Assembly: GCA_026397395.1 (NCBI GenBank)
Contig: JAPLUV010000010.1
Span: 15,533-53,070 of the forward strand
Direction of reading: 5' to 3'
Origin: a candidate division SR1 bacterium
Lineage (GTDB): Bacteria > Patescibacteriota > Gracilibacteria > Absconditabacterales > Absconditicoccaceae
Length of the DNA: 37,538 nt
Below, in pieces: positions 1-37,538 of the stretch. Position numbers and translations under genes: made by a program. The notes below the pieces were generated by a model. The model was not told the DNA's origin. It searched no databases and saw nothing but the letters and a program-made list of their open reading frames with translations. How positions within the stretch are numbered: position 1 is the stretch's first letter; each line of letters opens with the position of its first letter.

Positions 1-1
1 G

Positions 2-2068
2 ACAACAACAGGAATCACACAGGTTGGTCTCACGGATGGAACCTACTATCGACATGTATATGCTATCGACCTCGCAGGAAATACAGGTGGACGAAGCTCT
101 ACTTGGAATTTTATCGTAGATACTATTTCGCCTATTTTGATCTTCACTGGAGTCAATCCTGCTGATAATGCATGGATCAATACTAACTCATTTACCGGGC
201 AAATGGATATTACTGAGCTCAACCTTGGTCAATTTAAGCGAACACGAAGTGGTATAGATTATAGCATCTATGATTCATGACTTGTCTTTATGATGAACTT
301 TGACAAAGTAACTACTATCGGAGAATCAACAACTATCGTCAAAGACGTTTCAAAAAACAATTATACAGGAGCAGTAGAAATATGAGTCATTCGAACAGGT
401 AATGGTAGATGGAGCGGTGCATATATTTTCAATGGAGGAATAACAGCAAATGACAAAATTACCTTAACTTCTACTAATGCACCAAATATGGGTACAGGAA
501 ACTTCTCTATCGGAATGCGAGTATATCCATACATTGGTCCATGATCAGTTCCTGGATCTAGTGCAATATTATTTAGGAAAGGATGATGATACAATACCGC
601 TGCTCCAGGATATAGTATGGACTTTGATTACTTCCAAATGTCGAGCTCTACTGCTGTGATTATCAATGCATCACTTGGAGGAGCTGTTCCAGCTACAGGA
701 ATATGGAGTTATTATATGTATACTATAGATAGAGCTGGTTATATCAAAAAATACATCAACGGAACATATATAACAGGAACTGATATTTCAGCTTACGCGA
801 CAGAAAACATCAATACAGCAGTAGCTGACAATAGAATTTGATGATTTAATTACTCTGGTATGATGGACGAGATACGCATATTCAATCGTGCACTCACTTC
901 TTGAGAAGTTTCCACACTCTATTATTCCAATCTCAATAAATATGATACCGGTAGATGGAATTTTGTTATTGTACAGACGGGATTAATAGCAAATGGATTC
1001 TATAGATATACAGGATATGCGAGTGATCTTGCAAACAATATTCCAGCAATCACAGGTAGGAATATAGGACGAGATGGAGTATGACCAACATTTACTTTGG
1101 CAAATAACTCAGGTCAAGAATGTAGTGCTGGTAATATGTATATAAGTGCAGCTGTAGATACAGGAATAGGATTACATACGACACCATATAGTTTTGATGG
1201 AAGTAGTCGAGGAACATCTACAGGGACAACAGTTGCTGCATGACATACATGATCACAAATTATTACCTGATGGGTAAGAGATCTCTTTGGTAATTTTACT
1301 ATCCATACAGGTGCATATGCATTCAACGACACCTTACTTACGGGTAATAATTTTACTTGAAGCACTAACGTACACAATAGCACAGTGACAGGCAATTGGA
1401 AAGAATTATCAAGCGCAATAGATGGTTTATGTGGTAGTGGATTTGTATCATTTAGTGGTATGATAACTACAGGTTCCAAAGGTATATGTAGTGTATCTTG
1501 AGATGTTATATCATATACACCAAACGCTAATCAAACAGGAACAGATAGTTGTATCATGAGCATCAAAGACAATGAAAATAATGCAATAAACATTACTGCA
1601 TATCGAAGAGGAATCAATAGTACCGTAGTACAAAACATAATCAACACAGGACGAGATATCGGTAGTGGAAAAACAGCTCCAATACCATGGAATTTAGAAA
1701 AAGCATTTACAGGAAGTGACGATTACTTTACTGTTACAGATTATTCTGGATCCACTCGATATACCACACTACTCTTCAGTGACATGACAGACGGTAACGG
1801 ACATAGCATAGCTGTAACCAATATAAATGTAAAAACGGTAACTGGAGTCATTGCCTTCCCAGGAACCACATCAAATCCAAATGTGATATCAAATATTACT
1901 AGTGGATCATACATCACATGCAGTTATAGTCCAATTACATTTATCCAAAGGACCTCTAGTGCTTGATGAACTGGAACATACGGAGTACAGACTCGACTCA
2001 AAGTAAATATACCGATATTACAAGATGCATGAATATATCATGGTACCATAATTTATACACTACCATAA
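2..2068 (+). CDS. Large exported surface protein with LamG-like domain, 5' end outside window
   Basis: Open from the window edge (codons start at base 2) to a TAA at 2066-2068, 688 codons. It is continuous only if TGA is read as glycine; more than 15 in-frame TGAs occur (e.g. 278-280, 542-544, 1964-1969). The first part resembles Ig-like/Big repeats (TDGTYYRHVYAIDLAGNTGG, then a linker with DTISP). Residues about 90-315 form a concanavalin/LamG-type jellyroll ending in the typical MDEIRIFNRALTSGEV and LYYSN motifs. More beta-rich, Ser/Thr/Gly-rich repeats follow, and the last strand, AGIYHGTIIYTLP, looks like the end of a WxL-type domain. Probably a secreted adhesin or glycan-binding cell-surface protein; the signal peptide is off the window. 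It lies just upstream of two membrane-anchored paralogues that may act with it. Ligand unknown. Confidence 0.85.
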
Positions 2069-2148
2069 ATAACAATACACAGAAAAATCTATATCATTAA
2101 GAATATAAAAATTGTCAATTTGTTTTCTATTCATAGATTGATTTCTTC

Positions 2149-2176
2149 TTGACTAGTTAATCTATATGCCTATATT
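2149..2176 (+). promoter_or_regulatory. Predicted sigma70-type promoter for the 2221 gene
   Basis: TTGACT at 2149-2154, a 16-base spacer, then TATATT at 2171-2176, 44 bases before the ATG at 2221. It sits in the only sizeable gap between the LamG gene and the next gene. Confidence 0.5.
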
Positions 2177-2220
2177 CGATGCAAAGTTACATACAATTTT
2201 ACTTTACATTCTTATCATCA

Positions 2221-3240
2221 ATGATGAAAAAATTTCTAATAGCAGCTCTATTTTTACTTTCTATGGCAATAGGCATTAAGAGTGCACATGCGGATAATCT
2301 TCAGAATATTTTTTTAGATTATTGCAACACCGATGCTAAAACATTGACGTATACTTTAGATACTAATGTAGATACAGGAATATGTTATTCCATATTCAAT
2401 AATTCCAGTCAAACAACTACCGTCAAAGTAAACTTCGTGGATGGGACGTTTACCAACGACAAACAATTTTCACAAGCATGTTGGGATGAAGGAAGAAGAA
2501 ATAATTTTGGGCAATACGTCACAGGGTACCAGACACTAGTAACTTTATGATCAGGAGAAAGCAAAAAACAATTAGCTAAATTGAGTTATCCTCAAGGAAA
2601 AGATGGTCAATATTACGGCTGTATAACATATACTATAGCCGATACAAATGCAGGAGAGAGTAATTTCGCTATCGTAATCCGTAAGGCTAAGTTTATTAAT
2701 GTCTTAGTAGGACATCCTGAAAATTTAACATGAGCAATAGCTCTAGATGATAAGCCAAGAGATGGATACAGCAATCTTTCGTCTAATCCAAGATTAAGAA
2801 TCTATCAAGATCCTACTGACAATAAATACATGGTCGAAGTAGTAGTCAAAAACATATGACCAGTAGAAGAAAATATAGTACTCACAGGAATTACATCCAA
2901 CTTCTTAATGTACAAAGAAACCTTCACTGAGTTACGTAAAATATTACCATGAGAACAGTTTATTATTACGAGAAAACTAGACACCATACCAAATTATGAT
3001 CTCAAGGTAGATATCCAGTTATCTCACACATGGACAATTCCTGGTCGTCCAGACATTGCATCCAAAACATTATTTTTAGGTGAAACAACTCATATCTATA
3101 TTCTAAATATTATTACCTATGCAACTGGTATAGGATTACTTCTCCTTCTATTGATTCTCATATTACTTATCAAATCAGCAATGAGAAAAAGAAGACCTCA
3201 GGATCTTTCAGGGACAACAATACCAGCAACTACAAAATAA
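2221..3240 (+). CDS. Exported Ig-like protein with C-terminal membrane anchor (DUF916-like architecture)
   Basis: 339 aa. I chose the ATG at 2221 because a clean signal peptide follows at once (KKFLIAALFLL, cleavage near SAHA-DN); an in-frame ATG at 2179 would add a poor leader. Four or five TGA=Gly codons are needed, e.g. 2548-2550. Two beta-sandwich-like modules follow. The first, with VDGTFTNDK and FGQYVTG, is shared with the next gene. The second has VVVKNIGPVEENIVLTG and LRKILPGEQF, reminiscent of DUF3324. One membrane helix (about residues 296-320) precedes a basic tail, RKRRPQD. This order (signal, two Ig-like modules, one helix, basic tail) is that of WxL-interacting DUF916/DUF3324 proteins of Firmicutes, though I see no sequence match strong enough to assign the family. 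Likely a cell-surface anchor or adhesion partner. Confidence 0.85.
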
Positions 3241-3342
3241 AAACGTCATGCACAAATAAATTCATCTCATATACTCATATTATACATAATAGACCTATGT
3301 TTTTTGAGTAAAATAAAATTTTTTACCTACACCTCCATCAGC

Positions 3343-4077
3343 ATGAAAAGATTATTTTCTCTAATATGTTTATCTGTATCTCTATTAGTGTACACAGGGA
3401 ATATAGTCTCATGAGATACCACACCATGAAATATAGAATGATCAACAGGAACTGTTACAGGAAATACCTCTGTAGAAGCACAATTTAATATGTGAATTTT
3501 TGATCAAGCAAGTTCAGATATAGATAACATACGAGTAAAGTTCTGTAACTATGATTATAAACTTGAGCAATACAAAATCTCTCCTTGAGCAGCTCAAGAT
3601 ATCTGCCTAGAGATAGGGAATAACGCAAAAAGAGATATTCCCATTACTATAGAATTTGTTGATGGAACAGTCACTAGTGATAAAGGAAAAAACAGAGCCT
3701 GTAAAGCTAATGGAGACAATAAACTATTTGGACAATATGTGAGTGGAATAACATCGCCGATAGTAATACCAGCCAATGGTACAATTATCAGACATGCAAC
3801 ATTACACTATCCATCAGAGATCAAAGGAAAAATTTCTGGATGCTTAGTCTATTATGCGAACTGAGCAATGATGTGATGACCTAAAATAAGTTTTAATATA
3901 CTTATACGTAAAGCGTTATTCATTGATACCTTAATTAAACCTCATTTTCTATTACTGTATGGACGAAAAATACTATGACTACTCATAGTAATAATCATTT
4001 GATTTCGAAAGAATATAAGACACTACATATTTCCTATACGCAAAAAGATCAAATCAAAAAAGAAAACGAATACATAA
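3343..4077 (+). CDS. Exported membrane-anchored protein, tandem paralogue of the preceding gene
   Basis: 244 aa from the ATG at 3343 to a TAA at 4075-4077, rich in TGA=Gly (about 11, including the tandem pair in MMGGP). A signal peptide (RLFSLICLSVSLLVYTGN) is followed by one beta-rich module clearly paralogous to that of the upstream gene: FVDGTVTSDKG, FGQYVSGI, ATLHYP and a GC[IL] strand recur in the same order, and IRKALFID matches IRKAKFIN. It lacks the second module of its neighbour and ends in a helix (LLLYGRKILGLLIVIIIG) and a very basic tail. Likely an exported, membrane-tethered partner of the surface proteins around it; function unknown. Confidence 0.82.
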
Positions 4078-4131
4078 AGAATTTCTGATAATGGAGAAAT
4101 CTATATTGTATACCTAAGAGCAAATGAAAGA

Positions 4132-4170
4132 TTAGTAGAGGATAGATAGATAGATCTACTAATTTTATCT
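4132..4170 (+). terminator. Intrinsic terminator after the 3343 gene
   Basis: Stem TTAGTAGA (4132-4139) with TCTACTAA (4155-4162), a 15-base loop, and a T-rich tail TTTTATCTTAT. It lies 55 bases after the stop codon. Confidence 0.55.
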
Positions 4171-4440
4171 TATATAAAATATAGCAAAAGAGAGCTATCG
4201 TCAAGATTCTATCTTAAAAACAGAAAAGTGAAATAGATAGAGACTAAGGATTAGTAATCGATATATCCTTTCATATATAAGGAAAAATATCAATAGCAAC
4301 AGGATTGTTGTTCAAACAAGAGAGGAATACAAAAAAAACAAACAAATTATCTAAGGATAACAGCATAGTAGATAGGTAGATCAAAAGAGAAAACAACAAG
4401 ATTTATGGCTAAAGAGAAAACATTATCATATCCAAATAAC

Positions 4441-4473
4441 AAAAAAATCCATAACAACATTCATGCTATGGAT
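4441..4473 (-). terminator. Intrinsic terminator for the minus-strand 4514 gene
   Basis: Read on the minus strand, ATCCATA pairs with TATGGAT (bases 4447-4453 and 4467-4473), followed by a run of six Ts (bases 4446-4441). It lies about 40 bases past the stop of the minus-strand gene. Confidence 0.55.
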
Positions 4474-4513
4474 CTTTCTATTATAGAAAATATATTGTGA
4501 TGTAGATATCTAA

Positions 4514-5167
4514 CTAGAATTGAGTAAAGAGTAGAACTCACGTATATCGTCATCATCATTGAGCAGCAGGAATACTAACCTTCATAGTAATGTTTTGTGA
4601 CCACAAAGAAAGTCATGAATTATTTTCTCTCGCAGCCATATCATACGGAGAACTCAAAGCAGCTGATGGATTAGTTCCTATTGCTCAAGTTTTAGTCAAT
4701 ACATAACCAGTTCCACACCAATTAGTACCTGTATAAGTTACATTAGCAGGAGGAATAACAGCAGTTGAGAGTCCAAACAATCATCCAGTTAGTGCTGTAG
4801 ATTGTATAGTAATTCTAAAACTCTGTCATAGCATATCACTCGCCGTAAATCTATGATTTCCACTAGAAAACATTCACTGTGTTACTAATGCTATACCCGT
4901 AGTTCAGAAATCTATTCCAGCTCACGTATTTCAGGTAAACATAGTAGCTCAGTAATTACAAGGATCTCCAGAGAAATAATAACCCATAGAACCACCAGTA
5001 TCCTTACCGAAGGAAAATACTCATGTAGTGATACGCAAAGTGGTATTTACTGGAGAAAGACTCTGCGCAACAGCAGAATAAAATATTCCTCGCATAAAGA
5101 GAAGTCCAAAGAAAATCAAGGAAGCGGACTTGATGGTGAATTTCTTTGCAATGGTAGATGGTTTCAT
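4514..5167 (-). CDS. Secreted WxL-like beta-sandwich protein
   Basis: 217 aa, ATG at 5165-5167, TAG at 4514-4516, about 13 TGA=Gly codons including a run of three near the C-terminus (QGGGRYTG). The basic start and hydrophobic segment (SASLIFFGLLFMRGIFYSAVA) form a signal peptide. The mature part has an FSFGKDTGG motif, a strand pair HRFTASDMLGQSFRITIQST and a last strand RYTGVLLFT. That arrangement (the FG start, a central DxxGQxFxIT strand and a closing YTGxLxFT) recalls the WxL cell-wall-binding domain, but the W-x-L signature itself is not clear. It is convergent with the Ig-like membrane proteins. Best called an exported surface protein of WxL-like fold, by inference. Confidence 0.8.
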
Positions 5168-5208
5168 CTGACATAATTTATAAAGATAAATTTATTACCT
5201 TATCATCA

Positions 5209-5236
5209 ATTATATATATTTTATTATATAATGCAA
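5209..5236 (-). promoter_or_regulatory. Predicted promoter for the 4514 gene
   Basis: On the minus strand TTGCAT (5236-5231), 16-base spacer, TATAAT (5214-5209), about 42 bases before the ATG. The remainder of 5168-5472 is AT-rich and I see no gene in it. Confidence 0.5.
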
Positions 5237-5472
5237 ATTTTAACAGACTTTTTTGAAGTACAAACTATACTAAAGAATAGGGACAAAACAGGCAAATCAA
5301 GGGAAAAATGCTCAAATAGAATAATTATTTTCTAATACTTTTACGTACATCACGTACCACTTTTATATATTTATTTAGTTATTACAAGCTAATTTTATCT
5401 TTTTTTGAGATATAAAATATAGAAAATCAGATATAATAAAGTCTAATAAATACAGAAAACATGACACAAAGA

Positions 5473-7251
5473 TTATCTGAGATGTACTAATCACTTAACA
5501 TCTGTTCTCATCAGCATCAGCATCACATATCCTCTCAATTCCAGCATCATAGGAGTAGCTATTCTCATCATAATACCGGCTTCTTTGAGTGCCTGTAAAT
5601 GTTTAGAATACCACATCAGTGGCGCATGAGGCGTATTGAGCACAAAGAAATCCATTCCACTCTGTATAGTTACAAAGAAGTTTCTTTCATTGTCTTGTAT
5701 ATTGTAGGTATCTCCAAAGAGTAATCTAGAAAGAACGGTACCAAACTGAGCTCTATTGACGTATTGATTGGGATCAAAGTTCATTTTCGGAGTATTTCCG
5801 TCTTCCTCCAGTCACATCAGCCCATATTGACAAGCAATCACAGCATAATACTGCATTTCCAAACTTTCTTTATCCATATCTGGATAAATACAATTTCTCA
5901 GAATATTTAATCTAATATCAGTAAATTGCATAGTAAACTTCGAAATCATTTTAGCTAATTGTGACCTTTTGATATAGCCATCAAGATTAGCCTGTCCCAT
6001 AGGATGTATAGTAGTAATACCAAAACTATATGCTCGATTATAGGCAGTAGTTAATTCATCTTCAGGAGCAGGAGCTCCATGACCACAGCTATGATCATAA
6101 TAACTTGGTGAAAAATCGCCATTTGGACAGTAGTCTTTGACTAAAATTGTTCATCAACCATTACTACCAGAAGATACTGGTAACAAAGCAGAACACAGAC
6201 TATTACAATATCCAGCTTGACCATTATGAGATCACGCATCACAATATTCTCCTGTTTCAATAATACCATTACCACACACAGGAGCAGGAAGAGGTCCTGG
6301 AATATTGCCAGTACAAACAGTATTACAGTATCCCGTCATTCAATTATAAGATCCATTATCACAAACTTCTCAAGATTCAATGATACCGTCACCACAAATC
6401 GTATACGCACAAGTACCATCATCTACATTAGCAGAAGCATTGTAATTATTAGCACCAGAATCCATACATCCCAATATACTCATACCACTACAACTAAGAT
6501 TACAATATCAGGGCATACCATTTTGGATGCCATTATCACAAGTTTCTCAAGTTTCTACTATTCAGTTACCACAGACAGTTTGTATAAAAGCAGAACATGA
6601 AGTGTTACAATAACCCAATTGACCATTATTTGGCCCATCATCACAGTATTCTGGTGGTTCTGTTGTCCCGTTTCCGCAAATAGGAAGTTGCAACGTAAAA
6701 GTCGTTCAAGTAGTATTCCACGCAACATCATTCACTACAAACGTATAACTTCCGGGTGCTGTAATAGGAAATCAACTGCTATAGGGAAATCCATTTAGTG
6801 TGGCCATTGCGCCAGGATTATTATCTGAATAGAAAATAGATACCCCAAAACCGCTAAGAATAGGGACAATTGTATAAGTAGGAGGGATTTTATCAATCCA
6901 AGTAATACTTCCTACGATAGTATAATGAGTCCATAGATTAGTAGGCCCATAGGCCATGCCTGAAGTATAGGGACCAGTTCATCGCATATAGGAAAAAGGA
7001 TACATCCCATTAGTAGTAATAATATGATTCAAATTTCCAGAAATAGTATTTCAGGTAACGGTAGCCAACACATTTCCACTCGTAAAGAATCCAGGAGCAT
7101 TACTCGGATTATAGATGATATATGCAGAGATATTATTACGGAGTTGTAACATTGTGGTCACAGCATTATTCGACGCAAAAATTACTCTTCCATATATGAC
7201 AAAAAGAGCAAGCAAGAGCAATGTTAGAACTTTTGGTAAATGATTTTTCAT
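5473..7251 (-). CDS. Secreted surface protein with four Cys-rich repeats and C-terminal SLH-like region
   Basis: 592 aa in one frame with TGA=Gly; ATG at 7249-7251, TAA at 5473-5475. Residues 1-26 are a signal peptide (LPKVLTLLLLALFVIYG). Residues 30-190 are beta-rich, with an Ig-like module ending GSYTFVVNDVAWN. Residues 192-355 hold four copies of a Cys-rich repeat of form CGNGxxExGExCDxGxxNGxxGYCNxxC, similar to the DUF4215/Myxococcus-type Cys-rich repeat, with one GCMDSGANNYNASANVDDGT module between copies 2 and 3. From about residue 390 two SLH-like helices appear, GYIKRSQLAKMISKF (near 425) and VNRAQFGTVLSRLLFG (near 498). SLH domains bind secondary cell-wall polymers, so this is probably wall-attached. 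The cysteines imply disulfide-stabilised repeats; a DsbA-like enzyme is encoded at 31637-32494. Confidence 0.87.
6187..6678 (-). repeat. Four coding Cys-rich repeats (about 30 residues each)
   Basis: On the protein the copies start ICGNGTTEPPEYCDDG, VCGNGIVETGETCDNG, ICGDGIIESGEVCDNG and VCGNGIIETGEYCDAG, each closing with GYCNxxC. In several copies the glycine before the NG step or next to the cysteines is encoded by TGA. Confidence 0.85.
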
Positions 7252-7287
7252 GCCTTGTTCCTTTACTAAGGAAGTAAAAGCATGATC

Positions 7288-7316
7288 ATTATACCCGAAA
7301 ATACAAAATTTTGCAA
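7288..7316 (-). promoter_or_regulatory. Strong predicted promoter for the 5473 gene
   Basis: On the minus strand TTGCAA (7316-7311), 17-base spacer ending CGGG, and a perfect TATAAT (7293-7288), 37 bases before the ATG. An AAGGAAC Shine-Dalgarno-like stretch precedes the ATG. Confidence 0.65.
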
Positions 7317-7324
7317 ATTCTTAT

Positions 7325-7368
7325 AAAAAAAGACGCCGAGACTTCCACAAGAAGTCTAACGTCATTTT
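7325..7368 (-). terminator. Intrinsic terminator after the flippase gene
   Basis: On the minus strand GACG..AGACTTC pairs with GAAGTCT..CGTC around a TTGTG loop, followed by TTTTTTT. A five-T run also follows on the plus strand, so it may work both ways. Confidence 0.7.
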
Positions 7369-7420
7369 TACCTATAGGAATACTTTGAAATTCCTATACG
7401 GGAAAGAGAAAAATATTTTT

Positions 7421-9004
7421 TTACGCTTCTGCAGTTACAGCGACTTCATCTACCGTCAATCCTTTAGCAATAGCTTTCACAGGGCGGAAAGAGAGAAGGA
7501 CAATACATGCGTTAAGTAAGATAGCTGCTACAAAAAATCATACAAATGAATGGACGAAATAGAGATTAATGAAATATCATCCAATACCTCCAAGCGCTAA
7601 GATAGCAAAAAGTAATCACATTTTTTTTCGAGAAAACATTGGTTGAACTCTTTTTCTACCACCCATCCATATAGCACCGATCATAAACATAAACTCTATA
7701 AATAATTGCGTCACTGCCCCACCAAAGAGACCATACTTGGGGATTAGCCAAACTCACAAAGGGATCCCAAGCAAGACACCGACTAAGTTGATTGGCAACA
7801 AAACGTTTTGTTTTTCTACAGCGACAAAAAGGTAATTATATACCTGTTTGATAAAACTTCGAAACAAGATAATTCACAGAAATGGTAAGACCTGATCCGA
7901 TCACCAGGAGTTGAACGACGAAAAACTTCAGATAAAAGCTTTTCCAGACACCACACGAATAATTCGATAAGCAAAAATCCAGAAATTTATAGCTACAAGA
8001 CCTCAAATCCATGTTACCATCACAAGTAAATTTCCCATACTTTTGCGTTTGGCTATCAGTGAATAATGAGAAATCTTATGTAACAAACTGTTTCAAAGTG
8101 CCGATGGAATAATCAAAAGTATTTCTATCAGCGATAAAGATAACGCCCACATTCATGCATAATCATGGCCCGTAACCGTAGGAAAAAACCAACCCAAAAA
8201 CAGAAGCACTATCAACGTATGAAAACTACTAAGATAGTAGGATACTCCGTATTGTCGGTTTCTTATGATCAAGGCCTTGGTAAACTTCCAATCAAATCTT
8301 ATCCTCAGTGGAAGGATTCTCTGCGCTCTAAAATGTATTTCAATATTTTGTCCAATAGAACTCGCCACAACAGAAAACATAATCAGACAAAAAGCCAGAA
8401 TAGAAAGCGAACTGCCATCAAATTTCATATGACTAAAGAACAGATAAACCACAGGGACCAAGATGGCAATCTGCGAAAGTCTCGCAGTAATCAAGGTCCA
8501 ACTCAATTGATCCATCCTTCGAAAGATCTGCAAAGGCAACTGTTGGACTCCAGCAAACATAAAACTCGCAGAAAAAATTAATCCAAATGGCAATCATCGT
8601 ACCAGATAAGGATTGGAGGTATATACTGGCAAAAAGTATGCAAGCACGATAGCCACCACATAAATGACAGACATAATAATCACTCTTGCTCCTACAAATT
8701 TACCATATTCCACTTTCAATTCTTGATAGACAGGACTCGTTCCAGGTTCTTTGGTCGTAAGGGTACTATCTATTTTTTCCTTCATCTCACCTAATCTTTT
8801 GACGGCAAGAACATATAATCATAAATCAGCCAAGGCCGTCCAAATCGCAAAATATTTTAATATCGTAGAATAATCTCCATATCTCAAAGGTCAAAGATAA
8901 GGAGTCATAATTTTGATCGTCAGGAAACCAAATAATGCGCTAATAATTCTTCCAAAGAGTTGCCAAGCAGCATCTTTGATAACTAATTTATGTGAAGATA
9001 CCAT
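7421..9004 (-). CDS. Polysaccharide / lipid-linked oligosaccharide flippase (Wzx/MurJ-type, MOP superfamily)
   Basis: 527 aa, ATG at 9002-9004, TAA at 7421-7423. The N-terminus, with KDAAWQLFGRIISALFGFL and MTPYLGPLRYGDYSTIL, matches oligosaccharide flippases, and hydrophobic segments recur along the whole length, consistent with 12-14 membrane helices. About a dozen TGA=Gly codons lie at helix and loop glycines, e.g. in YLGPLRYG. The C-terminal tail is hydrophilic (KAIAKGLTVDEVAVTAEA). Family members move lipid-linked glycans across the membrane; the substrate (O-antigen-like, teichoic or peptidoglycan precursor) cannot be told here because no glycosyltransferases are adjacent. It lies alone between terminators, next to the surface-protein block, which fits a part in envelope glycan export. 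Confidence 0.85.
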
Positions 9005-9080
9005 TTTGTTTTACTATCACAGATAAATTAAAATAACGAATGGATATACTATAATGAAAGAGATATCTTCTACGACCAAT

Positions 9081-9185
9081 GTTCGAATGTACAAATTACC
9101 AAATTACCGAAACAATTTTAGAATTCATAAATTTTTAAATTTACAAATTGATTTGGAATAATTTGGAACAATTCGGAATAATTCT
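9081..9185. repeat. AT-rich intergenic repeat, copy A
   Basis: Contains GTTCGAATGT, AATTACCGAAACAATTTT, AAATTTTTAAATTTACAAATTG and TTTGGAATAATTTGG. Its reverse complement shares these blocks in order with 34334-34453, including the GAATTATTCCGAATT end and the GTTCGAACATTCG-like end. It fills the gap between the flippase and the next minus-strand gene. Confidence 0.6.
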
Positions 9186-9195
9186 GACATTCTGT

Positions 9196-9651
9196 TTACA
9201 GCTGAAACTTTCTAATAAGTTTTTCGAAACTACTCTGCTCATAGCTATCTAGCATAGGCAGAAATTTATCCAAAGAAAGAATAAATGCTTCTATACGTTC
9301 TGGAGTATCATGAAACGTATAAATAGCATGACCTTTGGCAGAGACGAAGACAATATTTTTGAGTAATTCTTGTTTACGATGCAATTCCAAAATATATCCC
9401 GTCATGGTAGAATATCCGACAAAGTTTTTACCAATCTTTACACCATCTGTTTGGACAGAAATAGTCGTGACCTGAGTATGTACAGACGAATAGTAGAAAT
9501 ACCCACCCAGGAGAAAAAACAACAATACTGCTCAGACATAATTTTGATTGAAAAGCGTAAGGAGAAATACTGCAGCAAAAATAGCAGCAAAGATCACATA
9601 TCGCCACTTATTTCTCTCAAATTTCTCTGAATTATAGACAAGAACTTCCAT
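9196..9651 (-). CDS. Small membrane protein with two helices and cytoplasmic domain
   Basis: 151 aa from the ATG at 9649-9651 to a TAA at 9196-9198. Two close helices (residues about 20-35, VIFAAIFAAVFLLTLF, and 40-55, AVLLFFLLGGYFYYS) with one TGA=Gly between them, then a soluble domain of mixed alpha/beta character (TISVQTDGVKIGKNFVGYS, IFVSAKGHAIYTFHDTPERI). The order resembles small PH-like bacterial membrane proteins with an N-terminal hairpin, such as YdbT/DUF5673 types, but no family can be assigned. KsgA lies upstream on the same strand, separated by an inverted-repeat element. Confidence 0.8.
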
Positions 9652-9721
9652 ATGTTGGAGATAAGGAATAAACGAAATTATTGTAAGGGCTTAGAGGAAA
9701 TAATCAAGGGAAATTTCTCTT

Positions 9722-9818
9722 TGTCATTTCGAACGCGGTGAGAAATCCTACAAAAGCAACCAGGAACTATTTTATTATATCTAGGAGATTTCTCCTCACT
9801 ATGTTCGTCGAAATGACA
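9722..9818. repeat. MITE-like inverted-repeat element
   Basis: A left end TGTCATTTCGAACG...GTGAGAAATCCT is mirrored by a right end AGGAGATTTCTCC...CGTCGAAATGACA. The outermost 11 bases (TGTCATTTCGA / TCGAAATGACA) pair perfectly and the rest imperfectly. The 97-base element stops 6 bases short of the ksgA stop codon. From memory, repeats with these TGTCATTTCGA ends are common in Bacteroidota and other environmental genomes; I could not search. Confidence 0.75.
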
Positions 9819-9824
9819 ATTGTT

Positions 9825-10658
9825 TTAATTTTTAATTATCTGTTCTAACTCTTGAAAAGAAAGTTCTTCAAGTCTCTTCTTCTTCAACTCTTCTGGTATC
9901 ACAAATTTTATCATTTTATCGCGAGGCGAAGGCGAGCTTTCAACGGGACCAGAGGGAGCTTTTATCGTACTAGTAACTGAATGTTTCGCTATAATCTTCT
10001 CTATTGAACCAAGAGTCTTTCTACTAAACGGCGCAAACATCTCCAAAAATTGAATTAATTTCCCTCGCTCAATGTTCAATTTTCCATCTTCCATTTTCAA
10101 TTCTACAAGACAGCTTTTCACTTTTGGAATCGGTTTAAAACACTTCCCTGGCACTCATTTCAAATAATGTACTTGATACGCATAATTAATCAGCCATCGC
10201 AAATATGATTTTTTCTTTGCATCGAAACGAAGCTTCTGACCTACCTCATCTTGCAGCATAAATATTCCTCACGCATAATTTTGCGATCCATTGCCAAAAA
10301 ATTTTCTTAAAATAGGCGAAGTAATATAATAGGGAAGATTTCATACAACTAAAGTTTTCTTACTATCCAACTTTTTATCTTGTAGTAATTTATCTACATC
10401 CACTTCAAGCACATCACCTTGGATCAAAGTTCAATTTTCAATTTTCAATTTTCCATCTTCAATTAACGAAACATCTTTCTCTATGACAAAAAAATTATCA
10501 GAAATCGTATCAATAAGTTTCGTTATAGCTCATTTCCCAGGTCCAATCTCTATCAGCGCTTCGCATCACAGCTCTTTATACATCTTAGCAATATGCTCAG
10601 CGATATAACTCCTGACCTTACTATCAATGAGGAAATTTTGTCATAAATATGATCACAT
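9825..10658 (-). CDS. rsmA/ksgA: 16S rRNA (adenine(1518)/(1519)-N6)-dimethyltransferase
   Basis: 277 aa. It dimethylates two adjacent adenines in the 3' hairpin of 16S rRNA during small-subunit maturation. The family start LGQNFLID is at residues 5-12, SAM motif I ALIEIGPGKGAIT at 34-46 (the second G of GKG is TGA), acidic VIEKD at 58-62, catalytic NLPYYITSPI at 107-116 and the FKPIPKVKSCLVEL block at 174-187. The ATG at 10656-10658 places the family motif right at the N-terminus; no better ATG lies upstream. Two loops carry near-identical insertions, IEDGKLKIENG (66-76) and KMEDGKLNIERGK (188-200), encoded by the same AT-rich micro-repeat that occurs in spacers. The C-terminal domain is otherwise normal in length (PFSRKTLGSIEKII). 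Confidence 0.95.
10070..10103 (-). repeat. Intergenic-type micro-repeat inside ksgA, copy 2
   Basis: Plus strand reads as units of CAATTTTC / CATCTTC. It encodes MEDGKLNIE in the ksgA frame. The same units form 10431-10464. Confidence 0.65.
10431..10464 (-). repeat. Intergenic-type micro-repeat inside ksgA, copy 1
   Basis: Plus strand: three TCAATTTTC-like units, then CATCTTCAATT. It encodes EDGKLKIEN with the following G supplied by TGA. Confidence 0.65.
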
Positions 10659-10724
10659 AATGATATATAGGATAAAACGACAAATATATAAGGATTGGAC
10701 TGTTGCAATCAAACGGAAGAAGGA

Positions 10725-10752
10725 TTGACTTTTTAATATAAATAAATATAAA
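10725..10752 (+). promoter_or_regulatory. Predicted promoter for the 10789 gene
   Basis: TTGACT at 10725-10730, 16-base AT spacer, TATAAA at 10747-10752, 36 bases before the ATG. Confidence 0.5.
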
Positions 10753-10788
10753 CTTTATCTAAAATAGAAACAATTTAAACCAAACGTT

Positions 10789-11127
10789 ATGCCACTAGTA
10801 AAATTTTTTGGAGTTCCAGAAATTACTCCTGAAGGAGCTTGTACAAAGTTCAAATCAATGGTAAGAGAAACCATAGCTGCTATACCAGAAATGAATCTGA
10901 CTATAGACGAAATCTCTGTCTTACTTATACCTGAAGTTTGTTTTGATAATGAGATTCATATCGAAGCAACATTCAATGACAGGCCAGAAAGAACTCCTGA
11001 TGTCAGAGAAAAATTAGCAATTGCTGTCACAAAGGTAACCGCTGAATTCTTCAAAAATGCCAAATTGATCGAATTTTGGGGAAATCCATTTAAGAAAGAA
11101 CAAGGATTTGCTGACTTCAGAAGGTAA
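10789..11127 (+). CDS. Small protein with tautomerase-like N-terminus
   Basis: 112 aa, no in-frame TGA. Initiator Met is followed directly by Pro (MPLVKFFGVPEIT), as in 4-oxalocrotonate tautomerase/MIF proteins, where the exposed Pro1 is the catalytic base. The rest fits one beta-alpha-beta unit: an N-terminal strand, a helix (TKFKSMVRETIAAIP), a strand (TIDEISVLLIPEVC), then VREKLAIAVTKVTAEFFKN and a last strand with FWGNPFKKEQGF. The length is between the 60-residue and 120-residue members of that superfamily. I do not recognise a closer family, so the activity is inference. It has its own promoter and terminator, so it is probably monocistronic. Confidence 0.8.
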   Translation: MPLVKFFGVPEITPEGACTKFKSMVRETIAAIPEMNLTIDEISVLLIPEVCFDNEIHIEATFNDRPERTPDVREKLAIAVTKVTAEFFKNAKLIEFWGNPFKKEQGFADFRR

Positions 11128-11157
11128 ATCCAACAAGTAGTAATCTATTAAAAACCG

Positions 11158-11183
11158 AAGCGGACATATGAATCCGCTTTTGT
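11158..11183 (+). terminator. Intrinsic terminator after the 10789 gene
   Basis: AAGCGGA (11158-11164) pairs with TCCGCTT (11173-11179), loop CATATGAA, followed by TTGTT. Confidence 0.65.
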
Positions 11184-11227
11184 TATTAAGAGAAAAAATC
11201 ATCGATCATATCTAGGAAATTTATCTA

Positions 11228-11255
11228 TTGACATTAGACAGGAAATATATATAGT
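11228..11255 (+). promoter_or_regulatory. Consensus promoter for the lipoprotein gene
   Basis: A perfect TTGACA (11228-11233), 16-base spacer and TATAGT (11250-11255). A Shine-Dalgarno-like AAAGGA (11274-11279) lies 7 bases before the ATG at 11287, unusual here since most neighbours have no clear one. Confidence 0.6.
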
Positions 11256-11286
11256 AAAGACACAAATCTATTAAAAGGAAAACAAA

Positions 11287-11799
11287 ATGAAAAAATTATT
11301 AGTATTAGCTTTAGTAACAATTATCGCAGTATTAAGCAGCTGCAAAAAAGATGAATTAGCTCCAAAAACTGAGCCAACGCCAACAACAGCTTACACATTT
11401 AAGCAAACTGCCTACATGTGGCAAGATGCCTATGAAGATCAGACTGGTAAACACGCGGTATTTACTTACAGAGTAGCCGTGATGGCTGATGTCCATATGG
11501 ATTCAGTAACAATTAATTTGACTGTTGTATTAAACGACAGCACCAAAATTACTTTAAACGGAAACGATTTAGAAAATTTTGGTCAGGTTGGTTGCAGTGC
11601 TCCAAATTATCAGTACCCAGTGTATTGGGTTGCGACATTGACAGGTACTAAAGGCATTTGCCAACCCTTCTACAACTTCACTCAGAGCGATGTCTATCGC
11701 TTCGAGTACGAAGCCAAAGTAAAAATTAGAGGGATTTGGTACACGGTACCAAAAGGAGAAAGGAAAGTTAATGATCCGTTTGAATCATTCTGGATCTAA
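11287..11799 (+). CDS. Bacteroidota-style lipoprotein, probably horizontally acquired
   Basis: 170 aa, no in-frame TGA. Residues 1-19 are a lipoprotein signal with lipobox VLSSC and a following KKDE, the typical form in Bacteroidota. The mature part has a short Pro/Thr linker (APKTEPTPTT), then a single beta-rich domain with conserved-looking Trp and Gly positions, two cysteines (near residues 99 and 117), and ends in DPFESFWI. I do not recognise the domain. Absence of TGA, slightly higher GC, a good ribosome site, and its own promoter and terminator all differ from the neighbouring genes. That fits a recent import from a standard-code donor, though short length alone could also leave a gene TGA-free. 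Location by inference: outer face of the cytoplasmic membrane. Confidence 0.85.
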   Translation: MKKLLVLALVTIIAVLSSCKKDELAPKTEPTPTTAYTFKQTAYMWQDAYEDQTGKHAVFTYRVAVMADVHMDSVTINLTVVLNDSTKITLNGNDLENFGQVGCSAPNYQYPVYWVATLTGTKGICQPFYNFTQSDVYRFEYEAKVKIRGIWYTVPKGERKVNDPFESFWI

Positions 11800-11815
11800 G
11801 AAATTATGTAAGTCG

Positions 11816-11849
11816 AAAAGTTGCTAAAATTTAGCAACTTTTCTTCTTT
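11816..11849 (+). terminator. Intrinsic terminator after the lipoprotein gene
   Basis: A 12-bp stem, AAAAGTTGCTAA (11816-11827) with TTAGCAACTTTT (11831-11842), three-base loop, then a T-rich tail. Confidence 0.8.
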
Positions 11850-11901
11850 ATATCAAAAAAGACGCCAATCGACGCCCTTCTTGAAATATATAGATATATA
11901 A

Positions 11902-14544
11902 TTATGCATTCTTCAAAGCTGCATGAGCCGCTGCAAGTCTTGCAATAGGCACTCTAAATGGAGAACAACTTACATAGTTCAATCCAACTTTATGACAGAA
12001 ATTGATTGACTCTGGATCACCACCATGTTCACCACAGATACCAAGTTTGATATCAGGTCTCGTAGCTCTACCCTTTTCTACTGCCATCTGAACAAGTTGT
12101 CCTACTCCATCTACATCTAATGTCTGGAATGGATCTTTTTCAAATATATTCTTGTTTACATAATCCTTGATAAATGAACCAGCATCATCTCTAGAGAATC
12201 CTAATGTCATCTGAGTCAAATCATTTGTTCCAAAGGAGAAGAATTCAGCTGTCTCTGCAATCTTGTCAGCAGTCACTGCACCTCTAGGTACTTCGATCAT
12301 GGTTCCTAGTTTGTAGTCAATCTGGACTCCATATTTGTCCATCGTTTCCTGAGCTACTCTTCTAACGATCTCAGTATTGAAGTCTAATTCTGATTTGAAT
12401 CCAACTAATGGAATCATAATTTCTGGCTTAGCGTCAACTCCAGCTTTTTTAAGCTCACAAGCAGCTGATATGACTGCTTCTGTTTGCATTTCTGCTATTT
12501 CTGGATAGGTAACTGCTAGTCTACATCCTCTGTGTCCAAGCATAGGATTGAATTCATGCAAAGCAGTAATTCTTGCAGTGATAGCTTCGAGGGAAAGATT
12601 CATTTCCGTAGCTAATGCTTGAATATCTTTTGCTTCCGTTGGCAAGAATTCATGCAATGGTGGATCCAAGAATCTGATAGTTACTGGCAATCCTTCCATA
12701 GCTTTCAAGATACCGATGAAATCTTCTTTTTGGTAAGGAAGTAATTTTACTAATGCTTTCTTTCTTCCATCTACATCATCAGCCAAGATCATTTCTCTGA
12801 CAGCCTTGATTCTATCTTCAGCGAAAAACATATGTTCTGTCCTACATAACCCAATACCTTGTGCACCAAATTTTCTGGCTACTTCAGCATCATGTGGTGT
12901 GTCAGCGTTTGTTCTGATACCTAACGTTTTGTATTTGTCTGCTCGTGTCATAAGTATTTCAAAATCTCCACTCAATTCTGGATCCATTACTTCAAGCGCA
13001 CCAGTAAACACTTCACCAGTAGACCCATCTAAAGTAATGATATCTCCTTCATTAAATGTTTTTCCTTTGACGACTAATGTCTTAGCTTTTTCATCTACAA
13101 CGATCTCACCAGCTCCGGCAACACAACATTTTCCCATTCCTCTGGCAACAACCGCTGCATGAGAGGTCATTCCTCCTCTAGCTGTTAAGATACCTTGAGC
13201 AGCATGCATTCCTTCAATATCTTCTGGAGATGTTTCTGTTCTAACCAAGACAACTTTTTTACCAGCTTCAGCCCAGTCTTTTGCCGTCAACGCAGTAAAC
13301 ACTACTTGACCAACAGCCGCACCAGGAGATGCAGGCAAACCCTTCGTCAATAATTCAGCAGTTTTTTTGGCAGCAGGAACGATTCCTTTATGTAATAATG
13401 AATCAAGCTGTTCTGGTCCTACTCTTAGAACCGCAGTCTTTTCATCGATCAATCATTCTTTTTCCATATCTACTGCCATCTTTACTGCAGCAGCAGCTGT
13501 TCTCTTACCATTTCTTGTCTGAAGGATATACAATTTTCCTTCTTGGATAGTGAACTCCATATCTTGCATATCTTTGTAATGTTTTTCCAATCCTTGATAA
13601 ATCTCTACCAATTGTGCGTAACAATCTGGCATAACTCTATCTAATTCTGAAATTTCCAATGGTGTTCTAATCCCTGCCACGACATCTTCACCTTGCGCGT
13701 TCATCAAGAATTCTCCGTAAAATTTATGTTCTCCCGTTGATGGATTTCTCGTGAAACAAACACCTGTACCAGAAGTTTCTCCCATATTACCGAATACCAT
13801 AGTCTGGACATTGACTGCTGTACCAAGCAATCCCTTGATATCATTTAATCTTCTATAAATGATAGCTCTATCATTATTCCAAGAATTGAATACCGCATCT
13901 ACGGACATTTTCAATTGTTCTCTTGGATTATTTGGGAATAATTTACCAGTAGCATTTTTGATAACATCTTTATATGAAGCAACGACTTTCTTCAAATCTT
14001 CTGTATCCAATTCTGTATCAAGCTTTACTCCTTTCTCCGTCTTGACTGCTTGCAAGGCATGTTCGAAATCATGATGAGCTACTTCCATAACTACATCTCC
14101 AAACATTTGGATAAATCTTCTGTAACTATCTCGTGCAAATCTTGCATTACCAGTTTTGTTAGCCAATCCAATAACTGATTCGTCATTAAGTCCAAGATTG
14201 AGGACAGTGTCCATCATTCCAGGCAATGAAGCAGCAGCTCCAGATCTCACAGACACCAACAATGGATCTACAGGATCTCCTAATTTCTTTCCCATCAAAG
14301 TTTCTAATTTCAACAACTCTTCCTCTATCTGATCCAAGACTTCTTGAGGATACGTTTTGTTGTTTTTGTAATAAATATCACAAGTTTCTGTCGTGACCGT
14401 AAATCACATAGGAATAGGTAATCCCATCCCAACCATTTCTGCAAGATTAGCTCATTTTCCTCCCAAAGAGTACTTATCCAATCCATTTGCTTCACCAAAG
14501 GTATAGACATACCTCTTTTCCTCGTTTTTGGTAAATAATCACAT
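11902..14544 (-). CDS. ppdK: Pyruvate, phosphate dikinase
   Basis: 880 aa, the usual family length. It interconverts PEP, AMP and PPi with pyruvate, ATP and Pi, a PPi-linked step that small fermenters often use in place of pyruvate kinase. The ATP-grasp start is [25 protein letters not shown] (residues 13-37, seen as two pieces KYSLGGKGANL and GLPIPMGF). The phospho-His loop is [16 protein letters not shown] with the catalytic His near 462. The PEP/pyruvate domain ends with the catalytic-Cys segment [17 protein letters not shown], Cys near 860, and [10 protein letters not shown] before it. Only four TGA=Gly codons occur (codon 2, GKG, PMG and KEG at 13453-13455), none in the last 516 codons despite many glycines, a bias against UGA expected for a highly expressed gene. 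The ATG at 14542-14544 is followed at once by TGA=Gly. Confidence 0.98.
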
Positions 14545-14769
14545 TACGATATACATATAAAGAATAAAAATGCGGTGAATAAAAATCACTGACCACTGGA
14601 CAGTAATTATAGACACTGATAGACATATGTAAGAAATTATGTATGTCCTTGCCAAGATAATACAAGATTGCTGTCTATTTTCAAGACAAAAATTCCAGCT
14701 TGCCATCCATTTCCAAATTTTTATAGTCTGAGAAATCAGTTTTTTTGTTTTTATAGCAAAAAAATCAAC

Positions 14770-14877
14770 ATCCACCCGACAAGTAAACCATCAAATCCCT
14801 CCTTGCCTCCCTTTCTCAAGGGAGGGACTTGGCTCGCTCATCTCCCCTCCTTGATAAAGGAGGGGCCGGGGGTGGAT
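14770..14877. repeat. Hairpin-rich intergenic element upstream of mltG
   Basis: Outer 8-bp inverted repeats ATCCACCC (14770-14777) and GGGTGGAT (14870-14877) enclose two perfect hairpins: CCTCCCTT-TCTC-AAGGGAGG (14806-14825) and CCCCTCCTT-GATA-AAGGAGGGG (14844-14865). It is much richer in GC than its surroundings. Together with the tract at 14904-14940 it fills the gap 14545-14946, where I see no gene. Confidence 0.7.
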
Positions 14878-14903
14878 TTGAAAACTAAAATAAAAAAACA
14901 CCT

Positions 14904-14940
14904 TCATTCTACATTCTACATTTTACATTATAAATTCAAT
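14904..14940. repeat. Micro-tandem ATTCTAC/ATTTTAC tract
   Basis: Repeats of a 7-base unit (CATTCTACATTCTACATTTT, then ACATTATAAATTC) directly before the mltG start. It is of the same style as the tracts at 28499-28527 and 31525-31552. Confidence 0.5.
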
Positions 14941-14946
14941 TCTAAG

Positions 14947-15969
14947 ATGCCCACATTCAACAAGCCAGCCAAGAAAAGAAAAACCTGAACACGAATCGTG
15001 ATTCTCCTCGTGATCTGTGTCCTGCGATATATTTGGGGAAAAGGTTTTTCTTTGGACGCAGAAATAAAGATTCTCCCCGGGGGCACAATAAGCAGCTTAC
15101 TAAAGCCACTCTCATCACGAAATCAAACCAGATTGAAAGTCTATATCAAAACCCATCACGTAGATTTTTCTCAGCTCGAGCCAGGTACGTACGAATTCTC
15201 CGGTCATTATAGCAAGAGCCAATTTATCCAGACGATCCTTGCCGGACCAAGTAATAAGTACGTCAAAATCACTGTCTTGGAATGACGATCTATCTATGAC
15301 ATTGATGCTAGCCTGACCAAAAAGGGAATCATCAATCAAGGGGAATATATTGCCATGGTCACCGACCCAACTATTATTGCGAAATACCAAGCGAAATATC
15401 CATTTTTGTCGAATATCAATATTCCTTTGACAACCCTGGAAGGTTTTCTTTATCCAGATACCTATAATGTAGACGCCGTAAATAATATTGTCGACCAACT
15501 AGTCTACTTACAGTTGGAATCGTTTAAGACCAGAGTACGAAATCCCAATCAAGCAAGTATTTCAAGTACCAATCGATATCAAAATATGATCCTCGCCAGT
15601 ATTGTAGAGAAAGAAGAAAGGAACAACGCCAACAAAGCGACGGTCGCCGGAATCTTTTTCAAAAGATTAAACATCTGAATGAAACTCGACGCAGATATCA
15701 CCCTGTGTTACGGTTTGCATGAACCCTACGCATTGTGTACACCCAGCGTCATTGCCAGAAACATCAGCGACAAATCAAATCCATACAACACTAGACAAAA
15801 CGACTGACTTCCTCCACAACCTATTTCCAATCCAACGGTGGAAAGTATAGTCGCGGTCTTACATCCACAAGCAAGTGAGTATTTATTTTACTTACATGGA
15901 AGTGATGGAACGATTCATTATGGAAGGACTTTAGAGGAGCATAATGCAAATAAGCAATATTTGAAATAA
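14947..15969 (+). CDS. mltG: Endolytic murein transglycosylase (MltG/YceG family)
   Basis: 340 aa. MltG cleaves nascent glycan strands at the membrane and so ends peptidoglycan polymerisation. A basic start (NKPAKKRKTGTR) and one helix (IVILLVICVLRYIWG) anchor it. A LysM-like part (EIKILPGGTISSLLKPL) is followed by the catalytic domain: TLEGFLYPDTY near 160, the active-site Glu at about 221 in LASIVEKEE, GIFFKRL, LDADITLCYGL, YNTRQNDGLPPQPISNP, and a close GSDGTIHYGRTLEEHN. All family blocks are present in order, and TGA encodes Gly in VLEGRSIYD, LNIGMKLDA and NDGLPP. I chose the ATG at 14947 because anything longer would translate the repeat element. First gene of a co-directional run. Confidence 0.95.
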
Positions 15970-15991
15970 TTTAATTTCTCCAAAATACATT

Positions 15992-16915
15992 ATGATTTCT
16001 AATCAATCAGAAATTCATCACATCGCAATAGGCACGTTTGGCCTAGGAGCAGAACGCAAGGAAGAATGGACAGAGAAAAGTACATCAGATAGTGGAACGA
16101 ATAACGATGAACTAAATGCGCTAATGACAGCTTTTACAGCAGGACAAAATTATATAGAAACAAGCTTCATCTATGCTGGTGGAGAAACGATGAAATTTTT
16201 GGCAACTTTTTTTCAACAGATTCCGAGAGAGGAAATATTTATCACTACCAAGTTAGAAAAATTTATAGAACGCGAAGAAGACATAGAAATACAGCTAGAC
16301 AAATATTTAGATCTAATGTGATTAACATATGTCGATGCATTAATTCTACATGCACCATCCATAAGTAAATTACCATTACTAGAGACTTATCAAGCAATGC
16401 GGTCAATGGTAGAAAAAGGCAAAGCTCGTCATCTCAGTGCAAGCAATCTAAGTCTAGAACAAGTAAAAAATCTTACGGAAAATGGCATAAAATTATTTAG
16501 CATAGAGACATTATACAATCTAGAATGTAAGATACATGAAGATACTGGATTTTTGAAATACTGCAAAGATCATAATATTATGGTAGTTTGTTACCAGCCA
16601 CTAAGACGCAACAGAACAGCTAAACGCAACTACCCTCTCTTAGTAGAATTAGCAGAAAAATATAATAAGACACAAAACCAAATCTTGATACATCGAATAA
16701 CAAAACATAAAAAACTTCATGCACTCATCAAAGCTTCCACTCCAGAACACGTAAAAGAAAATATAGCATCATTAGATGTTGAGATAGATGAGCAAGATCT
16801 AAAGAGATTGGATGATTTTAGAAGTATAGAATTTGATGCAATTGCCGATCAAATAGATCGAGAAGATACAGGAAAAAGTTTTCCCATATATAAATATGCA
16901 AATCAATTCGATTAA
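15992..16915 (+). CDS. Aldo/keto reductase family protein
   Basis: 307 aa. The beta/alpha barrel is recognisable: N-terminal IAIGTFGLGAE, a YIETSFIYAGGE motif (about 51-62), FITTKL, YVDALILHAP, GKARHLSASNLS (112-150 region), VCYQPLRR and a C-terminal KASTPEHVKENIASLDVEI that matches the NADP-binding S/N-x-x-x-H-I/V-x-E-N segment. In most members the catalytic tetrad is Asp-Tyr-Lys-His; here Tyr (IYAGGE), Lys (TTKL) and His (LHAP) are present but the Asp position is Glu (YIET), so activity may be altered. One TGA=Gly (LMGLTYVDA). It starts 22 bases after mltG and is followed closely by the kinase gene, suggesting one transcript. Substrate unknown. Confidence 0.9.
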
Positions 16916-16940
16916 GTTTTATAACTTTAAAAAAACAATC

Positions 16941-17531
16941 ATGATTATCTATGTAAATGGACCATCAAGCAGCGGTAAATCATCAATCATCAAAGCAGTA
17001 CAATTTATATACGACAAACCTATCGTTAATGTTTCTGTAGATATGTTTACGAAAAGCATAGACAATAAATTTTCTTGATTTGGAAATAAATCCAACATAC
17101 TACATACGTTTAGACAGAAGCAAGATAAGAAATGATATATCACAGAAGTGATACTAGGAAAACACGCATGAACATTCAAAAAAATAATGAATGAAATGAT
17201 ACTAAATTTTGCTAAAAAATGATTTGATATTATTGTGGACGACGTTGTCAAAAACGATAAAGATTTACAAAGCATAAAAAAGAAATTGGGTAAATATGGG
17301 ATACTTTTCGTGAAAATTACATGTCCACTAAATATATTGAATGAGAGAGAAATGATTCGCTGAGACAGGGCTTGGTGATTAGCCCGCCGACAATCAGAAA
17401 AAATGAAAAAAATGAATTTTCCATTTGATATATCGATAGACACATCCAATACAGATCCCTTTGAGGGAGCGAGAGGGATACTCCAAAAAACATTCTCCAA
17501 AAAATCAAAAGAAAAGAAAAAAAATACATAG
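16941..17531 (+). CDS. Chloramphenicol phosphotransferase-like P-loop kinase
   Basis: 196 aa. Walker A is GPSSSGKSS at residues 7-15, starting almost at once as in the CPT family (PF07931), which phosphorylates small hydroxyl compounds; the prototype protects Streptomyces from its own chloramphenicol. The diagnostic later block is intact: GILFVKITCPLNILNERE then RGDRAWGLARRQ (about 140-151), where two of the glycines are TGA. The C-terminus is Lys-rich. Other TGA=Gly sites are FSGFG, KKGYI, KHAGTF and KKGFD. The gene starts 25 bases after the reductase. The substrate may be a drug, a nucleoside or another metabolite; the sequence does not say. Confidence 0.85.
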
Positions 17532-17581
17532 AATTCAATAATTTTTTCATCTAATGTATTTTATTTTAACCATTAATTATT

Positions 17582-18220
17582 ATGCCTACACCTCAGTCCC
17601 TTGAAGACATCATCAAGACCAGAAGATCTATCAGACACTTTACCAAAGAAATTCCTAGCGATGAGATCATAAACCAAATCGTCACCACTGCAATATATGC
17701 ACCATTTGGTGGAGCGACAAATATTCCTTTCGATGAAATGAGAAAAATTTTTATCTTGAAACAATGATCAGAAAAAATGAATCAAGCGAAAAAGTTATTG
17801 CTCGCTATGATCAGAAAAAATTCCAAAGGATTACATATTATTATAAAAATATTCCCATTCTTAAAAAAGAAAATGGGCTTCTTTGCTAAGTTATTAAGTA
17901 ACATTACTCAGCATGGCATTCCTGGATTAGAGACTGCACCCTATTATATCATCATCGCAGAGAAGAAATGATTTCCACCGGTAGAGAAACAATCCATTGC
18001 CCACGCGATGCAAAATATGTGGCTCATGGCGACACATCTCTGACTATGATTTCAGTTACTGACAGCAACAAGTATGATGAGCAAGAATAAAGAATTTATG
18101 GCATTACTTGGATTAAAAAAATGAACATATACTATCGATGGCTGTTTGTTTGGATATGCAACAACATATCCAGAAGAAGTGAAACAATTTGAGAAAGAAA
18201 AATTTGTCACTTGGTTATAA
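17582..18220 (+). CDS. Nitroreductase family protein (FMN oxidoreductase)
   Basis: 212 aa. The N-terminus has the family signature LEDIIKTRRSIRHFTKE (FMN phosphate contact via the RRSIR arginines) and IYAPFGGATN; the middle has GLETAPYYIIIAEKKG; the C-terminal half has AHAMQNMWLMATHLGLGFQ and CLFGYATTYPEE, the second FMN-binding block. In-frame TGA encodes Gly in KQGSEK, KKGFPP, HLGLGFQ and KKGTYT. Proteins of this fold reduce nitro compounds, quinones, flavins or, in related clades, dehalogenate; the substrate is not evident. It stands 50 bases after the CPT-like kinase on the same strand. Confidence 0.92.
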
Positions 18221-18289
18221 GTTTATTCTTTTTTTCTTTCTTTCATTCATTAGCCACAAAAGAAATTTTTATTAACAAACAATCAAGTT

Positions 18290-19045
18290 ATGAGATTAGA
18301 TAAAGAAAAAATTATCTATAGCATAAAGGAACATTGGTCAAATCTAACATGATGCAAGGTCACAGACTTTGATCGTGGCGTAACGTTTATTCTCGATTCC
18401 CAGAATCCTAAATTAGCTAATACAAAAAAAATCAATGAAGAAATTCAAGTTTTAACCTATAAAAATTGATGAACGATAATTAATGTTCCAGATGAATGTT
18501 ATGAAGAACTAAAAGAGATTATACAAACATTTTGAATTGACGATGAAAAAATAGGACAATTACTTCAAAAAAAGTATAAAGGAAAACTTTCTTCTTATCA
18601 CAGTGTAAGATTGTATTTTTTTGAAAATGAAAAACTTCTACCTATCGATAATAATATTCGTAAATTGGAAAAGTCAGAGAAAGCATTGTTTGATGCATTT
18701 ATGGATAAGTGTACCGAACAAGAAAGATATGATGTTTATATGGATTTTGAAGCAAAATTTCATAACTTCTATGCATATTTCCAAGACGGAGATGTTGTAG
18801 CACTATGAGAATATTGTAAAATTCACGATGAAGACGAAATTGTTCTTCCATCAATAATAACAAAAGAAAATTATAGATGAAAATGATATGGAAAGGCTGT
18901 AGTAAATGCAATGACACACAAAATCATAGAATCATGATTGATTTCGCAATATCGTGCTGATCCCAAAAATATTGCGTCAATAAATTTAGCGAAAAGTCTT
19001 TGATATGAGGAAGTAATTGAAGGATATTCATTAGCTATGAAATAA
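18290..19045 (+). CDS. GNAT-family N-acetyltransferase
   Basis: 251 aa, two-part. Residues 1-110 form a degenerate first half (KIIYSIKEHWSNLTGCKVT...) as in FR47/GCN5-like two-domain proteins, and 115-250 form the GNAT core. The acetyl-CoA loop RGKGYGKAVV is at 196-205 and both of its first glycines are encoded by TGA (AGA TGA AAA TGA TAT GGA), good evidence for the code. After it come ESGLISQYRADPKNIASINLAKSLGY, with the N-x-x-S-x-x-L-x-x-x-L-G-[FY] block typical of GNAT, then EEVIEGYSLAMK. Substrate unknown. It starts 69 bases after the nitroreductase. Confidence 0.92.
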
Positions 19046-19096
19046 AGGAAATAAGCAGGACATATGAAATAACATTTTAATTTTCAAAATATTTCC

Positions 19097-19492
19097 ATGC
19101 AACTCAACGCTGTATTTGATCACGAATCATCCAAAATTTCAGACAAGATAATTTTTTCCTCTGATGATATTGAGCTCACACGCAAAGATATTGCTGAATT
19201 GAAAGAAAAAAAATTAATCAACTATGTCCTAGAAGAAACGTTGCCGGAAGTGATTCATTGTCAGGTACTCATTTTTGTAGAACCACCACTCAAAGCAAAA
19301 GTTATGCTTTTTAATAACGATTTCATTCTACCACAGGAAGCCGAAGATGAACCATTTCTAAATAAAGTACTCCTTGAACAATGCAAAGCTCATGGCTGAT
19401 TTTGGATGGAATTTATGATGCCGTTGTATGATAAGAGCATTAAAATAGATTTCACTTTTGATACTTTCCACCCGGGTGAGAAAGTAAATTAA
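19097..19492 (+). CDS. Conserved-looking hypothetical protein
   Basis: 131 aa. No family recognised. Charged and cysteine-poor, no signal or helix; likely cytoplasmic. Predicted alternation of strands and helices (IIFSSDDIELTRKDIAELK, QVLIFVEPPLKAKVMLF) and one TGA=Gly (AHGGFW, 19397-19399). The 3' end is the left arm of a 16-bp inverted repeat, so the C-terminal residues (TFHPGEKVN) are partly set by that repeat. Confidence 0.7.
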
Positions 19493-19534
19493 TAGGCTCA
19501 TTACCTGAATTTATAACATTTCTCACCCGGGTGG
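19468..19534. repeat. Perfect 16-bp inverted repeat around the stop of the 19097 gene
   Basis: CCACCCGGGTGAGAAA (19468-19483) and its exact reverse complement TTTCTCACCCGGGTGG (19519-19534) enclose 35 bases with the stop codon. Each arm holds the palindrome CACCCGGGTG. No T-run follows, so it is not a classical terminator. Confidence 0.8.
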
Positions 19535-19614
19535 AGATAGGCCTATAATTATATTGCAAAAAATAGAAATAGGAGTAGAATTACACTATCCTATTTTATG
19601 TTATAAAACAAAAT

Positions 19615-20994
19615 ATGAAACTAACTTTCTGCGGAGCTGCCAAAATCGTAACCTGATCTTGCTACTACATTGAGACCTGAGACACCAAATTCCTAGTGGA
19701 TTGCGGGATGTTCCAATGACCCAAAGATGTCATGAAATTAAATTATGAACCATTTCTTTTCGATCCCAAAGAAATTGATTTTGTCTTACTTACTCATGCA
19801 CATATTGATCATTGTGGATTGCTGCCTAAATTAGTAAAGGGATGATTCGCTGGGAAAATTTATGCAACATCCGCTACGATAGATATCTGTGGCATTATTT
19901 TGGAAGATAGTGCAACAATCCAAGAGAAGAATGCGGAAGAGGAAAATAAAAGAAGATGACATAGTCATCAGCAGCCAAGAGTGCCATTATATACTCTCAT
20001 AGAAGCCAAGGCAACCATGCCACACTTCAGCAAAATAGAATACAACGCGACCAACAAAATTACGGAGAATATCGAGGCAAGATTCGTAGATGCCGGACAT
20101 ATCATGGGTTCAGCCAGTATAGAACTTTTTGTTACCGAAGATAATAAACAAAAGAAGTTAGTTTTTTCAGGAGACATTGGGCAACGAGATACGCCTATTG
20201 TAAAAGATCCAACCCTGATTGAACATGCAGATTATCTGTTCATGGAATCTACCTATGGAGATAGATCACACGAAGACACAGCAGGTAAAGAAGAATTATT
20301 ATTGAAATACACATTGGAAACATTCAAAAAATGAGGAAAATTATTGATCCCCTCTTTCTCTGTAGAAAGAACTCAAGAACTCCTCTACTTCTTCAATATC
20401 TTAATTACCAAGTGATTGTTCCCTGCAGAGAAAATATTTTTTTTTTTTTTTTTATCCATCAAAGCAACAGAAATATTCAAAAAGCATACAGAATTGTACG
20501 ATGAAGAAGCAGCAAAAAAATATCCCCATGCATTTGAATTTCCACAGTTAACTTGTACTGCAAGTGTTCAAGATTCTCAGAAGTTAAATGACTATACAGA
20601 TCCTTGTATTATCATCGCAGGAAATGGAATGTGTACTGCAGGCAGAATCAGATATCATCTGGAACACGGATTGGAAGACAAAAACAACACGTTATTATTT
20701 GTTGGCTATCAAGCTGAAGGAACGCTAGGAAGATATATTTTGGAAGGAGAAAAAAGAGTAAAATTAATGTGATTGGAATTAGATGTAAATTTGGAAATTG
20801 CCAAAATTAATGGGTTTTCTGGCCATGCAGATGAAGAGTAACTCACCAGACGAGCTAAATGATTCACCACAGCACCGACCAAGACATTTATCATCCATGG
20901 GGAAGGGAATGCACAAACTACACTACAATCCAAACTAGAAACCATGGGCTTCACCTGTGAAATCCCAAGCATCAAAGATCAGATAGAATTATAG
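19615..20994 (+). pseudogene. Metallo-beta-lactamase/beta-CASP RNase-like protein, interrupted
   Basis: 460 codons to the TAG at 20992-20994, but codon 409 is an in-frame TAA (20839-20841). The family is intact otherwise: zinc motif HAHIDH at 61-66, DAGHIMGSASIEL, FSGDIGQ, MESTYGD, SFSVERTQELLYF, AGNGMCTAGRIRYHLEHGL, VGYQAEGTLGR, INGFSGHAD, and after the TAA LTRRAKGF...FIIHGEGNAQTTLQSKL. This is the CPSF/YSH1-like group that processes RNA. A run of 17 Ts (20437-20453) makes residues 275-279 five Phe where the family has the conserved DSPLA-type segment (here ...EKI-FFFFF-LSIKATE). Both defects could be sequencing or assembly errors, or true decay; the reading frame is unshifted by the T-run, which argues for one origin. 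Start: ATG after a purine-poor leader. Confidence 0.75.
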
Positions 20995-21013
20995 CAATTA
21001 TATAAACAGACTT

Positions 21014-21127
21014 ATGAAACAACAACAATCCACACACGTTGGTTTCAGCTGGAATTTATGAATTTTCCCGTCAAGAAAAGGTGTCGCCATTAATCTACCA
21101 ACAAGAAAAGAAGTCCGAGTAGGCTAA
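21014..21127 (+). CDS. Possible 37-residue hypothetical protein
   Basis: ATG at 21014 to TAA at 21125-21127, with one TGA=Gly. Sequence begins MKQQQSTHVGFSWNLG and ends PTRKEVRVG. It starts 20 bases after the RNase gene. No family recognised; a terminator follows, which is the main support. Confidence 0.3.
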
Positions 21128-21150
21128 TGGAAAGCAAAACGTAAAACAAG

Positions 21151-21189
21151 AAAACCCCAGATATTGCCTAATGGCGACGAGGGGTTTTT
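21151..21189 (+). terminator. Intrinsic terminator
   Basis: AAAACCCC (21151-21158) pairs with GGGG plus TTTT (21181-21188), with an inner loop ATATTGCCTAATGGCGA that can also partly fold, and a final T-run. Confidence 0.65.
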
Positions 21190-21360
21190 GGTTACTTTTT
21201 GACCCGGGAGCAAAAAGTGACACCCCGTAGGGCCCCCGCCATCCTCGGCTGGTAAACCGGGAAGCGCCAGTAAAAGAGCATGGTAAAAGTAAGGCCCCAC
21301 GCAGTGGAGAAAAAAGAATAAAACAGGAAATATCAAAAAGCAATACCCCGTAGGGCAACT
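21181..21360. repeat. GC-rich intergenic repeat block, left of the DUF3160 gene
   Basis: Contains GGTTACTTTTTG followed by CAAAAAGTGAC, an inverted pair with a CCCGGGAG loop, then two copies of CCCCGTAGGG (21222-21231 and 21345-21354) and CCCCACGCAGTGG. This part is clearly more GC-rich than the genes. The remainder up to 21508 is AT-rich with no gene that I can see. A related block lies at 24219-24395. Confidence 0.55.
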
Positions 21361-21508
21361 ATGTATCAAGTCAAAAATAACCGAATGAAATGATGAAATC
21401 CAGTTCAGTGAGATAAAAAGCAAGAGCAATAAGCAACCATCTTTCCAATTGAAAACTTACATAATATGATTATATATCATATATGATTTTACTCATAATT
21501 TTCGCGCA

Positions 21509-24118
21509 ATGAAAAAAATCTTCCTCCTATCCGCACTCGCAATGACCTTAGTCATTACCTGATGTGCAAGTAAACCAATCACGGAAACTGCCAATACCAG
21601 CACGTTTTCGCTGATAGCAAACCAAACTACGAAGTATCCGTATATCTGGAAAATGACAAAACCAGCTCTTTCTGGCATGACCAATCGGGACGCTATCCAA
21701 AATGGATTTCATGATGTACGAAAAATAAAATATACGGTAGATCCACAAATCATACAAGACATCGCTTTAAACGATCCAGAATATAAAGATCTTTGTAGTG
21801 GCGGATTTAATTTAATTAACGCAGATACCGAAAAAGAAATTAAGACAATCCCATTCAAACAATTCAAAGCAAATGCAAGCTTCGACGTCAGCGACAAATA
21901 TAATGGTCCATGACTTGGATTAGAATTTTCGACAGTACAAAAAGATTTTCTCGCTCAACATGGACGAATGATTTTTAAGGTCAATAGTGGCTTCTTGCAA
22001 AACATGATACAACAGACAACATATGAAGGTGATGGATGAATGTCCGATCCCGGTGGCGATGAACGGGCAAATAATTACGATAAAATTGGCGGAAGCTCAG
22101 TGACCTACCAGAGATATCCTTACAATACGATTCTCGTAACCAGCGATTTATTGCTTCATCTCTATCATAGAGTATTTGATAATTCATTAAAATATTTTGA
22201 AGAAACAACAGCAAGACCAATGTTGACGACACTGTCCAAATCATTATTTGATAAATTTCTTGCTTTAGCACAAAAAACGACAGACCAAAATCTGAAATCC
22301 AACTACGAAATGCTTGCCGCATATCGGGCTGTTCCCTATGCCATCCTGATCCCAAACAACGAGATGATAGATAAAATAAATACTATCGCAAACGACAGTG
22401 CAAATGGAGATCCTGCAACAGACTTAAGTGATGATCAGGTACAAAAACTTATTCTTGCTAGAGAAAAAACCATTATAGCTAAATTACCAGCAACATATCA
22501 GAAAGCTATTCAAGATACCATTACAGAAATATTAAAAGCGACAAATACCGACGGACAAAATATCTTGCTAGAAACCTTTTCTCCTACATTGATGGATAAT
22601 TTCGGATCTGTTGATGCATTAAAATTTGATTTTACTCAGTTCAAACCTAGAGCCCATTATACCACGGATAGTCTATTGAAAACATACTTCATGGGAATGA
22701 AATGGTTGATGAGAGAAAAATTATTTTTTGCTGACAAGAATGTCGCAGCTGCGTCACTTGTTATGGTACATAATATTCAGAATAAAGATCTCACTCAATT
22801 TACCACATTCTACAATTTCATTCAAAAGCTTATCGGTGAAGATGATGATGTAAATATTTCTGATCTACAAAAATTTATAGCTGACCAAAAACGAGCTTCA
22901 GACAAAGATATCATCCAATGAATGACTTCTGCTATACAAAAGAAGATGATAACGCTAAGACCACAAAAGATTATGTCTGTTTCTTACACGACACCAGAAG
23001 TACAAATGATAACAGAGCAACAAGCTAAAAACACAACTGCAGGATTTATTTTCTTTGGAGAAAAATTTACAATAGATAGTTGGCTGTTTGATCAGTTCAC
23101 TGCAGGCTCAGCAGAGAAAGAAAGCACCTACAAACCACGAGTACAAAGCGCATTGATGGTGGCTGACAATCTTATCAATACACCAATTACACAGAAATTT
23201 GCAAAGCTTTGGTTAGAAAAGAATCAAAATCAATTTACCATATCACCAGAAGATATTGCTTGATACAATAAGATCAAATGAGAAGTTTCCAAAAATGATA
23301 TCCTGACTAAATTCAACTTCGGAACAACCGTTTACCACAAACGACTTGCGATGCTTACAACCCTCTTTATCAACGGTGGAAATAGCATCCCTTACTTTAT
23401 GGAAGATCCATTGTACCAAAACAAACTCCTCAACACATTCCTAGGAAGTTATACCGAGCTCAAACACGACACCTTATTATATGTCAAACAAGCATATGCT
23501 GAATTTGGCGCAGGTGGAGGTGGTGATTGTGATATACGAGTAACACCACCAGATTTACCAGTGCCCAAATGATATGTAGAGCCAAATATCGATCTCATCG
23601 ATCAATTACTTGCTCTCACTCAAGCGACGAATCAATTCTTTGCAGGAGACCAATACAAACAATTTGCCGATTATCTGAGCTTCGTCAAAAAAATTGCCAT
23701 AGCCCAAACCAAAAACGAAAAAATTTCTGATGCAGATTTTGATACCTTGAGACTTTCATCAAATAATTTAACAACAATCACTACGCCACAAAAGTTATTT
23801 GGACAGCCATTACAGAAAGAAAAAAGATGATCCATCATTGCAGATATTTTCACTTCAGGAAAATATGGTCCACTCTATGAAGCAATAGGCAGACCATACA
23901 TGATGACGATGATGATCAACGATGTCAATGGAGCAAGAATGGTCATGTGACCAATCTTTAGTCAGTACGAATTTTATCCTTCACAGACAAATATCAAAGC
24001 CAGTGGCTGAGGTAGACTTACTGATCAAGATCGACAAAATAATTATGATGCACTAAAATGAGCAAATGAACTCAATCTTCTTTCTCTACCTTTGCAAGAA
24101 ATTATCACTAGCAAATAG
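21509..24118 (+). CDS. DUF3160 family lipoprotein
   Basis: 869 aa. The signal peptide ends in a lipobox VITGC with Cys at residue 19, whose glycine is TGA (ATT ACC TGA TGT). After a low-complexity linker the protein follows DUF3160 (PF11369): RYPYNTILVTSDLLLHLYHRVFDNSL is the hallmark, then long helices, FKPRAHYT, YFMGMKWLMRE, GFIFFGEKFTIDSW, KRLAMLTTLF, ELKHDTLLYVKQAYAE followed by a GAGGGGDCD loop, and near the C-terminus VMGPIFSQYEFYP and GGRLTD. The family is extracellular or periplasmic, mostly alpha-helical and functionally uncharacterised. Flanked on both sides by GC-rich hairpin repeats. At least seven TGA=Gly codons, clustered in the second half. Confidence 0.93.
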
Positions 24119-24218
24119 AAACTCCTTCCACTAAACAAACCATTCGTATCGTAGCCGGGAAGGCAGTAATGATTGCCACAGGGCAACAATGTTTTTATTA
24201 TATTATTTTAAAAAATTA

Positions 24219-24395
24219 TCTGCCGTGAGGCGGAGCTGGAAGACAAACAACGACTAAGCAAACCCAAAGGCCGAACCAACATGGCGGATGGTGAGCCTGC
24301 CCCGGACCACCGGGGGCCTTGAGTTTTTGCTTACTGGCGCCTGTCCCGCACCAGCGGGAGGTCAAACCAAAAGTAAGTCCAAGCGAAGCGCTATA
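24219..24395. repeat. GC-rich hairpin repeat block, right of the DUF3160 gene
   Basis: Two hairpins share an ACCA loop: CCCCGG-ACCA-CCGGGG (24300-24315) and TCCCGC-ACCA-GCGGGA (24344-24359). The second sits inside an outer TTGCTTACT...AGTAAGT pair. The gap 24119-24468 otherwise holds no gene I can see. Confidence 0.6.
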
Positions 24396-24468
24396 GTTCA
24401 AAAACTTATATTGTAAAAACTAAAAATAGCAGTAATATATTTCCATATTATTTCTACGTCTCAAAAAA

Positions 24469-26148
24469 ATGATTCAAGTAACTAAACACAAAAGCACATT
24501 TTGGCTTCTTGCCTTATTTGGCATGATAATTTTTGTTGTTGGATTTCGGACGCATTTCATTTCACAAGATGCCGATACACTAAGCAAACCAAGCAATGAA
24601 AAATATTTTGCTATTCTTCCTCACTTCACCATTCAACCAAAGACCATCAGTACTTTTTACGAATTTCTAAAAAAGACCTACAACATTTCTTCACAAGAAC
24701 CAGTAAACATTGTGCTCATCAGCCCAGATCACTTCAATATACTGACAGGCAATATGGCCCAAGTGTGTGGAACAAAAATTTGTTATCAGGGAATATGCTT
24801 ACCAGACCAAAGACAAGCCCTTCCGTGACTATCATGCCTTTCCATGCAAGAAACCAAAGAACACGGACTGTGATCAGAATTTAGTTTTATCCAAAAAACA
24901 TTCCCACAAGCCAAGATATATCCCATCATTATCAAGCCAAGAAAATTTATCAACGATGAAGAGCTAATTGCAACCTTACAAAACCATCCATTCGTTTGAA
25001 AAACAATCATTATCGCTTCCGTAGATTTTTCTCATTATACGGATGAAGATTTCGCTCGCTTACATGACCAAAAAAGTTTTTATGTCCTGAACAACACGAT
25101 AAATCCAATAGAATATCAAAATATGGAAGTTGATTGTCCAAGTTGTCTCTATGTAGTGAATAAGGTCGCTCAGCAACAACAGCAATTTCCTAGACTGTAC
25201 CTCAGAGATAGTAGTAGCACCATAGCAGAAAAAAATTTGTGAGTAAATAACACGTCCAGACAATTTATCTATTACACAGGAACAAAACTAGCGAATAATG
25301 GCTTCACGCTAGCATTTTTTGGTGATCTTATTTTTGATAGACAAGTAGCCACTAGACTTTCCAGCGACCAAAAAATCAAAGAGCACTTTCAAACATTTTT
25401 TCAAAAAGAAGATATCGACCTAACTCCTGCATTTTATCCACATAGGAAATTATTTGGCATCGACTTTGTGGGATTCAATCTAGAAACTCCCGTCGTCGGA
25501 GACCAGAAAATATGCCAAATATCAGGCAAAGAAGTGAGCTTTTGTTCAAGTGGAACTCTACTTCCTTATCTCAATAAACTATGATTTACGATGGCAAATA
25601 TCGCGAATAATCACAGTCTAGATGGATGAATTGTCGCGCACGAAGAAACCATTAAACAAGTACAAAAAAATAATATCACACCAATTGGCTATATCAGAAG
25701 TGGAAAATATTTTGAGAAAAATTATGAATATAAGACAAACATTCGTGGTATAAACATTGCTCGAGAAGGATTTGATTTTACCATCACCCCAAGAACTTTA
25801 TTTGAAACCTACTGCAATATATTGAAAAAAAATCAAACTGAATGATTCATCAACGTCACCTCTGTTCATCGAGGTCTGGAATACCAAACTACACACAACG
25901 CCTCACAAGAAAGCTTAGCAAAGCAGCTTATCGATTGTTGAGCAGACATCATTATCGGACACCACCCGCATGTCATACAAGATATTTGACGATATCAAGA
26001 CAAACCCATCATCTATAGTCTGTGAAATTTTCTTTTTGATATGCATGTAGCAAATACGGAAACGGGAGAATATGTACTGATAGACTACAATATAACGAGC
26101 AAACAGTTTTCTATTACGACAGGATCTATACACGCAACCGTGCAGTAA
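24469..26148 (+). CDS. Fusion of MEMO-like (AmmeMemoRadiSam B) and CapA/PgsA-like domains
   Basis: 559 aa, one frame with TGA=Gly. A single N-terminal helix (FWLLALFGMIIFVVGF) anchors it. Residues 45-260 follow MEMO1-like proteins: PVNIVLISPDHFNI, EFSFIQKTFPQAKIYPIII and VGKTIIIASVDFSHYT (about 176-191), the last being the family's conserved SxDxSHY. Residues 280-555 follow CapA/PGA_cap metallophosphatases: LAFFGDLIFDRQ (283-294), FNLETPVV, GFTMANIANNHSLDG, INVTSVHRGLEYQTTHN, ADIIIGHHPHVIQDI (near 497) and PIIYSLGNFLFDM. In poly-gamma-glutamate systems CapA acts on the outer face; the MEMO domain is usually a separate cytoplasmic protein. Both halves seem complete in key residues, though three of the MEMO metal-site histidines are not obvious. 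Confidence 0.88.
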
Positions 26149-26223
26149 AATACCATTGATTTTCTGGGCAAAAATCATATCTATAGACAGATAAAAAAAT
26201 CGTTTATACTTTTTTGCCGTAAG

Positions 26224-26736
26224 ATGAAAGTTATCGCACATAAACTCAGAAAAAATCTCGCTATCATATTTGCCGCTGCAGTCTGCGCCTTGGTCATTTT
26301 CTTTATTGTCAAAAATCCTGGACTTTTCCAATCAAGCATTTTGTCATTGGGAGAAAAGGCATTTATGAACCAGCAAAAACGAGACGCAGCATACAAGACA
26401 AACAAGGGACCATTTGAAATTTTCGTAGCAGAAAAATATAAGACAACAATAACAAGCTTCGAGTGAATCATATATTTCGATGCAGATAAAGTACAATTAG
26501 AGACAGGAAACCTCACAGGACAAGGACAATTTACTGTGAAACAGACTACCAAAGATAGTTTATTAGTCACCATAAAAATATCTGACAAGATAGATACAAA
26601 CTCAGAGATTATCGGCATTCCTTTTTCTTGAGAAGCCAAAGACATTGTTCTGGGAGAATCAAAAATCAAGACCAGAAAAGGACGAGCCCAGGTAACTGTA
26701 GGTAATTTAAACAATTTTGTTGAGCATACAAAATAA
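26224..26736 (+). CDS. Exported or membrane-anchored cohesin-like protein
   Basis: 170 aa. A basic start (HKLRKNLA) and one helix (IIFAAAVCALVIFFIV) are followed by a basic linker and one beta domain with ITSFEGIIYFDADKVQLETG and IIGIPFSGEAKDIVLGESKI, closely like cohesin-fold strands (a 'valley' strand after the YFDxxKVxL motif). The match to cohesin is by pattern, not by a decisive motif. Two TGA=Gly codons, at 26464-26466 and in FSGEAK. Followed 20 bases later by the Ig-like membrane protein, probably in one operon. Confidence 0.75.
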
Positions 26737-26756
26737 TTTATTTCTCTATATTCCAC

Positions 26757-28472
26757 ATGAAAAGAAGTTTTACCCAAAACTTTCGAAGTAGATTGAGATG
26801 CAATGGCCTAGGTCAGAAAACAGCTTTGCACACCAAAAACTTTCTACCCAAAATCTGAATCCTATTCGGGGTTTTTCTCGTGTTAGGATTGTTTGGTGTT
26901 TCTCATGGACATGCAGCTACCCAACCAGATGCATTTATCGTAGAAGTCCAACCAAGCTCATTTGATGTCAATGAAGCCGTAGATATCACAATCAAAGCAG
27001 TAACTGCGAATGGAGACATTGTCAAAGATTATCAGTGAGACGTCTTTATCGAGATTGATGGCATTGCTGATACTGCAGATTATGTAGTACCTAGTGAATG
27101 ACTCTATACCTTCGTAGCACAAGATCAGTGAGTGAAATTATTTTCCAAGGGATTGATAGTCAAAAGATCAGGAACCTTTGCTGTCAAAGTATCAGATATT
27201 GTGAATGAATCCATCGCAGGAGAAAAAACTATCATAGTAGGAAGTAGCACTAATGCATCTGCCACAGAAAGTATTAGTATTGCCACACCAGCAGATGGTG
27301 GTATAGAAAGAAATAATGTAGTAAATGTCATAGCAAATGCTCCACAATTACCTAATTCTCCCTATTCTATTTTTCTCAACAACAGTATCGTAGCAGAAGG
27401 GACAACGGACTCCATAGGAGATATCAATGCATATATGTCTGGCGTCATCGCATGACAAAATCTGCTACAGATCAAAATATCCAATGCGAATAATGAGATC
27501 ATTGGAGAATCAACAAGCATGAGATTTACTTACAATCCCATCAAAGACGGAGTATTTGATAGTGTACAAATATTACCAAGTACCAAAGTAAAACAAGGAA
27601 CCAAGACGACATTCAACGTCAGTACCAGTGATAGCGTTAGCTCTGCAGTGATTAAATTAAGCAATGGGAAAAGTTTGCCTATGGATAGAAAAACAGCCTG
27701 ACTGTTTACCAAAGATATCGTAATAGATACCGAAGGAAATATTGACGTAGGTGTTGATCTGCTCAATGCAGGAAAGACATCCAGTTATACAGGCATTGCT
27801 ACAGTCATCGTAGAAAAGAGTATAAGTATAGGCAAGATTAGACTATATTCTGATAGCATAGACAAAACGAAGCTCAATGTAACACGAGAAACTGTTGGGA
27901 AAGCAGACAAATACAAAGTAGAATATGGCACCAGTTCAGATCTTCTAGATCAATTTGTCATAGCACCAACCAATGAAATAGTAATAAACAATCTCACTAT
28001 TGGACAAACATATTATTTCCAAATTACACCCTTAGATAGTACCCAGACAGCAATCGGACAAACATCTCCTGTAACACAAATTGTAGTAGGACAAGACCTC
28101 GCTTGTATAGTAAAAAACATAAGCGTCAGAGATCAAAAGATTGGTGATAAATATTATTTAGTACGATCGTGAGTAGAAAATGCAGATAAATATCTCATTT
28201 ACAGATCTGATTTTGATACCAGTGATAGTAGCAAAATGCAAAAGGTCGGAGAAACAACAGGTACGATGTTTGAATACCCATTTGATAAATCAAGCAAGAC
28301 AGACAAATATGCATACTATTTAGTAGAGGCTGCATGTAAGAATGGCTCTAATCTCAAGATCGATAATGCAAAAAGGATTAAGGTATGACCAGTAGAAAAT
28401 GTTCTCCTTTTTATTGTAATTGCCCTCTTTGGTTATTGTATATTTAGACTTTATAAGTATTCTGAGAATTAA
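26757..28472 (+). CDS. Surface protein with Ig-like and FN3-like modules and C-terminal anchor
   Basis: 571 aa. Start at the ATG at 26757-26759; an internal signal-anchor (ILFGVFLVLGLFGVSHGHA) begins near residue 37 behind a basic 36-residue leader. The first module (residues 55-160) is an Ig-like domain with FDVNEAVDITIKAVTANGDI, IADTADYVVPSEGLYTFVAQD and KLFSKGLIVKRSGTF. Further modules include FVIAPTNEIVINNLTIGQTY and YYFQITPLDST, an FN3-like pattern, and YLIYRSDFDTS. A closing helix (VENVLLFIVIALFGYCIF) precedes RLYKYSEN. Seven or more TGA=Gly codons. Likely cell-surface; whether it binds the cohesin-like neighbour (e.g. dockerin-like) cannot be seen. Confidence 0.85.
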
Positions 28473-28498
28473 AAATATATCAAAAAAGATATTAGTTT

Positions 28499-28527
28499 GT
28501 AAATTTTAAATTCTAAATTCTAAATTA
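28499..28527. repeat. Micro-tandem TAAATTC tract
   Basis: Three imperfect copies of a TAAATT(T/C) unit directly upstream of the valyl-tRNA synthetase-like gene; same style as 14904-14940. Confidence 0.5.
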
Positions 28528-28533
28528 AACAAA

Positions 28534-31477
28534 ATGGATTTTCCCAAAAAGTATACTCACCAGAGTATCCAACAAGAACTTTTGACAAGACAAAAAAGAA
28601 ATAAGCTTTTTGGCAGCAAGGCCATCAAAAAAGCAGGTGAAAAGTGAACAATTACACTTCTCAGTTGACCGATATTAGTAGCTCCAACAACCACATCATA
28701 TAGTCAATTACTGCAAACCATCAAAGAAGATTGTATGGCGAGATATTTTCGTATGCTCGGGAAACAAGCTAATTACTCACCTCGATTTGGCTATCAAACA
28801 GGGAATAATCAGTGAGATGAGAAGAAGCACAACAACACACAACGAAGCAAAGATATAGAGAAACAGAAGAATAAACGAATCAGACAAATGATCTGGTTGG
28901 GTATTGGTTTTGACGAAAAAGAGTGTTTATCACTCCTCTCTCCCATCACGACTCGTAAGCTAAGAAATACTATCGATTATTATATGCAGGAATGATGGAT
29001 CAAAGATGATATGGCAATCAATTATCGATCCAATCAGAGACAGACCAATATTTCTCCAGAAGAAATAGCCCGAAAGAAAATCAAAGGGAAAATATATAAT
29101 ATCAGATATTTTGTCGATACCAAAAACATTACCATTGTAGTAGGAACCAACAGTCCAGAGACCATCTTTGGTGACGTAGCACTAGCAGTACATCCGGAAG
29201 ACAAGAGATACAAGAAATTGATTGGCCACAAGGTTATCATTCCAGTAATCAACAAAACTATTCCTGTCATTGGAGACGAGACCATAGATATCACCAAAAA
29301 CAATGGCGTCATGAGAGTCAGTCCTTGTCACGATACACGAGGATTACAGATAGCACAAAAACATAACCTCAAGACCAATACCTTTGCGATAGATCACAAT
29401 GGTTGTTTCACAAAACTTGCAGGAGATTTTGGAGAAAAAAAAGTAGCAGATTTTCTAGGAAATATCTTACAAAATCTAGAGGATATTCACAATTTGGAAT
29501 CCGTACATCAAGAGGAATTCGAGATCCCTACAGACAAGACGTCGGGAGAAAAACTCCAAGCCATTCTTTCTCAGCAACGATTTTTTGTGGTACCAGAAAA
29601 CGTTACTCAATCAACGGGAGAAGAAACAATGCTTCAGAGTATCAATATTCAGCCAACAATGTATCACGATCTGCGAGAAAAAACAGCCGACAATCAAACA
29701 AATATTCATTGGCCTATTAGTCAAAAAGACAGTATAGGAATAGCATTACCTGTATGGGAAAATGCAGAAGACAGTTATTTCGTAGGAGAATACGACATCA
29801 TCAATGCATCAGGGAGAAAGGCAAAAGGAAAAAAAATAATTCCTACCTTATTGCTCTTTAATCTCATAGCAGACAATCAACTCCCTACATTATTCAACAT
29901 AGAAAATCTTATAGAGCTCATGCTTTCTCCATGAACAGAATGACAAAACATTGGAGAAATGTATATGCAAGCATTTGAAGAAGAATTACCTAGAGGCTAC
30001 AAATCTGAGATCAATGAATTCATCAAACTTTTTGAATATGCAGAAACAGACCTTATCAAAGGAAAAAGTCTGACCAACTACGAAAAGTTTAGCATACAGT
30101 TGACGGACATATTGGACAAAACGTTTGGTGTAGTAAACAAAAAAGGAGGCAGATATTACTTTGATGTCGCAGCGATTATGGGAAGTAAAGAAGAACTTAT
30201 TGCTAGCACAGAGAAGTGCGAAAGCAGCCTAGCTACGAGTATTTTACTCTTACAACAGTCAGGGATATTGGATGCATTACAGGCAGAAAGAACCATTTTT
30301 TTGGGAACAGAAAAGGAAAAAAATACCATTATCAAAACCAATATATTAGGAAAATTAAAAACAGGACATGCACCACTACAGGATATTTTTCTCTTTTCTG
30401 AAGATAAACCCTGCAAAGCAGAATTGCGAGAAGAGCTCATCCAACAACGAGGATCAGATAATATTAGATTGCAAAGCATCACACAAGATATGCGAGAGAT
30501 TAATAGATTGACCAATGAAGAAGCAGAGAAACACGCAGCATTACTAAACAAAATATGGAACGCGTGCAGATATGTCCGAGCAAATTTCATTGACAGCAAA
30601 AAGAAAAAAAAAGGATGAAGAAAGAGATCTCAAAGAACTATGATGATCTTTAGAAAAGAAAGTGAGTAAAATGGATCCCAATGATTATCGAATGCTCTGC
30701 AGGATAAAAGATCTCTATACAGAGTTACCAGATTATTTGGATAAGAACAACATCTCACAACTCAGTGCCAAAGCCATCGAATGTATCAAAAAAGATTTCT
30801 GCGATAAATATCTAGAAATTATCAAAGTAAGAGAATCTGAAATCACAGAGAAAGTAGCTATCTTTTGTGTAGGGATGTTTCTTCAGATATTACATCCAGT
30901 TATTCCTTTTTTGACTGAAAAAATATGGGCCCTCTTTGGATTTGCATGATATATAGGCAATCAGAAATATACTAATTTCTTGGAGAAAGCTACCAAAAAT
31001 TACAAGACTCAACTCTTTATGGATATCATTGATAAATTTACTGCATTGAGAGAAAAGACTGGGCAAGCAAAACATCAAAAAGTAGATATATGTTTTCATG
31101 CATCTATGGACTTCATCCATTACATCAAAGAAAACGAAGACATAGTTACCAAGCTTATTAATACAGATCAAATCAATTATGTAGATAATGAAAAAGGACT
31201 TGCCTCATATGAAACCGACAGCATTATCGATGTAACTATAGGATTAAGAGCTATTGGAAAACCTATCAAAATAGTAGCAAATAAAGAATCATGGACAAAA
31301 GAATTAGCAAGAAAGCAAGAAGAGCTACAGGAAATTAGAAATCTTACAAGCAAACTCTCCTTAGACAAAAAGAATAAAAAAATTATTGAAAAGAAAAAAG
31401 AAGAAATGTTGGAGCTTAAAAAAGGAATAGAAAAATTAGAGTTTGAAATTAAAAAGAGTAAGATGAATGAAAAATAG
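28534..31477 (+). pseudogene. Valyl-tRNA synthetase-like protein, catalytic motifs lost, frameshifted
   Basis: About 980 codons if one base is skipped in the A9 run at 30604-30612; otherwise frame 1 stops at 30667-30669 and the rest lacks a good start. ValRS order is clear: RYFRMLG near 70-76; IYNIRYF; editing domain with SPETIFGD (207-214), LAVHPEDKRYKKLIGHKV, IPVIGDETID and SPCHDTRG (263-270); LNKIWNACRYVRANF (from about 671); then LQILHPVIPFLTEKIWALF and a C-terminal coiled coil. But the HIGH segment reads APTTTSYSQLL (50-60) and the KMSKS position DKPCKAELR (near 622), so aminoacylation is not expected. In the editing site Arg of TTRPET is Ser and the second Asp of HDxxD is Gly. The frame is open over 680 codons with TGA=Gly, so this was under selection before or despite the indel. 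Confidence 0.8.
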
Positions 31478-31524
31478 TGGTGAGTACAGAGTATCTAGTA
31501 TCAAGATAGGTTTTTCACTATTTA

Positions 31525-31552
31525 CATCTCACTACTCACATCTCACTACTCA
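31525..31552. repeat. Exact 14-bp tandem duplication
   Basis: CATCTCACTACTCA at 31525-31538 is repeated exactly at 31539-31552, between the ValRS-like gene and the terminator. Confidence 0.85.
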
Positions 31553-31557
31553 ATACT

Positions 31558-31599
31558 AAAAAAGTGACCACTACTCCGAAAGGACAATGGCCACTTTTT
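31558..31599 (+). terminator. Bidirectional terminator between convergent genes
   Basis: AAAAAAGTGACCA pairs with TGGCCACTTTTT (one mismatch), 17-base loop. A-run and T-run flanks let it serve both the ValRS-like gene and the minus-strand DsbA-like gene. Confidence 0.7.
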
Positions 31600-31636
31600 C
31601 ATATATTCTAAGATCTAAGTTTTAAGTATTTGCAAT

Positions 31637-32494
31637 CTATTTACCCAAGATACCATCGATAATTTTTTCAAAATCTGCTGAAGGATATGCACCAGCAAGA
31701 AGTTGGAAGGTACCTTTCTGATTATCTACGATAACATTACCAGGTGTTCCATTAACTCCAAACCCATTACCTTCTTGTGTTTGTGCAGCAACGGTTGCAA
31801 GTGTTTCTGGGCTCGTAAGACAGCTAGTAAATTTAGCCTTATTGACACCAAGCTTAACTGCAATATCAGTAACGTTAGCTTCAGTAAATTCGGATGCTTT
31901 AAATGCTTCAGCAAGATATGCATAGAATTTATCAGCACCAGCTAATTTACCTACACAGACTGCGCCTTGTGCTCCGATAGGAGCAGTAGGATGAAGTTGT
32001 GGTAATGGCATTTGTCTAAATTCCATGTTTACATCATTAGGATATTTTTTGAGTAAGTTCTCGACAGTCTGGGCTGCAAAATGTCTTTTACAGAAAGGAC
32101 AAAGCAGATCAGAATATTCGATAACAGTAATTCTTGCACTTTTATTTCCCTTGATATATCCATCTTTTTCGATGGCAGCGAATTTTGCTGCATCACCAGC
32201 AGTAGCAGGAGCAGTAGCTGTAGTGTCTTGTGTAGGTTGAGTCGTAGGTGCTTGTGCTCAATTCAAATTAGCTAAAGCTTGTTCGATAGACGCCTTGTTT
32301 TGTTGTTTATTTTGATCTGATTCATACAACTGTTTTACCAAAGCCATATTTTCTGATCCTCCAACCTTGAGTGTTTCTAATCGAAGTGCATCTCTTTTGA
32401 AGAAAGCAACATAAATCGTAAGCAATAGATTGATACCGAGGAATATTGCTATCAATAGACTAGTTTCAACTTTTTTTCCCTTAAACTTAAACAT
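31637..32494 (-). CDS. Membrane-anchored DsbA-family thiol-disulfide oxidoreductase
   Basis: 285 aa. One N-terminal helix (LLIAIFLGINLLLTIYVAFF) anchors a juxtamembrane segment LETLKVGGSENMALVKQLY, a Gln/Thr/Ala-rich linker, then a thioredoxin-fold domain from about 110: ITVIEYSDLLCPFCKRHF with the active CPFC at 132-135, and a cis-Pro loop NGTPGNVIV. This is the Thioredoxin_4/DsbA type, whose members introduce or shuffle disulfides in exported proteins. One TGA=Gly (LNGAQAP, 32258-32260 region). It follows the small Cys-rich membrane protein by 48 bases and both share the KVGGxxNxxLVKQ motif, so they probably work together. Likely clients: the Cys-rich proteins at 5473-7251 and 35306-37261. 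Confidence 0.92.
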
Positions 32495-32542
32495 TAATCT
32501 TACAGTAAGAATATAAAATGAGACATAACAAACATCAAAAAA

Positions 32543-32929
32543 TTACTTTACAGGAGTTACTGTAGGTTGTGCTTCTGCAGTTTGTGTCTGAACAGATGGT
32601 ACTTGTGCAGATGGAGCTTGAACAGCTGGAGTCTGATACTGTTGAAGTGCAGCTTGGATTTGTTGTGATTGTCCATCTTGGAATGCCTTAGTGTTGTAGA
32701 TTTGTTTTACTAATTTGTAATTAGCTTCACCTCCTACTTTCATCGCCTCCATATGAGTATATTGGCGGTAAAACATAATAAGAACAATAAGATTAACTAA
32801 TAGAAGAAGTCCTCCAATAAGATGACAAACGCGTTTTCCGCAACACATACCTGCAGAACAGTGTTCTCCAGACATTTTTCTTGTTTCTACATGAACAGCA
32901 GCATCTTTTGCTTTTTTAGTGAATGGCAT
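32543..32929 (-). CDS. Small Cys-rich single-pass membrane protein, partner of the DsbA-like gene
   Basis: 128 aa from the ATG at 32927-32929 (start preferred over one 12 bases upstream, since MPFTKKAKD is a better N-terminus). No TGA. A short soluble N-terminus bears four cysteines (EHCSAGMCCGKRVCH), then one helix (IGGLLLLVNLIVLIMFY). The segment MKVGGEANYKLVKQIYNT matches the juxtamembrane segment of the next gene (LKVGGSENMALVKQLY), so the two share an ancestor for that part. The tail is a Gln/Ala/Pro/Thr linker. The cysteines sit before the helix, so they face the cytoplasm if the N-terminus is inside. Function unknown; possibly a redox partner of DsbA. Confidence 0.82.
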   Translation of the reverse strand: MPFTKKAKDAAVHVETRKMSGEHCSAGMCCGKRVCHLIGGLLLLVNLIVLIMFYRQYTHMEAMKVGGEANYKLVKQIYNTKAFQDGQSQQIQAALQQYQTPAVQAPSAQVPSVQTQTAEAQPTVTPVK

Positions 32930-33074
32930 TTTATAATACATAAAAAATAAAAAGTTTCATTGAGAATAGTAATTTATCGTAGCAAAACAAGAGCTAAGAG
33001 CCAACCTTAAATGAAATTGAGTTGACAAAAACGAAATTTTGTGTTACAAATTTTCAGATCGGAGATGGGACGTT

Positions 33075-33123
33075 ATAGATAGTAGGCTGGACTAAATACT
33101 AACATCTAAGCACTACTATCTAT
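33075..33123. repeat. Inverted repeat spanning the rarA stop codon
   Basis: ATAGATAGTAG (33075-33085) and CTACTATCTAT (33113-33123) pair perfectly over 11 bp. A T7 run follows on the plus strand, so it could act as a terminator antisense to rarA, but no plus-strand gene precedes it. The rest of 32930-33105 has no gene I can see. Confidence 0.6.
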
Positions 33124-34305
33124 ATATTTTTTTCCTTTTAATTCATCAGGCATATGCTGTTGATCTTTTGCACTTGGATCATCATGAACATATTTATAGC
33201 CTTCACCATATCATTCATCTTTCATTAATTGGGTTGGTGCATTGCGAATGTTTTTGGGTACAGACAAATTACCATATTTTTCTATATCCGCAATCGTGGC
33301 TAAATCTACACGATACGCTATATTATTCTTCTTAGCTTTAGCCAAATAGATGGCAAGTTGCATCAAAAATACTCTACACTCTGGCATACCAATTTTGGCA
33401 ATGGCATTATACACTTCGTTAGCGAGCAACAATGCATTATTATCTGCAGGTCAAATATCTTCTGATGCAAAACGCAAAAGTCTTCTCGCAATATACAGCG
33501 GATCCTCGCCTCCCATGAGCATTCTCTGGATTCGATAACAAGCTGCATCAGCATCCGAGTCACGCAATGATTTATGTACTGCTGAGATAATATTATAATG
33601 TTCTTCACCATCTCTATCATAATACACCTGCTTTTGTCATGAAGAAAGAATATCTTGATCAGTGAGTTCTCACTGTTTTTTCAGAAGCAATGTCGATTCC
33701 AATAAATTCAATGCATTACGCAAATCGCCGTTCCCGAGCTTCGCTATGAGATGGAGATTTTCGTCAGAGATAGAAGTACCGGGAAATTCTTTCAGAATAC
33801 GTGGTCGATTTTGGGAGATAGACGTCACAATATCTTGTTCAGAAATTTTCTCAAATACAAACACCCTACATCTACTCAGCAACGCATTGTTGATCGTAAA
33901 ACTGGGATTTTCTGTGGTCGCACCTATGAGAATAATGATTCATTTTTCTACAAAAGGAAGCAAGGTATCTTGCTGTGCTTTATTCCAACGATGGATTTCG
34001 TCCAAAAAAATAATAGTCTGTTTACCGTATTGACGGTTGAGCTTGGCTTGTTCGATCAGCTTTACCACATCTTCTTTTTTGCTCGAGACTCACGACAAAG
34101 GAAAAAAATCTGCTTGAAGAGTTTGCGAAATAATATGTGCCATAGTGGTTTTACCACATCACGGAGGTCCTCGAAAAATCATAGAAGGCACATTTCCATT
34201 TTGGAGAAAAACACGAATAGGCTTATTTTCGCCGACAAGATGAACCTGTCAGACAAACTCGTCTAAGCTTTGTGGCCTGAGAAATGACGCTATCGGCTCT
34301 AACAT
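33106..34305 (-). CDS. rarA: Replication-associated recombination AAA+ ATPase RarA (MgsA)
   Basis: 399 aa, ATG at 34303-34305, TAG at 33106-33108. RarA is a clamp-loader-like AAA+ protein acting at stalled forks. The start ([21 protein letters not shown]) fits the family. Walker A GPPGCGKTT is at 46-54 with its second glycine TGA; Walker [11 protein letters not shown] at 98-107; sensor-1 GATTENPSF at 128-136; the SRC arginine finger motif (ALLSRCRVF) near 142; sensor-2 area [12 protein letters not shown]; the C-terminal tetramerisation domain includes [38 protein letters not shown] and a closing PDELKGKKY. Length and order are standard. Confidence 0.96.
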
Positions 34306-34333
34306 TATTGAATAGTTAATGTTCAAATATTTT

Positions 34334-34453
34334 TCGAATTATTCCGAATTTCCGAAACAATTTGTAAATTTTTAAATTTTATAATTTGTAAATTGTAAAT
34401 TGTTTTGGAATAATTTGGTAACCAGCCTACCGGCAGGCAGGTTCGAACATTCG
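34334..34453. repeat. AT-rich intergenic repeat, copy B
   Basis: Shares with copy A (reverse complement of 9081-9185) the blocks CGAATTATTCCGAATT, CCGAAACAATTTGTAAATTT, TTGGAATAATTTGGTAA and GTTCGAACATTCG. Between the last two lies a GC insert ACCAGCCTACCGGCAGGCAG that can fold on itself. Confidence 0.6.
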
Positions 34454-34458
34454 TAAAT

Positions 34459-34848
34459 TTATTCCGCAATCTCAAGCTTCTGTCTTTCTCCTTCTAGTTC
34501 AAGTTGATCTATTTTATTGAGAATTTTATCCTCTGTATACAATCGGAAATTTACATTACCCACTTCATCCAATTCCAAAACATCTGGCGATTGGATAATG
34601 CCAACTTTTTTGCTAGGAAGTTCTATGATATAATTCAACTTCTGATCAGCTCCGAGAAAACATTGGATACCGATTCCATTGATATCATATTCACCTGGAT
34701 AATCTACTAATGGATAATCAAGCTTCTCATAGCGCATATCTTCGCCCATGATTTGTGCTAAATTGATATACTTTTTGTTAGGCTGTGTATATCCGTAAAA
34801 CAATTTGTGATCGATAATAAATCCATCTTTGTGTGCTACATTAATCAT
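34459..34848 (-). CDS. Small protein resembling a fragment of a metallo-beta-lactamase fold
   Basis: 129 aa, ATG at 34846-34848 chosen over an in-frame upstream start that would translate a stretch with no coding look. It contains YPLVDYPGEYDINGIGIQ, similar to the [YF]PGEYE[VI]xG segment of the UlaG-like/Lactamase_B_3 fold (PF13483), and IIELPSKKVGIIQSPD. The zinc-binding HxHxDH is absent, so it is either a shortened non-catalytic protein or a remnant. No TGA. Confidence 0.65.
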   Translation of the reverse strand: MINVAHKDGFIIDHKLFYGYTQPNKKYINLAQIMGEDMRYEKLDYPLVDYPGEYDINGIGIQCFLGADQKLNYIIELPSKKVGIIQSPDVLELDEVGNVNFRLYTEDKILNKIDQLELEGERQKLEIAE

Positions 34849-34879
34849 AAGTATTAGGTTAAAGATAAAAGAGTAAAGA

Positions 34880-35242
34880 TTAAAGGTTTTGGGAAGCTTT
34901 CTTGATAAAAGCATTAATCATTTTGTGTATTTGCACTAATTCTCAAACTATTTCGTCAAATTGTACTTGTTCGATATAATCAAGCTCTTTTAAAATATAT
35001 AATTGTGTTTTTAATTCACTACAACTACCTCTAGAAATATAAAGGAATCTAATGAGTTCTTTTTGTGTCTCTCTATCAGCTCATTCAGCTATATTACTAG
35101 CTATACTTATAGAAGCTCTTTGAATTTGATCTCTAAATCAATAATTATTTTTTATATATTTATTTGTATCACAGAACTTATAAATATCTCTTGCAAACGA
35201 AACAGCTCTTTTCCAAACGGTAATATTTTCTATAGTGGTCAT
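34880..35242 (-). CDS. Four-helix bundle protein (23S rRNA intervening-sequence protein family)
   Basis: 120 aa. Matches PF05635: ITVWKRAVSFARDIYKF at the start, FRDQIQRASISIASNIAEGADR in the middle (glycine of AEG is TGA), then ELIRFLYISRGSCSELKTQLYI. Family members were first found in intervening sequences of 23S rRNA genes and are also common as free-standing genes; biochemical function is unsettled. Here it is free-standing between the beta-lactamase-like fragment and the Cys-rich membrane proteins. Confidence 0.9.
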
Positions 35243-35305
35243 GTTTTAAATCGCAAAGAATAAAACACATCTTTCGCCTATCATCTTTTGTCTTTCGTCT
35301 ATCTT

Positions 35306-36112
35306 CTATCCGAAGAAGTTTGGATTGACAAGACGAAGAATAACTCCAGATGCACCGAGAATTGCCAGTCCTATAGCAACCTTAACAATCATATCTTTCC
35401 CTCATTTTGCATCACCTGTTGACCACATAACTCCAGCCACAATAATCAGAATAAATGAGGCCACAAGTATAACACTTATGACTATTTTTACAAGAGCAGT
35501 AATAAGTACTGGAAAAGCAGTAGTTTCATTGATTTTGGAGGCAGGATCTTGTGAAGATGATTCTAGACAGTCACCAATAAAGGGGATACTTGTACTAAGT
35601 TTTGTACCACAACACACTTCTTTGAGCGTACATAATCCACATTTCGTTTTTCATTATACCTCATCATAATAGTCTCCTCGTAATGGCTTACATTCACAAG
35701 ATACACCAAGAGCTGTCACGACAGCATTTGGATCTCAATTTAGACTAGATGTGACTACATTACATGGAGTAGCGACACTACCTGTTGTAGTACATTTTTG
35801 TGTACACTTATCTTGTCTCAACGTTGGTTCCATAGCTGCAAGTCAAGGATCTGCAAGACAGGACGAAAGACAGTCAGTATTTGTTTGTGTTGTTGTTGTC
35901 TGAGATGGATCGGGTGTAGGTGTTGGTTTGAGCACACATTCATATCTATCGGTAGATCAGAAGCTTCAATCAGCAGGAATAAGTGTACAAGCTTCTGTAG
36001 CAAGACAAGTAACACCGCCATCATGACAATTAGCAGTCTGAGCCAATGAAACATTTCCCAATCACAAAAACACAAAGGAAAGTAAACTCATGATAAGGAG
36101 ATATTTTTTCAT
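35306..36112 (-). pseudogene. Cys-rich exported protein with two C-terminal helices (VirB2/TrbC-like), in-frame UAA
   Basis: 269 codons from the ATG at 36110-36112 to a TAG at 35306-35308, but codon 153 is TAA (35654-35656), directly before TGA. The frame continues on both sides as a paralogue of the 36143 gene: before the stop GDYYDEV, after it GKTKCGLCTLKEVCCGTKL, against GEYYDAKLKKNRCGLCT in the neighbour, where the stop aligns with Leu (TTA to TAA would be one change). A signal peptide (LLIMSLLSFVFLGLG) precedes a Cys-rich part; the C-terminus has two helices (LITALVKIVISVILVASFIL and KVAIGLAILGASGVIL) separated by TGDAKGG, as in VirB2/TrbC pilins. It may be an error, a decayed copy, or two separate cistrons. 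Confidence 0.8.
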
Positions 36113-36142
36113 GCTACACAGATACAAATAAATCACCATATA

Positions 36143-37261
36143 TTAACCAAAAAAGTTTGGATTGATAAGACGAAGAATGACTCCAGATGCACCAAGAAGT
36201 GCCAATCAGATGGCAACTTTGATAATCATATCCTTACCTCACTTCGCATCGCCAGTTGCTATCATGACTCCAGCGACGACAATAAGTACAAACGACGCAA
36301 TCAAGATGACACTAACCAATATTTTAACCAAAGCAGTAACAAGCGTAGGAAATGCTGTTGTCTCATTGATGGTAGAATTGGAAGCTTGTGTAGATGATTC
36401 TATACAGTCGCCAATAAATGGAATCTTGGTATTTAGTTTAGTCCCGCAACAGACATCTGTACGAGTACACAATCCACATCTATTTTTCTTCAACTTAGCA
36501 TCATAATATTCTCCATATGTTGGGTTGCATTTACAAGCAGTCCCCATCAGTGTGCCCGTAGCATTTACATCACCACTGAGATCCGAACTAGCAACCTTAC
36601 AGGCAGAAGTTGCTGCTGGAGGAGTTGAGGAAGCACACTCTTGTGCACAGACAGATTCACTTTTTCCTCATTGTAGGCATATAGTTATACAATTAGAAGT
36701 CGAGGTAGAATCAATAAGCGTAGTTGATGCTTCCTGACAAGCATATGGATTATCTGTATCTCAAGGATTCGGTTGACAAGATTGTCATCATGTACAAAGA
36801 CCTCCACATTGATCACTTCAAGTTTGAGAGTTTCAAGTTTTACAACTCCAAGCCTGATCAGATTTATCACACGTCCCTCACGGGCAATCAGAATCACTTC
36901 TACATTGCACTCGTTTAAGAGAGTTGTTTCACACATCCTGACAATATAAAAGGTATTCTCATTGTTGCATTGTTTCTCAACCAGTACATTCTTTTGCTCA
37001 TATATCGAAACAAGAATAACTATAAGTACAAGGGTATTGATATGTCATAGCATTATTATCTACACTATTACAAGTATATTTTTCAAATGTACATTCTTGT
37101 ACTTTGCCATTCATAGGGGTTTGTTTTTGTTCTGTGGAATTTAGTGTACACGTATCCCCATCTTTAGCAGATTGTATAGGGCAACCAGCTCAATACGAAA
37201 CACTTCCCAATCACAAAAAGACCAAAGAGATCAAAATAATGAGAAGGAAACTTTTTTTCAT
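36143..37261 (-). CDS. Cys-rich exported protein with VirB2/TrbC-like C-terminal membrane region
   Basis: 372 aa, ATG at 37259-37261, TAA at 36143-36145. A signal peptide (LLIILISLVFLGLGSVSYG) leads a long Cys-rich ectodomain with more than 30 cysteines, e.g. CRSDSDCPGGTCDK and CKCNPTYGEYYD. At least 15 TGA=Gly codons fall here. The C-terminus (PTLVTALVKILVSVILIASF, then KDMIIKVAIGLALLGASGVI) is nearly identical to that of the 35306 gene and matches the two-helix layout of conjugative-pilin/type IV secretion VirB2 proteins found in many CPR genomes. Function inferred only: a membrane-embedded, disulfide-rich surface protein, possibly a pilus or appendage subunit. It precedes its paralogue by 30 bases on the same strand. 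Confidence 0.87.
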
Positions 37262-37283
37262 AAACAACGATGAAACAATAAAG

Positions 37284-37538
37284 TTAGGCAACCATTTCGT
37301 TGATAATTTCATTTACCAATCCAGCATCTATTTCAGATTTGTAGTTTGCCATCAATTCTTTCATCAGCAAGCCTCTCTGTGTTTTGAGGTCTGCGATGTT
37401 GTGTTCAGTTATAAGTTTTTGGATCAATTCTGTGGTCTGTTCTTTGTTCATGGTAGCAGGTAAATACGCTTCCAAAATGACTTTTTTCTGTTTTTCTATC
37501 TCAATATCCTCGAGCTTTTCAGCTTTCTCCAAGTAGCC
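37284..37538 (-). CDS. yqeY: GatB/YqeY domain protein, C-terminal part (5' end outside window)
   Basis: The last 84 codons, ending at TAA 37284-37286. EAYLPATMNKEQTTELIQKLI and LMKELMANYKSEIDAGLVNEIINEM fit the tail domain shared by YqeY and the GatB subunit of the tRNA-dependent amidotransferase. The visible portion is all YqeY-like, so a free-standing YqeY is more likely than GatB, but the N-terminus is not seen. No TGA. Confidence 0.85.
   Translation of the reverse strand, partial: GYLEKAEKLEDIEIEKQKKVILEAYLPATMNKEQTTELIQKLITEHNIADLKTQRGLLMKELMANYKSEIDAGLVNEIINEMVA

Follow-up and report, generated by a model that had tools for sequence, protein, structure and literature searches.

Introduction

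Free-standing editing factors such as AlaX, ProX/YbaK and ThrRS-ed are synthetase editing parts that act separately from the charging enzyme and keep their catalytic pocket. A review of synthetase duplications presents LeuRS-I of Sulfolobaceae as a second class Ia synthetase that binds tRNA without charging it and is important for growth (PMC9437257, citing Weitzel 2020), and its account of SLIMP is of a full-length pseudo-synthetase that has kept tRNA binding and lost aminoacylation (PMC9437257). Pseudo-synthetases as such are known, with LeuRS-I and SLIMP as the nearest described cases. Among the duplications covered in that review there is no ValRS case, and text searches for a ValRS paralogue in the CPR or Absconditabacteria literature found none.

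Here we describe such a gene in the window, by which we mean the whole 37,538-nucleotide stretch of DNA that was analysed, together with its relatives in candidate division SR1 / Absconditabacterales / Gracilibacteria, mostly metagenome-assembled genomes and several of them from lakes. The gene family combines synthetase descent, an intact enzyme alongside, loss of the catalytic motifs and purifying selection. Because the charging site is lost and yet the full-length protein is under strong selection, it probably has a job different from charging, and probably a tRNA-binding one. The explanation that we favour, with slightly more confidence than doubt, is that this is the native Absconditabacteria ValRS, converted into a conserved pseudo-synthetase that binds tRNA(Val) without charging it; its binding and function we infer from sequence comparison.

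Reading frame and architecture

All proteins were translated with TGA as Gly (genetic code 25) plus CGA/CGG as Trp. The latter reassignment is described for Absconditabacteria (PMC8629427), and it was applied here because conserved Trp positions of the intact ValRS in the window's genome (L001) are written CGA/CGG. A UCG tRNA with G73 is present in the same genome, alongside this reading. A table-11 reading was rejected, as the gene then falls into pieces. With the reassignments, positions 28534-31477 encode a complete ValRS-shaped protein that lacks HIGH, KMSKS and the other residues of the synthetic site. Its parts are as follows.

28534-30612, + strand: pseudo-ValRS, frame-1 part, with Rossmann half 1, editing domain, order-specific insert, Rossmann half 2 and the start of the anticodon-binding domain (code-25 ORF; NCBIfam ValRS models; orthologues L010-L019)
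30614-31477, + strand: pseudo-ValRS, frame-2 part, with anticodon-binding domain, C-terminal domain, coiled-coil arm and stop TAG (Pfam Anticodon_1, 3e-16; joined to the first part in orthologues)
30604-30612, + strand: A9 tract, frame shifted by one base against every orthologue that has no assembly gap
28681-28713, + strand: HIGH position, reads APTTTSYSQLL (alignment with canonical ValRS)
30403-30429, + strand: KMSKS position, reads DKPCKAELW (DKPCKAELR before CGA/CGG were read as Trp)
29089-29523, + strand: editing (CP1) domain, with the highest conservation of all domains in the clade (domain identities; 1gax and 1wk9 matches of the orthologue)
29311-29340, + strand: editing pocket, with R (K270), S (T272), H275 and D276 kept, and G (D279) (1gax alignment; column counts)
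30547-30573, + strand: NKIWNACRY, equivalent of T. thermophilus K581...R587-F588, the anticodon-binding site (column counts over 33 pseudo copies)

The original prediction of a frame open over more than 680 codons holds for the ORF at 28534-30669, which runs for 711 codons in code 25, but not for the whole gene as one frame. ValRS homology in frame 1 ends at about codon 692 and resumes in the +1 frame at about 30611-30614, from where it continues to 31474. This frameshift is unique to the window copy among gap-free copies; the copy of G026 is also interrupted, but adjoining Ns. Assembly error, recent mutation and transcriptional slippage at the A9 tract are the candidate sources of the shift. 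Elsewhere in the window, a 17-nt homopolymer of A or T lies at 20437.

The ValRS architecture that had been predicted is recognisable in the NCBIfam ValRS matches, in Anticodon_1 and in a structural model. Against the ValRS model PRK05729 / TIGR00422, the two parts of the window gene score 181.7 and 87 bits, far under the cut-off of 704, and the unshifted orthologue L093 reaches 277 bits, also below this curated valine--tRNA ligase threshold. AlphaFold2, run on full-length L093 with 17 sequences, returned a class Ia ValRS fold that includes CP1, the anticodon domain and the arm (pLDDT 82, pTM 0.74), the structure prediction that had been proposed as a check. T. thermophilus ValRS 1gax ranked top in Foldseek for this model, the two structures match at Z 27.7 and rmsd 4.7 over 741 residues, and for the editing domain the orthologue has matches to 1gax and 1wk9. 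The entire synthetase body, dead catalytic halves included, is thus predicted to fold.

Distribution, active ValRS and origin

Our survey covered 49 genomes of the family, the whole order sample as well. A motif-less ValRS is found in 33 genomes, drawn from 12 or more of the order's genera, and the canonical form only, with HIGH and KMSKS, in 14. All nine genomes of the window's genus carry a full-length orthologue, with 37-51% identity to the window copy over the first part and up to 84% among the others. KMSKS is present in none of the 33 pseudo copies and HxGH, the second H of HIGH, in three; DHAG, ISRQ, DTWFSS and GYD are lost as well. The replacement of both ATP-binding signatures noted in the window copy is therefore not a chance event, since the same losses recur in the 33 orthologues.

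A search for a second, canonical ValRS in the same genome had been suggested, and one was found. The window's genome (1.25 Mb, 39 contigs) encodes an intact archaeal-type ValRS elsewhere (C4:2593-4983), with HIGH and KFSKS, scoring 937 bits for PRK13208 against a cut-off of 738. The genome therefore does not need the window gene for charging, and we rejected the possibility that it is the canonical ValRS of this genome. A second ValRS accompanies the pseudo-ValRS in 32 of the 33 genomes, as against none of the 14 canonical ones; the sole exception is a 73%-complete draft (G009). It is only partly assembled in G024, G030 and G004, and intact wherever a pseudo-bearing genome has it assembled completely.

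The near-perfect co-occurrence of the two proteins would suit a SLIMP-like arrangement, in which the pseudo-ValRS joins the active ValRS as a subunit with no catalysis of its own. It might, for example, supply its C-terminal arm to the archaeal-type enzyme, which is short (about 800 aa) and has no coiled-coil arm of its own. However, the two genes are unlinked, and the archaeal-type enzyme has been replaced in several lineages that kept the pseudo-ValRS. G005 and genus g14 use a different, distant bacterial ValRS with HMGH, KMSKS and its own arm, and G033/G070 use a distant bacterial ValRS with the order's insert and likewise its own arm; L069-L071 were recognised as bacterial-type by sequence inspection. 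The active ValRS has been exchanged at least three times, with the pseudo-synthetase kept each time, which disfavours a lasting tie to any one charging enzyme. We consider the subunit explanation quite improbable, and the idea of an obligate partner of the archaeal-type ValRS loses weight because that enzyme has been replaced three or more times. An unusual tRNA-Val as the target was also rejected, the scanned tRNA loci holding an ordinary set of UAC and GAC tRNA-Val genes only. The window's genome has two clearly different tRNA-His (GUG) genes (L277 and L281), perhaps through assembly contamination.

In the ValRS tree, the pseudo copies form one side of a single branch (SH-aLRT 100, with long branches and no bootstrap). 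In the rpoB tree, the genomes with a pseudo-ValRS and a second ValRS form one derived group, at the base of which the canonical G015 stands in an unresolved split. As sequence trees, both fit a single origin of the pseudo-synthetase. An insert of about 130 residues is common to the pseudo-ValRS and the order's canonical ValRS and missing from outgroups, which identifies the pseudo-ValRS as the native valS. In the canonical proteins L020-L035 the insert is helical, lies between the two catalytic halves and has a conserved start, LSLIIFNLIADSRL...F.IE.LIDVLF. In a sister family, G037 encodes intact bacterial-type and intact archaeal-type ValRS together (L091, L092), possibly the state that preceded formation of the pseudo-synthetase.

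Selection

The original prediction also left room for a decaying duplicate, and proposed a test of orthologues for purifying selection. Omega was estimated with a pairwise codon model, and saturated-dS distant pairs (WIN-L010, L019-L039 and others) were left out. The usable pseudo pairs give omega of 0.037, 0.046 and 0.035, with omega=1 rejected (2dlnL 627 to 806); their dS of 2.2-2.6 is high, so that these values are approximate, but neutrality is still excluded in every domain. For canonical ValRS, the pairs whose dS is usable range from 0.02 to 0.06. The pseudo-synthetase family is under strong purifying selection, with omega about 0.04.

Decay would account for the A9 frameshift, for the interrupted G026 copy and for the faster evolution of the pseudo family relative to canonical ValRS. 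Against it, the 31 other copies have open frames of about 790-1020 codons, every domain is constrained, the part of the window copy downstream of the shift remains constrained relative to L010, and all pseudo-clade genomes keep the gene except G031, which is 87% complete. Selection and retention lead us to reject decay of the family, which we regard as barely credible.

The distribution of constraint has changed relative to canonical ValRS. Mean pairwise identities (pseudo/canonical) are 21/58% and 19/65% in the two catalytic halves, 23/36% in the order-specific insert, 25/46% in the anticodon domain, 28/35% in the C-terminal part and 45/58% in the editing domain. Constraint has moved off the charging site and is held on the editing domain, the C-terminal arm and the anticodon motif.

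Editing pocket and anticodon motif

Sites were numbered after T. thermophilus ValRS from a phmmer alignment to 1gax. In the window copy the editing residues are altered as had been predicted (K270 to R, T272 to S, D279 to G). Across the 33 copies, K270 is never retained and is R in 28; 28 copies have S or G in place of D279 and two keep the D; R216 is gone from 32; H275 is retained in 23 and D276 in 27. None of the pocket residues is invariant, as G017, G019, G020, G021 and part of g4 lack K/R270, T272 or H275. A literature search on ValRS editing-pocket residues found nothing relevant, and their roles are taken here as background; D279 presumably holds the amino group, aligning with the amino-group-binding Asp of IleRS and LeuRS editing sites.

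These data bear on a trans-acting editing or hydrolase factor, whose re-tuned CP1 pocket would deacylate tRNA that is mischarged or modified in another way. No part of the protein is better conserved than the editing domain, H275 and D276 persist in most copies, and the changes at positions 270 and 279 are shared and directed rather than scattered. Nevertheless, the intact pocket expected of such a factor (K270, T272, D276, D279) is not found, D279 is lost in 31 of the 33 copies, and the intact ValRS of the same genomes has its own editing motif. Since no pocket residue is common to all copies, trans-editing is unlikely as a shared function, although it is possible in the lineages with H275/D276; this option of the original prediction stands but is weakened, and overall we judge it unlikely. 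With similarly low probability, the pocket may have been rebuilt (K270R, D279 to S/G, H275/D276 mostly kept) for a new state of the tRNA(Val) 3' end, making the protein a dedicated checkpoint or signalling factor.

The anticodon motif W-N-x-x-R is kept, as seen in sequence comparison: W583 and N584 are present in all 33 copies and R587 in 30. We take residues of this type, with K581, to read A35-C36. Two points speak against tRNA(Val) binding, namely that K581 occurs in just 20 copies and that conservation is lower in the anticodon domain than in the editing domain. Binding appears doubtful in the deep, highly diverged lineages G020 and G021, and the most conserved surface of the pseudo-ValRS may serve something besides tRNA.

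Gene neighbourhood

Two conserved genes precede the pseudo-ValRS.

26757-28472, + strand: c2, upstream neighbour, about 571 aa, hydrophobic N and C termini, Ig/FN3-like (adjacency; fn3 match)
26224-26736, + strand: c3, next conserved neighbour, 170 aa, hydrophobic N terminus, extracellular-type domain (conserved adjacency)

Across the pseudo loci c2 is about 560 aa and c3 about 165 aa; c2 is presumed from its sequence to be a membrane-anchored surface protein, and c3, which has no Pfam match, likewise has the look of an extracellular protein anchored in the membrane. Of the 49 family genomes, 48 contain c2. In 32 of the 33 loci c2 lies directly upstream on the same strand at short distance, usually with c3 ahead of it, whereas the other neighbours vary across the clade. 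This conserved linkage suggests co-expression of the pseudo-ValRS with both surface-protein genes.

The same adjacency could point to a tRNA-free role tied to the c3-c2 surface/secretion proteins, with the synthetase fold serving as a scaffold. However, canonical genomes carry the c3-c2 pair without a pseudo-ValRS and away from valS, so the pair is older than its linkage to the pseudo-ValRS. The adjacency itself was possibly inherited, as valS lies 2.7 kb downstream of c2 in the canonical G015 (318 kb away in G013). Furthermore, c2 and the pseudo-ValRS are apart in G020, and the anticodon motif is still constrained. We regard this explanation as very unlikely.

Discussion

The native bacterial-type ValRS became a conserved pseudo-synthetase a single time, in the common ancestor of a large clade, in lineages where another ValRS taken in from elsewhere, archaeal-type and later sometimes bacterial-type, charges tRNA(Val). 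The residues for ATP and valyl-adenylate chemistry are gone, and the predicted full fold, editing domain, anticodon motif and C-terminal arm have stayed. Under the favoured reading of a non-charging, tRNA(Val)-binding pseudo-synthetase, the protein may bind tRNA(Val), or a tRNA that carries A35-C36, as ValRS would, through the anticodon motif and the C-terminal arm, with the anticodon in the helical domain and the 3' end directed towards the altered CP1 editing pocket. Once bound, it would play a non-charging part, that of a regulator, holder or checkpoint factor working through tRNA(Val) binding. Of the functions first proposed for this gene, a tRNA-binding or regulatory factor appears to fit best.

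A parasite genome of 1-1.3 Mb retains a gene of nearly 3 kb for a dead synthetase, clade-wide and despite exchanges of the charging enzyme. This amounts to a natural experiment in which the charging job of a synthetase is separated from its other roles, and it makes the non-charging roles of class I synthetases a testable question.

Compared with canonical ValRS (1gax), the pseudo-ValRS shares the predicted fold, domain order, anticodon motif and C-terminal arm; it differs in the absence of HIGH, KMSKS, DHAG, ISRQ and DTWFSS, in its altered editing pocket and in the extra insert of about 130 aa. Unlike AlaX, ProX/YbaK and ThrRS-ed, it has a changed pocket, with D279 lost, and keeps the entire synthetase body. 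It resembles SLIMP, as the review portrays that protein, in being a full-length pseudo-synthetase, with tRNA binding as a putative second likeness; SLIMP is class II and has SerRS as its partner, whereas the active ValRS beside the pseudo-ValRS has been swapped repeatedly, which argues against an obligate partner. The likeness to LeuRS-I is that of a second class Ia copy beside a working synthetase. In the same review's description, LeuRS-I derives from LeuRS, forms leucyl-adenylate and carries an editing domain that is disrupted (PMC9437257), whereas the pseudo-ValRS is bacterial and ValRS-derived, its adenylation site is gone and its editing domain is the best conserved part.
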